Part shown: one piece after another, positions 1-34,134 of the stretch
Layout: each line of letters starts with the position of its first letter
How positions within the stretch are numbered: the first letter of the stretch is position 1
Source: Caldilineaceae bacterium
GTDB lineage: Bacteria > Chloroflexota > Anaerolineae > Caldilineales > Caldilineaceae
DNA length: 34,134 nt
Direction of reading: 5' to 3'
Assembly: GCA_023384455.1 (NCBI GenBank)
Contig: JAHDWH010000012.1
Span: 19,056-53,189 of the forward strand
The notes under the pieces: model-generated
What the model was told of the DNA's origin: nothing
Seen by the model: the letters and a program-made list of their open reading frames with translations, nothing else
The model's database searches: none
Made by a program: the position numbers and the translations under genes

Positions 1-180
1 TGTTTTCGCCCCCGGGTGTGCAACCCTTCCCCCCCCCCGCGGGGGCCAATACCCCGGGTGGTTTCCGCGCGCGGTGCCGGCAACTTTGTAGGGGCGGTAC
101 ACTCCCCGCGTGGGGGTAGAGTAATCCGCGTTTTTTACAATGTGGTATGTCAAAACTCAATTACAGATAGGGGTGCGGCT
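1..180. other. GC-rich, homopolymer-rich upstream stretch
   Basis: This is the edge of the window. It carries long C and G runs (for example around 28-47) and several overlapping G/C inverted repeats such as the one near 90-117. No credible coding sequence is seen: the reading frame that runs through it into the first hydrolase is rich in Pro/Gly/Arg and looks like fortuitous extension. The last 40 bases become more AT-rich and would hold the promoter of the first gene, but I cannot pick a convincing -35/-10 pair. Confidence 0.5.
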
Positions 181-870
181 ATGGCAACTTTTGTCATTCT
201 GTCGGGTGCTTTCGCTGGTGGCTATTACATGAAAAAGGTGGCGGATCGGCTGCGCCAGGCCGGACATGAAGTGTTTACGCCAACTTATACGGGGCTGGGT
301 GAACGTTCTCACCTGTTGAACCGCGATATCGATCTGGAAACCCACATTCAGGATGTGCTCCAAGTCTTGAAATACGAAGCGCTCACGGATGTTCTGTTGG
401 TGGGCAAGAGCTACAGCGGAATGGTAATTTCCGCTGTCGTTGACCGGGTTCCCGAAAGAATCCGACACGTGATTTATCTTGACGCCGCGGTTCCGGTGGA
501 CGGACAATGCCTGCTTGATTTGATAGATGCGGACATTGTGGCCGGTCTACCCCAGGCTGTGCAAGCCTACGGCGATGGCTGGCGACTGCCGGCCAATCGT
601 GAGGAGGAGCAAAGGCTGACGGATCATCCGTGGAAGACAGCTATACAACCCGTGCGACTGACCAGCAATCCAGCAGCCGAGCAAATCCCGTGTACGTACA
701 TTTACTGTACAGCAAAAGGGCCCCAAGACATTGCCAGCCCGGAGATGACGCGTGCCGGTGTGGCGTTGGCCAAAGCCCGCGGTTGGAATATCTACGAAAT
801 CGACGCCAGTCACGACGTGGAACAGGAAAAGCCTGAAGAAGTGGCCCGGATTTTGCTTGGCCTGGCGTAG
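181..870 (+). CDS. small alpha/beta hydrolase, variant nucleophile elbow
   Basis: A 229-residue single-domain alpha/beta hydrolase of the plant esterase/hydroxynitrile-lyase-like type. The start at 181 is chosen because MATFVILSG aligns with the start of the paralogue at 1815; an in-frame extension upstream is low-complexity. Visible landmarks are the first strand with a G-rich turn (LSGAFAGGYY, residues 7-16), the TGLGERSHL segment (37-45), the elbow GKSYSG with Ser77, the YLDAAVP strand after the elbow, and a late His in DASHDV. In the paralogue the elbow is GYSYGG and the oxyanion loop VHGGW. Here the residue two after the Ser is Ser instead of Gly, and the HG of the oxyanion loop is SG. 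The protein may therefore have altered or weak esterase activity. It is the first gene of a plus-strand series with a methyltransferase 61 bases downstream. The substrate is unknown. Confidence 0.85.
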   Translation: MATFVILSGAFAGGYYMKKVADRLRQAGHEVFTPTYTGLGERSHLLNRDIDLETHIQDVLQVLKYEALTDVLLVGKSYSGMVISAVVDRVPERIRHVIYLDAAVPVDGQCLLDLIDADIVAGLPQAVQAYGDGWRLPANREEEQRLTDHPWKTAIQPVRLTSNPAAEQIPCTYIYCTAKGPQDIASPEMTRAGVALAKARGWNIYEIDASHDVEQEKPEEVARILLGLA

Positions 871-931
871 ACTTGCTTAATGAATTCATATTACTGCAAT
901 CAATAATTTCCACACATCAGGAGACAAAACC

Positions 932-1741
932 ATGACAGAAAACGCCACCGAAAACTACACCTGGCGCGACACGAACGTAGCGAAAGAAGTCCACGGCGTG
1001 CGCACCGCGGCCAATGTGGGCGGATTCTTCACACCTTTCCTGCGCTCGGGGATGCGCCTGCTGGACTGCGGTTGTGGCCCCGGCTCGATTACCGTTGGGC
1101 TGGCCGAACTGGTCGCGCCCGGCGAAGTGATCGGTATCGACGCCAGTGCCGATCTCATCGCCAGGGCACAGGAAAACGCAGCCATCGCCGGTCTCAGCAA
1201 CGCAACTTTCCAGACCGGCGATGTCTACAGCTTGCCCTTTGCCGACGACAGTTTCGATGCGGTTTGGGTTCACGCGCTGCTGGAACATTTGCACGATCCG
1301 GTGGCTGCCCTGACCGAGATGCGCCGGGTACTCAAGCCGGGCGGTATTATCGGCGTGCGCGAACTGGACTTGGACAGCCTGCTGATTGGGCCGGAGTCGC
1401 CCGCGCTGGTTCGGTTCTTTGCACTGTTTATTCGGCTGACCCGGGAGAATGGCGGTGACGCCCAGATCGGCAAGAAGTTGGCTGCTCTGCTCACGGCCGC
1501 GGGATTTCAGGATGTGGGTATGTCCGCGACTGTCGAGCAGAGCGGTCTGGCCGCGCGTCAGCCTTTTGTGTCAGCCGGGGTTTTCGCGTCAAACATGATG
1601 GCCCTGCTCGAACCGTTTGAGACACGCGGCTACGCGACCGCAGCAGAGATCGCTGAGATGCGGCAGGCGTTGACCGACTGGGCGCAGAGTCCTGAAAGTA
1701 TTCTCATCGGGCTGCGCTGCGATGTGTTGGCGCACAAGTGA
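932..1741 (+). CDS. class I SAM-dependent methyltransferase (Methyltransf_11/25 type)
   Basis: 269 residues with a full Rossmann methyltransferase core. Motif I is DCGCGPGS (45-52), the acidic ribose-binding residue lies in GIDAS (D70), the TGDVYSLPF segment is motif II-like, and the LKPGG turn is the usual post-motif III landmark. The C-terminal part (about 160-269) is helical and probably forms the substrate lid. This architecture is common to small-molecule C-, N- and O-methyltransferases, including UbiE-like enzymes, so the acceptor cannot be named. The start is supported by a CAGGAGA ribosome site eight bases upstream. It sits between two paralogous alpha/beta hydrolases, which suggests a small-molecule modification cluster. 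Confidence 0.87.
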   Translation: MTENATENYTWRDTNVAKEVHGVRTAANVGGFFTPFLRSGMRLLDCGCGPGSITVGLAELVAPGEVIGIDASADLIARAQENAAIAGLSNATFQTGDVYSLPFADDSFDAVWVHALLEHLHDPVAALTEMRRVLKPGGIIGVRELDLDSLLIGPESPALVRFFALFIRLTRENGGDAQIGKKLAALLTAAGFQDVGMSATVEQSGLAARQPFVSAGVFASNMMALLEPFETRGYATAAEIAEMRQALTDWAQSPESILIGLRCDVLAHK

Positions 1742-1814
1742 TTTTTTGATAGGAGGCATTGCCTCAGTTGTATGTATCTCTACACCTATCGGTCAGAAAA
1801 AGGGAGGCAATTCT

Positions 1815-2477
1815 ATGGCACTCTTTGTGATTGTACACGGCGGTTGGTCTGGTGGTTGGTACTTTCAATCCACGGCGCGATTGATGCGGGCCGCAGGTCA
1901 CGAGGTCTATACGCCGACGCTGACCGGCATCGGCGAGCGCGTCCATCTGGCCCATGCGGATGTGGACCTTTCCCTGCACATTCAGGATGTGGTCAATGTG
2001 CTGGAATTTGAAGAGATGCACGAAGTTGTGCTGGTCGGTTACAGCTACGGCGGAATGGTCGTCACCGGTGTAGCGGATCGCATTCCCCAGCGCATCTCCC
2101 AGATCATCTATCTGGACGCCTTTGTGCCGGAGAATGGGCAATCTGTCGCTGATCTAGACGCTATGAGAAACGAGGGGAAAGAGACAGACATACCGATCAT
2201 TGACGGCTGGCGTGTTCCCCACTACCCGCCCCAACCGCGCAAGACCGATCACCCGATCAAAACCTTCACCCAGGCGATTCGACTGACAAACCCGGCTGAG
2301 TCGCTGCAACTGCCGCGCACGTATGTTCGTTTTGCCCAGACCGCCCCGCCGATAACTCCACAGGTCGCGGAGAGCGTCCGCACAACCGGTTGGCGTTATC
2401 GGGAATTGGATGTGGGCCATTTGGCTCCTGAAACCCACTCGCAGGAAGTGGCCGCTGTGCTGATGGAACTGGCATAG
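1815..2477 (+). CDS. small alpha/beta hydrolase (esterase-like)
   Basis: 220 residues and clearly paralogous to the gene at 181: the N-terminal halves share AGHEV(Y/F)TPT.TG(I/L)GER, (D/N).(D)(L)..HIQDV and the (I)IYLDA strand. Unlike that copy it keeps the canonical features: oxyanion loop VHGGWSGGW (7-15), elbow GYSYGG with Ser77, and a DVGH segment near the C-terminus that supplies the catalytic His. The family includes plant methyl-salicylate esterases, hydroxynitrile lyases and many bacterial hydrolases of unknown substrate. An AGGGAGG ribosome site lies 8 bases before the ATG at 1815; an upstream in-frame extension to 1722 would overlap the preceding methyltransferase and lacks support. 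It is probably co-transcribed with its neighbours. Confidence 0.9.
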   Translation: MALFVIVHGGWSGGWYFQSTARLMRAAGHEVYTPTLTGIGERVHLAHADVDLSLHIQDVVNVLEFEEMHEVVLVGYSYGGMVVTGVADRIPQRISQIIYLDAFVPENGQSVADLDAMRNEGKETDIPIIDGWRVPHYPPQPRKTDHPIKTFTQAIRLTNPAESLQLPRTYVRFAQTAPPITPQVAESVRTTGWRYRELDVGHLAPETHSQEVAAVLMELA

Positions 2478-2581
2478 GAGACGCCACAATCGTTGAGGAC
2501 ACCTGGGGGAAGGGCCATCGCAGCCGAACCGTCGGTGATGAAGCCCTTCTGCTGGCAGTGGTGCAGATGTTAGATAAATAA
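2477..2581 (+). pseudogene. possible C-terminal remnant of a lost gene
   Basis: An open frame of about 34 codons runs from the end of the hydrolase to a TAA at 2579. It reads as a plausible protein end (VEDTWGKGHRSRT, then VGDEALLLAVVQMLDK) with an amphipathic final helix. There is no start codon with a ribosome site that would make it a complete gene. It may be the 3' tail of a deleted gene, left between the hydrolase and the next methyltransferase. I do not recognise the family. It could equally be a chance open frame. Confidence 0.25.
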
Positions 2582-2598
2582 CTCAAAGGGAGGTAGTG

Positions 2599-3384
2599 AT
2601 GGCACATACAAAAGGGCATTCTCAAGCAGATTATCTGAAGTTGATCGCTGAAATGGTCGCGAGGTATAAGCAACGCACATACGAATTGATGGGAGTAGCC
2701 CCTGGGCAGAGAGTTTTGGATGTGGGGTGCGGTCCGGGAACGGATACGATTCCGCTGGCAAAAATCGTAGGAGCAGGCGGCCAAGTGATCGGCATTGATG
2801 TTGCCGAGCAGCAAATCGAATTGGCCCAAAGGCGTTCCGTAGAGGCTGGGGTACAGAATTGGACTGAACATCGGTTAGGAGACGGGAGCAGTTTACCCTT
2901 CGACGCTAACTACTTTGACTCGGCGAGAAGTGAACGGGTCTTTCAGCATACAGATTCACCGGATCGACTGCTGAGCGAAATGATTCGCGTGACAAAAGTA
3001 GGCGGGCAGATTGTTGTACTTGACACTGATTGGAGCACGATGACTGTTGATACCGAACTCGTCGACATTGAACAGCGTATCAAAAGATTTCACGTCGAAA
3101 AAGGCTTTAGGAATGGGTATAGCGGCAGGAAACTTTACCGAATGTTTGTGGAGTCAGGACTGGAGGATATTTCGGTTGAGATAGCCCCCACATATGTCAC
3201 TGACTATCAGATCGGGCGCCGCGGTGCGCTTCTTGACGAAACAGAGGAGGCCGCCCTGGCGGCTGGTGTGATCTCCCAAGAAGAATTGGACGTATGGCGT
3301 CTCGCTCTTGAAAACTCGGATTTGCGGGGAATGTATTTCGCAGCGATTCTGCAAATGATGGTTTCTGGGCGGAAGCCAAAATAG
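2599..3384 (+). CDS. class I SAM-dependent methyltransferase
   Basis: 261 residues. SAM-binding motif I is DVGCGPGT (41-48), the acidic residue is in GIDVAE (D67), followed by LGDGSSLPF and the FQHTDSPDRLLSEM helix typical of the Methyltransf_11 family; the central turn is VGGQIVVLD. It resembles the methyltransferase at 932 in design but is well diverged, so the two are distant paralogues at most. I start it at the ATG at 2599, five bases after an AAAGGGAGG ribosome site; the GTG one codon earlier is also possible. Its sequence looks more AT-rich than its neighbours, with more AAA and AAT codons, a hint of separate origin. Acceptor unknown. Confidence 0.87.
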   Translation: MAHTKGHSQADYLKLIAEMVARYKQRTYELMGVAPGQRVLDVGCGPGTDTIPLAKIVGAGGQVIGIDVAEQQIELAQRRSVEAGVQNWTEHRLGDGSSLPFDANYFDSARSERVFQHTDSPDRLLSEMIRVTKVGGQIVVLDTDWSTMTVDTELVDIEQRIKRFHVEKGFRNGYSGRKLYRMFVESGLEDISVEIAPTYVTDYQIGRRGALLDETEEAALAAGVISQEELDVWRLALENSDLRGMYFAAILQMMVSGRKPK

Positions 3385-3531
3385 TCTTGTTCTTGCCTCT
3401 CTTACCCAATTTGTCCGAAATATCTACCAGTTGACAGAAACGAGGTAATGCCTATGACGGACTGAACACCGGCAATTGATGAGCAAACTGAGGAAACCGA
3501 AACGAACAACCATCACACAAGGAGAATTCGC

Positions 3532-3864
3532 ATGGCCAAGTATCTGATTCGTGCATCGTACGTGGGCGAGGGCGTTGTGGGGTTGCTGAAAGAGGGCGGA
3601 ACTTCCCGGCGCAAGGCGGTGGAGAAGGCTGCGGAAGCCCTGGGCGGGCGGGTGGAATCGATGTACTACGCCTTCGGTGAAACCGACGCGTTCGTCGTCG
3701 TCGAACTGCCGGGCAATGTGAGCGCCGCCGCCGCTTCGCTGGTAGCCAATGCCACGGGGACAGTCAACGCATCCTACACCGTCCTCATCACCCCGGAAGA
3801 ACTGGACGAGGCCGCGGAACAGGGCCGACGGCTCACGGCAGCCTATCGCGCACCGGGGCAATAG
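3532..3864 (+). CDS. GYD domain-containing protein
   Basis: 110 residues matching the small GYD family: KYLIRASYVGEGVVGLLKEGG at the N-terminus, the SRRKAVEKAAEALGG helix, the YYAFGETDAFVVVELPG strand pair and a final LITPEELDEA segment. These proteins have a ferredoxin-like (dimeric alpha/beta barrel) fold and no established common biochemical role. The start is firm, with AAGGAG eight bases before the ATG. It closes the plus-strand hydrolase/methyltransferase series but stands 147 bases after the preceding gene, so it may have its own promoter. A hairpin follows at 3905. Confidence 0.85.
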   Translation: MAKYLIRASYVGEGVVGLLKEGGTSRRKAVEKAAEALGGRVESMYYAFGETDAFVVVELPGNVSAAAASLVANATGTVNASYTVLITPEELDEAAEQGRRLTAAYRAPGQ

Positions 3865-3904
3865 GCTGAGAGAAGCGCCTGGATAGCGGGATGGAGAAAT
3901 CAGA

Positions 3905-3942
3905 ATGGGGAGTGGAGAGCGGTATGGCTCTTCATTCCCCAT
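3905..3942 (+). terminator. hairpin after the GYD gene
   Basis: The arms 3905-3920 and 3927-3942 pair over 16 positions with two G-U wobbles and a six-base loop. A short T-containing stretch follows (CTTCTTGT) but no clean U-run, so termination is likely rather than certain. Confidence 0.45.
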
Positions 3943-4054
3943 CTTCTTGTGTCGGTCTGGACGTTCACAATTCTCCTATGCGTCGCGGGAATCCTTTGCT
4001 ATACTGACGGCTCTGCTCACAATCGATCCGGGCAAAATGTGTATTGCGCAATTG

Positions 4055-4174
4055 GGACTTGTCAAAGAATAATTTCCCGTTTTGGTGCGTCGCACTGTCC
4101 AGATAAGGTTGCGGACTAGAGTCATTTCGTGGACAGTGCGACGCACCGGATGGAACTTATTTCTTGACAAGTCC
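4055..4174. repeat. ~120-bp MITE-like inverted-repeat element
   Basis: The ends GGACTTGTCAA (4055-4065) and TTGACAAGTCC (4164-4174) are exact reverse complements. Moving inward, the arms are imperfectly complementary and then become a perfect 18-bp pair: 4084-4101 against 4130-4147, both carrying the near-palindrome GTGCGTCGCAC. The 28-base centre is unpaired. No coding capacity is present. This is the layout of a non-autonomous miniature inverted-repeat element or a large REP-type hairpin. A related core, GTGCGACGCAC in both arms of a hairpin, recurs at 30180-30244. The outward-facing TTGACA in the right end (4164-4169) could serve as a -35 box for the gene at 4188. Confidence 0.7.
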
Positions 4175-4187
4175 TTGGGGCTGACCT

Positions 4188-5369
4188 ATGCGGGGAGAGC
4201 CGACAGAAACAACGGGTCCGGTGGCCGTAGAGTGGCGGGTACTCTTTGAGGAGGCACCGGGTAGGGGCGAAGATGGGGAAGCGAACGACGACCGGCAGGC
4301 GGTGAGCACTCTGCCTGCCCGGATGACGAGAAGCCGGTATGCCCAGATTTTTGTGCTGCTCTGCCTGCTGCTCCTGGCTTTTGGCTATGCCTTTTGGGAG
4401 AATGCAGGGAACCCATTTGTGCGTTCCCTCCCTGGGCCTGTTGTGCCCGCCGCGCCCAGCGCCGACGCCCTGGCGGCTACTGGCCGCGACACAATCCTCA
4501 CCGAACATCTGCGTATCTATGCCTGGGGGCCAGATATAGCAGTGGTCGAGGCCAACGCCGACGCGATGGAGCGGCTCTACGGGGAGAGCTTCGCCGCGCT
4601 CGGTCTGGCCTTGCGCCCACAGGTCGGCGCGCCGGATGGACGGCTCTCGCTTTTTGTCCAGGAATCGGGGCTGGTTCAGTGGGACGAAGCGGCCAGCACT
4701 GTCATTCTGCCCTCTCCCCTGGCCCAGGCAGGGTCGGGTATAGGCAGTCAGGCCGCATTGCTGGGCCAGAGTTGGGCCATCGCCGTTGCGGATCGGGCCG
4801 TTTTGGACGCGGCAGAGGCGTATGGACTCCCCCCGGCCTGGCTATCTGTCCTCAATGGGCTACGCCTCTGGCTGTTGTGGGATGCAGGCGGCCCCCTGGC
4901 CGAAGACCGGGTGACAATTGTGGAGTGGTTTCACCAGCCCGCAGGCAACCCGGACCGGCGCAACGCGACAGCCGAAATCTGCCGCCGCTATGCCCTCTGG
5001 CGCATCTCCCCCGCGGCCCATTCCATCCCCCTGGCCTGTGACAGGCTGAAGGATCCGCTTGCCCCGTTGCTGCCCCTCCCCTTTGCCCTGGCTGGCCTCA
5101 ATCCCCCTGTGCCGCCGCCAGACTCGCTGGATGATCAGTATACGCCTGCCCAAACTATCGAAGGCAAAGCCTACGCCATCGCCATTGCCCTGCTGCTCGA
5201 ATACGGGGTGGAGCGCTACGGCCCGCCCACTCTGCCCAGGCTTCTGGCCGCCCTGCCCCAACACCACACCTGGCAGACACTCATTCCCGCAGTCTACGGC
5301 GTTTCGGCGGCGGAGTTCGAGGCGGGCTGGCGGGTCTGGCTGGGGGAGAAGTACAGCGGCATCCGGTAG
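4188..5369 (+). CDS. membrane-anchored protein of unknown function
   Basis: Up to 393 residues. A hydrophobic segment (IFVLLCLLLLAFGYAF, about residues 52-67 from the ATG at 4188) follows a basic TRSRY stretch, so the protein is probably an N-in signal anchor with the bulk outside. The ATG at 4323, just before that stretch, gives a more natural 348-residue protein, but neither start has a good ribosome site. The extracytoplasmic part has a C-terminal segment (ALLLEYGVERYGPPTLPRLL ... VYGVSAAEFEAGWRVWL) that recalls the end of peptidase-MA-like/gluzincin domains, where a periplasmic chain ends in 'F...W..yl'. I see no HExxH zinc motif, so if it is related it is a degenerate, non-catalytic member. 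The reading frame begins only 14 bases after the inverted-repeat element. Confidence 0.6.
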   Translation: MRGEPTETTGPVAVEWRVLFEEAPGRGEDGEANDDRQAVSTLPARMTRSRYAQIFVLLCLLLLAFGYAFWENAGNPFVRSLPGPVVPAAPSADALAATGRDTILTEHLRIYAWGPDIAVVEANADAMERLYGESFAALGLALRPQVGAPDGRLSLFVQESGLVQWDEAASTVILPSPLAQAGSGIGSQAALLGQSWAIAVADRAVLDAAEAYGLPPAWLSVLNGLRLWLLWDAGGPLAEDRVTIVEWFHQPAGNPDRRNATAEICRRYALWRISPAAHSIPLACDRLKDPLAPLLPLPFALAGLNPPVPPPDSLDDQYTPAQTIEGKAYAIAIALLLEYGVERYGPPTLPRLLAALPQHHTWQTLIPAVYGVSAAEFEAGWRVWLGEKYSGIR

Positions 5370-5375
5370 ATCGGT

Positions 5376-6182
5376 TCAGGGCTTGGATACAATCTCTGCG
5401 GGATCGATACCCAATTCCTGCAACTTCGCGGCCAGTGCGTCTGCCCGCCGGCGTTCCTGCCCGGCTCGTTGACGCTCCTGTTCGGCCCGTTGGCGCTCCT
5501 GTTCGGCCCGTTGGCGCTCCTGTTCGGCCCGCTGACGTTCCTGGGCTTTAGCCTCCGAACCGGTGGAAAGGAGAACGCCGCTCTTGTCCACCCAGCGCAG
5601 CCAGTCGCCTACCATTCCGTTATAGACGCCCCGCCAGATCGTCACCCCCAGTTCAACCTCGGCCAGCCAGCGCTCTGTGCTTTCTATATACCGCGCGCCC
5701 TGACGGGTGAAGATGCGCAGCGGCTCCTCGCTGATCTCCCCTTCGTTGTCGTAGACGATATAATAGGCGACCCCCAGGCGAGCGTAGTCGAGGAGTTTGT
5801 TGCTCAGTTCGCCGCCCTTGCGGTTGGAGACAATTTCGACTACCACCTCTGGCGGTTTGCCGTAGAGCCAGAGAAAATAGCTGCGGTGCTCCTTGAGCAT
5901 CGGCTCGTCGGGCGGGGTGACATCCAGACTCAGCAGCAGATCGGGGACAAGGGGTGGCGTGAAATTGGTGGCATAGACGGCGACATTCGCCATCGCCACG
6001 AATGTGCGCCCGGCGCCTGGTCCGTCCCAAGAGGTGTAGAGAGTTTCGCGCAACAACGCCATCTGCCGCTCGGAAAAGAGATTGTCCACAGGCGTATCGT
6101 CCTCCGTGACCAGATGGGAAACATCAGGCGCTGGGATGACCAGTTCGTCATCAATGGGATCCAAAACAATTGTTCCGGCCAT
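5376..6182 (-). CDS. Uma2 family (DUF820) endonuclease-like protein with heptad-repeat tail
   Basis: 268 residues. The core matches the Uma2/DUF820 family, which has a PD-(D/E)xK restriction-endonuclease fold. VPDLLLSLDV (D81) supplies the first acidic residue, PPEVVVEIVS (E116) the second, followed by the helix with K129 (SNKLLDYARLGVAYYIVYD). The C-terminal 60 residues are a coiled coil built of near-identical heptads AEQERQR, encoded by four 21-bp tandem units around 5455-5541. This tail is common in Uma2 proteins of cyanobacteria and Chloroflexota, and the cellular role of the family is unknown. The ATG is preceded by GGAAGGAA. The gene converges tail-to-tail with the 4188 gene, six bases apart. 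Confidence 0.88.
   Translation of the reverse strand: MAGTIVLDPIDDELVIPAPDVSHLVTEDDTPVDNLFSERQMALLRETLYTSWDGPGAGRTFVAMANVAVYATNFTPPLVPDLLLSLDVTPPDEPMLKEHRSYFLWLYGKPPEVVVEIVSNRKGGELSNKLLDYARLGVAYYIVYDNEGEISEEPLRIFTRQGARYIESTERWLAEVELGVTIWRGVYNGMVGDWLRWVDKSGVLLSTGSEAKAQERQRAEQERQRAEQERQRAEQERQRAGQERRRADALAAKLQELGIDPAEIVSKP
5455..5541. repeat. 21-bp tandem repeat inside the Uma2 gene
   Basis: Four near-identical 21-bp units (core TTCGGCCCGTTGGCGCTCCTG) encode the AEQERQR heptads of the coiled-coil tail. The copy number can change by whole heptads without shifting the frame. Confidence 0.85.
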
Positions 6183-6316
6183 TGGGATTCCTTCCCACTT
6201 CTCAAAAGGCGGGCATCGCTACAGCCCGACGCGGTGATTGCTCTCTGCGCTTGGAAACGGTCAGCAATCTGAGTATACACGCATCCTGCGTAGGTCGTCA
6301 AAGGCAGTGGAGAAGG

Positions 6317-6416
6317 TAACTGTTCAGTCACCCCACCCTAACCCTCCCCATTCTAGGGAGGAAACTGGATCGACTCCTCGCCCACGGTGGGGGGGTTGGG
6401 TGGGGGTGAGCAGTTA
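6317..6416 (+). repeat. ~100-bp dispersed repeat, copy 1
   Basis: The element begins TAACTGTTCA and ends TGAGCAGTTA; the C-rich left arm (to about 6349) and the G-rich right arm (from about 6390) are roughly complementary. The middle contains CATTCTAGGGAGG and GGATCGACTCCTC. A second copy lies in opposite orientation at 29943-30039. It occupies most of the gap between two minus-strand genes and holds no gene. It looks like a miniature inverted-repeat element. Confidence 0.75.
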
Positions 6417-6430
6417 TTGGAGAAAACAGG

Positions 6431-9400
6431 TCACGATAACCGCGCCAACAGTTCGTCGGTCAGCTCCGGCAGCGCCATTGCCCGCCCCCGGGCCTCCGCC
6501 GCGGACCGCACATCCGGGGACAGGGGCGCGAGGAGTTCGGCCAGCCGGTCCAGGGCGACGGTGGCGTACCAGCGGGAGCCGGTCAGACAGGGGTGGCATT
6601 GGATGGCCCCGTTGACGAAGGCCGCCTTTTCCCATTGGGCTTGCATTGCAAACAGCAGGGCCACAGCGGGCAGGGCCAAACAGGCGTAGTGATGGGCCTG
6701 GCAGCGCTGGGTGGTATCCAGACCGGCGACCAGCATCCGGCGTGCCGCGTCCCAATCGGCCAGGGCCAGGGCCGGATAGGCGCAGTCCACATACGCGCCG
6801 CTGAGGGCAAAGAGATTTTCGTTGCCCATCTGCTGCTGGCTCTCGACCGTCTGCTCTATCAGGCGGCGGGCTTCCTGGGCATCGCCCAGGGCCAGGGCAG
6901 CCATTGCCACAGGCCGCAGCAGAAAAGGCTGCTCCCAGCCATAGGTCTCTTTCCATCTGTTCACATTCTGTTGCGCAATTTCGCCAGCCTCGGCGAAGCG
7001 GCCCAGATCGAGATAACCCCGGGCCAGGTTGTTGAAGGTAAACGCAAGGTCTCGTGGCCCACCGGCAGAATTTTTGGCCCACTCGATAGCCCTCTGGCTG
7101 ACGGCGACAGATTCCGCGAACTTGCCCCTGGCAAGCAGCACAAAGGCCAATCGACTGAGCGCCGGTTGTTGTTGCGCGGGGTCGTCGATGGTCGCCAGGG
7201 CCTGCCGGGCCAGATCTTCCCCCTCTGCCACCTGCCCCATCTGTTCCGCGGCAAAGCTCATACTCTGTAGGGCCTGCATCTCCCCAGCCCGGTTGCCCGA
7301 ACGGCGGGCCAGCCGCAGGGCTTCCTGCAATTTTTCCATCGCGGCCCGTATGGATCCATTAAAAATTTCGCTGTGGCCCAGGGGAATAAGGGTGTGAACT
7401 GTCCACCAATCGTCCTCCAGTTGGCTGTAGATGGCGAGCGCCTGGCGCAGGTCCGCTATTTTACTCTCCCGCCGCCGGTTTGTCATCAGATCCCCGGCCC
7501 GATGCAGGTGTACAAAGCCACGCAGCAGGGCGATCTCCCGTAGGGGAAGCGGGCTGTCGGCCACCAGGGCAAGGGCCTGGGCCATACGTTCCTGGGCGGC
7601 GGTGAGTTTGCCCACCCGATGCAGAAAGAGGCCAAGCCAGGCAAAGACCCAGCTTTGCAGAAGAGCGGCCTGGGGCGTGACCGGCTCCCCCAAGCCCGAT
7701 GCGGTCCGCTCCATCCACCCCTCTCCCGCCTCCCAGTAGCCTGGCCGGTTGTAAAAGATGCCCAGGGCCTCGACAGCCTCTTGCAGGGGCCCAACTTCCT
7801 TCGCTTCCACAGCCCAAAACCAGGCCGCCCGCACATTTTCCTGCTCCTGGGCCATCCATTCAATTGCCTGATTCTGTTCAGCCCCTTTGAGCCGCGCCTC
7901 CTGGCCGGAGACCAGCCCCAGAAACCAGCGGCTGCGCAAAGCGAGGGTCGCCTGCTCCCGCCCGGTCTTCACCAGCTTTTGCCGGACCCATTGGCGGATG
8001 AGTTCGTGGAGATCGTAGCGCCCTTCGCCCACCCTCCAGAGCAGGGCCTTGTCCACCAACCGGGTGAGGGTGGGCAAGGGGGCCCCGGCCACGGCTTTGG
8101 CCGCCGCCCTGTCAAAGCCGCCGGCAAAGATGGATAACCCCATCAACGCCTGCTGCTCGTCGGCTGACAAGCGTTGCCAGCTCTGCTCAAAGACCGCTTC
8201 GATCCGGCGGTGACGGGGGTCCAAATCCCGCAAATCCTGGCCCAGAAAGGCCACATTGGCCGCGATGGCGTCGGCAATCTCGGCGGGGGGCAGATGCTCG
8301 ACCCAACTGGCGGCCAGCAGAATGCCCAGGGGCATCCCGTTCACCATCCGGCAGATGCGGACGATGGCGGGCCACTGATCAGCGCCAGGGGTGTAGTCCT
8401 GGATGGTACGGCGCACACTCTGGACAAAAAGATGGAGCGCGCCGTACTCGTCGGGAGAGTGCTGGTTGAAAGTCCTCTCAATCGGACAGGCCAGACCGTC
8501 CAGGCGGAAAAGCGCCTCGGCGTGCAGGCGCAGCCGTTCCCGGGATGTCACCAGCAGGTGCAGACCGGGTGCGGCTTCCAGCAGGGCGATGAGCAGCTCT
8601 GCGCCATCCAGCAGATGCTCAAAATTGTCCAACAGCAGCAGCAGTTGGCGCCCAGCCAAATAGCCGATCAGTTGCTGGCGGAGCGGGCGAGGATCGTTCT
8701 GAAAGGGATAGCCCAGACTATCGCCGATGGCCCGGGGCAGTTCCTCGGCGCTGGTCAGGGCCGTCAACTCCAGCCAAAAGACGCCGTCGGCAAAATGGGG
8801 CAGCCCGGCGCGCCCGACGGCCAGGGCCAGGCTGCTTTTGCCCATACCGCCGGGACCCAGAATTGTCACCAGGCGGTGGTCGGGGGCCGTGAGGAGCGTG
8901 GCGAGTTGGGCCAGTTCGTTCTCCCGCCCAATGAGGGGGGTGGTGGGTGCGGGGAGGTTGGACAGGATGAAAGGGTGAGGGGGTGACAGGGTGACAAGGT
9001 GAGGGGGGAGTGTGCTCGTCGCCTTGTCACCTTGCCGCCCTGTCATTTTGCCAAGAAATTGTCCTGTGCGAATGGCGTCGGCCAGGGCAACTGTTTCGGG
9101 GGAAGGGGGCACGCCCAACTCCTGGTCCAGGGCTTCGACGCAGCGCTGGAACGCGGCCAGAGCCGGGGCCCGGTCGCCCAGACTGGCGTGGGCTGTCATC
9201 AGCGCCCCATAGGCCGCTTCCGGGGTGTGGCCCTGGGCAATCCAGCGCTCGGCCCACTGGATAGCCTCCTGCCAGCGCTGCTCGGCCAACAACAGAGCCA
9301 GCAGACGCCCGATCCGCTGGTCATAGAGAGCGGCCAGACGATCCCGCGCCGGGAAGACCCACTCGTCGTAGAAGCCGGGGAGCAACTCGCCGCCGTAGGC

Positions 9401-9757
9401 TTGCAGGCTGGGCAGCAGATCGTCTGCCCGGTCTGCCTGGGCAGGCCCGGCGGTCAGCGCGCCGGTGTCCACTTCCCACTTGCCGTCGGCAATCCAGCGG
9501 ATGGCAATTTTGTCCGTATGCAGCAGTTCTTCGGGCACAGCCCGGCGCAGACGCCAGAGCGCATGGCGCAGATTGTTGCGGGCATTTTCCTCTGTGGCGT
9601 CGGGCCAGAAGATACCGGCCAACTGCTCCCGGCGGTGGTCGATGCCGGGATGCAGAACCAGCCAGGCCAGGAGGGATTGGGCCGGGCGCGAGGGCAGTTC
9701 GACGGTTTCGCCATCCAGTGTCAGCGTGAATTGTCCCAAGAGGCGGACGGTCAGCAT
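6431..9757 (-). CDS. BTAD-domain transcriptional regulator with STAND-type ATPase and TPR repeats
   Basis: 1108 residues from the ATG at 9757, which has GGAG eight bases upstream and begins MLTVRLLGQF, the usual opening of this family. Residues 1-95 form an OmpR-like winged helix and about 100-235 the bacterial transcriptional activator domain (TPR-like; AFQRCVEALDQELGVPPSPE). A linker rich in Pro/Thr (236-270) is followed by TPLIGREN and an NB-ARC/AAA-type ATPase with Walker A GPGGMGKS (301-308) and Walker B LLLLLDN (371-377). The rest, to the C-terminus, is a long array of TPR-like helical pairs for ligand or partner sensing. SARP/AfsR and MalT-like regulators share this plan. Target genes are unknown; the divergent methyltransferase at 9938 is the nearest candidate. 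A weak minus-strand promoter is suggested at 9877-9905. Confidence 0.9.
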   Translation of the reverse strand: MLTVRLLGQFTLTLDGETVELPSRPAQSLLAWLVLHPGIDHRREQLAGIFWPDATEENARNNLRHALWRLRRAVPEELLHTDKIAIRWIADGKWEVDTGALTAGPAQADRADDLLPSLQAYGGELLPGFYDEWVFPARDRLAALYDQRIGRLLALLLAEQRWQEAIQWAERWIAQGHTPEAAYGALMTAHASLGDRAPALAAFQRCVEALDQELGVPPSPETVALADAIRTGQFLGKMTGRQGDKATSTLPPHLVTLSPPHPFILSNLPAPTTPLIGRENELAQLATLLTAPDHRLVTILGPGGMGKSSLALAVGRAGLPHFADGVFWLELTALTSAEELPRAIGDSLGYPFQNDPRPLRQQLIGYLAGRQLLLLLDNFEHLLDGAELLIALLEAAPGLHLLVTSRERLRLHAEALFRLDGLACPIERTFNQHSPDEYGALHLFVQSVRRTIQDYTPGADQWPAIVRICRMVNGMPLGILLAASWVEHLPPAEIADAIAANVAFLGQDLRDLDPRHRRIEAVFEQSWQRLSADEQQALMGLSIFAGGFDRAAAKAVAGAPLPTLTRLVDKALLWRVGEGRYDLHELIRQWVRQKLVKTGREQATLALRSRWFLGLVSGQEARLKGAEQNQAIEWMAQEQENVRAAWFWAVEAKEVGPLQEAVEALGIFYNRPGYWEAGEGWMERTASGLGEPVTPQAALLQSWVFAWLGLFLHRVGKLTAAQERMAQALALVADSPLPLREIALLRGFVHLHRAGDLMTNRRRESKIADLRQALAIYSQLEDDWWTVHTLIPLGHSEIFNGSIRAAMEKLQEALRLARRSGNRAGEMQALQSMSFAAEQMGQVAEGEDLARQALATIDDPAQQQPALSRLAFVLLARGKFAESVAVSQRAIEWAKNSAGGPRDLAFTFNNLARGYLDLGRFAEAGEIAQQNVNRWKETYGWEQPFLLRPVAMAALALGDAQEARRLIEQTVESQQQMGNENLFALSGAYVDCAYPALALADWDAARRMLVAGLDTTQRCQAHHYACLALPAVALLFAMQAQWEKAAFVNGAIQCHPCLTGSRWYATVALDRLAELLAPLSPDVRSAAEARGRAMALPELTDELLARLS
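8972..9056. repeat. in-frame repeat-like insertion in the regulator linker
   Basis: Short units of the type GGGTGAC and AAGGTGA recur on the plus strand (8973-9004), and inverted versions (CTTGTCACCTTG, CCCTGTCAT) follow at 9023-9046. The segment encodes the Pro/Thr/Ser linker between the BTAD and ATPase domains. Such heptamer-like tracts are usually intergenic, so this looks like repeat spread tolerated in frame in a flexible region. Confidence 0.5.
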
Positions 9758-9876
9758 AGGGCGCGCTCCATTCATCCGGGCCGATGAAGGGTTCGTTGGA
9801 GTGGCATCCCGGCGGGCAAAAACACGTTCGATTAACGGTAGCGAACACAGTGGGGGACGGGCAATGACTATTGTCA

Positions 9877-9905
9877 AGTATAGCACGAATCACAGCCACG
9901 TATAA
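9877..9905 (-). promoter_or_regulatory. candidate promoter for the BTAD regulator
   Basis: On the minus strand, TATACT (9882-9877) is preceded by TTATAC (9905-9900) with a 17-base spacer. The -10 is near consensus and the -35 is poor. Transcription would start about 113 bases before the ATG at 9757, in the divergent gap shared with the methyltransferase. Confidence 0.35.
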
Positions 9906-9937
9906 GTGCGCAACGCGACCCCATCCTGGAGGCACAG

Positions 9938-11050
9938 GTGTCCCAGCCCCAATTTGCCAAGAGCTTCGACCCCGTGCGGGCGGAAGAGTTCAACAACCGG
10001 ATGGAGGATCTCTTCAACCAGATGGGGCTGGTGTTGATGTTGGGTATCGGCCAGAAGACCGGGCTGCTGGATGTGCTGGCCGGTCTGCCGCCCTCTACCA
10101 GTGGGGCAATTGCCCAGGCCGCGGGGCTGAATGAGCGCTATGTGCAGGAGTGGCTGGCCTGTCTGGCCTGTGGGGAGGTGGTGGAATACAGGCCGGAAAG
10201 TGAAACCTTTGCCCTGCCTGGGGAACACGCGCGCTGGCTGGCCCCCAAGCAGCCGACTTTTGCGCCGGGTGGCGGCTTTCCCGGCGCGGATCTGCTCTCG
10301 GAAGCCTTTGGCATTCTCTACGACGTACAGTCCCGGGTGACGGATTGCTTTCGGCTGGGCGGCGGCGTGCCCTACAGCGCTTATGGCCCTTTCCACGAGT
10401 TGATGTACCGGGAGCGCAGCGCCTTTTTCGACCGCATTCTGCTGCCATCGGTTTTGCCCCTCTTCCCCGGCTGGGGCAAGGCGATGGAGCAGGGCGCGGC
10501 GGTGGCCGATTTTGGCTGTGGCCGCGGTCACATTCTGCATCTGCTGGCCCAGAGCTATCCGAATAGCCAATTCACCGGCTATGACATCTCCCCGGCGGAG
10601 ATTGAGCGGGCCAGGGCCATCGCTTCCAGGTTGGGTCTGGTCAATCTCCGCTTTCATCTGGCCGATGTGGCCGGGCTGGAAGTGGAAGGAGTCTATGACT
10701 ACGCCCTGGCCTTCGACTCCATCCACGACCTGGCCCAACCGGAGCGGGCCGCCGCGGTCATCGCCCGCTCGCTCAAGCCGGGCGGCTCGCTTGTGATGCA
10801 GGAGTTCGCCGCCTCCAGCCGCCTGGAGGAGAATCTGGACCATCCCCTGGGGACCTGGCTCTACGCCCAATCGGTGCTCTATTGTATGACCGTCTCCCTC
10901 TCCCAGGGGGGGCCGGGGCTGGGCTGTATGTGGGGGAAGGAGCGGGCGCTGGAGATGTTGGCCCAGGCCGGTTTTGGCGAAGTGGAGGTGAGACGCACGG
11001 AGGCGGACCTCTACAGCGACTATTTTGTGGCGCGGGTTTCGCCTGTGTGA
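9938..11050 (+). CDS. SAM-dependent methyltransferase with N-terminal winged-helix domain
   Basis: 370 residues beginning at a GTG that has GGAGG five bases upstream; no ATG fits. Residues 15-105 form a winged-helix/dimerisation domain (GLLDVLAGLPPSTSGAIAQAAGLNERYVQEWL), as in O-methyltransferases and Rv2258c-like proteins. The catalytic Rossmann domain follows, with motif I DFGCGRGH (191-198), GYDISPAEIERA and the late LKPGGSLVMQEF turn. The D-x-x-H-D-L segment (FDSIHDL) resembles the motif of this subgroup. The substrate is unknown; relatives act on small aromatic or polyketide-like molecules. It is transcribed divergently from the large regulator, which may control it. A strong hairpin ends the unit at 11111. 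Confidence 0.87.
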   Translation: MSQPQFAKSFDPVRAEEFNNRMEDLFNQMGLVLMLGIGQKTGLLDVLAGLPPSTSGAIAQAAGLNERYVQEWLACLACGEVVEYRPESETFALPGEHARWLAPKQPTFAPGGGFPGADLLSEAFGILYDVQSRVTDCFRLGGGVPYSAYGPFHELMYRERSAFFDRILLPSVLPLFPGWGKAMEQGAAVADFGCGRGHILHLLAQSYPNSQFTGYDISPAEIERARAIASRLGLVNLRFHLADVAGLEVEGVYDYALAFDSIHDLAQPERAAAVIARSLKPGGSLVMQEFAASSRLEENLDHPLGTWLYAQSVLYCMTVSLSQGGPGLGCMWGKERALEMLAQAGFGEVEVRRTEADLYSDYFVARVSPV

Positions 11051-11110
11051 ACCGGCTGGGGCGCTTTTGGGATCGAGCGTTGAGGGTGGCTGTGCGGGTG
11101 ACGGTGGATA

Positions 11111-11148
11111 AAAGAAGTTCGACTTTTTCCGAAAAGTCGAACTTCTTT
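11111..11148. terminator. strong bidirectional terminator
   Basis: A perfect 17-bp stem (11111-11127 with 11132-11148) closes a four-base TCCG loop. A/T runs on both sides give U-rich tails in either direction. It lies between the convergent methyltransferase and rsmI and should stop both. Confidence 0.88.
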
Positions 11149-11185
11149 GTTGCAATCATTTCGCAAATACTCAACCCGCGGAGCT

Positions 11186-11856
11186 TTACCCGCTGGCCGC
11201 GCCGCCGATAACGACGATATACTCCCCCTTCAGCGCCTGACCCTCCACCCCAGCCAGCAGTTGGGAGAGTGTACCCCGCTCCACCTTTTCGTAGAGTTTG
11301 GTCAAATCGTTAGCCAATGCGGCGGGCCGATCCCCATAGACGGCCAGGGCATCGGCCAGAAAGAGAGCCAGCCGGTAGGGGCTTTCGTAGAAGACGAGGG
11401 TGTGGGGAGAGGCGACGTCTATTTCCAGAAAGCGACGGCGTGCCCCCGCTTTGCGGGGTGGAAAACCCCGGTAGGTGAAGCTGTGCAGGGGTAGGCCGGA
11501 GAGAACCAGCGCCATCACCAGCCCAGAGGGGCCGGGAATCATTGTGACGGGCAGCTCTTCTTCGATGGCCCGGCGCACGGCCGTATAGCCGGGGTCCGAA
11601 ATGCCCGGCGTCCCCGCGCTGGTGACAATCGCCACGGACTGCCCCGCACGCAGCAGGCCGATGATCCGCTCCACGGCCTGCTTTTCGTTGTGTTCGTGAT
11701 AGGAAATCTGGTTGGCGCTGATCTCGAAATGGGCCAGCAGCCGCCCGGTCTTACGGGTATCCTCCGCGGCGACCACATCCACCGTGCGCAGGGTTTCCAG
11801 GGCGCGCAGGCTGATGTCGTCCAGATGACCGATGGGGGTCGCCACCAGATAGAGCA

Positions 11857-11857
<1 letters not shown>
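11186..11857 (-). CDS. rsmI: 16S rRNA (cytidine(1402)-2'-O)-methyltransferase
   Basis: 223 residues of the tetrapyrrole-methylase (SpoU-unrelated) fold. Diagnostic RsmI features are [20 protein letters not shown] at the N-terminus, [48 protein letters not shown] and FYESPYRL. The enzyme 2'-O-methylates C1402 of 16S rRNA in the decoding site, using SAM. It is shorter than typical members (about 280 residues): the core domain is complete but the usual C-terminal extension is missing. Its ATG shares one base with the stop codon of the upstream corrinoid-protein gene (TGATG), so the two are translationally coupled, an unusual partner for an rRNA-modification gene. Confidence 0.93.
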
Positions 11858-12537
<680 letters not shown>

Positions 12538-12563
12538 TGCATCTCTCCAAATAGTGAAAATTT

Positions 12564-12719
12564 GTGGCTCTGCCAGCTTATTCCGTACCAGCGAGGAGCT
12601 AACGCATATGCGTTAGTCGGTCGGCCAACCAGCTGAAACGTGAGATGTCGTCACATACTCTCACGTTTCATGTCTTCACGTTTCCGCACAAATCGTGGCT
12701 CGGCCACCTTATGCCCTAC
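12564..12719. repeat. imperfect direct repeat spanning the aminotransferase stop
   Basis: 12564-12588 and 12695-12719 match at 21 of 25 positions (GTGGCTC.GCCA.CTTAT.CC.TAC). The second copy contains the stop codon of the class V aminotransferase, and the first also shows TTA in the same place. The intergenic stretch may descend from a local duplication of the gene's 3' end. Confidence 0.4.
12599..12684. promoter_or_regulatory. palindrome cluster between aminotransferase and corrinoid genes
   Basis: 12599-12616 is a perfect 18-bp palindrome (CTAACGCATATGCGTTAG). Next to it, 12634-12645 and 12659-12670 form a perfect 12-bp inverted repeat with GAAACGTGA as its core, and a third TCACGTTTC lies at 12676-12684. 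The spacing suits either an mRNA hairpin between the two minus-strand genes or operator sites. There is no U-run that would make it a classic terminator. Function is inferred only. Confidence 0.45.
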
Positions 12720-13842
12720 GCGTGGGCCACCCGGCAAACTCTTCCACCGCGGCCAAGAGCCGGGCCAAATCTGCATCCCAACATTCGCCCATATGCGCGA
12801 TACGCAACGCCTTGCCTTTATACTCGCCGTAGCCGTCCGATAGCTCCATCTCTCGTTGTGCCAGGAATGCGTTCAGCGCTTCTACACCCCACCCAAAACT
12901 GTTGGCAATCGTCGTCACAGTGGGAGAAGCGTAGCCCTCCTCCGCCATCAGGGAGAGACCCCGGGCCTCGGCCCAGCGCCGGGTAGTCTCGGCCAGCCGG
13001 TGATGGCGGGCAAAGCGCGCCTCTGTCCCTTCAGCAAAGATGCGGTCCAGTTGCAGGCTCAGGGCGCGCATCAACGAAATGGCGGGAGTAGCCGGCGTTG
13101 TGCTACGCTTCAAATAGCGTTCCAGCAGCAGAAAATCAAAATACCAGCCCCGGCCCGTCACGGTCTGCGCCCTGGCAAAAGCCCGGTCGCTGACCGCAGC
13201 AAAAGAGAGACCCGGCGGCAGGGCCAGGGCTTTCTGGCTGGAAGTCAGGCAGAGGTCCAACCCCCATTCGTCCACGGGGATGCGCGTCCCGCTGAAAGAG
13301 GAGACCGCATCCACCAGCACCAGCGTCTCTGGGTTGAGAGAGCGCACAGCCCCGGCGATCTCCGCTACCGGGCTGGTGACGCCGGTGCTGGTCTCGTTGT
13401 GGACGACGGTAATCGCGTCCACTGGGCCGTCAACCAGGGCCGCAGAGAGCGCCTCGGCCACCTGCTCCGCTTTCACCGCCGTACACCAGGGCACATCCAC
13501 CCGCACAGCCTCTTTGCCACAGCCCACAGCCACGTCATACCAGCGCTGGCTGAAGGCACCGTTGACAAAACTGATCACCCGCCCGCCCACACAGTTGCGG
13601 ATAGCGGCCTCTTGCATAGCCGAGCCGGTGGCGGCCAGAATATAGACCCGACTGTCTGTAAAAAAGAGGCGCTGTAGCTGCTCCTCACATTTGGCATAGA
13701 GCGCTTCAAATTCGTCCGAGCGGTGGCCGATCAGCGGCGCAGTCTGGGCGGCCAGCACATCCGGGTGGACGTCCGTAGGGCCGGGGATGAAGAGGCGCTG
13801 GGGCGGTTTGTTGGCGGGCGTTCCAACGATAGGGAAAGTCAT
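12709..13842 (-). CDS. class V aminotransferase (alanine/serine-glyoxylate type)
   Basis: 377 residues of the fold-type I, class V PLP family. FIPGPTDVHPDVL opens the domain, followed by ILAATGSAMQEAAIRN, HNETSTGV (148-155), LVDAVSSFSG with Asp178 for the pyridine nitrogen, and the Schiff-base Lys204 in TSSQKALALPPG. The pattern is that of alanine-glyoxylate, serine-glyoxylate and related aminotransferases. These move an amino group from Ala, Ser or an aminophosphonate-like donor to a keto acid, and the exact substrate is not decidable. AAGGAAAGAGA precedes the ATG. It is the first gene of the minus-strand group aminotransferase / corrinoid protein / rsmI, 171 bases ahead of the corrinoid gene, and diverges from the importer operon. 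Confidence 0.9.
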   Translation of the reverse strand: MTFPIVGTPANKPPQRLFIPGPTDVHPDVLAAQTAPLIGHRSDEFEALYAKCEEQLQRLFFTDSRVYILAATGSAMQEAAIRNCVGGRVISFVNGAFSQRWYDVAVGCGKEAVRVDVPWCTAVKAEQVAEALSAALVDGPVDAITVVHNETSTGVTSPVAEIAGAVRSLNPETLVLVDAVSSFSGTRIPVDEWGLDLCLTSSQKALALPPGLSFAAVSDRAFARAQTVTGRGWYFDFLLLERYLKRSTTPATPAISLMRALSLQLDRIFAEGTEARFARHHRLAETTRRWAEARGLSLMAEEGYASPTVTTIANSFGWGVEALNAFLAQREMELSDGYGEYKGKALRIAHMGECWDADLARLLAAVEEFAGWPTRRA

Positions 13843-14035
13843 TCTCTTTCCTTTGTGTCTCAGAGTCTTGGTAGTTGCGATCCCCGCTGATCGATTATTG
13901 TGCTACGCTGCCAGAACAGTATAGTAGGAAAGAGGGGTTCTCCCCAAAAAGAGGGACAAGAGAGCGGTTTGCATTCTGCCCGAAAGGGTCAGTCGTCAAG
14001 GCCTTCCAAAGCTAAAAGCAGCTAAAAAAACCCAC
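13843..14035. other. divergent intergenic region, no gene
   Basis: This gap lies upstream of both the aminotransferase and the importer operon. A TATACT about 100 bases upstream of the aminotransferase start on the minus strand could be its -10, with only a weak TTGGGG -35. Nothing else is recognisable. Confidence 0.35.
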
Positions 14036-14064
14036 TTGACGTTGCTTGGATAAGGTGTTATACT
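14036..14064 (+). promoter_or_regulatory. near-consensus sigma-70-type promoter of the importer operon
   Basis: TTGACG (14036-14041) and TATACT (14059-14064) are separated by exactly 17 bases. Transcription should start near 14071 and run into the solute-binding protein gene at 14525. Confidence 0.75.
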
Positions 14065-14070
14065 CGCAAT

Positions 14071-14524
14071 CGTGTCTTGGCTACAGTCTTTTCACGCAGA
14101 CATAATCCACCTGTTCGATTCCGCTTAACAGGTAACGGTGGTCCAGAGTTCCGTAATCCATATCCTGTCGATATTGGTTATTTGGTGCTACGACCATTGA
14201 ATCCGGAAACCTCTATGCCGGTCTCGTACTATCATGCTCACCAGTCCTACATAACAACAAAACAGACAAAGTGCCGGGGATTTCTCCGGTATTCCTGTTT
14301 TCGACCAACCTCCCTCAAGGTTCTCGTGCAACGGGCGTTATGCATGTGGCTGCCAAATGAGAAGTGGCTCCAAGAAAGTTTTTAGATTTCAATCGGTTTT
14401 GTTTCCACCAATTCTAACTTGAGTGTCTCGAAATCTATCTCCGAAAACTTTCTTGAATTTACTTAAGTATAAGCTGTCGAAGTATCTATATAGCTGTACA
14501 ATCATCCACCACTATGGAGGAAGC
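14071..14524 (+). promoter_or_regulatory. long (~450-nt) structured 5' leader
   Basis: Between the predicted start of transcription and the lipoprotein ATG there is no convincing gene. The stretch is AT-richer than the surroundings and has small hairpins, for example 14109-14115 with 14127-14133 (ACCTGTT/AACAGGT) and the CCGG-bounded one near 14275-14292. A 102-codon open frame at 14077 has no ribosome site and an unlikely composition. I do not recognise a known riboswitch, and in particular find no cobalamin-riboswitch B12 box. It may be a regulatory leader or the site of a lost gene. Confidence 0.4.
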
Positions 14525-16369
14525 ATGAAACGATCCATCTATCTGACTGTCGTAGCGCTGGTATTAGCCATCGCGTTGGTGGCATGTGGGGGGCCACAAA
14601 CTGCCGCCCCTGCCGCAGAAGCCGAACAGCCGGCCGGAAAGACGGCTGAACAGCCAGCAGAAAAGGAGGCCGCAGAGCCGGTAGAAGCAGCCGCAGAAGA
14701 CTACGCCAATGCATCCCGGGAAGAAACCCTAATTATCGACAAACCAAGCCGTCTTGAGGGAGGCGACAACTGGAACCCCTTTGTACCGGGCAACTCAACG
14801 GGTTGGGGTCTGACTACTTTGGGCTATGATCCTTTGATCCTGCTCAGCTATGGTACTGGCGAGATTGAGAATTGGATGGCCGAATCTCTCACCTCCAACG
14901 AGGATGCCACAGTCTGGACGCTGAAGCTGCGCCCAGGCATCACCTGGAACGACGGCACACCCTTGACTGCGGCCGACATCGTCTTTTCGACTGAACTGCA
15001 ACTGAAAACCGAGGGTCTTGGTCAGCACTTCACCTACAAAGAGTGGATCGCATCGGTGGAGATGATCGATGAGCTGACTGTGGTCTACAACTTGAACAAG
15101 CCAAACGTGCGTTTTGCCCTGGAACGCTATGCAGACAACCTGTGCGGCGTTGACAGCATCGTTCCGCAGCATGTTTGGGAAGGCGTAGAAGATCCAAGCA
15201 CCTTCACCAACTTCGATCTGGAAAAAGGGTATCCCCTGAGTACCGGCCCGTACATTCTGAATAAGGTCACTGAGAACGAGTCCATCTGGGTGCGCAACGA
15301 TCATTGGTGGGCAGCGGAGACTGGTCTGAAAAAGCTGCCTGAGCCAAAGAAGATCATTATCTCCTATGTGGGACCGGAGGAAATTCGCACCGCCACGGGT
15401 ATTGATGACGGCTTCGACACTATGGAGGACATTACCCTGGGATCCTTCCAGGCTCTGCATGGCCAGAACTCCAACTGGATCGCGTTCCAGGAAGAGCTGC
15501 CCTATGTGTGGCCGGATCCGTGCTCTCGCAGCCTGACTGTCAACAATGCGGTCGCGCCTTGGGACGACAAGGATATGCGCTGGGTACTGAACTACGTTAT
15601 GGACCGGCAGCAGATCATCGACATCGCCTACGAAGGCACTTCCATCATGGGTCCATACCCGTGGCCACTCTACCCCTCCATGCAGCCCTATACCGACCTG
15701 GTACCGGCAGAGACTATCGCCAAGTTCACCGAGCCTAATCTTGCTAAGGCCGAAGAGATTATGCTTGCCAAAGGCTATGAGAAGGACGGTGACTACTGGA
15801 GCAAGGATGGAAAGCAGTTGGGTTTGGAGATCCAGGTGCATGAGGCCTTTTCCGAGCTGGAGCGGGTAGCCGACGTCTACGCAGAGCAACTGCAACGCTT
15901 TGGAATCAACGCGGTAAAGCTCAAGCTAACTGGCGGCACCTGGGGCGACAATTCGGCGACAGGCAACTATGCAGCCCAGAGCGGCTGGCAGACATGCGGT
16001 TCTATCCTCGAACCCTACAACACACTGCGTCAAATGAGTGCAACCGAGATCGCGCCGATTGGCGAGCGCTTTAATCTACCTCAAAGTAATCGCTTCCGCT
16101 ACCTGAACGAGGAGTATACCCAGCTGGTGAATGAAATCGGCACCCTGGCTTTGGACGACCCCAAGCTGTTGGAGCTGACCGCCAAAGCCCTGGAAATCTT
16201 CTATGATGAGTTGCCAGCCATCCCGACGGCCCAATCCAGAAAGTTGGTGCCCTTTAACACCACCTATTGGACCAACTGGCCGACCATCGACAACTACTAT
16301 CAGCGTCCGGTTACCTGGTGCCCCAGCTTTATCGGCGTCCTCCCAGAGATCCAATCGACCCAGAAGTAA
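14525..16369 (+). CDS. ABC transporter substrate-binding lipoprotein (SBP_bac_5 family)
   Basis: 614 residues. The N-terminus is a lipoprotein signal peptide: MKRS, a hydrophobic stretch and the lipobox LVAC, so Cys21 would be lipidated and the mature protein tethered outside the membrane. A Pro/Ala/Glu-rich linker (about 25-60) leads into the cluster-C binding domain of oligopeptide/dipeptide/opine receptors (TWTLKLRPGITWNDGTPLTAADI; TGPYILNKV; LNYVMDRQQI). Family members bind peptides, nickel chelates, opines or sugars, and the ligand cannot be told from sequence. The start is fixed by GGAGG five bases upstream and by the signal peptide. It is the first gene of a 9-kb operon and is followed by a hairpin that may raise its expression over the permeases. 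Confidence 0.93.
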   Translation: MKRSIYLTVVALVLAIALVACGGPQTAAPAAEAEQPAGKTAEQPAEKEAAEPVEAAAEDYANASREETLIIDKPSRLEGGDNWNPFVPGNSTGWGLTTLGYDPLILLSYGTGEIENWMAESLTSNEDATVWTLKLRPGITWNDGTPLTAADIVFSTELQLKTEGLGQHFTYKEWIASVEMIDELTVVYNLNKPNVRFALERYADNLCGVDSIVPQHVWEGVEDPSTFTNFDLEKGYPLSTGPYILNKVTENESIWVRNDHWWAAETGLKKLPEPKKIIISYVGPEEIRTATGIDDGFDTMEDITLGSFQALHGQNSNWIAFQEELPYVWPDPCSRSLTVNNAVAPWDDKDMRWVLNYVMDRQQIIDIAYEGTSIMGPYPWPLYPSMQPYTDLVPAETIAKFTEPNLAKAEEIMLAKGYEKDGDYWSKDGKQLGLEIQVHEAFSELERVADVYAEQLQRFGINAVKLKLTGGTWGDNSATGNYAAQSGWQTCGSILEPYNTLRQMSATEIAPIGERFNLPQSNRFRYLNEEYTQLVNEIGTLALDDPKLLELTAKALEIFYDELPAIPTAQSRKLVPFNTTYWTNWPTIDNYYQRPVTWCPSFIGVLPEIQSTQK

Positions 16370-16383
16370 TTTGTAACTAAACG

Positions 16384-16412
16384 GCTGCCGGCCTGCCTCT
16401 CAGGCCGGCAGC
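16384..16412 (+). terminator. intra-operon hairpin after the binding-protein gene
   Basis: A perfect 12-bp GC-rich stem (16384-16395 with 16401-16412, loop CCTCT) lies 15 bases after the stop codon, with no U-run. Such hairpins often protect the upstream message or cut read-through, so that binding protein exceeds permease. Confidence 0.65.
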
Positions 16413-16443
16413 TTATCGTACCTGTGTTCTGGAGGTAGCGTAC

Positions 16444-17460
16444 ATGGGCGGATTAACCCGCGAATACGTCCTGCAACGTTTTTTTATGTTTCTGCTGACC
16501 ATCTGGTTGGGATCATCATTAATTTTCGTCATCCCGCGCTTGGCCCCAGGCGATCCGGTCACAACCATGGTAACCCGTATTGCTATGGACCGTGGTTATG
16601 TAGAAAATGCAGACGAGATCATCGCCAGTTGGAAAGCCCGCTTTGGCCTGGACCAGCCTATGTGGGTGCAGTATGTGCGTTATTGGGGCAATGTGGCACG
16701 CTTCGACTTCGGCTTTTCACTGGCCCGCTTCCCTACACGAGCCTGGGATATGGTGCGGCCGGCCATTCCATGGTCACTGGGTTTACTGGCCGTAGCGACC
16801 ACCCTCTCCTTCCTGCTGGGCATCACGATTGGGGCTTTGATGGGCTGGCGGCGGACGCCCCGCTGGCTGCAAACGATCTTGCCCACAAGCCTCACCTTTG
16901 CATCTATCCCTTACTTTATGTTTGGAATTGTGCTGATCTATGTGGTGGGCTTTAAGCTACACTGGCTACCGGCCACCGGTGCTTATTCTCGCAACGTCAA
17001 CCCAGGTTGGAATTGGCCATTTGTCATCGACGCAGTTAGGCATGCGATTCTGCCCATCGCGTCTATCGTGTTGACCTCCATGGGCGGCTGGGCGTTGGGC
17101 ATGCGCGGTCTGATGATCAGCGTTAATAGTGAAGATTACTTCATTTTGGCCCAGGCCAAGGGGCTGACACCCACCCGCGTCTTCCTCCGCTATGGCGTAC
17201 GTAACGCTATCTTGCCAGCCCTAACCGCATTGGCCCTCGGTCTCGGCGGCCTGATCGGTGGCTCGATCCTGGTCGAGTTTATCTTCGCCTATCCAGGAAC
17301 AGGTTATCTGCTATATCAGTCCATCATCACCCAGGACTATACGGTGACCCAAGCTATCGCCAATCTGATCATCCTTATCACGGCTTCGGGTGTCCTCCTG
17401 CTCGATCTAAGCTATCCATTGATCGATCCCCGAATCACTTATAAAAAGAACACAGGCTAA
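16444..17460 (+). CDS. ABC transporter permease, DppB/OppB type
   Basis: 338 residues with six or so membrane spans, starting with FMFLLTIWLGSSLIFVIPRL. This N-terminal span followed by an extended periplasmic loop (APGDPVTTM..R) is typical of the DppB/OppB subunit. The cytoplasmic EAA loop that docks the ATPase is at about 230-262 (DYFILAQAKGL, then NAILPAL). It forms the inner-membrane channel with the next gene product. GGAGG sits ten bases before the ATG. The gene follows the binding-protein gene by 74 bases. Confidence 0.93.
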   Translation: MGGLTREYVLQRFFMFLLTIWLGSSLIFVIPRLAPGDPVTTMVTRIAMDRGYVENADEIIASWKARFGLDQPMWVQYVRYWGNVARFDFGFSLARFPTRAWDMVRPAIPWSLGLLAVATTLSFLLGITIGALMGWRRTPRWLQTILPTSLTFASIPYFMFGIVLIYVVGFKLHWLPATGAYSRNVNPGWNWPFVIDAVRHAILPIASIVLTSMGGWALGMRGLMISVNSEDYFILAQAKGLTPTRVFLRYGVRNAILPALTALALGLGGLIGGSILVEFIFAYPGTGYLLYQSIITQDYTVTQAIANLIILITASGVLLLDLSYPLIDPRITYKKNTG

Positions 17461-17567
17461 AGTCGTTACAGCAGCAAAAAAAGATCAAAATACCGGTCAC
17501 CATAGCCGGTTCTAGGCAGGTCCGCCACAGCACTTTGTAGCGGAAACAAGTCAAAAAGGAGAGTGGT

Positions 17568-18482
17568 GTGGCCCAATTGCTTGATAATCAAATCGGCAGC
17601 AGCAAGGTCGCTTGGCGTTTTAACACCTGGGATATAGCTTGGCTAAATGTTAAATTCTTGCTCGGCGGCGGGATTGTGCTCACCATCGTCCTGTTCGGCC
17701 TCGTAGGCCCGTTCTTCTGGGACACAGACCTGGCCTACACCGGATCTTCACCGTTAAATCTGCCGCCCAGTTGGTCCAAGGGTGGCAACGCCGAACATCC
17801 GTTGGGGACAGAAAGCAACGGTCGCGATATGCTAGCCCAGCTCATTGTGGGCACACCATCTTCGCTCAAGGTCGGATTTCTGGCTGCAACTATCGGCATG
17901 GTGGTTGGTCTGTTTCTTGGTTCTCTGGCTGGATACTTCGGCGGGTGGTGGGATCACGTGATTCGCACCATCAGCGACTCGGCCATTACCATCCCTGCCC
18001 TGGCGGTACTGATCGTGATCGCAGCCTATATTCCCATGACGAACTCCACTGGTATGGCCCTGATCCTGGCGATGTTTGCCTGGCCGGGGCCAACGCGTCT
18101 GGTTCGTTCCCAGATATTATCCCTGCGGGAACGGGGTTATGTGCGCATGGCCATGCTGTCGGGGGCACCTGCGCTTGAGATCATGTTCGTGGAGATGGTA
18201 CCCAACATGCTTCCCTGGCTGGCTGCCAGTTTGACCGGCGGCATCTCCGGTGCGATTCTGGGCGCTACTGGCCTAGAGGCGCTCGGATTGGGGCCGACAC
18301 GGGTGCCATCCCTGGGTATGATCATCAACCACGCGACCACGAACTCCGCTCTCGTGCGCGGGATGGTCTGGTGGTGGCTACCGCCCATTATTACGCTTAT
18401 GATCATCTTCGTGGGCTTCTTTCTTATGACAATTGGCTTGGACGAAATTGCAAATCCACGTCTAAGGGGAGCCAAAGCATGA
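17568..18482 (+). CDS. ABC transporter permease, DppC/OppC type
   Basis: 304 residues from a GTG start preceded by AAGGAGA. The N-terminal span (GGGIVLTIVLFGLVGPFFW) is followed by the family hallmark HPLGTESNGRDMLAQLIVGTPSSL, then further spans and the EAA loop around LRERGYVRMAMLSGAP. It pairs with the preceding permease. Its stop overlaps the start of the first ATPase gene by four bases (ATGA), implying translational coupling. The 107-base gap upstream has only a weak ACCGG/CCGGT hairpin. Confidence 0.93.
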   Translation: MAQLLDNQIGSSKVAWRFNTWDIAWLNVKFLLGGGIVLTIVLFGLVGPFFWDTDLAYTGSSPLNLPPSWSKGGNAEHPLGTESNGRDMLAQLIVGTPSSLKVGFLAATIGMVVGLFLGSLAGYFGGWWDHVIRTISDSAITIPALAVLIVIAAYIPMTNSTGMALILAMFAWPGPTRLVRSQILSLRERGYVRMAMLSGAPALEIMFVEMVPNMLPWLAASLTGGISGAILGATGLEALGLGPTRVPSLGMIINHATTNSALVRGMVWWWLPPIITLMIIFVGFFLMTIGLDEIANPRLRGAKA

Positions 18483-19501
18483 GCGCTGTAGACAGGAAGC
18501 AAAACGCCCTCGTAGTAGACGATCTACACGTTCACTACTTCTCGCCACGGGGGTCAATCATTGCCGCCAACGGTGTATCTTTTTCGTTGCGCAAAGGTGA
18601 AATACTTGGGCTAGTGGGAGAATCCGGTTGCGGCAAAACAACGGTAGCCATGGCTATTTTGCGCATGATACAGCCGCCGGGACGCATTGTGCATGGGCAA
18701 ATCCGGATCGACGGCCAAGACATTGTCGGCCTTTCAGAACGCGCGATGCGAAAGGTGCGCTGGCAAGAGTTGGCCCTCGTTCCTCAAGGCGCCATGAATT
18801 CCCTCAACCCGGTAACCCGGATCCGCGAGCAGATGGGCGATGCTATCACAACCCACGAAGCAGTGAGCCGTGAGCAACTGCGGGAACGTATCCTCAAGCT
18901 GATGACCGATGTGGGCTTGCCGGAACGTGTAATCAGTATGTATCCCCACGAATTGAGCGGCGGAATGAAGCAGCGGGTATGTATTGCTATGTCCATCGCG
19001 CTGAACCCCAAAGTAATCATCGCCGATGAACCTACCAGCGCGCTGGATGTGGTCGTGCAACGTGTCGTGGCGCAGACTTTGCTGGATGTCAAAGAGCGGC
19101 TCGGGGTCTCCATGGTGTTGATCGGCCACGATATGGGGTTGCAGGCGCAACTAGTCGATCGAATTGCTGTCATGTACGCCGGGAATCTGGTGGAGGTGGC
19201 GCCGGTGATCGCGGCATTTGAGAACCCGCTGCACCCATACACCCAGATTCTGATCGAATCGATCCCATCAATCAAGGAACGAAAGCCACTTAAGGTTACA
19301 GAAGGAATAACCCACGATTTACGCAACCCACCGCCCGGCTGTATCTTCCAGTTCCGGTGTATGTGGGTTGAACAGAAGTGTCGTGAAAGTGCGCCGCCCA
19401 TGATGGAAATGGCAGATAACCATTTTGTCGCCTGCTGGCAATATCCCGAAAGATACGAATCAACCAAAACCCAATCAGACCTTACCCTTGAGAACTCATG
19501 A
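18479..19501 (+). CDS. ABC transporter ATP-binding protein, DppD/OppD type
   Basis: 340 residues. Walker A is GESGCGKT (47-54), the Q-loop lies in LVPQGAMNSLNP, the signature is LSGGMKQR (159-166), Walker B with D-loop is VIIADEPTSALD (179-190), and the H-switch is in GHDMG. The C-terminus carries the oligopeptide-ATPase extension with three conserved Cys (GCIFQFRCMW...KC), which in relatives can hold an iron-sulfur cluster. The start at 18479 overlaps the permease stop; a longer in-frame start within the permease gene is not needed. It powers uptake together with the next ATPase. Confidence 0.94.
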   Translation: MSAVDRKQNALVVDDLHVHYFSPRGSIIAANGVSFSLRKGEILGLVGESGCGKTTVAMAILRMIQPPGRIVHGQIRIDGQDIVGLSERAMRKVRWQELALVPQGAMNSLNPVTRIREQMGDAITTHEAVSREQLRERILKLMTDVGLPERVISMYPHELSGGMKQRVCIAMSIALNPKVIIADEPTSALDVVVQRVVAQTLLDVKERLGVSMVLIGHDMGLQAQLVDRIAVMYAGNLVEVAPVIAAFENPLHPYTQILIESIPSIKERKPLKVTEGITHDLRNPPPGCIFQFRCMWVEQKCRESAPPMMEMADNHFVACWQYPERYESTKTQSDLTLENS

Positions 19502-20472
19502 CACAACCCCTTCTAGAGATCAAAGAGGCAACCAAGACGTTCAAGAGCGGCATCTTGGGCACGAAGTCGGCCATAGTCGCGCTGGACTCTTTCAATCTCA
19601 AAATATACGAAGACCCGGCACGCATTACGACAATTGCGGGCGAAAGTGGCAGCGGCAAAACCACCTTGGCCAATCTCATTCTGGGCTTTATGCCCCCGTC
19701 CGAGGGGCAGATTCTCTACAAGGGTGTGGATATCGCTACGATGGATCGGACACAGCGCTTGGGCTTCCGTCAAGAAGTACAGGCCATTTTTCAGGACCCC
19801 TACGAAGTCTACAACCCCTTTTTCCGAATCCGCCATACCTTTGACTTGGTTATGCGTCGCTTTACCCTGGCACGCAGTAAGGCTGACCAGCGGGAGATGA
19901 TCGAAGACGCCCTCAATCTGGTGGGTCTGCGCGGCGAGGAAATTCTTGAAAAATATCCCCACCAACTGAGCGGGGGTCAGCGTCAGCGGGTGATGGTGGC
20001 AAGAGCCTATATGTTGCACCCTCGTCTGATCGTGGCTGATGAACCCGTATCCGCTGTAGACGCGTCATTACGTGCTATGATCCTGGACATTATGCTGCGT
20101 TTGCGGGATGAACACGGAATCTCGTTTTTGTATATCACGCATGATCTGTCAACCGCCTATCAGATTGGCGACGATATGTACGTGCTGTTTCAGGGCATCA
20201 CGGCTGAGTCGGGAGATACCCGCACAATCATCGAGAACCCAAAACATCCGTACGTGCAGGAATTGATCAGTTCGATCCCTGTGCCCGATCCGAGAACCAA
20301 ATGGGATACAACCATCCAACTGCCGGATGAGGAGACTATGCGCAAGGAACATATGAACGGATGCCGGTTTTACCAGCGTTGCCCGCATAGAATGAACGCA
20401 TGTTTGCAGGCACAGCCACCGCGGTTCTCGGTCGGCAGCGAACACCTTGTGGCCTGCTACCTGTACGAGTAA
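19498..20472 (+). CDS. ABC transporter ATP-binding protein, DppF/OppF type
   Basis: 324 residues starting at an ATGA overlap with the preceding ATPase. Walker A is GESGSGKT (48-55), the Q-loop FQDPYEVYNPFF (98-109), the signature LSGGQRQR (157-164), Walker B LIVADEPVSAVD (177-188) and the H-switch THDLS. The oligopeptide-family C-terminal tail with Cys residues (GCRFYQRCPHRMNAC) is present. With the upstream ATPase it forms the heterodimeric motor of the importer. 232 bases separate it from the next gene. Confidence 0.94.
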   Translation: MTQPLLEIKEATKTFKSGILGTKSAIVALDSFNLKIYEDPARITTIAGESGSGKTTLANLILGFMPPSEGQILYKGVDIATMDRTQRLGFRQEVQAIFQDPYEVYNPFFRIRHTFDLVMRRFTLARSKADQREMIEDALNLVGLRGEEILEKYPHQLSGGQRQRVMVARAYMLHPRLIVADEPVSAVDASLRAMILDIMLRLRDEHGISFLYITHDLSTAYQIGDDMYVLFQGITAESGDTRTIIENPKHPYVQELISSIPVPDPRTKWDTTIQLPDEETMRKEHMNGCRFYQRCPHRMNACLQAQPPRFSVGSEHLVACYLYE

Positions 20473-20704
20473 GACGCTTCTTCCTCTATTGTGCGTGACT
20501 TCGATGATGCCTCATGCGCCAGCTCCGATCTATCCCACCGGGAGTCCGGCCAACACTTTCTTGCAGATAAACACTCAACCCAACGCCAAATTAGTATGTT
20601 GCGTCCATGGACTGAAGGACAAGAAAATATTGGCGCTGCGGTCTGCAGCCCAGTTTGTCGCAGATACTCTCAGCCAGGCCTGATATATCACTCGGAGAAA
20701 TACG

Positions 20705-21808
20705 ATGAGCTACATAGGGAAATACAAGCCGGACCCCGATTTCCAGCGCTTGCTCACCGTCTTTCGCCGAGAAGGCGAGCCGGATCGTATCCCTTTTCTC
20801 GAACTTTTTGCTGACCTGGAGATCATGGAGGATGTCCTGGAGAAGCCGATCCCTCGTTTCGGGCGATTGGAATCACAAGGAGTGAATCGGGAGATGGAGG
20901 CGCGCTACTGCGATGCCCACATCGAGTTCTATCACAGCCTGGGCTATGACTATGTGCGCGCTGTCACGAGAGGAGGCGACCTACAGTTCGGTCACATACA
21001 ACTGGACGACACTGCCAAACTCTCCAAAGGCAAGCGCAGTTGGATTCGCGGGTCTGGTGGGCTTGTCACCAACTGGACCCAATACGAAGCGTACCCGTGG
21101 CCCGATTCCCGCGATATAGACTACTGGATGTTGGAGTATCTATCCGGCCATCTGCCGGATGGGATGAAACTTTTGGCCCATAGCGGCAGCATCCTGGAGT
21201 CTGTGATGTGGTTGATGGGCTACGAGACCTTTGCGATGAACCTGTACGACCAGCCAGACCTGTTGGAGGTCATGTTTGAACGCGTCGGCCAAATGTACAT
21301 GGATCGCTGCCACGCATTGAGTCAATTTGATGCTATCGGGGCCATCTGGATTAACGACGATATCGGCCATCGGTCCGGGACCATGATTGCGCCCGATCAC
21401 CTGCGCCACTACGTATTTCCCTGGTGGAAACGTATCGCCGAATGTATCCACGCTCAGGGCCGTCCTGTACTGCTGCACTCGTGCGGCAAACTGGAGCTGG
21501 TCATGGATGAGATCATCGACGATATCGGGGTCGATGCCAAACACTCGTTCGAGGATACAATTTTGCCTGTGACCGAAGCCAAGAAGCTGTATGGAAACCG
21601 TGTTGCGCTCCTAGGGGGAGTCGATATCGACTATATATGTCGGCACTCAGAGGAGGAAATCCGCCAATACGTGCGCAACGTAATCGACGTCTGCGGACCG
21701 GGAGGCAGCTATGCTCTGGGTACGGGCAACAGTGTGGCTAACTACATCCCCGTCCCAAACTATCTGGCCATGCTGGACGAAGGCCGACGCTATGGAGTCT
21801 ACTCATGA
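20705..21808 (+). CDS. URO-D superfamily protein (MtaA/HemE-like TIM barrel)
   Basis: 367 residues of the uroporphyrinogen-decarboxylase superfamily. The late barrel motif LLHSCGKL (HSCG 258-261) and LLGGVDID are the landmarks; in methylcobamide:thiol methyltransferases such as MtaA/MtbA the His and Cys of this motif are zinc ligands. The N-terminal RQAGRYLPEY-type motif of true HemE is absent, so a haem-pathway role is unlikely. The start has CGGAGA seven bases upstream. The stop overlaps the start of the next URO-D gene by four bases, so the two are probably made in equal amounts and may work as a pair. Context: directly after a complete importer and about 8 kb from a corrinoid carrier gene. 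A methyl-transfer or related C1 step on the imported compound is inferred, not shown. Confidence 0.88.
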   Translation: MSYIGKYKPDPDFQRLLTVFRREGEPDRIPFLELFADLEIMEDVLEKPIPRFGRLESQGVNREMEARYCDAHIEFYHSLGYDYVRAVTRGGDLQFGHIQLDDTAKLSKGKRSWIRGSGGLVTNWTQYEAYPWPDSRDIDYWMLEYLSGHLPDGMKLLAHSGSILESVMWLMGYETFAMNLYDQPDLLEVMFERVGQMYMDRCHALSQFDAIGAIWINDDIGHRSGTMIAPDHLRHYVFPWWKRIAECIHAQGRPVLLHSCGKLELVMDEIIDDIGVDAKHSFEDTILPVTEAKKLYGNRVALLGGVDIDYICRHSEEEIRQYVRNVIDVCGPGGSYALGTGNSVANYIPVPNYLAMLDEGRRYGVYS

Positions 21809-22818
21809 ACAGTCGCGAACGCATTCGTACCATCATAGATGGCGGTGAGCCAGACCGTTGTGGTCTGTGGCTGGGGAACCCCCACAAGGATACGTGGCCG
21901 ATCTACCTGAAGGCATTTGATCTACCGGACGAGGAGAGCGTGCGCCGTCATTTCCAGGATGATTTCCGCTGGATTCGGCCGGGTGAAAACGACTACAAGC
22001 ATCCAGAAGGCAGACCGATCTTTGACAATCCACGCAGCGGAGTAGAACTGAGCGCGGGCGGGGTCTTTGCAGACTGCGAGGATGCCCAGGAAGTCGAAGA
22101 CTTTGCCTGGCCCAATCCAGATTTTCTTGACTTTTCCCACACGCTGGAAGCCCTCGACGCCGCCGGGGACCTCTATCGGGCCAGCGGCTTTTGGTGTCCC
22201 TTCTTCCACAACCTGTGCGACTTTCTGGGCATGGAAAACTACTTCATAAAAATGTACACCCATCCCGAAGTAGTTCATGCCATTACACGCCATGTGGTCG
22301 ATTTCTATCTTGAAGCCAATCGACGTTTTTTCCAGGCGGCTGGCCCCCGGGTGGATGGATTTTTCTTTGGCAACGATTTTGGCAGTCAGCGTGGCCTGCT
22401 GATCGGGCCAAACCTGTTTGACGAGTTCGTGGCCCCCTATTTCCGCCAACTGACGGAATTGGGCCACGAATACGACTATCAGGTGATCCTGCATTCCTGC
22501 GGATCGATCCACACAGTACTCCCGCGCATCGTCGATATGGGTGTTGACGCCCTGCATCCGTTGCAAGCCAAAGCAGCCAATATGGATGCGGCTACCCTGG
22601 CCCGGGATTTCGGAAAACAATTGGCCTTTATGGGCGGCATCGATACCCAGGACCTGCTGGTCAATGGCACGCCCGAAGAGGTCAAAGAGGATGTGCGGCG
22701 GGTCAAAAGCTTGCTGGGGCCAAACCTGATTGTCAGCCCCAGCCACGAAGCCCTGTTGCCCAACGTCCCAGCAGAGAATGTGCGGGCTATGGCAGAGGCG
22801 GCCCTGGAACAGAATTGA
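21805..22818 (+). CDS. URO-D superfamily protein, coupled to the preceding one
   Basis: 337 residues with the same fold as its neighbour but low overall similarity. It opens NSRERIRTIIDGGEPDRCGLW, a family-typical start in which 'R...i..gg.pDR' positions the barrel mouth. The metal motif is ILHSCGSI (HSCG 230-233), followed by the helix to ALHPLQAKAANMD and MGGIDTQDLL. No HemE-type N-terminal Arg motif is present. The ATGA overlap with the 20705 gene makes translational coupling likely. Two different URO-D proteins in tandem point to either a heteromeric enzyme or consecutive methyl-transfer steps. Confidence 0.88.
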   Translation: MNSRERIRTIIDGGEPDRCGLWLGNPHKDTWPIYLKAFDLPDEESVRRHFQDDFRWIRPGENDYKHPEGRPIFDNPRSGVELSAGGVFADCEDAQEVEDFAWPNPDFLDFSHTLEALDAAGDLYRASGFWCPFFHNLCDFLGMENYFIKMYTHPEVVHAITRHVVDFYLEANRRFFQAAGPRVDGFFFGNDFGSQRGLLIGPNLFDEFVAPYFRQLTELGHEYDYQVILHSCGSIHTVLPRIVDMGVDALHPLQAKAANMDAATLARDFGKQLAFMGGIDTQDLLVNGTPEEVKEDVRRVKSLLGPNLIVSPSHEALLPNVPAENVRAMAEAALEQN

Positions 22819-22858
22819 ACACCGTGACATCGAGTCTGTATAGATAAAGGAAAAAAAC

Positions 22859-23722
22859 ATGCGCCTGGGCGTTGTAGGAATGATGCCGTCGGACTTCCGC
22901 GCCATCAACAGCGAACATTTGGCCGCGGTACGCGGCTTGGGACTGAGCGGCGTGGGTTTTCACGCCGGGGGGCGGGGACTCTTCGACGTGACCAGCGCAG
23001 AAACCGCGCAGGCGAAGAAGACCTTCGCGGCGGCGGGGATGGACATTGTGCAGTTTGGCATCGGCTACCCCGACTGCCTCTTTGCGCCGGAAGTTGCGGC
23101 GCGGGACGAAGTTGTAAAGGTAATCGGACAGGGGCTGGAAGTGGCGGCAGAGTTGGGCGCGCACGTCTGCCTGATCCGCACAGGCAGCCTGAGTCCACGG
23201 GGGTCTTACTTCCCAGCCGCCGAGAATCACAGCCCGGAAGCCTGGCAGCGGCTGCGGGAAACTGTGCGCCGCATCGCCGACAAAGCGGAAGCCGTCGGGC
23301 AGATGGTCGTCATCGAGACCCACCTGCTCACGATTCTGGGTTCGCCCGAGGCCAACCAGCAGATCATCGCCGAAGTCGCTTCGCCCCGCATGAAAGTGGT
23401 GATGGACTACACCAACCACTTCCCCACAATGCAGAGCGTCTTCCACAGCACAGAACGGCTCAACCACATTTTTGATCTGATGGGGCCGATCTCCGGCGTG
23501 GCCCACTGCAAAGATATCGTCTTCGGACCAAAGCTGGTGTTGCACATCGACGAGGCCATCCCTGGCGAGGGGCTGTTGGACCTGCACACGGCCCTGCGCC
23601 GCTGGCAAAACCTCTACCCGGACGGCTATATGCTGTTGGAACATCTGCCCGACGCCGACTACCCCCTGGCCGCGGCCAACACGCGGCGCATCGCAGCCGA
23701 GGCGGGTGTGGAGATTCACTGA
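22859..23722 (+). CDS. sugar phosphate isomerase/epimerase-like TIM barrel (AP_endonuc_2 family)
   Basis: 287 residues of the xylose-isomerase-like barrel family. The four metal-ligand positions are visible: E153 (VVIETH), D183 (VVMDYTNH), H216 (GVAHCKD) and E261 (MLLEHL); IPGEGLLD is the usual loop before the last strand. Members isomerise or epimerise sugars, or act as aldolases or dehydratases, with Mn or Mg. AAAGGA lies eight bases before the ATG, and 40 bases separate it from the URO-D gene, so it is the last gene of the importer operon. It would act on the imported compound or its product. The operon ends at the hairpin at 23756. Confidence 0.87.
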   Translation: MRLGVVGMMPSDFRAINSEHLAAVRGLGLSGVGFHAGGRGLFDVTSAETAQAKKTFAAAGMDIVQFGIGYPDCLFAPEVAARDEVVKVIGQGLEVAAELGAHVCLIRTGSLSPRGSYFPAAENHSPEAWQRLRETVRRIADKAEAVGQMVVIETHLLTILGSPEANQQIIAEVASPRMKVVMDYTNHFPTMQSVFHSTERLNHIFDLMGPISGVAHCKDIVFGPKLVLHIDEAIPGEGLLDLHTALRRWQNLYPDGYMLLEHLPDADYPLAAANTRRIAAEAGVEIH

Positions 23723-23755
23723 GGCACACAGGATAGTGCCCGAATTTCAAATAGC

Positions 23756-23784
23756 GAAAGGGGTGGCTTTGCGCCACCCCTTTC
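23756..23784. terminator. operon terminator
   Basis: A perfect 12-bp stem (GAAAGGGGTGGC, 23756-23767, with 23773-23784) and a five-base loop are followed on the plus strand by CTGTCCTC, with T's already in the stem end. It separates the importer operon from the convergent hicAB pair and may serve both. Confidence 0.75.
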
Positions 23785-23790
23785 CTGTCC

Positions 23791-24081
23791 TCAAGCAGGG
23801 ACTCTTTCCGGCTCTACATCTTTGGCAGCAATATAGGCGATAAAATACTCCTCCCCTCCCGAGTCTCTCTCGGCGTCCAGATAAGAGTCAACGCCCCGGG
23901 GTCTGGGAATTTCCTCGCCATCCTCGATCAATCCCCGCAGATGAAATGCCAGGGCCGATTTCATATTTCCTATCGTCTGGTTGAAAGTTCTGCCGGTGGC
24001 GACACAGCCCAGGACATCAGGCGAATAGGTTGAAAACCCTGTCCCACTCTTTTCGATCACAATCAGATATTTATCTGTCAT
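23791..24081 (-). CDS. hicB: HicB-family antitoxin
   Basis: 96 residues. The N-terminal half (KYLIVIEKSGTGFSTYSPDVLGCVATGRT) is the HicB RNase H-like strand pattern, followed by the NQTIGNMKSALAFHLRGLIEDGEEIPRP helix that is diagnostic of the family. No obvious C-terminal DNA-binding helix is present; many short HicB proteins lack it. It neutralises the HicA RNase encoded two bases upstream in the same operon. The gene order is toxin first. Confidence 0.9.
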   Translation of the reverse strand: MTDKYLIVIEKSGTGFSTYSPDVLGCVATGRTFNQTIGNMKSALAFHLRGLIEDGEEIPRPRGVDSYLDAERDSGGEEYFIAYIAAKDVEPERVPA

Positions 24082-24083
24082 AT

Positions 24084-24290
24084 TTAGGGTTTATCCTTTC
24101 CTGTATCTTTCAACCCGGATTGCTTGAGAATACTGTTCAAAGTTCCCTTTCGTACCTCGTCGCTTGGCTTGCCCGACACAGTGACTTTGCCTTTTTTGGT
24201 CGGATGCTTAAATTGACGGTGGCTACCTTCCGTACCAACCAAATACCAGCCATCAGTCTCAAGGAGTTTGATCACATCCCTGATTTTCAT
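24084..24290 (-). CDS. hicA: HicA-family toxin (mRNA interferase)
   Basis: 68 residues of the double-stranded-RNA-binding-like HicA fold: MKIRDVIKLLETDGWYLVGTEGSHRQFKHP, then KKGKVTVSGKPSDEVRKGTLNSILKQSGL. His24 in GSHRQF is the family's catalytic residue. HicA cleaves mRNA and halts translation until bound by HicB. AGGAT precedes the ATG. The pair sits between the SDR gene and the operon terminator, with no mobility genes nearby. Confidence 0.92.
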   Translation of the reverse strand: MKIRDVIKLLETDGWYLVGTEGSHRQFKHPTKKGKVTVSGKPSDEVRKGTLNSILKQSGLKDTGKDKP

Positions 24291-24375
24291 AAGGGCATCC
24301 TATCGCACTATCCAGCGAAGGTCAATGGAGTTCTATACGTGTCGACGAGTCCACCGCTCACCGATAACTTCCCCG

Positions 24376-25131
24376 CTATCGCGTAAAGAGCGTCCGCCGC
24401 ACATAGTCCCCGTCGTCCGAGGCCAGGTAGGCCAGGAGTTTGGCAACGCCGATGGGATCGCCCAGGTTGGCATTCGCCAGCACATCCTCGTAGGGGCGGC
24501 CCTGCTTGTTGGCCGCGTCCCGCACATTGTCCAGCTTCATTTCCGTGGCAATGCCGCCGGGACAGACCGCATTGACCCGAATGTTGCGCGGGGCCAGATG
24601 GCCGGCCAGCACCATCGACATCCCGTTGACCGCGCCTTTGCTCGTCCCATAGGCAATCGACGAACTGCCGCCCAGCACCCCCGCACCGGAAGCGATCAGA
24701 ATCATCACCCCCCGTTTGGACCTGGCAATCAGCGGCGTGGCGTATTTGGTGCAGAGAAAAGTCCCCCGCACATTGACCTCCATCACAAAATCGAAGGTAT
24801 CCACCGGGAATTCTTCCGGCTGGAGGAAGGCGCCCAGCAGCACCCCCGCCGCGCAGATAATCACGTCCAGATAGCCGTGACTTTCGCCCACCTGGACAAA
24901 GAGCGCCTGCACCGCCTCGTCGCTGCGGATGTCCACGGCGTAGAAGGTGGCGTCACCTCCGCTTGTGCGGATGGAGGCGGCCACAGCCTCGCCCTTCTCC
25001 GCTTTCACGTCTACCAGCAGGACGGTCGCGCCCCGCTGGGCACAAAGACGGGCTGTGGCCTCGCCGATGCCCTGAGCCGCGCCGGTGATGAGAATTTTCT
25101 TGCCGCGAATGTCTGCAATTGTGCCATCCAT
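24376..25131 (-). CDS. short-chain dehydrogenase/reductase (classical SDR)
   Basis: 251 residues from the ATG at 25131 (AGGA upstream); an in-frame extension to 25197 adds only Pro/His-rich sequence. Cofactor motif TGAAQGIG (16-23), D41 after the second strand (favouring NAD), CAAGVL in place of NNAG, structural N120, Ser148 and the active-site YGTSK (Y161, K165) are all present; PGGIATEM follows. It reduces a ketone or oxidises a secondary alcohol. The C-terminus ends DYVRRTLFTR, shorter than the usual VDGG-type end; another frame just downstream reads KLSVSGG, so a small frameshift near the end is possible. It may belong with the neighbouring catabolic operon but is on the other strand. Confidence 0.9.
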   Translation of the reverse strand: MDGTIADIRGKKILITGAAQGIGEATARLCAQRGATVLLVDVKAEKGEAVAASIRTSGGDATFYAVDIRSDEAVQALFVQVGESHGYLDVIICAAGVLLGAFLQPEEFPVDTFDFVMEVNVRGTFLCTKYATPLIARSKRGVMILIASGAGVLGGSSSIAYGTSKGAVNGMSMVLAGHLAPRNIRVNAVCPGGIATEMKLDNVRDAANKQGRPYEDVLANANLGDPIGVAKLLAYLASDDGDYVRRTLFTR

Positions 25132-25193
25132 TGGGGGATTCCTGGTTGTGGGTGGGTGGGATGAATTGTGGATCGGCTGATTGGGTATGGGTT

Positions 25194-26519
25194 TCAATGA
25201 CCGTTGCGTTGGGGCAGGGTCAACGGGTTTGTCTCTGCCGGCGGGAAAGAGGAAACAGCCCCAGTCCGGCCCTGTTTGCGCTTCAATTCCCGCAATTCCA
25301 TTTCGGCCCGCCGCCCGTTATCCGGCAGGGAATAGCGCATATCCAGGCAATGTTCCAGCCAATGGGCGGCTTCTGTGTACTCCTTTTTCAGCAGGAGAAT
25401 AGAGCCTAGATTGGCCGCGGCCAGGGCATCTTTGCTGTTCTTTTCCAAGGCGGCGCGCAAGCGGCGCTCCTGTTCCACCGGTTGACGATTTGCATTGAGC
25501 AGAACGCCCACATCAAAGATAATATCGGTGAGCATCTCCTTTTTGAAACGCTCGGCCCGGTGGCGGACGAGGGAGCGGGTGCGGGGCACAATCATATCCA
25601 GTTCGCGCACCATACGCACATGCAGCACAGCATCCTGCAATGGGCCGTCGATAAACACCTCAACCGACTCCCCTCCGTCCACCACCACATTGAGCAGCTT
25701 TTCCTCGCCGGCTATGTGGATCGACTGGATTAGCACAGGCTGCCAGTCCGTATTGGTAGCCGTCAGTTTGCCTGCATCCACTATCACCTGTAGACAGCCA
25801 TCGTTATCACAGCCGTCCGGCCCGACGGGAACGGTCTGCTTCTGGGGAAACTGCACATCCAGCACTTCGATGAAATCCGGCGAATAGTTTTTGAAGATGC
25901 CCACATGCTCATGAATTTCGTCACCTTCCATCACTTCCACCACCATTTTTTGGCCGATAAAGCGCTCCAGCAGGGGATCAAAGACGCCGCCCGCGTGACC
26001 GATGAGATTCTCGCTCAGACGATAGAGGGACTTTTCGCTCTCGTCATTGATGTAGCGACCCGCGGGTTTTTTGGCCCGCCCCACCAATACCCCCACCACT
26101 TCGTTGATTGATTCGCTGGCTGTGCCGATAAATTTGCGCAACCCCCGCTTGCTGCGCTCGATAACTCCGGGATGGAAAGAACGGCGAATGTCCTTTTCCC
26201 GACGACGTCTGTTTTCCGGCGTCAACTGGTCTACAAAGCGGTAGATGACCTGAATATCCTTATACTCTTCCCCATAAAGAATATAGCTGGACTCGATATG
26301 TTTGGAGTCCTGCACATCGTCCCGATAGATCAATTCCAGGCCCGTGGATTCTATCTCCATCACGCCCCAGACGACTTTATTGTCCGTGCGTTCGATGGTT
26401 ACGTGAAAACCTTCGAAGGAGTCCAGACAGGGATCTTTGCGTCGAGAGCGGAAATAGGAGCCAACGAGCGTGACCAGAAATATCAGACCGACGGTGTAGA
26501 GAAGGGATGTGTCTAGCAT
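25194..26519 (-). CDS. membrane-anchored protein with C-terminal TPR-like region, unknown function
   Basis: 441 residues. An N-terminal span (LLYTVGLIFLVTLVGSYF, about 5-22) is followed by basic SRRKDP, so most of the protein is probably cytoplasmic. The middle (30-330) is mostly beta-strand-like with no motif I recognise. The segment from about 355 (RRLRAALEKNSKDALAAANLGSILLLKKEYTEAAHWLEHCL) looks like one or two TPR hairpins. No ribosome site is seen before the ATG. 62 bases separate its stop from the SDR start. I assign no function. Confidence 0.7.
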   Translation of the reverse strand: MLDTSLLYTVGLIFLVTLVGSYFRSRRKDPCLDSFEGFHVTIERTDNKVVWGVMEIESTGLELIYRDDVQDSKHIESSYILYGEEYKDIQVIYRFVDQLTPENRRRREKDIRRSFHPGVIERSKRGLRKFIGTASESINEVVGVLVGRAKKPAGRYINDESEKSLYRLSENLIGHAGGVFDPLLERFIGQKMVVEVMEGDEIHEHVGIFKNYSPDFIEVLDVQFPQKQTVPVGPDGCDNDGCLQVIVDAGKLTATNTDWQPVLIQSIHIAGEEKLLNVVVDGGESVEVFIDGPLQDAVLHVRMVRELDMIVPRTRSLVRHRAERFKKEMLTDIIFDVGVLLNANRQPVEQERRLRAALEKNSKDALAAANLGSILLLKKEYTEAAHWLEHCLDMRYSLPDNGRRAEMELRELKRKQGRTGAVSSFPPAETNPLTLPQRNGH

Positions 26520-26591
26520 AGGCGGTTAGGAATTGGGGATTGGGTGACTGAAAGACGACTCAATACATTGTGCCGGTGGAGAGAGAACCGC

Positions 26592-27260
26592 TCACACAAG
26601 CGGAATGACACAGGCCGGGTCTTCGTTACGCGGGTTGTTGACGTGGGTGCTGACGGGTCGATAGGCCATCAACTCCGCAGGAAACGAGCGCATCAAATGC
26701 AGGAGCGGATCGGCCTTCTGAATATCCCGACTGAGCCACTCGTCGTAGTCCTCCGGGTGCAGGATCACCGGCATCCGGTTGTGGATGGGTGCCAGCAGTT
26801 CGTTGGGTTCGGTAGTCAGAATTGTGCAGGATTCAATAGCCGAACCATCCCGCTCCCAGCGCTCCCACAGACCGGCCAATCCAAACAGACCGTCGCCTTT
26901 CATCCCGATAAGCTGGGGCTGTTTACCCCCGGTGACCTTCTGCCATTCGTAAAAGCCGTCCGCCGGAATAATGCAGCGCCGGTATTTGAAGGCCGCCCGA
27001 AACGACGGCTTCTCCGCCGCGGTCTCAGCCCGGGCATTGATCATCCGGCTGCCGATGCTGGGGTCCGTAGCCCAGGAGGGGATCAGCCCCCAATTCAGAA
27101 AGGTGGCTTCCCGGCCATTGCCCGCATAGCTATCCCGAATCGCCAGCACAGGCTGGGTGGGCGCGATGTTATAGCGGGCAGCCAGAGGGGGCATCTGTTC
27201 AATCGAAAAAAGATCGGCAATCTGTTCCGGCGATACGCGCAGGGTAAATCGGCCACACAT
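26592..27260 (-). CDS. SRAP/HMCES-type abasic-site protein (YedK family)
   Basis: 222 residues starting at the ATG at 27260, seven bases after GAGGAG. This start is compelled by biology: after Met removal the catalytic Cys must be residue 2 (MCGRF). All key residues match YedK numbering: Cys2, Asn75 (INARAE), Glu105 (DGFYEW) and His160 (IHNRMPVIL). The protein forms a covalent thiazolidine with abasic sites in single-stranded DNA and shields them at replication forks. It diverges from the DUF4037 gene with 194 bases between them. Confidence 0.95.
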   Translation of the reverse strand: MCGRFTLRVSPEQIADLFSIEQMPPLAARYNIAPTQPVLAIRDSYAGNGREATFLNWGLIPSWATDPSIGSRMINARAETAAEKPSFRAAFKYRRCIIPADGFYEWQKVTGGKQPQLIGMKGDGLFGLAGLWERWERDGSAIESCTILTTEPNELLAPIHNRMPVILHPEDYDEWLSRDIQKADPLLHLMRSFPAELMAYRPVSTHVNNPRNEDPACVIPLV

Positions 27261-27454
27261 ACAGGAACTCCTCGCATCGTTCGGATAGGCTGGGCTGGTG
27301 CCGGCGGCCCGCAAATGTCCCGGTATCTTACCCCTCGTCCGCTCGAATGTCAACCAGCGAAGCACCCATCCACATTGACAAAGCCCACACCCTTCGTTAC
27401 ACTTCCTCTGCCAGCGACAGCGACCCAACACCCACCACCCGCACCCCTACCCTA

Positions 27455-28516
27455 ATGACAGAATCGATCATCGACATCAGCCGCTCCTTCTTCCAGCAGA
27501 TCGTCCTGCCTATTCTGCAAGAGCATTTCCCCGCAGAGACGGCCCAGACGGCCTTCGGCGTCTTTGGCTACGGCTCCGAGGCCCTGGGTCTGGACGACGA
27601 ACTGAGCCGGGATCACCACTGGGGGCTGCGTATCGACGCGCTGATGCCGGAGGCGGTCTTCCAGCAGAAGCGGGACGGGATGATGCGTCTCCTGTCAAGC
27701 CGCTTGCCCCACAGCTACCAGGGCCACTCCTTACGGGAAGGACATCTGGCCGGTGCGGGCTTTGCCCCGGACAGCCTGCCCGCCTTCCTCACCCGCACGG
27801 TCGGCATCGACCGCGCCCCGGTCACGGCCCAGGAGTGGCTGGCGATCCCGGAAGAGGAGATCATCCACATCGTCAACGGGGAAGTCTGGCACGACCCGTC
27901 TGGCGAGTTCAGCGCCCTGCGCGCCCACTTCGCCGGATACTACCCGCAGCCTGTGCGCCTGCGTCGCATCGCCCACTGGTGTCGCTACTATTCAGGGATG
28001 GGAACCTACGCGCTTAAACGGGCCATTTTGCGTGACAACGATTTCTACGCCACCACCCGTTTCAGCAACGCCATCCGCCTGGGCGTGCAACTGGCTTTTT
28101 TGCTGGACAAGCGCTACTTTCCCTATGACAAGTGGTTGATGGCCTATTTCCGTGACCTGCCCCGGATGTACGACCGGCTGGGTGGGCTGGTGGACGAAGC
28201 GGTGAAGCTCTCCACCGGCTGGGAACGCAAGCTGGCGATTCTGGACCAGATGTCCGATAGTTTGGACCGTACCCTCGTGGAAGACGGCATCATCCCGCCC
28301 CACCCCCCTTTCCAGCCCTCCTCCACTTCCGGCTACCGCTTGCTGGAACACGCCTACGCCGCCATCATTCAACACTTGCCCCCCGATCTCAAATCCGTCG
28401 TCCCCGTCTGGGATCAGGTCTATATGGAGCGCTTCCACAGCGGCTATGTGGATGGCGTGGACCTGGACGAATGGGACAAAATCTTGAATTTGACTGCCCA
28501 AACCGAAGATGGATGA
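27455..28516 (+). CDS. DUF4037 domain protein (nucleotidyltransferase-like)
   Basis: 353 residues from the ATG at 27455. The N-terminal domain has a GYGSEALG element (38-45) and SRDHHWG (51-57), resembling the GS...D motif of polymerase-beta-type nucleotidyltransferases. The helical C-terminal half (RRIAHWCRYYSGMGTYALKRAI ... FLLDKRYFPYDKWL) matches DUF4037. The substrate is unknown. No Shine-Dalgarno sequence is seen; the region before the ATG is C-rich, and a longer in-frame start at 27347 encodes only Ser/Thr/Pro-rich residues. A hairpin begins at its last codons. Confidence 0.8.
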   Translation: MTESIIDISRSFFQQIVLPILQEHFPAETAQTAFGVFGYGSEALGLDDELSRDHHWGLRIDALMPEAVFQQKRDGMMRLLSSRLPHSYQGHSLREGHLAGAGFAPDSLPAFLTRTVGIDRAPVTAQEWLAIPEEEIIHIVNGEVWHDPSGEFSALRAHFAGYYPQPVRLRRIAHWCRYYSGMGTYALKRAILRDNDFYATTRFSNAIRLGVQLAFLLDKRYFPYDKWLMAYFRDLPRMYDRLGGLVDEAVKLSTGWERKLAILDQMSDSLDRTLVEDGIIPPHPPFQPSSTSGYRLLEHAYAAIIQHLPPDLKSVVPVWDQVYMERFHSGYVDGVDLDEWDKILNLTAQTEDG

Positions 28517-28562
28517 TGAGGTGATGGGATTCTGCCTCTGCCAACTCATCCTCTCATCATCC
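28511..28562 (+). terminator. hairpin at the end of the DUF4037 gene
   Basis: GGATGATGAG (28511-28520) pairs perfectly with CTCATCATCC (28553-28562). The stem includes the stop codon and no U-run follows, so its termination strength is uncertain. Confidence 0.4.
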
Positions 28563-28618
28563 CGGAATCCTCCCTGACATTATCTGAACCACTGCACCGA
28601 AACCACAGACCTTTTGCT

Positions 28619-29602
28619 ATGAACTCAAAACAACGCGTCCTCGCCACGGTCAATCGCCAGCCGGTTGACCGCACACCCATCGACTGTATGCTCTATCAGA
28701 AGCAGTTTGTGGAAAATCTGGCCGCCCAATGGGGCAGCCGGGAGGAGTTTCTCGACGACTTCGGCATCGACATCTTCGCTGGCTTCGTCCCCTATCCCAA
28801 CCAGTTCGGGCGCAAATTCGACGTGACCGAACTGGCCGACATCAGACTGAACGATCCCCGAAACCCGCAATGGATCACCCACAGCGATTGGAACTACGAC
28901 TTTGCCGGGGTCAATGTGGCCCAGGCCGTGGAGTGGTACGGCGACAAGCGGGCCATCCGCGCCCACCTGTGGGGGATTGTGGAGGGGACCAGCACCTTCC
29001 TGGGCATCGAAAAGTGCTGGCTGAATCTGGGAATGTACCCGGAGCTGATGATGGCCTGGTTTGACCGCTACGCCGACTGGTTGTGCGGGCTGGTGGACAA
29101 CTGCATCGACGCGGGTGTGGACCTCCTCACCCTCTCCGACGATTGGGGCAGCAACAATACAATGCTCTTTTCGCCCCGGATGTGGCGGCGGATGATCCGC
29201 CCCTATACCGAGCGGGTGGTGCAGCACGCCCGCAGCCGGGGTGTGCCGATGATGTTGCACAGCGACGGCTATCTGATGCCAGTGATGGACGAAATCATAG
29301 AAATCGGCTTCGATCTGATCCATCCTATTCAAGAGAGCGCGGGAATGGATCCCCAGACGATTAAAGAGCAATATGGCGAGCGCATCGTCCTCTACGGTTC
29401 TCTGGATGTGGTGGACGGGCTGCTGGCCTACGACGGCGAAGCGCTGGATGAGTATATCCGCCACCGTTTTGAAATCTACGCACCCGGCGGCGGCTTTATC
29501 TATTGCACCGGCCACTTTGTGCAGAATGACATCCCGCCCTTGCGTCTGGTGCGGGCCTATGGCCTTGTCCTGGCAGAAGCGCAGAAGTTTGGCACGCGCT
29601 AA
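28619..29602 (+). CDS. URO-D superfamily protein with HSDG in place of HSCG
   Basis: 327 residues, the third URO-D/MtaA-like protein of the window. It opens MNSKQRVLATVNRQPVDRTPID, a family-typical start, and the barrel end shows VLYGSLDVVDGL and YAPGGGFIYCTGHFVQNDIPP. At the metal motif it reads MLHSDGYL (HSDG 214-217): the Cys that ligates zinc in methylcobamide:CoM methyltransferases is Asp. Either a different metal arrangement or a non-methyltransferase role follows. It is not next to the other two copies and is preceded by no clear ribosome site. Confidence 0.85.
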   Translation: MNSKQRVLATVNRQPVDRTPIDCMLYQKQFVENLAAQWGSREEFLDDFGIDIFAGFVPYPNQFGRKFDVTELADIRLNDPRNPQWITHSDWNYDFAGVNVAQAVEWYGDKRAIRAHLWGIVEGTSTFLGIEKCWLNLGMYPELMMAWFDRYADWLCGLVDNCIDAGVDLLTLSDDWGSNNTMLFSPRMWRRMIRPYTERVVQHARSRGVPMMLHSDGYLMPVMDEIIEIGFDLIHPIQESAGMDPQTIKEQYGERIVLYGSLDVVDGLLAYDGEALDEYIRHRFEIYAPGGGFIYCTGHFVQNDIPPLRLVRAYGLVLAEAQKFGTR

Positions 29603-29608
29603 AAAACA

Positions 29609-29643
29609 GACCTCCCCAGGAGCGTAGCGCTCGCGGGGAGGTC
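29609..29643. terminator. terminator between convergent genes
   Basis: GACCTCCCC (29609-29617) pairs with GGGGAGGTC (29635-29643), with an inner GAGCG/CGCTC stem. Reading the minus strand, the hairpin is followed at once by TGTTTTTTA, a good U-run, so it best serves the small minus-strand gene at 29678; it may also act on the URO-D gene. Confidence 0.75.
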
Positions 29644-29677
29644 GGGGGAACGATAAAAATCGAGCAGATCAGCCGGT

Positions 29678-29908
29678 TCAGCCTGCCCCTACCGCAATTG
29701 TCAGAATCGTCACAAAGGCGATAGAACTAAAGACGGTGACGATGAGGGCCATAAAAAAATAGGGGCTGTATTGGGGTCTGTGCTGGCCTGCACGGCCACG
29801 ACGCCGAGACGTAACCGCGGCATAGTTGCGTGTGCGGGCTGGATTGGAGGAAAAGCGGCCACCATTTGTTTCTTTGGTCTGCTTAAAGGTAATTGCTTGC
29901 AAAAACAT
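29678..29908 (-). CDS. small single-span membrane protein
   Basis: 76 residues from the ATG at 29908, behind a GGGGGTGGAG purine stretch (a GTG two codons earlier is also possible). The N-terminal two thirds are polar and basic (Arg/Lys/Gln), and the C-terminal third is one hydrophobic span (YFFMALIVTVFSSIAFVTILTIAVG), so it looks tail-anchored. A terminator with a U-run just after its stop supports it being a real transcript. Function unknown. Confidence 0.55.
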   Translation of the reverse strand: MFLQAITFKQTKETNGGRFSSNPARTRNYAAVTSRRRGRAGQHRPQYSPYFFMALIVTVFSSIAFVTILTIAVGAG

Positions 29909-29942
29909 CTCCACCCCCGCAAAAGAAAGTTAATCTGAAACG

Positions 29943-30039
29943 TAACTGCTCACCCCCTCCCAACCTCCCAAAGTGGGGGAGGAGTCGATCCGCTTCCCTC
30001 CCTAGAATGGGAGGATAGGGTGGAGTGGCTGCACAGATA
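29943..30039 (-). repeat. ~100-bp dispersed repeat, copy 2
   Basis: The reverse complement of this stretch aligns with 6317-6416 over nearly its whole length. They share CATTCTAGGGAGG, GGATCGACTCCTC and the end GGGGGTGAGCAGTTA. It lies in a 350-bp gene-free gap together with the hairpin repeat at 30180. Confidence 0.75.
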
Positions 30040-30149
30040 CTCTGAAACAATTCACAAACTTACAGAAAACAATCACTATATTCCTATTATAGGCAATATA
30101 CGCGCCAAGCGGCATGGGAAAATAGGGTCAGAAAGCCGGTCTCTTGTCT

Positions 30150-30256
30150 TGCCCAGGCAGCCTGTCTCGGTTTCTACTCAGGTGCGACGCACTCGCCAGG
30201 AGGGGATTCTTGTACAAAGATTCTGTGGCGAGTGCGTCGCACCTAAGCCCTGGGCA
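30150..30256. repeat. hairpin element related to the repeat at 4055
   Basis: Arms 30180-30198 and 30226-30244 are a perfect 19-bp inverted repeat. Each arm contains the near-palindrome GTGCG[A/T]CGCAC also present in both arms of the 4055-4174 element. Outside them TGCCCAGG (30150-30157) pairs with CCTGGGCA (30249-30256). The loop holds the palindrome TTGTACAA. It ends ten bases from the kinase stop codon and may also act as its 3' hairpin. Confidence 0.6.
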
Positions 30257-30266
30257 GGTATCTCTC

Positions 30267-32102
30267 TTAAGCCAATGTAAAGTCGCGCAGAATCGAATTG
30301 CCGATGAACTCCCGGATGATCGAATTATCCGGCACCAAATCTGCCTCGGCCGTGCGCACCCAGCGCAGAAAGGCCAAGAGACGGCGGGCCTCCACATAAC
30401 CCGGCGAGTCCCACTCAATCTGCAAAAGCAGTGGCTCCACCACATCCCGCAGCACAGACAACTCGTAGAGCAGCGCGGCGTTGAACATCACATCTGCGTT
30501 ATTCTGGAAGGGGAAGATGTAACGTTCCTCGCCCCGGCGCACACTCTCCCAGCGGCCAATCGTATCGGCCGCGCTATAGCCCCGGCTGCTGTGATCCCGG
30601 GCAATGCGCCGCATCAGGCGCACATCCGAAGTGGAAATGCGGTTGTGCCGGTCCATATTCAGATGGGTGAGCACGCTGACATAGACCCGCAGGGTCGATT
30701 CGGCTGGAACCGCCGTGGTCAGGGCCGGGTTCAGCCCGTGGATACCTTCCAGAATCAGCACCTGATTCGCTTCCAACCGCACAGTCTCGCCGATTTCGCT
30801 CTGCCCGGTCTTGAAATTGAAATAGGGCATTGTCACCTCGTCACCGGCTAAGAGCTGGGCCAGGTGTTCGTTGAGCAGGGGCAAGTTGAGCGCGTCGATG
30901 GACTCGAAGTCGTAGTTGCCATTCTCGTCCAAAGGGGTCTGCGCCCGCTCCACAAAGTAGTTGTCCAACGAAAGGGCATAGGGGCGGATGCCGTGGGAAA
31001 GCAGTTGGACACCCAGCCGCTTGGCAAAGGTCGTCTTGCCGCTGCTGCTGGGGCCGGCAATCAGCACAACCCGAATGCGCTGGCAGGTAGCATCGGAATT
31101 CTCCCAGGTCTTGGCGACCAGCCCAGAGATGTGGGCGATGCGCCGTTCGTGGAGGGCTTCGCTGATGAGGATCACTTCGGAGATTTTGCCCTGCACAATC
31201 GCATTGTTCAGGGAGCCGAGATTCTGCAGCCCCATGCGCCCCATCCATTCCCCATACTCCTGAAAAACATTTTCCAGGGCTGTGCTGGGCAGAATCGGTT
31301 GCAGTTGGTTGGGCTGCTGGCGGCGGGGAAAGCGCAGAAGAAAGCCCCGTCCATAGGAGGCCAGACCAAACCAGCGCAGATAGCCTGTGCTGGGGGCCAT
31401 ATAGCCGTGAAAATAATTTTGCAGATTGTCCAGGGTGTAGATCGCCAGATCATCCGACGCACGGTGGGCCAGGAGTGAGACTTTGGACTCGTCACCACTG
31501 GCGGCAAAGAAAGAGACCATCTGCTCTACCGAGGCCCGGCGACAGGTGATGGGCAGGTCCTCGGCCACCATCCGCTCCATCTCGGTCTGTAATGTCGCCA
31601 ACTCCGCCGCTGTCAGGGGACCCCGGCCAACCGCCGTGCAATAATACGCGCCAAAGGGCAGGCTGTGTTCGATGGCAATGGCAAGCCCTGGAAAGACCCG
31701 GTGTGCCGCGGCCAGCAGGAGCAATGTCAATGAACGCCGATAGATGCGCCCGCCGTCGGGATCGCCCATAAGTACGATCTGCGCGCTGACGTCCTCCCAG
31801 ACGGCTGTTGTCAATTCCCGTAGCCGGTTGTTCAGCAATACAGCCATCGGGGGGGATGGAGGTGGATCGCTCTCTACCGCCCGCCAGACAAACTCCCCTA
31901 CAGGCGCACCCAGTGGCCCCGCAAAGTAGTCTTCCCCAATGCGTACCTGTACGGTCAACCGTTTCTGGCCGGGCATTGCTCTGGAAAATTGGCTGCGTTC
32001 CTCCATCCAGCCATTGGCGATCTGGCTGTCTGTCAGCCAATCGGGGGTACCGTTCTGCTCTGTGTCCGCTGTATCACTGCCGGCTTGTGCCATCTGTGCC
32101 AT
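30267..32102 (-). CDS. nucleoside (uridine) kinase fused to ThrRS-like N-terminal region
   Basis: 611 residues from the ATG at 32102; a GTG at 32129 is less likely because it lies inside the terminator of the upstream gene. Residues about 40-320 resemble the TGS/editing part of threonyl-tRNA synthetase, with IEHSLPFGAYYC near 144-155 corresponding to the degenerate HxxxH site. The C-terminal part is a phosphoribulokinase/uridine kinase domain: P-loop GPSSSGKT (about 350-357), LSLDNYF, LILEGIHGLN (Walker B region), RRIARDHSSRGY. This fusion is known from Thermotoga, Firmicutes and others. The kinase would salvage a nucleoside using ATP or GTP. The ThrRS-like part lacks an aminoacylation core and probably regulates or binds ligand. 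Confidence 0.88.
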   Translation of the reverse strand: MAQMAQAGSDTADTEQNGTPDWLTDSQIANGWMEERSQFSRAMPGQKRLTVQVRIGEDYFAGPLGAPVGEFVWRAVESDPPPSPPMAVLLNNRLRELTTAVWEDVSAQIVLMGDPDGGRIYRRSLTLLLLAAAHRVFPGLAIAIEHSLPFGAYYCTAVGRGPLTAAELATLQTEMERMVAEDLPITCRRASVEQMVSFFAASGDESKVSLLAHRASDDLAIYTLDNLQNYFHGYMAPSTGYLRWFGLASYGRGFLLRFPRRQQPNQLQPILPSTALENVFQEYGEWMGRMGLQNLGSLNNAIVQGKISEVILISEALHERRIAHISGLVAKTWENSDATCQRIRVVLIAGPSSSGKTTFAKRLGVQLLSHGIRPYALSLDNYFVERAQTPLDENGNYDFESIDALNLPLLNEHLAQLLAGDEVTMPYFNFKTGQSEIGETVRLEANQVLILEGIHGLNPALTTAVPAESTLRVYVSVLTHLNMDRHNRISTSDVRLMRRIARDHSSRGYSAADTIGRWESVRRGEERYIFPFQNNADVMFNAALLYELSVLRDVVEPLLLQIEWDSPGYVEARRLLAFLRWVRTAEADLVPDNSIIREFIGNSILRDFTLA

Positions 32103-32117
32103 CCCAGAGAAAAGCAA

Positions 32118-32153
32118 GAGCGCCGTCACAAAATGGCACTTGTGACGGCGCTC
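32118..32153 (-). terminator. terminator of the small acidic-protein gene
   Basis: A perfect 14-bp stem (32118-32131 with 32140-32153), with an eight-base loop, is followed on the minus strand by TTGCTTTTCTC. It lies only 15 bases after the stop at 32169 and just before the kinase start, so kinase expression depends on read-through or a promoter inside this gap. Confidence 0.75.
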
Positions 32154-32168
32154 CAGGCTCTATTCTCG

Positions 32169-32453
32169 CTAGTTAGACCATTCGTTATCGTCTGCCAATA
32201 ATTCGTCGTCGTCTTCCTCGTCGTCGTCGTCGTCATAGCCGTACAGACTCTCGTCCAGATCGTCATCAAAGAGAGCCTCGTCCTCATCCCACTCCAAATC
32301 GTCATCCGCGGCCGCCACGGCCGCGACTTCCGTCTCCATCTCTTCAAAGGTGATGCAGGTCAACGTAACCGGGGCCAGCTCGATTTCGTCGATGTCGCAC
32401 CACCCGTTCATCCAAAAGATACAGCGGTCTTGAGGACAGCGCACCCGCGTCAT
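32169..32453 (-). CDS. small Cys-containing protein with acidic tail
   Basis: 94 residues from the ATG at 32453 (CAGGAG upstream); an in-frame extension to 32573 would run across the promoter. The N-terminal half has four Cys (RCPQDRCIFWMNGWCDID, then LTCITFEE), a spacing that could hold a metal ion. The C-terminal 50 residues are almost wholly Asp/Glu, including a run encoded by GTC/GAC repeats. The family is not recognised. A clear promoter and its own terminator flank it, and it diverges from the dehydrogenase gene. It could be a metal-buffering or protein-binding factor, but that is a guess. Confidence 0.7.
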   Translation of the reverse strand: MTRVRCPQDRCIFWMNGWCDIDEIELAPVTLTCITFEEMETEVAAVAAADDDLEWDEDEALFDDDLDESLYGYDDDDDEEDDDELLADDNEWSN

Positions 32454-32532
32454 GCAAATCTCCTGTTTTGCCTGGGCCGTCGGGATGGGGAGAGTTTCCC
32501 GTTCGGCAATCGGTGAAAGGTTACTCCTTCGC

Positions 32533-32560
32533 AGTATATCATACTTCATTGCTCCGTCAA
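32533..32560 (-). promoter_or_regulatory. promoter of the small acidic-protein gene
   Basis: On the minus strand TTGACG (32560-32555) and TATACT (32538-32533) are 16 bases apart. The start of transcription would be near 32526, about 70 bases before the ATG at 32453. Confidence 0.7.
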
Positions 32561-32591
32561 CCGATCTACCCATTTTTTCGTACTATTTTCA

Positions 32592-32620
32592 TTGCCAAAG
32601 CTGTCGACTTGCGCTAAACT
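32592..32620 (+). promoter_or_regulatory. promoter of the dehydrogenase gene
   Basis: TTGCCA (32592-32597) and TAAACT (32615-32620) are separated by 17 bases. Transcription would begin near 32627, about 50 bases before the ATG at 32679. It is back-to-back with the minus-strand promoter. Confidence 0.6.
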
Positions 32621-32678
32621 GTTAGCAACCGCGCTGTCGCGGCCCTGTGCATTCCCTATTCTTACGAGGAGTTTTTCA

Positions 32679-34088
32679 ATGGCGAAAAACCAGACAACAG
32701 CCAAAGCCGTCGTGCCGTCCAATGGCGCAGTTGCCGCAGAAGTCGGTGACAACGGCCACGACATCAATCCCCATCTCCCTTCCGGCGCAGAGCCACCCCA
32801 TATCTCCCCCACCACCAACACCCGCCGGGAGACTTCGGTCCCCAGCGTCAGTGCCTATGCAGTAGCCCAAGCCCAGTTGGAACGGGTGGCCCAGGCGATG
32901 AATCTGGAACAGGATATGTTGGAACTGCTCCGGGTTCCCCAACGGGAGCTGATTGTCCACTTTCCGGTGGTGATGGACGAAGGCAACGTTCAGATGTTCA
33001 CCGGTTTTCGTGTCCAACACAATACGACCCTCGGCCCTACCAAAGGGGGCGTCCGCTATCACCCGGACGTGACCCTGGACGAGTGCCGGGCATTGGCTAT
33101 GTGGATGACGTGGAAGTGCGCGCTGATGAATCTGCCCTACGGCGGAGCCAAAGGCGGGGTAATTGTAGACCCGAAGATGCTCTCCCAGCGGGAGTTGCGG
33201 GGGCTGACCCGGCGCTACACATCCGAGATCGGCCCCTTCATTGGCCCGGAAAAGGATATCCCCGCGCCGGATGTGGGCACAAACGCCCAGATTATGGCCT
33301 GGATGATGGACACCTATTCTATGCACAAAGGCTATTCTGTGCCCGCAGTTGTCACGGGCAAGCCCATCGGCGTGGGCGGCACAGTGGGCCGGGAATATGC
33401 CACTGGGCTGGGCGTCACGTACACTACCCGGGCCCTGCTCAAACGTAAACTGGGCCAAAACCTTGAAGATATAAAAGTGGCTGTCCAGGGCTTTGGCAAT
33501 GTGGGTAGCTGGACGGCCCGCACAATGCACGAGCGAGGCGCAACTGTCGTGGCGATCAGCGATGTGATGGGCGGCATCTACGATTCCACAGGTTTCGATC
33601 CCCGTCGTCTGAAAGCCTTTGCCGCAGAAAATGGCACAGTCGTAGGCTACCCCGGCTCGGACACCCTGACGAATGAGGAGTTGCTGGAACTGGACGTGGA
33701 TGTGCTGGTTCCCGCGGCGATGGAAGGACAGATCACAGCCCAGAACGCTGACAAAATCAAAGCCCGGGTGATTGCGGAAGGGGCGAATGGGCCGACTTCG
33801 CCGGAAGCCGACCAGATTCTCAACGACAAAGGGGTGATGGTCATCCCGGACATTCTCTGCAATGCAGGGGGTGTGGTAGTCAGCTACTTTGAGTGGGTGC
33901 AGGATTTGCAGGCTTTCTTCTGGGACGAGAGCGAAATCCGCCGCCAGATGGAACGCAAGCTGCTGACGAATCTGGACGAACTGACAGGCGTGGCTGTGCG
34001 CACAGGCGTGGACCTGCGGGATGCGGCCTATACCATCGCCATCCAGCGTATTGTGGAAGCGACAAAGCTGCGGGGGATTTACCCATAA
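32679..34088 (+). CDS. glutamate (Glu/Leu/Phe/Val) dehydrogenase
   Basis: 469 residues from the ATG at 32679 (GAGGAG eight bases upstream). The family core runs from about residue 55: [11 protein letters not shown] (119-129), TWKCAL with K146, PYGGAKGG with K158 (153-160), PAPDVGTN and the dinucleotide motif GFGNVG (271-276); [12 protein letters not shown] and the C-terminal helices are intact. It interconverts glutamate with 2-oxoglutarate and ammonia using NAD(P). Length exceeds the usual ~415-420 because of a ~55-residue N-terminal extension ([20 protein letters not shown] ...) of low complexity, probably disordered. The true start could lie later, but no better ribosome site is seen. Confidence 0.93.
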
Positions 34089-34134
34089 TGCGTGGTGCGT
34101 AGTGCGTGAACTGGTAGTGGGATTGGTTCACGCA

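Follow-up and report, generated by a model that had tools for sequence, protein, structure and literature searches.

The two palindromic elements of the window (the whole stretch of 34,134 nucleotides that was analysed, from a Caldilineaceae bacterium) are very probably non-autonomous MITEs moved by DDE transposases, belonging to two families that have a central hairpin module in common, i.e. modular MITEs. This builds on copy number, ends, target-site duplications, empty sites, the common hairpin itself, and a second hairpin type of the same geometry that occurs in more than one kind of end. Since the two families make duplications of different lengths around one central hairpin, we read them as hairpin modules joined to different transposon ends, and this suggests an assembly of such elements from interchangeable parts. 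The features by which MITEs are recognised were found in both families: their members are short and without a coding gene (120 bp and ~93 bp), carry terminal inverted repeats, make duplications of fixed length and have unfilled sites (L041, L039 and L043 for the first family, here class a; L088/L274 for the second, class b). An earlier, sequence-only reading had proposed a dispersed MITE-like family, perhaps moved in trans. The dispersal and the anatomy hold and movement in trans is probable, but these are two families with different ends and duplications, rather than one with variable ends.

Within the genome (6.77 Mb in 448 contigs), the core palindrome GTGCGWCGCAC occurs 344 times exactly, compared to once for the reversed control pattern, and it forms 121 inverted pairs, which include a few overlapping pairs in composite clusters, compared to none in the control. 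The core is thus neither confined to two loci nor equally common outside inverted pairs, and the original observation of two loci with a common palindromic core is confirmed, both features being as described, with the same core in both arms of each. All four exact cores of the window belong to the pairs of the 4055-4174 element and the hairpin at 30180. When up to one mismatch is allowed, the window has five matches versus 0.77 expected, and five were reached in none of 100 shuffles. In a 935-kb sample of this genome (hereafter the sample), 17 exact cores are unpaired, 12 of them at contig ends, two beside runs of N and three in composite clusters.

The element at 4055-4174 (120 bp; no strand is assigned to this or the other features given below) is a class a MITE with GTCAAGAAATAA-type ends. 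A BLAST search with this copy finds ~40 copies in the genome, mostly with 92-97% identity over most of the element. Its ends are 87% complementary over 23 nt, and its central hairpin (4084-4147; palindrome, arm TGTCCA, loop, arm, palindrome; z -10.0 for the single-stranded DNA fold of the element) carries the core palindromes GTGCGTCGCAC at 4085-4095 and GTGCGACGCAC at 4136-4146, and has the perfect 18-bp inner inverted repeat (4084-4101/4130-4147) that had been pointed out before. Identical 3-bp flanks are present in 19 of the 23 copies with both flanks, compared to 2.1% at control offsets; the other four comprise three inverted triplets and one mismatch. These duplications are mostly TAA or TTA (mostly TNA), with ATA and ACA also found, and comparison of class a flanks places TTG at 4052-4054 and 4175-4177 around the window copy. 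The two ends of the family consensus read GGGCTTGTCAAAG and GGACTCGTCAAG. The GGACTTGTCAA ends previously noted are present in the window copy, but they are atypical of the family, and an exact search for GGACTTGTCAA leads to only 6 places.

Out of 19 class a sites tested for an empty counterpart elsewhere in the sample, three yielded one (L041, and both L039 and L043 within a REP palindrome), 14 were without a match, and the matches of the remaining two (L051 and L057) we took for ends of related repeats. In the case of L041, the flanks, once joined, align over the junction with a further repeat copy in L088. In relatives of the genus, flank matches for both window copies stop before the elements or fall on separate contigs. 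Class a copies are often located inside or beside other repeats, including REPs, GATTCC hairpins and tandem arrays with related elements (L031, L036, L039-L041, L043, L049-L051, L055-L058), and two were inserted inside copies of a CGCAAGCTGTTAGCTTGCG-type REP palindrome; such positions may indicate a preference for palindromic DNA. Downstream of the window copy, a 21-bp unit is repeated in tandem about five times at 5440-5544.

The hairpin at 30180-30244 had been described as having the same core as the 4055 element and different ends. This stands, but the true element is longer, with approximate boundaries at 30170-30262, and its ends are worn: the left end matches the family at 10 of 12 positions, the right end has decayed, and no duplication is recognisable. 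By family resemblance this copy would belong to class b, a family with IS66-type ends and 8-bp duplications that was defined from 31 loci. Its central hairpin (30181-30243; palindrome, arm TCGCCA, loop, arm, palindrome; fold z -6.9) contains the core palindromes GTGCGACGCAC at 30182-30192 and GTGCGTCGCAC at 30232-30242, and the arms (30177-30198/30226-30247) are 95% complementary over 22 nt. In this family, the hairpin lies between GTAACTACTCAGG and CCTGAGTAGTTAC, with 6 bp inserted on one of its sides, and the length is ~93 bp (most intact copies measure 92-94 bp). Twelve of the 31 loci have exact 8-bp duplications and 6-7 of 8 positions agree in five more; in controls, 8 of 8 was never reached, and 7 of 8 in 0.14%. 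Among the 19 loci without an exact duplication, some have runs of N, chimaeric sequence, or worn ends that leave the guessed boundary unreliable. Eighteen class b sites were tested for an empty counterpart and three gave matches, one of which is counted: the joined flanks of L088 align to L274 over 119 bp with five differences and a single copy of the 8 bp. The matches of L102 and L091 were not counted, as the former aligns over only 45 bp and the latter lies within simple repeats.

Two other repeats of the window deserve mention. A high-copy repeat of ~100 bp, with tens of copies in this genome at 81-92% identity, is located at 29941-30041 and, inverted, at 6347-6416. It starts with GTAACTGCTCACCCCC, which resembles an IS66-type end, and contains CCTCCCCCAC...GTGGGGGAGG, and it may represent a third hairpin-bearing family with IS66-type ends. 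The inverted repeat at 11111-11148 has perfect arms of 17 bp (AAAGAAGTTCGACTTTT/AAAAGTCGAACTTCTTT) and a loop of 4 nt, and a similar hairpin is present in L085.

Judged by sequence likeness, class b is best read as an IS66-mobilised MITE, because its ends and 8-bp duplication match those of IS66 elements of the bacterial family and of ISDge4, an ISBst12-group IS66 element observed transposing, which is described with ends GTGACTACTCAGCA/GTAACTGCTCAGCA and an 8-bp duplication (PMC12898284). While the GTNACTNCTCAG ends and the 8-bp duplications are alike, class b differs from the IS66 group in being without a transposase gene and in its twin-palindrome hairpin interior, which is absent from the 30 IS66 loci examined in the bacterial family; the exact core was found in none of these. 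The PF03050 profile has no match in the own genome, which leaves class b without an autonomous partner there, and it is present in 20 of 46 genomes of the bacterial family. Complete elements, 1.54-1.63 kb long, are present at seven of the 30 IS66 loci; they have exact 8-bp duplications and ends GTAACTACTAAGCC, GTAACTGTTCAGG or GTAACCGTTCAG, and L143 is from the same genus. In seven genomes of the genus, the GTAASYGTCAAGAAATAA end, which is related to class a, occurs at 40 places; the 30 loci examined are short elements or unpaired ends with no transposase gene, and among them no transposase-bearing element with GTCAAG ends was found. Likewise, a scan of the sample for inverted repeats 0.7-3.5 kb apart yielded no pair that we identified as a GTAAC- or GTCAAG-ended transposon. 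That no autonomous partner was found in the own genome speaks against the reading as MITEs moved in trans.

The module common to both families consists of an 11-bp palindrome, a pairing arm of 5-6 bp and a loop of ~27 nt, after which arm and palindrome are repeated in inverted orientation; in this genome the two palindromes begin 49-52 bp from each other. We also scanned the sample blindly for any palindrome of 11-14 bp that has an inverted copy at a distance of 36-79 bp, requiring an arm of 4 or more pairing nt, and obtained 61 hairpins: 47 with GTGCGWCGCAC, 12 with GATTCCSGGAATC, one with a shortened form of GATTCCSGGAATC, and one other. The spacing is 49-52 bp in 60 of these 61, and shuffled sequence gave no hairpins at all. 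Five helical turns as a general rule for this spacing was rejected, as it varies between 45 and 56 across lineages. The second type, the GATTCC hairpin (GATTCCSGGAATC), is found in 132-bp elements with GTAASYGTCAAGAAATAA ends, 12 of 20 of which have 3-bp duplications (control 1.1%), and at 21 distinct loci without GTCAAG ends, where it has several other flanks. In L281, an element with a GATTCC hairpin has GTAACTGTCCG ends and TAA on both sides.

We tallied hairpins against ends in the sample, excluding four at contig edges. For the TCGCC-arm hairpins (n = 25), IS66-type ends are present on both sides in 18 and on one side in six, and one is mixed. The TGTCC-arm hairpins (n = 20) have GTCAAG ends on both sides in 10 cases and on one side in five, a single IS66-type end in two, neither in two, and mixed ends in one. 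The remaining GTGCG hairpins, whose arms are of other kinds, number three: one is flanked by IS66-type ends on both sides, one on a single side, and one by neither type. Among 16 GATTCC hairpins, six have GTCAAG ends on both sides, seven have neither, two have one IS66-type end, and one has IS66-type ends on both sides by match alone. Random positions (n = 3,246) gave IS66-type ends on both sides 9 times and on one side 199 times, and GTCAAG ends on both sides 0 times and on one side 12 times. Therefore, GTGCG hairpins are found with two kinds of end, two hairpins share one kind of end, and GATTCC hairpins have several surroundings, so that no hairpin type is strictly bound to one type of end. 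Chimaeras with their junction at the core (L098, L102, L103, L127) were not used as evidence of recombination because, except for L103, they are close to contig ends and could be artefacts of assembly.

Could these be two ordinary MITE families without any exchange of modules, the core being either a subterminal site for transposase binding or alike by chance? In the simplest class b elements (L074) the 12-bp IS66 end is indeed followed directly by the core, which is where a binding site could be located. However, the core is also present inside a family with 3-bp duplications, it is missing from all of the IS66 loci mentioned above, and the same geometry recurs with the unrelated palindrome GATTCCSGGAATC, which together make this explanation unlikely.

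GTGCG pairs occur in 8 of 61 genomes, the own genome included, and GATTCC pairs in 7 of 61, six of which are of this genus. In a GTDB scan, at least 55 of the 74 matches listed have complementary W letters, and these come nearly all from Chloroflexota, Anaerolineae or Caldilineaceae records, or from bacterium RI_153. The same scan contains at least nine loci with GTAAC-like ends, in which at least 7 of 8 bases are duplicated and at least 6 of 9 end bases are paired. A spread to Streptomyces, Dactylosporangium, Chitinophagales, Equicola and Omnitrophota was rejected, since among the matches listed theirs are tandem repeats in direct orientation (W letters AA or TT), and so were Microcoleus and KSB1 as further hosts, where the cores of the listed matches are inverted and the arms pair over no more than 0-2 nt.

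In a set of 100 distinct hairpins, which are related sequences, 87% of cells are paired over the first five positions of the arms, compared to 61% with partners re-dealt (a maximum of 66% in 500 rounds). Thirteen different fully paired arms exist among them. This pairing of the arms fits a maintained fold-back. Template switching between arms is described as a process that can keep them alike without selection (PMC8604942), and by analogy the pairing seen here may be kept in this way, without any function.

A different origin of the hairpin would be that of a REPIN, where mobility resides in the hairpin, a RAYT (Y1) transposase acting on its single-stranded DNA, and transposon ends were added later. 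As in REPINs and GTAG-tagged REPs, we find an inverted palindrome pair that folds as a hairpin and is present in hundreds of copies; the Y1_Tnp profile has four matches in this genome, some hairpins have neither main end type, and GTAG repeats are known from Chloroflexi (PMC3733652). What the elements here do not share with REPINs are their target duplications, their defined terminal repeats, and the lack of a RAYT gene flanked by the core palindrome, and a GTAG tag beside the core is not required either. Target-site duplications are a mark of DDE transposases, and not of Y1 transposases acting on REPs. None of the Y1_Tnp genes is flanked by GTGCGWCGCAC pairs, other palindromes being found there instead: the RAYT genes in L108 (18036-19671), L081 (1056-1820) and L110 (8307-9876) are flanked by their own REP palindromes, GTGCGGTT...AACCGCAC, CGCAAGCTGTTAGCTTGCG and GTCGGACTGTTAGTCCGAC, respectively. 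The first of these, GTGCGGTT-KNN-AACCGCAC, has the outer letters GTGCG/CGCAC in common with the core, and a comparison of AGGTGCGGTTTGTAACCGCAC in L108 with the core AGGTGCGACGCAC looks as if the latter were the palindrome minus its inner part, a likeness that is possibly due to chance. Recognition by a REP-type transposase, as the sequence-only reading had suggested, was rejected because both families make target duplications (3 bp and 8 bp) and the RAYT genes adjoin other palindromes, and we regard the REPIN-like origin as highly unlikely.

By ORF-based gene calls, which are approximate, 24 of 28 class b hairpins lie between ORFs, and neighbouring genes are tandem in 12 cases, convergent in six and divergent in six, with three hairpins inside an ORF and one of undetermined context, so that there is no orientation bias relative to the background of 304:110:108. 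A structured RNA or transcription terminator that spread as a functional part is hardly credible, as the very stable folds (z -6.9 to -11.0 for four elements folded as single-stranded DNA) and the constant spacing within the genome are set against this background-like orientation, on which a role as regulator or terminator was rejected, and against Rfam, where no family reached its gathering score and permissive matches all fell below the cut-offs.

How, then, would modular MITEs come about? DDE transposases would act in trans on the ends of the elements and not on the core, for which the ends and duplications argue well, and class b would be moved by an IS66 transposase. The route that we favour would start from a hairpin adjoining a single transposon end: template switching within the hairpin might copy this neighbouring end, inverted, to the other side, and so create a MITE in one step. 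In this way one hairpin could, less certainly, come to lie between different ends, and new families could arise. The template-switch model leads one to expect that the hairpin is central, that one and the same hairpin occurs with different ends, that one kind of end surrounds different hairpins, and that some hairpins are without those ends, and all four are seen. These expectations are not specific to template switching, since the same patterns would result if MITEs recombined with each other or if a hairpin were captured. A more doubtful extension is that the hairpin, and not the transposon end, could be the long-lived unit, which would persist in Chloroflexota, repeatedly gain new transposase ends via template switching, pass between transposases and outlive its autonomous partners.

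MITEs, IS66 elements and REPINs are in themselves already known. The closest precedent for a conserved interior comes from coral CMITEs, the interior of which is described as conserved across families (PMC2872659). CMITEs are eukaryotic and described as piggyBac-related, whereas the elements here are bacterial, contain a hairpin, and have ends with different duplication lengths. In searches covering the openly licensed PubMed Central literature we recognised no description of these two families, of this hairpin or of a bacterial counterpart. The elements are numerous and many contig ends lie inside them, and as such they matter for the assembly of these genomes. Furthermore, they bear on the questions of how MITEs originate and of why the interior of a MITE is often unlike that of any autonomous element: the presence within one genome of the same hairpin with different ends, the same ends with different hairpins, and hairpins without the main ends provides a natural series in which the birth of MITEs can be tested.
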